Below are positions 1-22,965 of a stretch of 22,965 bases of DNA, in pieces (position 1 is the stretch's first letter; each line of letters opens with the position of its first letter). A program made the translations under genes and the position numbers. The notes beneath the pieces were generated by a model that saw only the letters and a program-made list of their open reading frames with translations, ran no database searches and had not been told where the DNA came from. Origin of the DNA: a virus; IMG/VR virus record IMGVR_UViG_3300027859_000082, positions 1-22,965 of that record. One strand, 5' to 3'.

Positions 1-6
1 TACCAG

Positions 7-2631
7 TTAAATCAGAGGTCCTATATTTCCACCACCAGTTGATGAAGCATTATTTGTTTTTACTTGTGGAGTAATTAAACTGTTAACAGTATCTAATATT
101 TGATTACCATCAGCTTCCCATTGGTCAGTTGCAAAGTTATATACCAATGAGTGAGTACCTGATACTCCTGCTGCAGCATTTGCATGTGGTGCTGTAGTTC
201 CTGTAAATGCTCTTGTTTCTAAACCAAATCCACCTGTACCTGGTTCTGAACCAGCTGTTCCCATTAATACCAATGTATCCTCAACAGCAAGTGTTGAAGT
301 GTTTAATGTGACTGTATCACCTTGAACTAATAAATCACCTGTGACTGTTAAATCGTTTCCAACTACTACATCATTTGGTAAACCAATTGTGACTGTGTTT
401 CCACTTACTGCAGTATCTATTTCTGATGATGTACCTAATATAGATAATGTTTCACCAAGGTTAACTGTATTTGTTGTACCAGAACCTGCATCTAATTCAA
501 ATCCTGGATTTACTAATTTAGCATTTGCAATAGTAGTATTTGCAATCTTTGCATTAGTGACTGCATTTGAAGCTAGCATACTATTTTCTACCGACCCTGC
601 GGCTATAGTTGCTGTTAGTGTATATGTTGTTGTTTGTAAATCTGCAAGCGTAACTGAACCAGTTAAATCACCAGCTAATTGGATTGTTGGGTCAGCATCT
701 AAATTAATATCAAAGTTTTGAGTACTCGCTTGCCAATTTACCGCAACGCCCGTTTCTGTATTATTTGAGAATAAGTCTTTTGCATTATAAAACGTAACGA
801 TATCTGCAGTATTTGTAGCACCATTATCTGCCATTCCAACTAACTGCCATGCTCTCTCTGGAGCTCCAGCTACTTGTGTTTCATTCCATTGTAATCTAAC
901 ATCATGGTTAGTCATTGAACCTGATGGAGTCACATGGTCTCTATCGACCTGTATACCCATTAGATTAGTATTAGCATCTAAGTTTAAGAAAGCTGAACCA
1001 AAGTTAGCAATTCCACCAGCTGCTGAAACTAATAAAGTAGCATCTGATAAATCAAGAGTTGTACCGGTTTTAAATTTAAATGTTCCACGACTGTTTTGTA
1101 CATCATAGAAAATATTACCTTTAATTGTTTGACCAGCTAAAGCTGCAGCTGCATCATGTGGAATAAGGTCTAATTTCTTTTCGCTTAGTTCTTGCAAAGC
1201 GGCTGATATATTTGTTGCAGTTAATTCGTTTCTATCTGTGACTCCGTGAAGGAATGTCATATCACCAATATCTGCTTCATGTTCTAATATTGCTGATACA
1301 ATATTAGTAGCTGTCATTCCAGATAAATCTGCTGCAACTAAATTATTTGATGTTCCTCTTAATCCTAATTCTAATTCGTTTATTGCACCTGTATGAGTAG
1401 TAGCATTTGTATTTAATGTTGCGCTTCCTAATTCTGTATGTAATTGAGATAAAGCTCCTGTAATAGTATTATTGCCAGATGCAATACTATTAATATTAAC
1501 ATTACCTATTTGGTCTTCATGTTCTCTAATTGCGCCACTTACAGTTGAAGATGTAGTTGCCATCGCGCTAGCTGTAATTGTACCTAGTTCTGCATCTAAT
1601 TCATTAATACCATCAGTTAAATTTTGAGCACTTGTTGTAAGAGCCATATCACCAATATCTGCTTCATGTTCATTTATAGAACCTACTAAATCATTTGAAT
1701 TTGTATTTAATGTATAGTTTGAAGTTGTTCCTCTTACTGCTGTTTCTAATTCATTTACAGCACCTACAACATTTGATGTTATATTCGTACCTAAAGAAGT
1801 ATGAGCACCTAACTCTGTTCTTAGTTCTTCAATAGCATCTTGGAATCCAGTAGATGATAATCCACTAAATGTGGCATTTCCTGTTCCATATAAATCTGTT
1901 TCATGTTCGTTTATAGCAAGTGTTAGAACTTTTTGTCCAGTAGCTAAATTTTCTACTATACCAACATCATCTTGTAATTCATTAACAGCATCTACTAAAC
2001 TTGTTGAAATTACTTTAACTACATGACCTGATGTGGCTCCTGTTATTAATTCAATTAGACTTCCATGGCCAATATCAATATCTGTTTTAGATGATATATT
2101 TCCAGCAACAACTCTTTTTGATGCATCAGTATGTGGAATACCTAAATTTTGAGCGGTATTAAATGTACCAGTAAATGATTTAAATCTTAATGTTGTAGAA
2201 TCAGCTGATAAAAGAGTTCCTGAGAATCCACCTGATTGAGTTAATACTGCATTTTCTACGAATTGTGCCGGTATTGTTGGCGAACCGGTTAATGTGATTT
2301 TTAAAGAATAATTAGGAACTTTAAAATCTGCTGAAGCCAATCCTTGAACTAAATGAGTACCTTGCTTCGTTACTCTTACAGCTCCAGTCCTATATGACTC
2401 TGCAACTCCAGTTGTTTTATCAACTGTTATTTCAGGTAATATTTCAAAACGTCCAGCTAATTCAAAGAATTTTTGTCCTGAAGCAGCTGTAAATGATTCA
2501 GTTTTATCTCCTAAATTAGTGCTTAGTAGTTTATCATCACCAACATTTCTTATTGAGAGCTCATTATTTTTTTGTCTTAGCTCTTCTATAGTATTGTTTT
2601 TAAATATTCTTACTTCGTCTCTTATTGCCAT
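7..2631 (-). CDS. Tail fibre protein with repeated NELE/NEHE coiled units
   Basis: An 874-aa protein, probably a trimeric tail fibre that binds the host. Residues 1-100 form an N-terminal part of the kind that attaches fibres to the baseplate. Residues about 210-490 hold eleven imperfect repeats of about 26 residues, each with a short helical core such as INEHEADIGD, AVNELETAVRG or AINELELGLRG. Residues about 735-790 carry a beta-rich stretch (DLTVTGDLLVQGDTVTL) common in marine myovirus fibres. The C-terminus is Gly/Ser/Thr-rich and ends GGGNIGPLI. I see no peptidase or chaperone domain. The start codon overlaps the stop of the upstream 67-aa gene (TAATG), and AGGTAG lies about 10 nt upstream. 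It is last in the leftward gene string as far as the window shows. The fibre role is inferred from composition, repeats and position; receptor specificity cannot be read. Confidence 0.8.
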   Translation of the reverse strand: MAIRDEVRIFKNNTIEELRQKNNELSIRNVGDDKLLSTNLGDKTESFTAASGQKFFELAGRFEILPEITVDKTTGVAESYRTGAVRVTKQGTHLVQGLASADFKVPNYSLKITLTGSPTIPAQFVENAVLTQSGGFSGTLLSADSTTLRFKSFTGTFNTAQNLGIPHTDASKRVVAGNISSKTDIDIGHGSLIELITGATSGHVVKVISTSLVDAVNELQDDVGIVENLATGQKVLTLAINEHETDLYGTGNATFSGLSSTGFQDAIEELRTELGAHTSLGTNITSNVVGAVNELETAVRGTTSNYTLNTNSNDLVGSINEHEADIGDMALTTSAQNLTDGINELDAELGTITASAMATTSSTVSGAIREHEDQIGNVNINSIASGNNTITGALSQLHTELGSATLNTNATTHTGAINELELGLRGTSNNLVAADLSGMTATNIVSAILEHEADIGDMTFLHGVTDRNELTATNISAALQELSEKKLDLIPHDAAAALAGQTIKGNIFYDVQNSRGTFKFKTGTTLDLSDATLLVSAAGGIANFGSAFLNLDANTNLMGIQVDRDHVTPSGSMTNHDVRLQWNETQVAGAPERAWQLVGMADNGATNTADIVTFYNAKDLFSNNTETGVAVNWQASTQNFDINLDADPTIQLAGDLTGSVTLADLQTTTYTLTATIAAGSVENSMLASNAVTNAKIANTTIANAKLVNPGFELDAGSGTTNTVNLGETLSILGTSSEIDTAVSGNTVTIGLPNDVVVGNDLTVTGDLLVQGDTVTLNTSTLAVEDTLVLMGTAGSEPGTGGFGLETRAFTGTTAPHANAAAGVSGTHSLVYNFATDQWEADGNQILDTVNSLITPQVKTNNASSTGGGNIGPLI
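1171..1989 (-). repeat. Eleven-copy ~26-residue repeat region in the tail fibre
   Basis: Repeat cores begin at fibre residues about 215, 239, 266, 291, 318, 341, 367, 393, 416, 447 and 478, so the period is 23-31 residues. Two flavours tend to alternate: NELE-type cores (NELQDDVG, NELETAVRG, NELDAELG, NELELGLRG) and NEHE-type cores (NEHETDLYG, NEHEADIGD, REHEDQIGN, LEHEADIGD). Between cores are Thr/Asn/Ser-rich stretches with beta propensity. The DNA copies have diverged, so this is an old protein repeat and not a recent tandem duplication. Confidence 0.8.
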
Positions 2632-2834
2632 TATTTACTACCTAATTTTTTTATAATTTTTTTAAGCTCTTCTATATCTGATTTCATCTGCTGTATTTCG
2701 CCATCTTTATCTTTAAGCTTTTGAAGTTGGTCTCTTCTTGCAGAAAAAGCTGAACTATTAGTATTTATAACAGCATGCGTTACTGAATCTTTTTCAAAAT
2801 CAGGTAATTCATTTACTTTTGTTTTCTTAGCCAT
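2631..2834 (-). CDS. Small coiled-coil protein preceding the tail fibre
   Basis: A 67-aa soluble, highly charged protein. Residues 1-30 (containing VTHAVINTNSSAFSARR) are followed by a coiled coil at about 34-65 (QLQKLKDKDGEIQQMK, then IEELKKIIKKLG). Small proteins of this build sit among structural genes in marine T4-like phages; the function is unknown to me. AGGAT lies about 8 nt upstream of ATG. Its stop overlaps the fibre start by one base, so the two are probably translationally coupled. It could be a minor virion component or a fibre assembly helper; both are inference. Confidence 0.7.
   Translation of the reverse strand: MAKKTKVNELPDFEKDSVTHAVINTNSSAFSARRDQLQKLKDKDGEIQQMKSDIEELKKIIKKLGSK
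2762..2769 (-). promoter_or_regulatory. Possible T4-type late promoter inside the 67-aa gene
   Basis: The minus strand reads TATAAATA here, a perfect match to the T4 late promoter consensus. It would start a transcript near 2756, about 125 nt upstream of the tail fibre. The bases also encode Val-Ile-Asn-Thr, and at this AT content several TATAAATA octamers are expected by chance in the window, so support is only positional. Confidence 0.3.
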
Positions 2835-2842
2835 TTTCTATC

Positions 2843-5800
2843 CTATGTAGCACATATTGCTCTAAAGTCTTTAATCTTTGGAACGTTTGAAGTTGATGAT
2901 GAACGTAATACTATTTTAAATTGTACTGTTGCAAAACTACCAATATTAGCTGAAGTTAAAGCAGCTTCATTTAACTCATATCTTACTTCAGAAAATCCAT
3001 TTTCATTTACTGGTATTGCTTCTACAGGAGTTGCTAATGTAAATGCAACATCATTAATATCTGAAGATGAACCACCCTCTAATGTTCTAAAATAAAAATC
3101 TATGTTTGAAGCTGCAGGTCTATTAACATTTAAGAATGCTGTAATTGAATCTGCCTCTTCATTTAATTCTACTTTCTTAGTTATATATCTTGATAATTCT
3201 GTACCACCAGTTGCAGTAGTTTCAGAACCACCATTTGAACTAACTATATTTTGTATAGTATGTACTGAAGCTCTGTTTAAATCAATTACTGGAGATAAAG
3301 CTTCATTTTCAGTAGTAAGCACACATCTTATTTTAAATGATTTTCCGCCTGAAGGTATAGAATTTGTTTCATTAACTTGTGAAGCAATAACTCTTGGTGA
3401 ATTAAATGATAAATTTTTATTCGGTAATATTTCAAATTCAGCAGGATTTGTAGCGCTATAAGCGGTTTCACTACCATTTATGCTTTTATTTGTATGTGTT
3501 GTCACGTGATATCTAATCGATGTACGTGGTACTTGTATATTTTGAATAACTGGGTACATAACATCCATGTGTCTATTTTCTGTAGCTGTGACAGCACTTC
3601 CACCACCTGCACCAGCTGCGTTAGCATTATTACTACCTGTGGCTGTAAACTGATAAGTATTATGTGTGATAGCTGATATTGTATATGTACCATCAATATC
3701 ACCTCCATCTATACCATTTGTAGTAGCCGAATTGGCTATAACAACTTTTGAATTTGCTCCATACATTCCATGATTAGGATGTGTGACTGTAATTACTTTT
3801 GAACCACTAGTTGTTGTAAATGGATTAGCCGGTAATCTTTTTGCAGGTACAGCATCATTTACTAATGTTAATGTTTTAGCTGATGTATTAAATGTACATC
3901 TATTTAATTTAAATTTTAAATCCTTAGATTGCTCTGGTGTCCATGTTGAAGCATTTGCTGAAGTAAAGAATACACCACCATAAGGTTGTTTTGTAATTCT
4001 TTCATCAGTATTTGTTAAATCAAATCCACCCATTTCAGCTACAAATACTTCATAGTTATCACATTGTGATGTAATTACTATTGCGTATTCGGTATCTTGA
4101 GCTAAATAAACTGGATAATCAAAAACAAAGTTAGTTGCTGTAGCAGCATTATCATTTGAAAAATTAGCTACAGTAGTACTAGCTTGACTAGCAATATTGC
4201 TTGGATATAGAACTTTGTCTGCACCTGGTACTATTCTTTGTGTAGGTATACCGTTTTCAGTAGACCTAATAGTGACTCTTACTGGTATAAGTGTGTCAAT
4301 TTTCTTAAAGAATAAATCAACTGATTTAGCAAATATACCACCTTCTTTATCAATAAGAATTGTTTCAGCAACTGGGTCAATCCACTCTGTAGTTTCTGAT
4401 ACTTCAGTATCTACAATTGTTCTATCTTCATTTAATTCTGATTGTACTAATCTTGGTACTTTAGTAGATATTATTCTACTTTCTACAGATTCTAATAATC
4501 CTTGAGCATGATATTGAGCTTCGGCGTAGGTAGTTTCGTCGTCCTTATTGTTTGTAGAACTGTCTGTAAGTCTAAATTCTCTTACACCAGTTTGGAACTT
4601 AAGCGCGGCATTTCTTGGTATGACAAACGAACCTTCTACTACGCCTGAAGCATCTGAAATCAATGCACCTGGAGAAATTTCTGAACTACTCTCATCTAAT
4701 CCTTCAAATGTTTTTACATTAACACTATCAGAAAATTCTACATAACTTTCTTCTTGTACATAATTTGCTACTGCAGTCCCGTCAAAGAATGCATAGACTT
4801 TTGTGCTTGGTTTTAATAATTGAGCTTTAAAATGTATTTTTCTAGAACGTATAAATGGTACAAAGTTAACTTCAACGACTCTTGTTCCGTCGCTTCTTAT
4901 AACAGTATCAAATGCTAAACTTGTGTTTAGTCCTGTTCTACTTTGATTTTGAGTAGTTGTAGTTGTAGTAGTTGTTGTGACTGATTGTGGATTAAAAAAG
5001 TTAAATGCACCAAATCTTCCAAATTCTCCATCACCAAAATCAAAATCAAAGAAGTCAAAGAATCCTCCGCCTCCTCCAGTTGAATCTGTTTCTACGCCAG
5101 TCCAATTAGTTTCCCACTCATTCCATACAGTACCTAATATACCAGCTTCTTCTGCCATTTGTTTAAATTGTTCATAAGCTGAAGAATCATCTATAATAAC
5201 ATCAGGTCTTACATCTGTTTCTTTCCATTCATCTGAATCAGGAGATAGCTCCATGACTCCAGCCCAACTAAATACATTATATGGGTTTACATTAGATGCA
5301 AAGGATGAGTATGGTTGGTCAACATAATTTGTTTCTGTATATGGTAATGTGACTAATGAACCTGTTTTTTGAGCAAATCCATTTGAACCATCTCCATTTG
5401 CTTCACTACTTAATCTTACTAAGTTAACATTCCTTTCATCAAATTTTGGTCTTAATATACCATTCTTTTTATCGATAGCTGCTGTGTAATCAGGATTTGA
5501 AGTATCTCCAACACTGTGGCTTTTAAATCCATCTACAATAAATCCATTTTTTAATCTTGAGAATCCACTACCATCAAATAATTCTACATCAGCAGCACTT
5601 TGTTCTAATAATGATAAGGATGTATAATATTCTAAGTTTTTAATTCTTTTATCTAGTGCACCAATATCTTTCATAGAATAACGAGTGTTATCTATTATAG
5701 ATGGACTTACATCATTTAAATCATATACAAACGGATTTAAATTTAAGTTATATATTGCTAATGAATTTTCTGGTGTCTTAGGAGCTTTAGGTGTTAAACT

Positions 5801-8152
5801 TGGAACACCAACCTCTACTTTAAATTCGCCTTTACGTGTAATATAAACTTTATCGATTCTTGGCATATAATGCTCAACTTGAGCTATTGTAGCATGATTT
5901 GGTTTAGGCGGCTGAGGATTACTTGCATTTGTTCCTGTAAAATTATCAGCTCCAGCATCAGCTTTTGTTGGTCTAAAGTCTAAACAATCAAGTAAGTTAA
6001 CTTCCCCTAAAATACTATTGAATAAAACTTTTTCTTCTCTATCTGCTGTAGGATAAGAATCAACCGAAAAATAATCTCCTGAAGTATGTGTATAATGGTT
6101 AAACGTAACGGTTATATTACCTGATGGTGTAGGAAATCCTGGCTTAAGTATGACTTTACCATTTTGATAAAAATTATCTCTTTGGCCGTTATCTAATGTA
6201 AATCTATCTGTAATATTTACTGATTGAGCATCAGTAATAGATACTATTTTTCTAATATCTGATTTACCTAAACTTAATGAACCACCTGAAAGAGCTCCAG
6301 TTTTTTGTGCGCCATCAACAGGTTGTTTTTGTTTTTGCAATATGTTCTTTTGAACATCAGCCATTACTTTCATTCTGGCAGAACCTGGTGTGACACCACC
6401 AATATCGGTGAAAGTTATACTAGTTGAACCATCTCCACCAGCGCCTCCTGCTGTATTTCTAACAGGAGTAGTATCAATTGCTGCAGTACCTAATGAAGCT
6501 ACTATTGAAGAGGTATTTACAAATGTACCATCTGATATACTTATTGTATTTGAATTTAAATCAAACATTTGTTTTACTATGTAGACAGTATCTGTAGAAG
6601 TACTTCCAGTTTTTAATGTTTTAACTGCAGTTTGTGGTAATTTAAATACTAAACCGTTATTTCCTGTATCAAATAAATTACCCGGTGAAGCTAAATCGCC
6701 AATAAAGTTTTGTGTATTTCCACTTTGATTTACAGAACGAACTGCACTGAATACATTTGAACCAGACATATTGATATCAAATAGATAAAGTCTTAATTCA
6801 TTACTTACAAACTCTAAAGCTCTTGCTCTTGCAGTACCTATAACACTACCACCTTGACCAGTAGCGCTATGTAAATTTAATGTAGCAAATTCATTTACAT
6901 CTGGCATACCTTTTACAGTTGATGCTGTTAATTTAACATAGTTTCCAACTTGTATTGAAGTTGTTGAAACATTAACTGTATTAGTAGCACTTACGCCTCT
7001 TGGCTTTTCTACTGTTAATTGTTTAGTAGTAGCGTTTTGAACTCTAAATCCTTCTACATAAGCTACTGATGGGTCAATACCAACTGATATTCTATCATTA
7101 CCAAACGTAGTTGCGTTAGCAGTATTTAAAGATTCTTCAGTTTCTATTTCACTTACAGTTTTTAAACCAAAGTTAGAACCATCATTTAAATATTCTCTTA
7201 CATTTATTTGAAATGGTTCAACTACATAATTACCAGATTCTTCAAAAGTTCTTCTTGCTAATCTTTGTGTTAATTCTGTTTCTGTATTTTTATCTGTTTT
7301 ATCTACAGCAGCTTTACCATTTTCTATAACAACAAGAGTAATATAACTTTTTTCTACTCTTGAAGATAAAGCTAAAGGCTCTTTAACAAGTGTTGTACTT
7401 ATTTTATACCTGTTTGCTCCAGGAGCTGCAGTATTTGGAACACCTTGAGCGTTATCTAATAAACTTGTATCTGTTCCTGATTCAACTATTGATTCAGTGA
7501 CTTTTAAACCTACAATATAGTTAGGTGTATTTGTATATTTGTCTAATATTAAAGAACCTGCTGGTACGTAAGCAAAAGTACCTGATATAAAATAGACTCC
7601 TTCCTCAATATTAACTGATGAACCTAATCCAGTAGCTGCAGATGATACAGCTTTAGCATATCTTACTGGAGTTCCATTTGAGCTTAATTCTTCTCCAGCA
7701 GCAAATACCTTTGTAGTATTATTTGTTCCAGAACTTACATATTTTACATATAAAGTTGCTGGATTTGATGCATCTCCTTTTGCAACAACTTCTTGAACAA
7801 CAGCTTTTACGCCAGATGTTCCAGTAATAGTAGTACCCACAAATTCTGTTAAATAATTATCTGCGTTTAAACCAGAACCACCTCCAATTGTACTATTAAA
7901 TGATGATTCTATTTTTACAAAATCATAATTAACGTTTAATGTGACTTTACCGTTTACAACTCTTGAACCATCTTTAAATGCGAATTGACCATATCTATCA
8001 ATTTGAGCTTGTAATGCTGTTTGTAGCTGAGTTAATTCTCTTGCTTGTACTGCAAAACCTGGTCTAAAAAGAATACGATGATAATTTTTAGTTTCGTCAA
8101 AATCATCGTAATACGGTGCTGTTGGGTAATTTTTTACTACTGTTGTTGGCAT
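2843..8152 (-). CDS. Large DUF4815-type baseplate/tail structural protein
   Basis: A 1769-aa virion protein, by position (after gp8) occupying the place of T4 gp9/gp10. The N-terminus carries the signature YYDDFDETKNYHRILFRPG followed by QARELTQLQTALQ, which I recognise from the DUF4815 family of marine T4-like structural proteins. The first 600-700 residues are beta-rich. A low-complexity Gly/Phe/Asp segment lies at 1026-1053, followed by nine threonines at 1059-1067. The C-terminal 700 residues hold a conserved block (SRKIHFKAQLLKPSTKVYAF, TGVREFRLTDSS, KQPYGGVFFTSANASTWTPE). An inserted beta module at about 1440-1524 (THPNHGMYGANSKV, then GTYTISAITHNTYQFT) resembles mobile phage surface domains. 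A GGAAGAG ribosome site lies about 9 nt upstream. Exact role is unproven; it may link wedge and fibres. Confidence 0.8.
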   Translation of the reverse strand: MPTTVVKNYPTAPYYDDFDETKNYHRILFRPGFAVQARELTQLQTALQAQIDRYGQFAFKDGSRVVNGKVTLNVNYDFVKIESSFNSTIGGGSGLNADNYLTEFVGTTITGTSGVKAVVQEVVAKGDASNPATLYVKYVSSGTNNTTKVFAAGEELSSNGTPVRYAKAVSSAATGLGSSVNIEEGVYFISGTFAYVPAGSLILDKYTNTPNYIVGLKVTESIVESGTDTSLLDNAQGVPNTAAPGANRYKISTTLVKEPLALSSRVEKSYITLVVIENGKAAVDKTDKNTETELTQRLARRTFEESGNYVVEPFQINVREYLNDGSNFGLKTVSEIETEESLNTANATTFGNDRISVGIDPSVAYVEGFRVQNATTKQLTVEKPRGVSATNTVNVSTTSIQVGNYVKLTASTVKGMPDVNEFATLNLHSATGQGGSVIGTARARALEFVSNELRLYLFDINMSGSNVFSAVRSVNQSGNTQNFIGDLASPGNLFDTGNNGLVFKLPQTAVKTLKTGSTSTDTVYIVKQMFDLNSNTISISDGTFVNTSSIVASLGTAAIDTTPVRNTAGGAGGDGSTSITFTDIGGVTPGSARMKVMADVQKNILQKQKQPVDGAQKTGALSGGSLSLGKSDIRKIVSITDAQSVNITDRFTLDNGQRDNFYQNGKVILKPGFPTPSGNITVTFNHYTHTSGDYFSVDSYPTADREEKVLFNSILGEVNLLDCLDFRPTKADAGADNFTGTNASNPQPPKPNHATIAQVEHYMPRIDKVYITRKGEFKVEVGVPSLTPKAPKTPENSLAIYNLNLNPFVYDLNDVSPSIIDNTRYSMKDIGALDKRIKNLEYYTSLSLLEQSAADVELFDGSGFSRLKNGFIVDGFKSHSVGDTSNPDYTAAIDKKNGILRPKFDERNVNLVRLSSEANGDGSNGFAQKTGSLVTLPYTETNYVDQPYSSFASNVNPYNVFSWAGVMELSPDSDEWKETDVRPDVIIDDSSAYEQFKQMAEEAGILGTVWNEWETNWTGVETDSTGGGGGFFDFFDFDFGDGEFGRFGAFNFFNPQSVTTTTTTTTTQNQSRTGLNTSLAFDTVIRSDGTRVVEVNFVPFIRSRKIHFKAQLLKPSTKVYAFFDGTAVANYVQEESYVEFSDSVNVKTFEGLDESSSEISPGALISDASGVVEGSFVIPRNAALKFQTGVREFRLTDSSTNNKDDETTYAEAQYHAQGLLESVESRIISTKVPRLVQSELNEDRTIVDTEVSETTEWIDPVAETILIDKEGGIFAKSVDLFFKKIDTLIPVRVTIRSTENGIPTQRIVPGADKVLYPSNIASQASTTVANFSNDNAATATNFVFDYPVYLAQDTEYAIVITSQCDNYEVFVAEMGGFDLTNTDERITKQPYGGVFFTSANASTWTPEQSKDLKFKLNRCTFNTSAKTLTLVNDAVPAKRLPANPFTTTSGSKVITVTHPNHGMYGANSKVVIANSATTNGIDGGDIDGTYTISAITHNTYQFTATGSNNANAAGAGGGSAVTATENRHMDVMYPVIQNIQVPRTSIRYHVTTHTNKSINGSETAYSATNPAEFEILPNKNLSFNSPRVIASQVNETNSIPSGGKSFKIRCVLTTENEALSPVIDLNRASVHTIQNIVSSNGGSETTATGGTELSRYITKKVELNEEADSITAFLNVNRPAASNIDFYFRTLEGGSSSDINDVAFTLATPVEAIPVNENGFSEVRYELNEAALTSANIGSFATVQFKIVLRSSSTSNVPKIKDFRAICAT
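4954..5077 (-). other. Low-complexity Gly/Phe/Asp segment plus Thr9 tract
   Basis: Within the 1769-aa protein, residues 1026-1053 consist almost wholly of Gly, Phe, Asp and Asn (five Gly, then FFDFFDFDFGDGEFGRFGAF). A Thr9 run follows at 1059-1067, written with mixed ACA and ACT codons. It separates the N-terminal and C-terminal structural halves and looks like a flexible or self-associating linker. Confidence 0.75.
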
Positions 8153-8177
8153 AATTCTCTCTTCCTAATAATATATA

Positions 8178-9785
8178 TTAGAATTCTATAATAACTTTTA
8201 TATCTTCAATTTGGGTTGTTGTTCTACTAATAGGTTCTCTATTCTCTAGGAATAATACTTCACCACTTTGTCTATCAACATCTGCTGCTATAGTAGCATT
8301 GCTAGATTCTAGATTAAATGTTGCATTTGATGTTTGACCTACAACTTGTTCTCCATTTGTAAATGGTTTATATCCTGTTTTTGAATTTTGATGGTATCTT
8401 ATTTTACGTCCCGACGTATCAATTTCTACTACATAAGCTTGTGCTCCACTTGCACTTACTATTAATTCGTCAATAGTATAATTAGCTACTGTTGCTGAAC
8501 TATTAAAGTGCAAAGCTTTCATTCCTTTTAAAGTATCTGCTGTAGCAACCAAACCAGCTAATGGAGTAGCGTTATGAACTTTTGGTTCGTTAATTAAAGT
8601 AATTTGTCTAAAATCATTACCTACAGTTATATCACCACCATCATTTCCGTCTAATTTTGTATTAAGAGCCACAAAGAATCCACCAAGTTCTGATATTGGG
8701 TCAACTCCATGTCCAGCTTTAGGACTTATTACTGCTCTTGCTGTTGCTTCTGAACCATTTGCTCCTGTTATAGTTATATCAGCAACTCTATAATTAGTAC
8801 CTTTGTTATTTACTGTGACAGAATCTAGAGTACGAGTTGAACCCGAACCAGCCATAACAGCTGTTGCTGTTGCTCCTGTGCCGTCACCAGTAATCGTAAC
8901 TACTGGAGTACCATTATAATTTTGGCCTGGAGCTACTTTTATAATTCTTTCAATACCAGCTGCAGTTGCAACATCTCTTGAAGCTTTTTGGTTTAAGTAT
9001 TGAGCATAATCAGCTTCTGATAAAACTGCTTCTGCAGCAGCGTCATTAGCATAAGCAAATTCAACAATAGTAGTTGCTGAAATACTTTGATTAGCTGATA
9101 AAGTAAGCACAGACCCATTAATTGCTGTGACAGTAGGAGTACCTGATACTCCAGTTCCTGATATTGTCATACCAACGCCTATTCCAAGTACAGTTTCAGT
9201 TAATATAAGAGTTGAACTTGATGAAGATGCTACTGCAACTTTTGCACTTGCTCCTAAAGGTACTGTTTTAACTGGCATATAACTATTTGTTAAGAATTTT
9301 TCTGCATCAGCAACTGATATTGTGTACATATATTTCCATGTATATCCGTCTGATTCTGCAGTTGGGTTAGTTAATGTTTGTGTTGGTTGAATATTTGAAG
9401 CAGTTGTGGGTGCTTTAATACATTTATAAACTTTAAATTCTGATGTGACTACATAAAAAACTTTATCAAATATATTTGCATCAGCTGAATCCCAAGCTAC
9501 GTATGTACTTCCTGAAGCCCAAGTATGTCTTGGTACTACATGAGCTATATCGCCTGATATGATTTTTTTCAAACCTATAAGGTTAGCTCTTGCTTCTCCT
9601 ATATTATCTAAATTATCCTCAGCTGGAAATTCTGTTGAAAGTGAAGTTGAATCTGTAGTGTCTGCAGTAGTTAAAGACCATGCGTCTGATTTACCTATAC
9701 CTACATAAACGCTTGAGCCTGATATTTGCTCTTTAAAGTGTTTTGCGTTTAAAGTTCTAAAATTTGATGTTATAATTGCTGGCAT
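8178..9785 (-). CDS. gp8: Baseplate wedge protein gp8, enlarged by inserted beta domains
   Basis: A 535-aa relative of T4 gp8 (about 334 aa), the wedge protein that sits with gp6 and gp7 in the baseplate. Matches I can align by eye: N-terminal ITSNFRT, VVPRHTW (T4 VIPRRDW), FKVYKCI (T4 VYRCL), DGYTWKYMYTI (T4 DGYVWEYLFEI), FRQITLINEP (T4 FRQISIITNP) and the C-terminus SGEVLFLENREPI (T4 SGEMIYMENRPPI). The extra length comes from segments absent in T4: an Ig-like stretch at about 180-250, two Gly-Tyr-type beta repeats at 276-354 (PGQNYNGTPVVTITG and NNKGTNYRVADITITG), and a piece at 435-500. AGGACAGGA lies just upstream of ATG, and a candidate late promoter lies about 50 nt upstream. Confidence 0.88.
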   Translation of the reverse strand: MPAIITSNFRTLNAKHFKEQISGSSVYVGIGKSDAWSLTTADTTDSTSLSTEFPAEDNLDNIGEARANLIGLKKIISGDIAHVVPRHTWASGSTYVAWDSADANIFDKVFYVVTSEFKVYKCIKAPTTASNIQPTQTLTNPTAESDGYTWKYMYTISVADAEKFLTNSYMPVKTVPLGASAKVAVASSSSSTLILTETVLGIGVGMTISGTGVSGTPTVTAINGSVLTLSANQSISATTIVEFAYANDAAAEAVLSEADYAQYLNQKASRDVATAAGIERIIKVAPGQNYNGTPVVTITGDGTGATATAVMAGSGSTRTLDSVTVNNKGTNYRVADITITGANGSEATARAVISPKAGHGVDPISELGGFFVALNTKLDGNDGGDITVGNDFRQITLINEPKVHNATPLAGLVATADTLKGMKALHFNSSATVANYTIDELIVSASGAQAYVVEIDTSGRKIRYHQNSKTGYKPFTNGEQVVGQTSNATFNLESSNATIAADVDRQSGEVLFLENREPISRTTTQIEDIKVIIEF

Positions 9786-9798
9786 TTTCCTGTCCTGA

Positions 9799-12483
9799 TT
9801 ATTCTATATGTACAAAAGTACGTGTATTATTATTATTTATATCACTTGAGCTGATAGTTTGTAATGTTTTACTACCTAAAAACTCAATTGTTTGGTTAGT
9901 ATTATAAAGCCTCGGAGTGTTATAGAAATTGTCCGTGCCTTTCCTTTGTTTGTAATTATTATTTATAATGGTTCTAAAATTAGGGTCTACAACTTTTACA
10001 GTATGTGATTGTAAAAATTTAGTTGGATTACTTGATGACTGTGATAAAGTCCAATTTGCTCCACTACTTAAAGAACCAATTTCTAATCTTTCGCCATCAA
10101 ATAAAGTTGCTCCATCTTGAGAACCAGTTGCTTGTACTGGATTAGTTTTTATTTCACTAATTAAATCAGTGACTACATTATGATTACAATTTATTTCTTG
10201 TATTTGTAAATGGTCAGCTACTCTTATTTCGTTATTAAGACCACTTCCTATTTTTACTTCTGGGTCATTAATATATCCATTACCTACATTTGTAATACCG
10301 CCATTTGCTAAAGTTAAAATATTAGTAGATATTTCTCCATCTCCATCTAAAGGAATCACTGCAGTTGCAGTAATGTTAGTAGATAGTAAATTGCCTGCAG
10401 CATCTTTTGATGTAGGAGCAGGGAATGTTATTGTTGGCGCTGATGTATAATTTTTATCAGCTAGGCCTACTAATCTTACTTCAGCTATTTTACCTACGTT
10501 TGGATTAGCTGCTACTGAACCAAAGAGTTGAGACCAATTAGAACCTTCTGAATTAATTGTTATTGCTTCTTTATTTAATTTGCCTTCTGCCTCGATACCT
10601 ATTGTCACAGACGGGTTCACTCCAGTGAGTCCACTAATAGATGTACCATTGAAAGTGACAGAAAGTGAAGAGCCTGTGTAGCCAAATCCTGGTTCATTTA
10701 CTTCTATGGATTTTAATGCTCCATTTAATGATGTAGCTGTAGCGGTAGCTGTTGTACCTGTAAATTTATGAGTTGCTCCTACGCCCACACCTGTTATATC
10801 AATAATTGACGAACCACTCATTGTTTTTAATTTTACTTTATTTCCACTGGATGTATGTATTTTATATTGTGTGCCTGATACTAATCCGGCAATAGCTGTT
10901 CCTGTAGTTGAATATGTGACTACTGAATTAACCGGTAAAGCAGATTGTTGTGCACTTGTTAATTTAATTGTATTATCAGATAAGTTAACAATACCAGTAC
11001 CTAATACTTCATCGTCGCTACCATCAAATACTATTGCTGCTGGTGGTGGGAACGCAATTACAGGAGTACCATAATCTCTACCACCATTTACTATAGTGAC
11101 AGAAGCTACTGAACCATTTGAAAGAACGGGAGTTAATTCTGCTGCTGTAAATCCAGAAGCACTTGCACTATCTGTTGAAGATACTGAAGGAACACTTGTG
11201 TATCCACTTCCTCCACTTGTCATAGTTATTGAATTTATTACACCATTTTTTAAAGCAAGTGAAAGAGTACCTGACTTATGTATTTTTACTGTAGGTGTCG
11301 GTAAAAATGTTGAAACAAACATTTCAATTAATACCGGAATATCTTCAGGTCCTATAATACCAGGTTGTCTTAACGGAGCAGCAGATAATACTATTCTGTC
11401 AGCTAATCCTAAACCGTCAGTTCTTATTCTACCAAATTGGTCTACATAAGTAGTAGGATGAAAAAAATCTTCACCTAAAACCGCTCTTGTTAATTGTAAA
11501 AATATTAATATTTCTGCAAAATATATAAACCCAGATGGGTGAACTAATCTATCATATGATAGTTCCCAATCAGATAAATTTTTACCAGTCTTAATTAAAT
11601 ATGAAAACTTTTGAAACTTTAAACTATCTTGTATTTTAATACTATCAGATAAAAATCCTTTATTATCTAAATATTGTCCACCTTTAGATAATGCTGGATT
11701 AACATCCCAATTACCAGATGATGGTATTAATACTTTATCATACGGAAATTCTATTTCTGCAAAATCGTTAAATAATATTTTAAAAAATATCTCAATTGAA
11801 TCTGTTGAACCTCTTAGTCTATAAAAGTCTATAATTTGTTTATAAAGAGTTCTTTTATCTACTGTGACTCCTCTTGGAATAGTAGCAGCAATTTCTTTTT
11901 GCATTAACTCTAAATAACCAGAACTATTTGTATCAATGTCCAATGCTTGTTCAATTGTATTCATTACATATGATGGACCTGGACCTACCCAATTCTTTTG
12001 AATTGTTGTTAATTTTGCTGTATAATTATTATAAGCAGTTAAACCATTAACTGTAAATGTTTTACCTATTTCAGAAATTGATGTTGCGAGTGAACCCGGT
12101 AATTCATTACCATTTGTTATTGCAACATTAACATCTGTTAAAGTTATAGGTACTTCTGTTCCTGTAGGACTTGTTAATACAAGAGTTGAACTTGCGCCAG
12201 ATTCATCAGTAAAAAATTTATTATTTTCATTATTCGGGTCAGCTATTCTAAATTGTGCTAAGCCATCTAATACAATTACTTCAAAAACACTAGTTTCTTG
12301 AAATATAAACTCATCCATGTTCATGAATGTATAATAAGATTGTAAAAATTTATCTAGCTTATCTTTATTTTCTAAAATTTCTAATGGTATTATTTGGTCT
12401 AGACGAACATCTTCACGGGTTTGAGCCAAGCTGCCTTGTTCAACTTCAATAGCTCCCGGTGTTAATGACTTTTTATATCCCAT
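9799..12483 (-). CDS. Baseplate wedge structural protein in the gp7 position
   Basis: An 894-aa protein encoded between gp6 and gp8, exactly where T4 has gp7 (1032 aa). The first 400 residues are mixed helix and strand. They contain KEIAATIPRGVTVDKRTLYK then FYRLRGSTDSIEIFFKILF at about 196-240, a motif style seen in tail proteins that pack against baseplate-J (gp6-like) proteins. Residues 405-745 are dominated by beta repeats with the pattern G-x-Y-x-x-x-P-x-V (about 427, 470, 600, 678 and 736), plus an inserted module at 505-575 (VNSVVTYSTTGTAIAGL). It is a gp7 functional equivalent by synteny; direct sequence identity to T4 gp7 is not evident to me. No clear Shine-Dalgarno is seen: ATG follows the gp6 stop by 2 nt, suggesting coupling. 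Confidence 0.7.
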   Translation of the reverse strand: MGYKKSLTPGAIEVEQGSLAQTREDVRLDQIIPLEILENKDKLDKFLQSYYTFMNMDEFIFQETSVFEVIVLDGLAQFRIADPNNENNKFFTDESGASSTLVLTSPTGTEVPITLTDVNVAITNGNELPGSLATSISEIGKTFTVNGLTAYNNYTAKLTTIQKNWVGPGPSYVMNTIEQALDIDTNSSGYLELMQKEIAATIPRGVTVDKRTLYKQIIDFYRLRGSTDSIEIFFKILFNDFAEIEFPYDKVLIPSSGNWDVNPALSKGGQYLDNKGFLSDSIKIQDSLKFQKFSYLIKTGKNLSDWELSYDRLVHPSGFIYFAEILIFLQLTRAVLGEDFFHPTTYVDQFGRIRTDGLGLADRIVLSAAPLRQPGIIGPEDIPVLIEMFVSTFLPTPTVKIHKSGTLSLALKNGVINSITMTSGGSGYTSVPSVSSTDSASASGFTAAELTPVLSNGSVASVTIVNGGRDYGTPVIAFPPPAAIVFDGSDDEVLGTGIVNLSDNTIKLTSAQQSALPVNSVVTYSTTGTAIAGLVSGTQYKIHTSSGNKVKLKTMSGSSIIDITGVGVGATHKFTGTTATATATSLNGALKSIEVNEPGFGYTGSSLSVTFNGTSISGLTGVNPSVTIGIEAEGKLNKEAITINSEGSNWSQLFGSVAANPNVGKIAEVRLVGLADKNYTSAPTITFPAPTSKDAAGNLLSTNITATAVIPLDGDGEISTNILTLANGGITNVGNGYINDPEVKIGSGLNNEIRVADHLQIQEINCNHNVVTDLISEIKTNPVQATGSQDGATLFDGERLEIGSLSSGANWTLSQSSSNPTKFLQSHTVKVVDPNFRTIINNNYKQRKGTDNFYNTPRLYNTNQTIEFLGSKTLQTISSSDINNNNTRTFVHIE
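9834..9841 (-). promoter_or_regulatory. Candidate late promoter for gp8
   Basis: Perfect minus-strand TATAAATA in the last codons of the gp7-position gene. Predicted start is about 9828, giving a leader of about 43 nt that contains the AGGACAGGA ribosome site of gp8. The octamer also encodes Asp-Ile-Asn, so chance is possible, but spacing to gp8 is plausible. Confidence 0.45.
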
Positions 12484-12485
12484 TA

Positions 12486-14363
12486 TTATTTAAATCTTGA
12501 TGTTGTTTTATAAGATATAGAACCAGCTGAACCAGCAACTGCTATTGTATCTACTTCTGGAGTAATTTCAACAAAGTTCATATCAATGTCTATTAATTGG
12601 TCTCTTTTAGGAGCCATATCTAATGAATTAGGTAATACTGTTATTTTAATTGATGTTGTATCATCAGGTGTAAAGTTATTTAAAGAAACACTACCTTTAT
12701 CAATATCAATTAATCCTGCATCTGCAATTACTGTTGTATTTACATCATCAATTATTTTATAAACAATAACTTTTCTTTGTGATGAACCAGATATTGGAAC
12801 ATCTCCAAAGAAATGGTCGACATTATTTATTTTAAAAGCTGATGAAGATATTAAAAAATCTGTTGAAACCCCTGATTGATAAAATGGAGAGCTAAATGTT
12901 AAAGTAAAATTATTTAATGCATTATTTACTGGTGTTATATTTTTAAACATTCTTGGTCGTACCATAGTATTTAATATAGCAGGGTCAGAATTATCTATTG
13001 CTGATGTTAATTGTGAATGCCTAAATACACCATCAAATTTATTTAAATTATTAAAGTTATAATTTGTTATAGTATCTTTAACAACTGATGATAATTCAAC
13101 TGAACTTCTATCTGTTAAATTAGGATTATATTTAAATGCAACATCTAATTCTAATCTTGTAAAATTAGGGTCAACAATTTCTGGCGTAATTGATACAACA
13201 TTTTTACCTTTTAATATACTACCAGTAATATCTGTTTTTTCCGCTGTTGTTAAAGTATCTGCTAATAATGGTTTAATACAAATATAAATTCTACCAAAAT
13301 CAGGTGGGTCATTATCTTCTCCACCCCATGTTGATATTGAATCTATATTACTAAATTCTTTTTTAAGAATTGCTGCATAATCATCAGCTGTCACAGCTCT
13401 ATTCTGTGATATAAATGTAAGTGGAGCATTAAATCTTATTGACTCCATTGTTTCAGCTTCGGCTCCACCAGCTGCAGCATTTTTTAATGTAAGAGTAATG
13501 TTTCCATATTGGCCTGTGCGGCCTAATGCATTAGATATAGAAAATACGCTTGCTCCATTACTTTCTGTACCGGTAGTAGTTGCGTAATCAATAGTTACGA
13601 TATTATTATTAGTAGGTTTAAATCCAGTGACACCATCACCAAAATATATTTCATAATACCCACTTGAATTTTCTTGTAAGTAATAAACCTTTGATGTAGA
13701 ATCTACACCTCTTAACGTTTCAAACTTTGTATATATATCAAACTCAGAAGATTCTTCATTAGACTGTACACGTACACGTAACGTACTTGTGTCTGCATCA
13801 AAATCATTTAGTTGAAATTTTTGATTTTCTATATCATTATCAACTCTATATTTTAATTCTCTTATTGAACCTTCTGCTAAAACTACGTCTTTAAAGGTAT
13901 ATGTGTTTGTAGTAATTGCACTTAATGTTGCTGTTTGTGTTTCTAATACTATATATTGAAATTCTTCTCCAGATACTTGAGTAGTAAATTTTGTTCCTCT
14001 AGGAAGTTCTAGTGTTGGGTCATGAGTTCCTGATAAAACATTACCATCACTATCTAAAATACTTACAACTACGTCAACAGTAGCTCTTGGAGATAAAAGA
14101 GACCTAGGTGTATAACCTAATAATTTAGCTCTTGTTACGACATTACCTCTTATTTGAGCTGAATCTAAAAAAGATTCATTTAACGAGTAATGAGCATTTA
14201 AAGCATTATAATGAGTATTGTATGCTAATACGTCTAATAAGACACTCAGACCTGAACCATCAAAGTCGTAATCATTAAATTCTGTTTGTTGTTTTAAAAA
14301 ATTTTTCAGATTATTTTTTATATCTGCAAAATCAAGTTCCGTTACGTTTAAATTTGTTGCCAT
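12486..14363 (-). CDS. gp6: Baseplate wedge protein gp6 (baseplate J-like)
   Basis: A 625-aa relative of T4 gp6 (660 aa), the protein that forms the inner baseplate ring with gp25, gp53 and gp7. The N-terminus has the typical gp6/baseplate-J start: DFADIKNNLKNFLKQQ, then a block around residues 45-90 with YNTHYNALNAHYSLNESFL and a Leu-Gly-Tyr-Thr-Pro-Arg-Ser motif. The middle has FGDGVTGFKP (about 245), RFNAPLTFISQNRAVTADDY (about 310-330) and WGGEDNDPP (about 346), all hallmarks of the family. The end is beta-rich. It begins one base downstream of the gp25 stop, and GAAGG lies upstream of ATG, consistent with a gp25-gp6-gp7-gp8 assembly cassette. Confidence 0.92.
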   Translation of the reverse strand: MATNLNVTELDFADIKNNLKNFLKQQTEFNDYDFDGSGLSVLLDVLAYNTHYNALNAHYSLNESFLDSAQIRGNVVTRAKLLGYTPRSLLSPRATVDVVVSILDSDGNVLSGTHDPTLELPRGTKFTTQVSGEEFQYIVLETQTATLSAITTNTYTFKDVVLAEGSIRELKYRVDNDIENQKFQLNDFDADTSTLRVRVQSNEESSEFDIYTKFETLRGVDSTSKVYYLQENSSGYYEIYFGDGVTGFKPTNNNIVTIDYATTTGTESNGASVFSISNALGRTGQYGNITLTLKNAAAGGAEAETMESIRFNAPLTFISQNRAVTADDYAAILKKEFSNIDSISTWGGEDNDPPDFGRIYICIKPLLADTLTTAEKTDITGSILKGKNVVSITPEIVDPNFTRLELDVAFKYNPNLTDRSSVELSSVVKDTITNYNFNNLNKFDGVFRHSQLTSAIDNSDPAILNTMVRPRMFKNITPVNNALNNFTLTFSSPFYQSGVSTDFLISSSAFKINNVDHFFGDVPISGSSQRKVIVYKIIDDVNTTVIADAGLIDIDKGSVSLNNFTPDDTTSIKITVLPNSLDMAPKRDQLIDIDMNFVEITPEVDTIAVAGSAGSISYKTTSRFK

Positions 14364-14364
14364 T

Positions 14365-14814
14365 TTATCTTAACCTTCTTAATATTATTTCTACTGATGA
14401 ATCAGCACTAAACTCTTTTATTCTAAAAATTACATCAATGATATATGAATTATTGTCAAAATCATCTATTATATCAATACTTTTTACAGCTATTCTTGGT
14501 TCATATTTTTGTAATACAAACCTTATATTATCTCTTAATTCTATATTAGTAATTACACCTGCAGGTTCAAAAAGTAATCCTCTTAAATTAGCGCCTAAAT
14601 CATCTGAAAACGGCCTTTCATAAAAATTACTTATAAGTAAATTTTTTACTGCATTTTTTATAGCAGAGTCGTCTTTTAAAGGTATAATATCTTTACGTAT
14701 AGGATGTATGTTTAAAGATAAATCTAAATCACGATACGGCTTCTTTTTAGAAACAATCTTAGCTTGTTCTAAATTCCCTGATATTTGCTTGTCGCCTGTA
14801 TATAATCCTGCCAT
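14365..14814 (-). CDS. gp25: Baseplate wedge protein gp25
   Basis: A 149-aa relative of T4 gp25 (132 aa; GPW_gp25 family), which contacts sheath and gp6 and helps nucleate sheath assembly. Diagnostic features are FYERPFSDDLGANLRGLLFE at residues 64-83 (T4: RPFDPEFGCDLSDQLFE) and the family Glu-Pro-Arg motif within LQKYEPRI (E105, P106, R107; T4: RNYEPRI). Residues 1-45 are a variable N-terminus rich in Lys and Asp. The start is set by a late promoter lying immediately upstream; no Shine-Dalgarno fits in the few leader bases. It sits two bases before gp6. Confidence 0.95.
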   Translation of the reverse strand: MAGLYTGDKQISGNLEQAKIVSKKKPYRDLDLSLNIHPIRKDIIPLKDDSAIKNAVKNLLISNFYERPFSDDLGANLRGLLFEPAGVITNIELRDNIRFVLQKYEPRIAVKSIDIIDDFDNNSYIIDVIFRIKEFSADSSVEIILRRLR

Positions 14815-14819
14815 AATAC

Positions 14820-14827
14820 TATTTATA
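14820..14827 (-). promoter_or_regulatory. Late promoter directly before gp25
   Basis: The minus strand reads TATAAATA followed by GTATT and then ATG. With T4 spacing (start about 6 nt past the octamer) the RNA would begin at the A of the start codon, giving a leaderless or nearly leaderless mRNA. The site lies in the short gap before the 422-aa gene's stop, not in coding sequence, which raises confidence that it is a real promoter. Confidence 0.75.
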
Positions 14828-14831
14828 CTCT

Positions 14832-16100
14832 TTAACCTGCTGTTTCAGCTACTTGTGATTCAATTCCTTGTATTGTATTACTTACTGTTGTAATATTATC
14901 AAATGCACTTAAATCTACAGTGGTTGGTATACCTATTAACTTTAAAAAGTCACAGAATGTAAATGTAATCCATTGTGTAAGCGCACTTAATCCTATAGCA
15001 TCAAAGAATGCTGTGACTTTTTCCATCCATTTCTTTAATAAATATGTTTGCCAATTTTCTTTAAACTCTTTTAACTTAGCTGATATTCTAGCAACTTTAA
15101 AATCTAAATTTTCAAATTTATCTTCAAAGTCACCACCAAATAAAGCACTTACTTTAAATCCAAGAATTTCTAAATTTTCTAATTTATCTAATATACCTTC
15201 ATGCATTTTTCGTAATAACTGTTCTTTAGCTAAATCATCTTTTATATCGCCTAACTTATCTAACTCTGCTTGAAAGTTAGCTTTTTCTTCATCAATAATA
15301 GCTTTAATTAATGCTCCAACATCTGGTCCAGTTAATGGAACAGGAAGTGCTGGTAAACCTAGTGCACTCCATATTTCATCAAACTTACCTATTAAACCAC
15401 CAAAGCCGCTAAACAATTGACCGTTCATAAACTTAGTTGCTTCATTTTTTATAAAGTCCATAAGTTGTTTTGCTTTAAGTTCTTGATTCTCTAAACCTAA
15501 TTCACCATCAAAATATTTATATTCATCTGGTAATAATGCATATAATGAATCTATTTTATCATTACGTAATTTATCAATTTCTTTTTGTAATTCTTCAGCC
15601 GATAAATCATCGCCTAACTGCGCAATTTTAGCTTCTATATCAGCACCAAAGCCAGATATATCTGCAGCTATAGTATCTAAATATGCTCGGTCAGTGACTA
15701 ACTTTAAAACATCTATTGATATACCAAGAATTGGAACGGTAAAAGATATTGGAAATAATGTTGTAATCAAATTCATTATTTGAGTTTGTATATACATTGG
15801 ATATTCTTCCAATAATCTTTGTATCATTATCTCCCATTCTTTTTCTGGTATTTCTAATTTTTTAAACTTAGGGTCATAAGGACCAAATAGTTTTCTTATA
15901 TCATCTATAATTTTTTGTATTTCTTCTGCTTGTTTTTCAAATTTAGCTTTTTCTTCTTCAGCTAAATTTTGTGCTAAAGCTTTTAATTTACCTGGAAGAG
16001 TAGCTAAACCACCAAAAAAATTAGATAAATTAACTGGTTGTGGTAATATAACTTCTGGACATTCCAGCTCTGGTAGAGTTATTTTTGGAAGCTCGGCCAT
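14832..16100 (-). CDS. Unrecognised helical protein between spike and gp25
   Basis: A 422-aa protein I do not recognise. The first 25 residues are Leu/Pro/Glu-rich (LPKITLPELECPEVILPQP). Residues 38-75 form a charged helix (LKALAQNLAEEEKAKFEKQ), followed by GPYDPKFKKLEIPEKEWEIM. A hydrophobic patch at 115-130 (LFPISFTVPILGISIDVL) could be an amphipathic or membrane-interacting helix. Residues 155-350 are Lys/Glu/Asp/Leu-rich and mostly helical. The middle contains GLPALPVPLTGPDVGALIK. It has no lysozyme, peptidase or nuclease motif. It overlaps the spike gene stop by one base (TAATG) with no Shine-Dalgarno, so it is probably translated by coupling. Position suggests a hub or tail-lumen component, possibly replacing a T4 hub gene (gp28/gp29), but this is inference only. 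Confidence 0.75.
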   Translation of the reverse strand: MAELPKITLPELECPEVILPQPVNLSNFFGGLATLPGKLKALAQNLAEEEKAKFEKQAEEIQKIIDDIRKLFGPYDPKFKKLEIPEKEWEIMIQRLLEEYPMYIQTQIMNLITTLFPISFTVPILGISIDVLKLVTDRAYLDTIAADISGFGADIEAKIAQLGDDLSAEELQKEIDKLRNDKIDSLYALLPDEYKYFDGELGLENQELKAKQLMDFIKNEATKFMNGQLFSGFGGLIGKFDEIWSALGLPALPVPLTGPDVGALIKAIIDEEKANFQAELDKLGDIKDDLAKEQLLRKMHEGILDKLENLEILGFKVSALFGGDFEDKFENLDFKVARISAKLKEFKENWQTYLLKKWMEKVTAFFDAIGLSALTQWITFTFCDFLKLIGIPTTVDLSAFDNITTVSNTIQGIESQVAETAG

Positions 16101-16657
16101 TATATAATTGTTGTTTTTTCAGCTGATGTAAGGGTAATAGCACCAGAAGATGTTATATTTGTATTCCCTCCATTAGCTATTGAAACATTATTATCTTTAT
16201 CAATAGTAATTGTGGCACCTTTAGCATGTTGAACAGTAATTTTTTCATCACCTTCTTTATTTTCAAATTCTATTTTATGACCAGCTTTTGTATGATGGAC
16301 TTTATTTGTAGTTGAAGAGCCAGACGGTATATCTTGTACATCATCTGTTTGAGTTGCTATTGAACCCATAACCACAGGGTCTTGAGCAGATGGTCCATCT
16401 CTAAAAAAGCCTACAACCCATGAACCTTTTTCTAAATGATGATTACCACCATTACCTTTTATAGATGCTGATGTGACTGGCATCATAACAGTAGCCCAAG
16501 GCAATTCACTATCTTTTTCTACACCATCATAATAACCATAAGCCATTACTCTTACTCTATTTAAATTCTTAGGGTCATCAATATCTTTTACTTCGCCTAT
16601 AAACCATGTAAAAGTTCCGTTTTTATATTGGTCTGATTGTTTATTCATATTTAACAT
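16100..16657 (-). CDS. gp5: gp5-like baseplate spike, OB-fold only, no lysozyme
   Basis: A 185-aa relative of T4 gp5 (575 aa), the trimeric hub/spike protein. Residues 15-103 match the gp5 N-terminal OB fold: FTWFIGEVKDIDDPKNLNRV, LPWATVMMPVTSAS, then GSWVVGFFRDG and AQDPVVMGSI. After a Ser/Thr-rich linker, residues 120-185 are short beta repeats (HHTKAGHKIEFEN, KITVQHAKGATITID, NVSIANGGNTNITSSGAITL), the beginning of a spike beta-helix. The T4 lysozyme domain is missing and the beta-helix is short. ATG at 16657 is preceded by TAGGA about 9 nt upstream; a second ATG three codons in is an alternative start. It follows the gp27-like gene closely, as T4 gp5 binds gp27. Confidence 0.9.
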   Translation of the reverse strand: MLNMNKQSDQYKNGTFTWFIGEVKDIDDPKNLNRVRVMAYGYYDGVEKDSELPWATVMMPVTSASIKGNGGNHHLEKGSWVVGFFRDGPSAQDPVVMGSIATQTDDVQDIPSGSSTTNKVHHTKAGHKIEFENKEGDEKITVQHAKGATITIDKDNNVSIANGGNTNITSSGAITLTSAEKTTII

Positions 16658-16666
16658 AATAAAATC

Positions 16667-18022
16667 CTAAAATTCGTCTAATTGTTTTGTTTTAAATGAG
16701 TCTTTATGAAGAGTAGTATACATAATATATCCATCTTTTCCAAAATGATGAGTTATTTTTGTCACTAAATAATTACCGCTAAACCATAAATCATTAAACT
16801 CTCTTCCTTCTTCTAACTCTTCTGATATTTCTGCTTGTTTTATAAATTCTAAATTAACAATTGCACCAGGCATTAAATTAAAATCACCGGCCAAATCAAC
16901 ATTTAATACTACAGTATTTAAATTTTCTCTTATAACATTACATTTTAAGGCGTTTGGAAATTCATTTGAGCTATGATATGTAGGAGTTGTAGTAGTACCA
17001 CTACCAAAAGCTAAATCATTTGATGAATAATAATATTTTTTAGAATTATTTATTTCAAAAAGTGGTGTATCTCCAACTTTCATTTCTGCAATAGCTGGTG
17101 GAAAGTCATTTAACATAACACTTTTATCAATTTTATCATAAGAATATTTTATTTCTGTTTCATCTTTAATTTTTTTATTTGATATATCTATTGATCGAGC
17201 ATTTGAACCAAATACACCTGTATTTGCTGGTGTTAATTTTGAAAGATTAAGACTAGACCTTACATTTCTTATTTTAGCTCTTTCTTCTTCAAATGCAAAC
17301 TGTTCTTTGTTTCTATATAATGTCTGTTCTAAATTAGGAAATCGATTATATGTATTAAAAGGAAGTGATTTACGTAATAACATACTTGCATATGAATCTA
17401 ATACTAATCCTTTTTTAGCAGTTTCATAAAAATATACTGGAGTTCCATTATCATTAGCATTTCTTAATAACCAAGAAATTGCTTCAACCGGTTTTAAATT
17501 TGGATATATACCTTGCATCAATCCATTTGTATTACAATTTTTTTGTACATCTAATTTAGCACCAAGTTCGCTTTTAGTAATACTTGTAATTAAAGATTTA
17601 GCATCTCCTGTAAACGATTTATTTAAACATTTTTTAGAGTTTATATAAACATGTTTTGAAACGCATGTTATAACATAAGTCCTTACAGAAGGTTTTGTTT
17701 GAGAAGTTTGACCTACATCTGATATATATAATTCCATTTCAAAACCAACTTCGCCTTCCAAAGGTTCAGTTCTTCCAATGTCTAATATTATTTTTTCATT
17801 ACCAGCTAGCTTAACTTCAGAAAATAAATTAATTGAGTCTTCTACAAATAATTCAACAACAATACTACCACGATGTAATGCTTCGTGAATCTTTATATCA
17901 TGAAGCATGTCACCGAAGTTTTCTATTACATGACCACTATTACTGGTTAAATTAGCTTTTCTTAATTTAAAGCTTAGGGGAGTGACACTAACTTCTTCTT
18001 GTGTTGTAAAATTTGTACTCAT
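16667..18022 (-). CDS. gp27: gp27-like baseplate hub protein
   Basis: A 451-aa protein with the layout of phage hub proteins of the gp27/gpD class. The N-terminal beta domain contains LHDIKIHEALHRGSIVVELF at about residues 40-60. A second domain, reached after YVITCVSKHVYINSKKCL (about 125-142), contains KPVEAISWLLRNANDNGTP (about 176-194). The C-terminal tube-like strands contain LVTKITHHFGKDGYIMYTTL (about 422-441), matching in style T4 gp27 [20 protein letters not shown]. T4 gp27 is 391 aa. It lies directly upstream of the gp5-like spike gene, its expected binding partner. Its ATG overlaps the gp53 stop by one base. The assignment rests on motif style and neighbours rather than strong identity. 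Confidence 0.7.
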   Translation of the reverse strand: MSTNFTTQEEVSVTPLSFKLRKANLTSNSGHVIENFGDMLHDIKIHEALHRGSIVVELFVEDSINLFSEVKLAGNEKIILDIGRTEPLEGEVGFEMELYISDVGQTSQTKPSVRTYVITCVSKHVYINSKKCLNKSFTGDAKSLITSITKSELGAKLDVQKNCNTNGLMQGIYPNLKPVEAISWLLRNANDNGTPVYFYETAKKGLVLDSYASMLLRKSLPFNTYNRFPNLEQTLYRNKEQFAFEEERAKIRNVRSSLNLSKLTPANTGVFGSNARSIDISNKKIKDETEIKYSYDKIDKSVMLNDFPPAIAEMKVGDTPLFEINNSKKYYYSSNDLAFGSGTTTTPTYHSSNEFPNALKCNVIRENLNTVVLNVDLAGDFNLMPGAIVNLEFIKQAEISEELEEGREFNDLWFSGNYLVTKITHHFGKDGYIMYTTLHKDSFKTKQLDEF

Positions 18023-18801
18023 TATCTATTAATTAAATCTCTAAATTGACTTGCAAACCTATTAATATAAGCTGGGTCTACATATCTTATTTTTGCATTA
18101 TTATCATTTGTCTCTTCTAAATAAGCTCGATTACTTATAAAGGATAACTCACCATGGTCTACACTACCACCAAGAGTACCTTTTCCTATATGTTCGCTAT
18201 TAGTGACTGGTTTTTTAAGAGGGTCAGTTGTTTTATAATAGTAATATGGAGCATCAATATATTTGTAAACTCTTTTAGATGATATTGAATCAGTTGATGT
18301 TCCACCTGTTATTGCTTCAGGAGCTACAAAAGTTCCAGTAGCATTTTGTACTATTAATTGACTCATATCAACATTCTTTTTAGTGACTGTTCCAGTTGCA
18401 CCTGATATACTACCTGTCACAGTTTCTCCCATTGTAAATCTTCCAGCTAAACTATTAGCAAAGCCCTGAACAATTAATGGCTGAGTTTCTATAGCAAAAC
18501 CATTATATTCTTTTGTCATATAGTTTTGTAAACCTTCTTGTGACATTGGCCATGCCCTATAACCATCGTGTAAATGGTCATTTATTAAAAAGAATGTCCA
18601 ATAATATTTTGAAGTATCATATAATCTACCAGATACTAAATCAGGCCTTTCACCATTTTTAATTTCATAGAATTTGTACGCTGAAAAATCATCTAAAAAT
18701 GTTGGTAATGGTCTTACACTTCTAAATAAATCGACCATTTTTTGTAAAACACCTGTACGATTAAAATCGTATTCTACTTTGGGAAAATCTTTAAAAAACA
18801 T
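18022..18801 (-). CDS. gp53: Baseplate wedge protein gp53 with inserted beta module
   Basis: A 259-aa relative of T4 gp53 (196 aa), which clamps wedges together. Residues 50-100 align by eye with T4: ERPDLVSGRLYDTSKYYWTF and INDHLHDGYRAWPMSQE, against T4 RPEELANAIYGNPQLYWVLL and MCNDNYDPYYGWITSQE. A beta module at about 115-175 (GETVTGSISGATGTVTKKN, then ATGTFVAPEAITGG) has no T4 counterpart and explains the extra length. After it, APYYYYK and the C-terminal helix ending FASQFRDLINR resume the family pattern. It overlaps both neighbours by one base through TAATG junctions. Confidence 0.92.
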   Translation of the reverse strand: MFFKDFPKVEYDFNRTGVLQKMVDLFRSVRPLPTFLDDFSAYKFYEIKNGERPDLVSGRLYDTSKYYWTFFLINDHLHDGYRAWPMSQEGLQNYMTKEYNGFAIETQPLIVQGFANSLAGRFTMGETVTGSISGATGTVTKKNVDMSQLIVQNATGTFVAPEAITGGTSTDSISSKRVYKYIDAPYYYYKTTDPLKKPVTNSEHIGKGTLGGSVDHGELSFISNRAYLEETNDNNAKIRYVDPAYINRFASQFRDLINR

Positions 18802-19793
18802 TATGCGTCTCCAATTTCTGCACCACCGAGTTTTGTCTCTGATGTATCTGATTTATAATATATACCTGATTCATTTTCTTCTATTGCATCATCAGTGCCA
18901 TATAAATCTTGACGTATAAGTACTCTTTCTTCTTGAAACGTTAAAGCTATATTAACTTCAACAGGAGCTCCTGTTCCTTCATGCATTGCAGTTGCAGTTT
19001 CATTAAATGTAGTTTCTAATGAAGTTAAATATGATGGATGTATTGTTGGCATATAACTATTTATGCGGCCTTTTGAATAAAAAGATATATTAAATAAAGG
19101 CGGATAAACTAAAGCAATAGAACCAGCTCTTTTTGGATATAAAAACTTTCTAAAAGTTCTTTCAATAGCTTTTATTTGTTTAGATTCTTTTTCATTTGAT
19201 GCAACCATTTTAAAATTAAATGTAAATCCTCGTATAGCTGTACTTTCATATGCAGTTCTTGTATAAGGATTTGTTGCAACACCTGCTGTTAGAGCAGCAT
19301 TACTTGTAATTTTGTCAATAGTACCTCCACCAGTCACAAACTTATCTTTACCTATAAGACCAGCAGCAAATACATCTGCCATGTTTGCATTTGTTGGTTG
19401 GCCTGTCACTAAAGCTTTTGCAACATCAAGACCACCTCTCAATGTTCCCATATCAAATCCAGTATAATTAACTCCGTCTGAAACAGATAATCCTGGTGGT
19501 TGATATAGATATACAGCTACTTTTGCGTTGCCTTTGTTTTGTTCAATACCAAATCTAATAAAAGGTAAACCTTGGTCAGCACCTTGTTCTAAATCCATTG
19601 GAAAAAAATATTTTTTAGTTGCAGTAATTCCAACTCTTTCTTGTTGAGCGTCTTTAGCTGCATTCTCTATATCTTTAAGCTTGGACTTTCTGTCATCGTC
19701 TTGTTTCCGTTCTTCAGCTTCTCTTGCAGCTTGCCTCTCAGCTGGAGAAGCTCTTCCAAAATTTTTACCAAACCACCAACCTGTCTCAGACAT
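18801..19793 (-). CDS. gp48: gp48-like baseplate tail-tube cap
   Basis: A 330-aa protein that probably caps the hub and starts the tail tube (T4 gp48, 364 aa). The N-terminal 55 residues are a charged helix rich in Arg, Glu and Lys. The rest has the tube-cap pattern: RGFTFNFKMVASNEKES (about 193-209) followed by the helix IKAIERTFRKFL and, near the end, VEVNIALTFQEERVLIRQDL (about 281-300). These compare with T4 gp48 KVFTWDLTPRSTEDLMAI and FTLEITMREIITLNRASL. AAGGA lies about 9 nt upstream of ATG. It is first in the leftward gene string, just below a perfect late promoter. gp54 would be the main alternative. Confidence 0.72.
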   Translation of the reverse strand: MSETGWWFGKNFGRASPAERQAAREAEERKQDDDRKSKLKDIENAAKDAQQERVGITATKKYFFPMDLEQGADQGLPFIRFGIEQNKGNAKVAVYLYQPPGLSVSDGVNYTGFDMGTLRGGLDVAKALVTGQPTNANMADVFAAGLIGKDKFVTGGGTIDKITSNAALTAGVATNPYTRTAYESTAIRGFTFNFKMVASNEKESKQIKAIERTFRKFLYPKRAGSIALVYPPLFNISFYSKGRINSYMPTIHPSYLTSLETTFNETATAMHEGTGAPVEVNIALTFQEERVLIRQDLYGTDDAIEENESGIYYKSDTSETKLGGAEIGDA

Positions 19794-19805
19794 CTTTTTT
19801 TTCCT

Positions 19806-19813
19806 TATAAATA
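19806..19813 (+). promoter_or_regulatory. Rightward T4-type late promoter before gp4
   Basis: Perfect TATAAATA on the plus strand in the 44-base divergent gap. With T4 spacing the start is about 19819, leaving a leader of about 19 nt before gp4 ATG at 19838. It also overlaps the ribosome-binding region (AAGGA, minus strand) of the gp48-like gene. It lies in non-coding sequence. Confidence 0.8.
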
Positions 19814-19830
19814 AATTAAAACTATAGAGT

Positions 19831-19838
19831 TATTTATA
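19831..19838 (-). promoter_or_regulatory. Leftward T4-type late promoter before the gp48-like gene
   Basis: Perfect TATAAATA on the minus strand; its first base is also the A of the gp4 start codon. Predicted start is about 19825, giving a leader of about 32 nt with AAGGA for the gp48-like gene. With the promoter at 19806-19813 it forms a 9-bp inverted repeat separated by 15 bases, the two promoters pointing at each other. Confidence 0.8.
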
Positions 19839-20278
19839 TGAGTTATCAAGGTAGATATACAATAAAACGGCCAGAAAAGTACGCAGGTGATGCTAAAAAA
19901 GTAGTATACCGTTCTTTATGGGAAAGACAAGCATTTAAATGGTGCGAAAATAATCCAAAAGTAAAGATGTGGAATTCAGAAGAGGTAGTTGTACCTTATA
20001 AATCCACTGTAGATAAAAAATTACATAGGTATTTTGTTGACCTTTTAATACAAATGGAAGACAAATCAACATATCTAATTGAAATTAAACCTAAAAAAGA
20101 AACAACTCCACCTAAAAAACGAAGCCGTCAAACTAAAAAATATGTAAATGAACAACTTACATATATTAAAAATCAAGATAAATGGGAAGCAGCATCAGAA
20201 TTTGCAGAACATAAAGGTTGGAAGTTTCAAGTATGGACTGAAGAAACTTTAAAAAATTTAGGGATAAAGATACTATAA
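19838..20278 (+). CDS. gp4: Head completion nuclease gp4
   Basis: A 146-aa relative of T4 gp4 (gp50/gp65, 150 aa), required to complete DNA-filled heads before tail joining. It has the nuclease-like core of the family: RSLWERQAFKWCE with E29, HRYFVDLLI with D68, and YLIEIKPKK with E82 and K84. This is the order of a PD-(D/E)xK-type active site (E, D, ExK). A basic stretch at 84-100 (KPKKETTPPKKRSRQTKK) could bind DNA. Length matches the family. The start lies just after a late promoter and overlaps the opposing promoter. In T4, gene 4 is next to gene 53; here gp53 is two genes away on the other strand, so part of the order is kept. Confidence 0.92.
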   Translation: MSYQGRYTIKRPEKYAGDAKKVVYRSLWERQAFKWCENNPKVKMWNSEEVVVPYKSTVDKKLHRYFVDLLIQMEDKSTYLIEIKPKKETTPPKKRSRQTKKYVNEQLTYIKNQDKWEAASEFAEHKGWKFQVWTEETLKNLGIKIL

Positions 20279-20283
20279 TTCTT

Positions 20284-20291
20284 TATAAATA
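20284..20291 (+). promoter_or_regulatory. Late promoter directly before the 196-aa gene
   Basis: Perfect TATAAATA in the 19-base gap after gp4, followed by GTTTAT and ATG. T4 spacing puts the RNA start at about 20297, one base before the ATG. This is the same arrangement as at gp25 (TATAAATAGT before ATGG). Confidence 0.75.
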
Positions 20292-20297
20292 GTTTAT

Positions 20298-20888
20298 ATG
20301 GCAAGTTTATTTGATACATTACAAGCAAATGCATTTAGGGCAGGAGTTCAAGCTCGTACCAAACAATCACGTGACTGGTTTAAAGCTAATGTGAAAGGAT
20401 TATCTGTGTCAAGACAATCTCTTTTACAAGACTCAGCTTTAGATAGAACATCTACAAATATTCGTGGTAATATGTATATGTACTTTTATGACCCTAAACA
20501 TAAAGCAACATTACCATATTACGATAGATTTCCATTGACAATAATGGTTGATGGAGCACCTGGTGGATTCTATGGATTGAATCTACATTATTTAAATTAT
20601 AATACAAGAGCATCATTTCTTGATGAGCTTATGGCTTTAGGACCAGAAAAAAGAAATGAAAGTACTCGTCTTACAAAAATAAGATATAATTTATTAACAG
20701 GTGTACAAAAGTTTAAAGAGTTTAAACCATGTTTTAAACATTATTTAGGAGAACATGTTAAATCACAGTTTTCAAGAGTGCCTATGACAGATTGGGAAAT
20801 AGCAATATTTTTACCAGTGGAACAATTTAAGAAGAAGAGTAAAGCATCTATTTGGAACGAGAGTGCTAAAATAGCGAGAAGCCCATGA
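20298..20888 (+). CDS. Conserved T4-like virion-associated protein of unknown role
   Basis: A 196-aa protein with motifs I recognise from marine T4-like phages but cannot tie to a proven function. Residues 57-98 hold IRGNMYMYFYDPKHKATLPY, YDRFPLTIMV and GFYGLNLHYLNYNTRASFLD; the end holds DWEIAIFLPVEQFKKKSK. No catalytic motif or membrane helix is visible. The first 50 residues are basic (KQSRDWFKANVKGLSVSR). Its place beside gp4 echoes T4 gene 2 (DNA end protector) next to gene 4, so a gp2-like role is possible but unsupported by identity I can see. It has its own late promoter and no Shine-Dalgarno. It overlaps the next gene by 4 bases (ATGA). Confidence 0.75.
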   Translation: MASLFDTLQANAFRAGVQARTKQSRDWFKANVKGLSVSRQSLLQDSALDRTSTNIRGNMYMYFYDPKHKATLPYYDRFPLTIMVDGAPGGFYGLNLHYLNYNTRASFLDELMALGPEKRNESTRLTKIRYNLLTGVQKFKEFKPCFKHYLGEHVKSQFSRVPMTDWEIAIFLPVEQFKKKSKASIWNESAKIARSP

Positions 20889-21520
20889 GTATAGAAAGAT
20901 TAAAATCAACAATATCTAAAAAAGGTGGATTAGCAAAAGCTAATAGATTTAATGTAATGTTCACTCCACCTACTCAATCTTTATTAAATATTGATATACA
21001 AGATATGATAGGGTCTGCTCTTTCTGGCAATTTTAACGCTAGGAATTTAATAAATGACCCAAGAGATATATCAATACTTTGTGATTCTGTAGTTATACCA
21101 GGAAAACAAATAAGTACATTAGATTACCAGACAACAAAAGCGTCTATGAAAATACCTTATGGATATGTTCAAGATGATGTATCATTAGGATTTTTACTAA
21201 CAAATGATTATTATATGAAAACCGTCTTTGATGATTGGATAAATAGTATAGTAAATTATGAATCATATACTGTATCGTATAAAGACAATGTTGTTTGTGA
21301 TGTAGTAATACAGCAATTAAACGAACAAGATGTGCCAGTATATGGCGTAAAATTAGAGGGTGCATACCCTGTGACAATGAGTGAAGTAGCGCTTTCTAAT
21401 GAAAGTGCTTCACAAATTCAAAAATTGAATGTGAGTTTTGCTTATGATAAATGCGTACCGGAAGGTGCGTTAAGTAGTACGGGTAGCTTAATTAAAAATG
21501 CGCTATCCATATTTGGATAA
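20885..21520 (+). CDS. Tail-tube-fold protein (gp54- or gp19-like)
   Basis: A 211-aa protein with the look of phage tube proteins. A short N-terminal helix is followed by LAKANRFNVMFTPP (about 16-29) and VVIPGKQISTLDYQTTKASM (about 63-82). Residues 95-122 contain FLLTNDYYMKTVFDDWINSI, the loop-helix typical of gp19-type tubes (T4: MNDEAHDARQKFVDWQSI). VYGVKLEGAYPVTMSEVALS (about 152-171) matches T4 IEIKGLWPTNVGELQLDWDS. It is longer than T4 gp19 (163 aa). Because it sits with hub genes rather than beside sheath and portal, a tube initiator role like gp54 is as likely as the main tube. It starts inside the end of the preceding gene (ATGA overlap). Confidence 0.72.
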   Translation: MSIERLKSTISKKGGLAKANRFNVMFTPPTQSLLNIDIQDMIGSALSGNFNARNLINDPRDISILCDSVVIPGKQISTLDYQTTKASMKIPYGYVQDDVSLGFLLTNDYYMKTVFDDWINSIVNYESYTVSYKDNVVCDVVIQQLNEQDVPVYGVKLEGAYPVTMSEVALSNESASQIQKLNVSFAYDKCVPEGALSSTGSLIKNALSIFG

Positions 21521-21537
21521 TAATATAGGAGAATATT

Positions 21538-22248
21538 ATGGCTTTACCAGAGCTAAATACAGCTAGGTATAAGATGGAAATACCGTCAACTGGTCAAACA
21601 GTTACGTATAGACCATATCTAGTGAAAGAAGAGAAGATATTAATGATGGCTATGGAGTCGGATGATAATAATGTTATCGCCAACGCTACAATAGATGTTA
21701 TTAAATCTTGTTTTGAAGACGATATTGATGTTGAGGGCTTACCAATGTTTGACATTGAAGCTATATTCTTAGCATTAAGGTCAAAATCTGTTGGTGAAAC
21801 GATGGATTTAAAAATGAAATGTAATGAGGAAGGATGTAATGAAGTTAGTGACGTAGTTATTAACTTTGATGAGATTGAAATTCCAAAAGTGAATAATGAA
21901 CAAACTAATATTATGTTAACTGATGATGTTGGTGTAGTTATGAAATACCCATCGATGAGAGATATCGAAAAAATGGGTAATACTGATGGGAATGAAACAA
22001 AAGTAGCAATGACTATGATAATGGCTTGCATAGAATCTATATTTGATGCTGATGATGTATATCCAGTTGAAAATGAATCTATGAAGTCTTTAACTAGCTT
22101 TGTTGATTCTTTAACTAATGTACAATTTATGAAATTGTCAGAGTTTTTTAGAACAATGCCAGCTGTAAGTCATACTATTGCATATACTTGTGGATGTGGG
22201 AAAGAACAAGAACAAGAATTAAGAGGTCTCTCTAGTTTTTTTTCGTAG
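21538..22248 (+). CDS. gp26: Baseplate hub assembly protein gp26 (zero-frame product)
   Basis: A 236-aa member of the T4 baseplate-hub gp26 family (T4 gp26 is 208 aa). The N-terminal domain reads YRPYLVKEEKILMMAMES (about 25-42), the usual start of the family. Residues 55-85 are helical (IKSCFEDDIDVEGL, then FDIEAIFLALRSKSVGE). Two cysteine pairs, C95/C100 and C218/C220 (CGCG), could bind zinc. The protein ends GLSSFFS at a stop directly after a run of eight T. AGGAG lies about 8 nt upstream of ATG. Shifting to the -1 frame on the T run extends it to a 300-aa protein with a gp51-like tail, as tail assembly chaperones of other phages do. Confidence 0.88.
   Translation: MALPELNTARYKMEIPSTGQTVTYRPYLVKEEKILMMAMESDDNNVIANATIDVIKSCFEDDIDVEGLPMFDIEAIFLALRSKSVGETMDLKMKCNEEGCNEVSDVVINFDEIEIPKVNNEQTNIMLTDDVGVVMKYPSMRDIEKMGNTDGNETKVAMTMIMACIESIFDADDVYPVENESMKSLTSFVDSLTNVQFMKLSEFFRTMPAVSHTIAYTCGCGKEQEQELRGLSSFFS
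22236..22242 (+). promoter_or_regulatory. Slippery heptamer T TTT TTT for -1 frameshifting
   Basis: A run of eight T (22236-22243) gives T-TTT-TTT in the gp26 frame just before TCG TAG. Both tRNAs can re-pair perfectly after a one-base backward slip. The -1 frame has a stop (TAG, 22233-22235) immediately upstream and is then open for 67 codons. Confidence 0.7.
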
Positions 22249-22439
22249 GCCTTTCGCACGATAGTCTTGTAAACCATTATAAGACTAATTTCGCAATGAT
22301 GCAGCATCATCAATATAGTTTGACAGAATTAAATGATATGGTGCCGTGGGAAAGGGAAATATATATAGCTCTTCTCAAGGAACATATAGAGAAAGAAAAT
22401 GAGCGTATGGAGCGCGAACAACAAAAAATGAGGAGATAG
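22236..22439 (+). CDS. gp51-like C-terminal extension read by -1 frameshift
   Basis: From the slip site, the -1 frame encodes 65 residues beyond the shared Phe codons, ending with TAG at 22437-22439. The peptide reads VGLSHDSLVNHYKTNFAMMQ, then HHQYSLTELNDMVPWEREIY, then a charged helix LLKEHIEKENERMEREQQKM. The Leu-x-x-Met-x-Pro-(W/F)-E-R block is the style of gp51 and of the T-part of tail chaperones. There is no usable start of its own: the first ATG (22296) lacks a Shine-Dalgarno and would lose the conserved front. The fused product would be 300 aa (235 + 65). It fills the only gap otherwise seen between gp26 and the next gene. It would act as a hub assembly catalyst or chaperone rather than a virion part; that is inference from T4 gp51. 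Confidence 0.75.
   Translation, partial: FFFVGLSHDSLVNHYKTNFAMMQHHQYSLTELNDMVPWEREIYIALLKEHIEKENERMEREQQKMRR
22262..22287 (+). promoter_or_regulatory. 11-bp hairpin downstream of the slip site
   Basis: TAGTCTTGTAA pairs with TTATAAGACTA around an ACCA loop, giving eleven pairs with one G-U. It begins 19 nt after the slippery heptamer, longer than the 5-9 nt common for -1 stimulators, so it may help pausing or may be incidental. Confidence 0.5.
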
Positions 22440-22441
22440 TA

Positions 22442-22819
22442 ATGGCTGATAATCAAGACAACAGCAGAAATGAAGTAGAAATAGACTTAGATAAGTATAT
22501 GGCTATGATTGAAAAGCTTGACGAACAAGAAGACCAGATTAAAGAAATGAAAGAGGAAGCTAGGATTGCTGCAGAGCGACTAGGACCTCGTAAAAGAAAA
22601 TTCATGGATTTATTTTTGGATGACAATGACTTAAACGAAAAAGCAATCATAGGATTTATATCATTCTTTTTAATGATGTGTTTCGGAATCACCGACTTAG
22701 TGACAGCACTAGTATGGGATTTAGATTTAAAAGTATCTGAGACAATTTATACATCGTTTGTGGTAGTCACATTAGGTTCATTTGGTATATCAGAAGCTGG
22801 TAAAGCATTTGGTAAATAA
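22442..22819 (+). CDS. Two-helix membrane protein with N-terminal coiled coil
   Basis: A 125-aa protein I do not recognise by name. Residues 18-50 are a charged coiled coil (MIEKLDEQEDQIKEMKEEAR). Two hydrophobic helices follow: about 68-91 (IIGFISFFLMMCFGITDLVT) and about 101-117 (YTSFVVVTLGSFGISEAG), separated by DLDLKVSE. AGGAG lies about 7 nt upstream of ATG, overlapping the end of the gp51-like frame, so expression is likely coupled. The shape fits a small holin-like protein or a membrane-inserting tail-lumen protein released on infection. Position between the hub chaperone and a possible tape measure gene favours the second, without proof. Confidence 0.75.
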   Translation: MADNQDNSRNEVEIDLDKYMAMIEKLDEQEDQIKEMKEEARIAAERLGPRKRKFMDLFLDDNDLNEKAIIGFISFFLMMCFGITDLVTALVWDLDLKVSETIYTSFVVVTLGSFGISEAGKAFGK

Positions 22820-22839
22820 AACAAATTAAGGATTAAAAC

Positions 22840-22965
22840 ATGGCAGATTTTAAAAGTTCAACTGGTCCAGTTAAAAGTACATTTGACGATGTAGTTGATA
22901 AGCTACAGGAAATGAATAAAGACCAAACTGCTTTACAAAAAGAAGCTGTTCTTTATGGTAATGAA
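22840..22965 (+). CDS. Start of a gene cut by the window edge, possible tape measure
   Basis: An open frame of 42 codons from ATG at 22840 to the end of the window with no stop. AAGGA lies about 8 nt upstream. It begins MADFKSSTGPVKSTFDDVVD and continues with a helical, Gln/Lys/Glu-rich stretch (KLQEMNKDQTALQKEAVL). In many tailed phages the gene after the frameshifted tail chaperone is the tape measure protein, and helical repeats suit that, but one gene intervenes and too little is visible to decide. Confidence 0.7.
   Translation, partial: MADFKSSTGPVKSTFDDVVDKLQEMNKDQTALQKEAVLYGNE

Follow-up and report, generated by a model that had tools for sequence, protein, structure and literature searches.

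In phage lambda (gpG/gpGT), as in other long-tailed phages (TAC-N/TAC-NC), the tail assembly chaperone is made as a short form and a long form that arises by a -1 frameshift. The gene lies between those for the tail tube and the tape measure protein, and a heptamer of the form X XXY YYZ stands just before its stop codon; the lambda slip site is G GGA AAG. In lambda the short form coats the tape measure protein, while the rarer long form brings in tail tube subunits (PMC5009743). The locus described here is alike in gene position, in the heptamer ahead of the stop and in its putative pair of short and frameshifted long forms, and differs from lambda in its slip site, U UUU UUY/U. Its gp26 protein is larger than lambda-type chaperones (236 aa), with an extra domain beyond an N-terminus weakly resembling the HK97 chaperone, and no similarity in sequence to chaperones of solved structure was detected.

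The gp26 and gp51 proteins of T4 and T2 are homologous to the products of this locus, but T2 has two full-length genes on opposite strands where we find one gene and a probable frameshift. Tail chaperone genes of T4-like phages were reportedly identified by Vladimirov et al. in 2022. The passage of the PRFect paper that cites this work describes T4-like phages in which the short form has one gene and the long, fused form another, with no frameshift (PMC10885494), while the corresponding passage of the 2025 paper on phage Adele refers to poly-T slip sites in the TAC-N genes that T4-like phages carry (PMC12846349). The frameshift of the Adele tail chaperone itself belongs to other families, Vandenendeviridae/Andersonviridae. 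A preliminary description of the DNA studied here had called frameshift fusion of the gp26-gp51 pair not well described, which does not hold given what these two papers cite. Because of those citing passages, our finding is a further example of a trick known from lambda and raised before for T4-like phages, and it opens no new class of system. What the present analysis adds is the breadth of conservation, together with a test based on start codons and another based on coding signature.

The gp26 junction and its surroundings

The window, by which we mean the whole stretch of DNA analyzed, is a virus record of 22,965 bases carrying T4-like tail genes of a marine phage. Along its + strand it encodes, in order, a gp4-like head closure protein, a DNA end protector, a tail-tube-like protein (phrog_45, E 5e-38), gp26, the tail open reading frame (ORF), a 125-aa protein and the start of a tape-measure-like protein. 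The last of these was identified through the downstream 623-aa protein of a near-identical contig (phrog_1535, E 3e-6). The gp26/tail unit thus sits between the tail-tube-like gene and the tape measure gene, with one small ORF intervening before the latter. The 125-aa product of that ORF (22442-22819) has hydrophobic stretches, and a family search with it gave no convincing match; its own GAGGAG ribosome site lies within the end of the tail ORF, which itself has none. The features of the junction are as follows.

21538..22248, + strand: gp26 ORF, 236 aa, putative short tail assembly chaperone isoform (TAC-N, like lambda gpG), from PF12322, phrog_150 and predicted fold
22236..22242, + strand: slippery heptamer T TTT TTT in the gp26 phase; T TTT TTN in relatives
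22246..22248, + strand: zero-frame stop TAG, one codon beyond the slip codons, read directly
22242..22439, + strand: -1 extension, 65 codons and a stop, putative gp51-like C-terminal domain of the long isoform, from phrog_634, relatives, coding signature and a helical model

The gp26 protein matches PF12322 (T4_baseplate; E 2e-62) and phrog_150 (E 6e-67). Read directly in the zero frame, its gene ends AGT TTT TTT TCG TAG, in which the run of eight Ts (22236-22243) extends one base past the heptamer. The -1 frame has a TAG immediately 5' of the run (22233-22235) and then stays open until the stop at 22437-22439. Counted from the re-read base 22242, the extension comprises 65 codons (22242-22436) and translates as FVGLSHDSLVNHYKTNFAMMQHHQYSLTELNDMVPWEREIYIALLKEHIEKENERMEREQQKMRR; the predicted fusion would have 235 + 65 = 300 aa, with GLSSFFFVGLSHDS as its predicted junction-spanning peptide in this phage. 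The extension matches phrog_634 (baseplate hub assembly catalyst, gp51; E 4e-27) and also the C-terminal end of phrog_150. Its earliest ATG is at 22296 (codon 19), and no Shine-Dalgarno sequence precedes it. This anatomy agrees with the preliminary description, which had noted eight Ts followed by TCG TAG at the end of gp26, a -1 stop just before the T run, 65 open codons of family-like sequence, and a second frame without a ribosome site of its own.

Conservation in related phages

Sequence related to the tail was found in 552 phage records. For the survey we took loci bearing gp26 from viral contigs and annotated phages, 341 of which had at least 150 nt beyond gp26. A match to the tail HMM was present in 325 of the 341, and the best frame was -1 in every case (325/325). 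The 16 loci with no tail-HMM match belong to T2, Vibrio phage D531 and Ackermannviridae. When the 325 loci were collapsed to 203 distinct junctions of 180 nt, an in-phase heptamer was present in 201 (T TTT TTC in 121, T TTT TTT in 78 and T TTT TTG in 2), counts that are not to be read as probabilities because related sequences are not independent samples. It lies mostly 3 codons before the stop. In-phase T TTT TT[TC] is rare elsewhere in gp26 (only 14 in ~42,000 codon steps). The junctions span marine uncultured phages, Kyanoviridae, Aeromonas phage phiAS5, Vibrio phage ValKK3, Pootjesviridae of Rhizobium/Agrobacterium and Pseudomonas phage pf16. Among the Kyanoviridae, P-SSM2, S-SM1, S-WAM1 and Mosig have a closely similar gene neighbourhood and a -1 tail, with T TTT TTC as the slip site; in the window's group the site is T TTT TTT, and the ATG found directly behind the stop in some cyanophages is mostly missing.

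The codon preceding the two slip codons ends in T in every junction listed for the largest three groups. Where it encodes serine in the window's group, it is AGT in 62/62 cases, against 21% AGT elsewhere in gp26. The remaining two of the 203 junctions, both from Ackermannviridae, keep the -1 tail and have no heptamer. In that family (loci L167 and L334-L348) and in Vibrio phage D531 (L164), a -1 tail ORF after gp26 persists with the tandem slip site gone (e.g., GAG ATT TTC ATT TAA), and D531 has a TAATG overlap. These phages may instead use a single-tRNA slip on TTC, or restart.

Over the 15 codons from the slip site to a conserved NF motif, the -1 frame of the window's group contains no stops, and single-base codon differences are synonymous in 81% of cases when read in that frame, in 18% in the gp26 frame and in 6% in the +1 frame. 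The extension in this group is therefore under purifying selection at the protein level up to the slip site. Over the same 15 codons, 60 of the group's 63 junctions have no ATG, GTG or TTG.

Frameshifting and its alternatives

A programmed -1 frameshift that produces isoforms of a G/GT-type tail assembly chaperone is very probably the explanation of this locus. It had been proposed in the preliminary description, and the uniform -1 frame of the tail, the near-universal heptamer and the lack of any tail start backed by a Shine-Dalgarno sequence argue for it; alignment of the T run and -1 frame across relatives had been suggested there as a check. The parallel drawn there with lambda G/GT is likewise strengthened by the overlapping -1 ORF, the heptamer and the position between tube and tape measure genes. 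We infer slippage, its rate and its role in assembly along the following lines. Most ribosomes would terminate at 22246 and release the 236-aa short form, whereas a minority would move back by one base on T TTT TTT as the two Phe tRNAs re-pair with TTT TTT. The slipped ribosomes would bypass the stop and add 65 residues from the -1 frame, giving a long form of ~300 aa. Like lambda gpG and gpGT, the two forms would together cover the tape measure protein and draw in subunits of the tail tube; by analogy with lambda, the short form may do the coating and the rarer long form may bring in tube subunits through its extra domain.

The principal alternative is that the tail has a small gene to itself (gp51), reinitiated after the gp26 stop from a start of its own such as the ATG at 22296. 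Many GenBank records, including those of P-SSM2 and Mosig, do annotate a separate gp51, and among the 201 heptamer junctions 61 have an ATG, GTG or TTG within 14 codons of the slip site. However, 140 have no start in that zone and none of the 61 starts (0/61) is preceded by a Shine-Dalgarno sequence at normal spacing, so that a separate tail gene with its own ribosome site is not supported; relatives with both a separate start and a ribosome site, which by the preliminary description would have counted against the frameshift, were sought and numbered 0 of 201 junctions. In the window's group, moreover, codons ahead of the first ATG carry the mark of protein-level selection in the -1 frame, and reinitiation at 22296 would drop 18 of the 65 residues, a conserved LSHDSL block included. 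Reinitiation also leaves the conserved T TTT TTN unexplained, and we consider it improbable.

The T run itself could in principle act on RNA polymerase rather than on the ribosome, such that mRNAs with one extra U would encode the fusion with no ribosomal slip. The eight Ts of the window come close to the runs of 9 As or Ts at which bacterial transcriptional slippage has been described (PMC5009743), but the runs among the 201 junctions are mostly short for this mechanism, with six Ts in 123, seven in 66 and eight in 12. The heptamer also keeps its codon phase in relatives, a requirement for slippage by the ribosome but not for slippage by the polymerase. Short runs and conserved phase therefore favour the ribosome, and slippage by the polymerase is very unlikely. 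Homopolymer runs are prone to sequencing indels, and the junction contains such a run, so a sequencing error, or else a decayed gene, was also considered as the source of the frame change. The same arrangement in more than 200 distinct junctions, from many metagenomes as well as isolates, refutes this, and the purifying selection on the tail speaks against it too; its probability is negligible.

Candidate stimulatory elements

Frameshifting of the dnaX type is stimulated by a Shine-Dalgarno sequence and a stem-loop, and both kinds of element have candidates flanking the heptamer.

22222..22226, + strand: Shine-Dalgarno-like AGAGG, ending 9 nt before the heptamer, a possible stimulator; spacing 8-11 nt in most relatives
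22262..22287, + strand: 11-bp hairpin, arms 22262-22272 and 22277-22287, loop ACCA; starts 19 nt past the heptamer

For -1 frameshifting, an internal Shine-Dalgarno sequence acts at a distance of 9-14 nt (PMC5009743), and the AGAGG here stands at 9 nt. The strength of such elements was compared with that in sequences recoded synonymously according to the codon usage of the group concerned (200 recodings). In two related groups it exceeded expectation (0/200 recodings each), while in the window's own group it did not (71/200). Since protein sequence and codon usage predict equal strength there, we rejected the element as independent evidence in that group.

The 11-bp hairpin of the preliminary description does exist, at 22262-22287, but its spacer is 19 nt, it is weakly conserved, and the predicted fold of the region is scarcely more stable than that of shuffled sequences (z -1.56). 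Among 30 relatives, 87% of cells are paired, but 9 of the 11 pairs fail in one relative or more, and three of these fail in 9-13 of the 30. An Rfam search returned nothing above gathering thresholds. For its poor conservation, its distance and the folding of the shuffled sequences, the hairpin was rejected as an essential stimulator; it is probably inessential, and we treat it as an unproven stimulator.

Protein structure and the relation to T4 genes 26 and 51

AlphaFold2 gave a model of gp26 with a pLDDT of 89, and the tail was modelled as a confident helical domain, also with a pLDDT of 89. Among the PDB chains compared using VIA-align, known or putative tail assembly chaperones gave the best matches to the gp26 N-terminal domain: 3fgx (Z 7.2), followed by 2ob9, the chaperone of HK97 (Z 7.1). 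Both have been grouped as tail assembly chaperones in published work (PMC9603447). The alignments have an rmsd of 4.0 over 84-85 residues, with Z below 8, where unrelated matches also occur, and a Foldseek E of 0.69. The predicted fold of gp26 thus weakly resembles the HK97 tail assembly chaperone, and we treat the match as supporting rather than decisive because of these values. A search of PDB sequences with the gp26 profile found no relative. Matches to the model in a library of viral structures were mostly to other gp26/baseplate hub proteins and added little on function.

The T2 proteins offer a more direct comparison. T2 gp51 (249 aa) matches PF12322 over residues 1-201 (E 4e-55) and the tail family phrog_634 over 147-246, so that phrog_634 matches the window's tail and T2 gp51 alike; aligned with hhalign, the tail profile matches T2 gp51 at 208-244 (E 4e-4, probability 36%). 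T2 gp26 has the PF12322 domain and gives no match to the tail profile. In T2 (locus L162, 2216-3642), genes 51 and 26 are divergent, on opposite strands and both full length. Because T2 gp51 consists of a gp26-like domain plus the tail, T4 appears to encode the short form in gene 26 and the long form in gene 51, separately and divergently. The suggestion in the preliminary description that these two genes form a G/GT-like pair gains support from the same domain composition.

We lean, by a narrow margin, towards a history in which poly-U -1 frameshifting is ancestral for the two chaperone isoforms across the T4-like supergroup (Kyanoviridae, several Straboviridae, Pootjesviridae and pf16-like phages). 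On this account the T-evens would have replaced it with two full-length genes on opposite strands, while Ackermannviridae would have kept the -1 tail and lost the tandem slip site. The analysis shows how marine T4-like phages probably make the gp26/gp51 pair, and the origin of the two separate genes of T4 becomes testable. It also suggests that many cyanophage records misannotate gp51 as a separate gene starting inside the conserved domain, or miss the frameshifted end. At loci L158 (2555-2689), L160 and L170, gp51 is annotated from an internal ATG (Mosig) or omitted (S-WAM1, ACG-2014d), and the conserved domain begins upstream, at the slip site.
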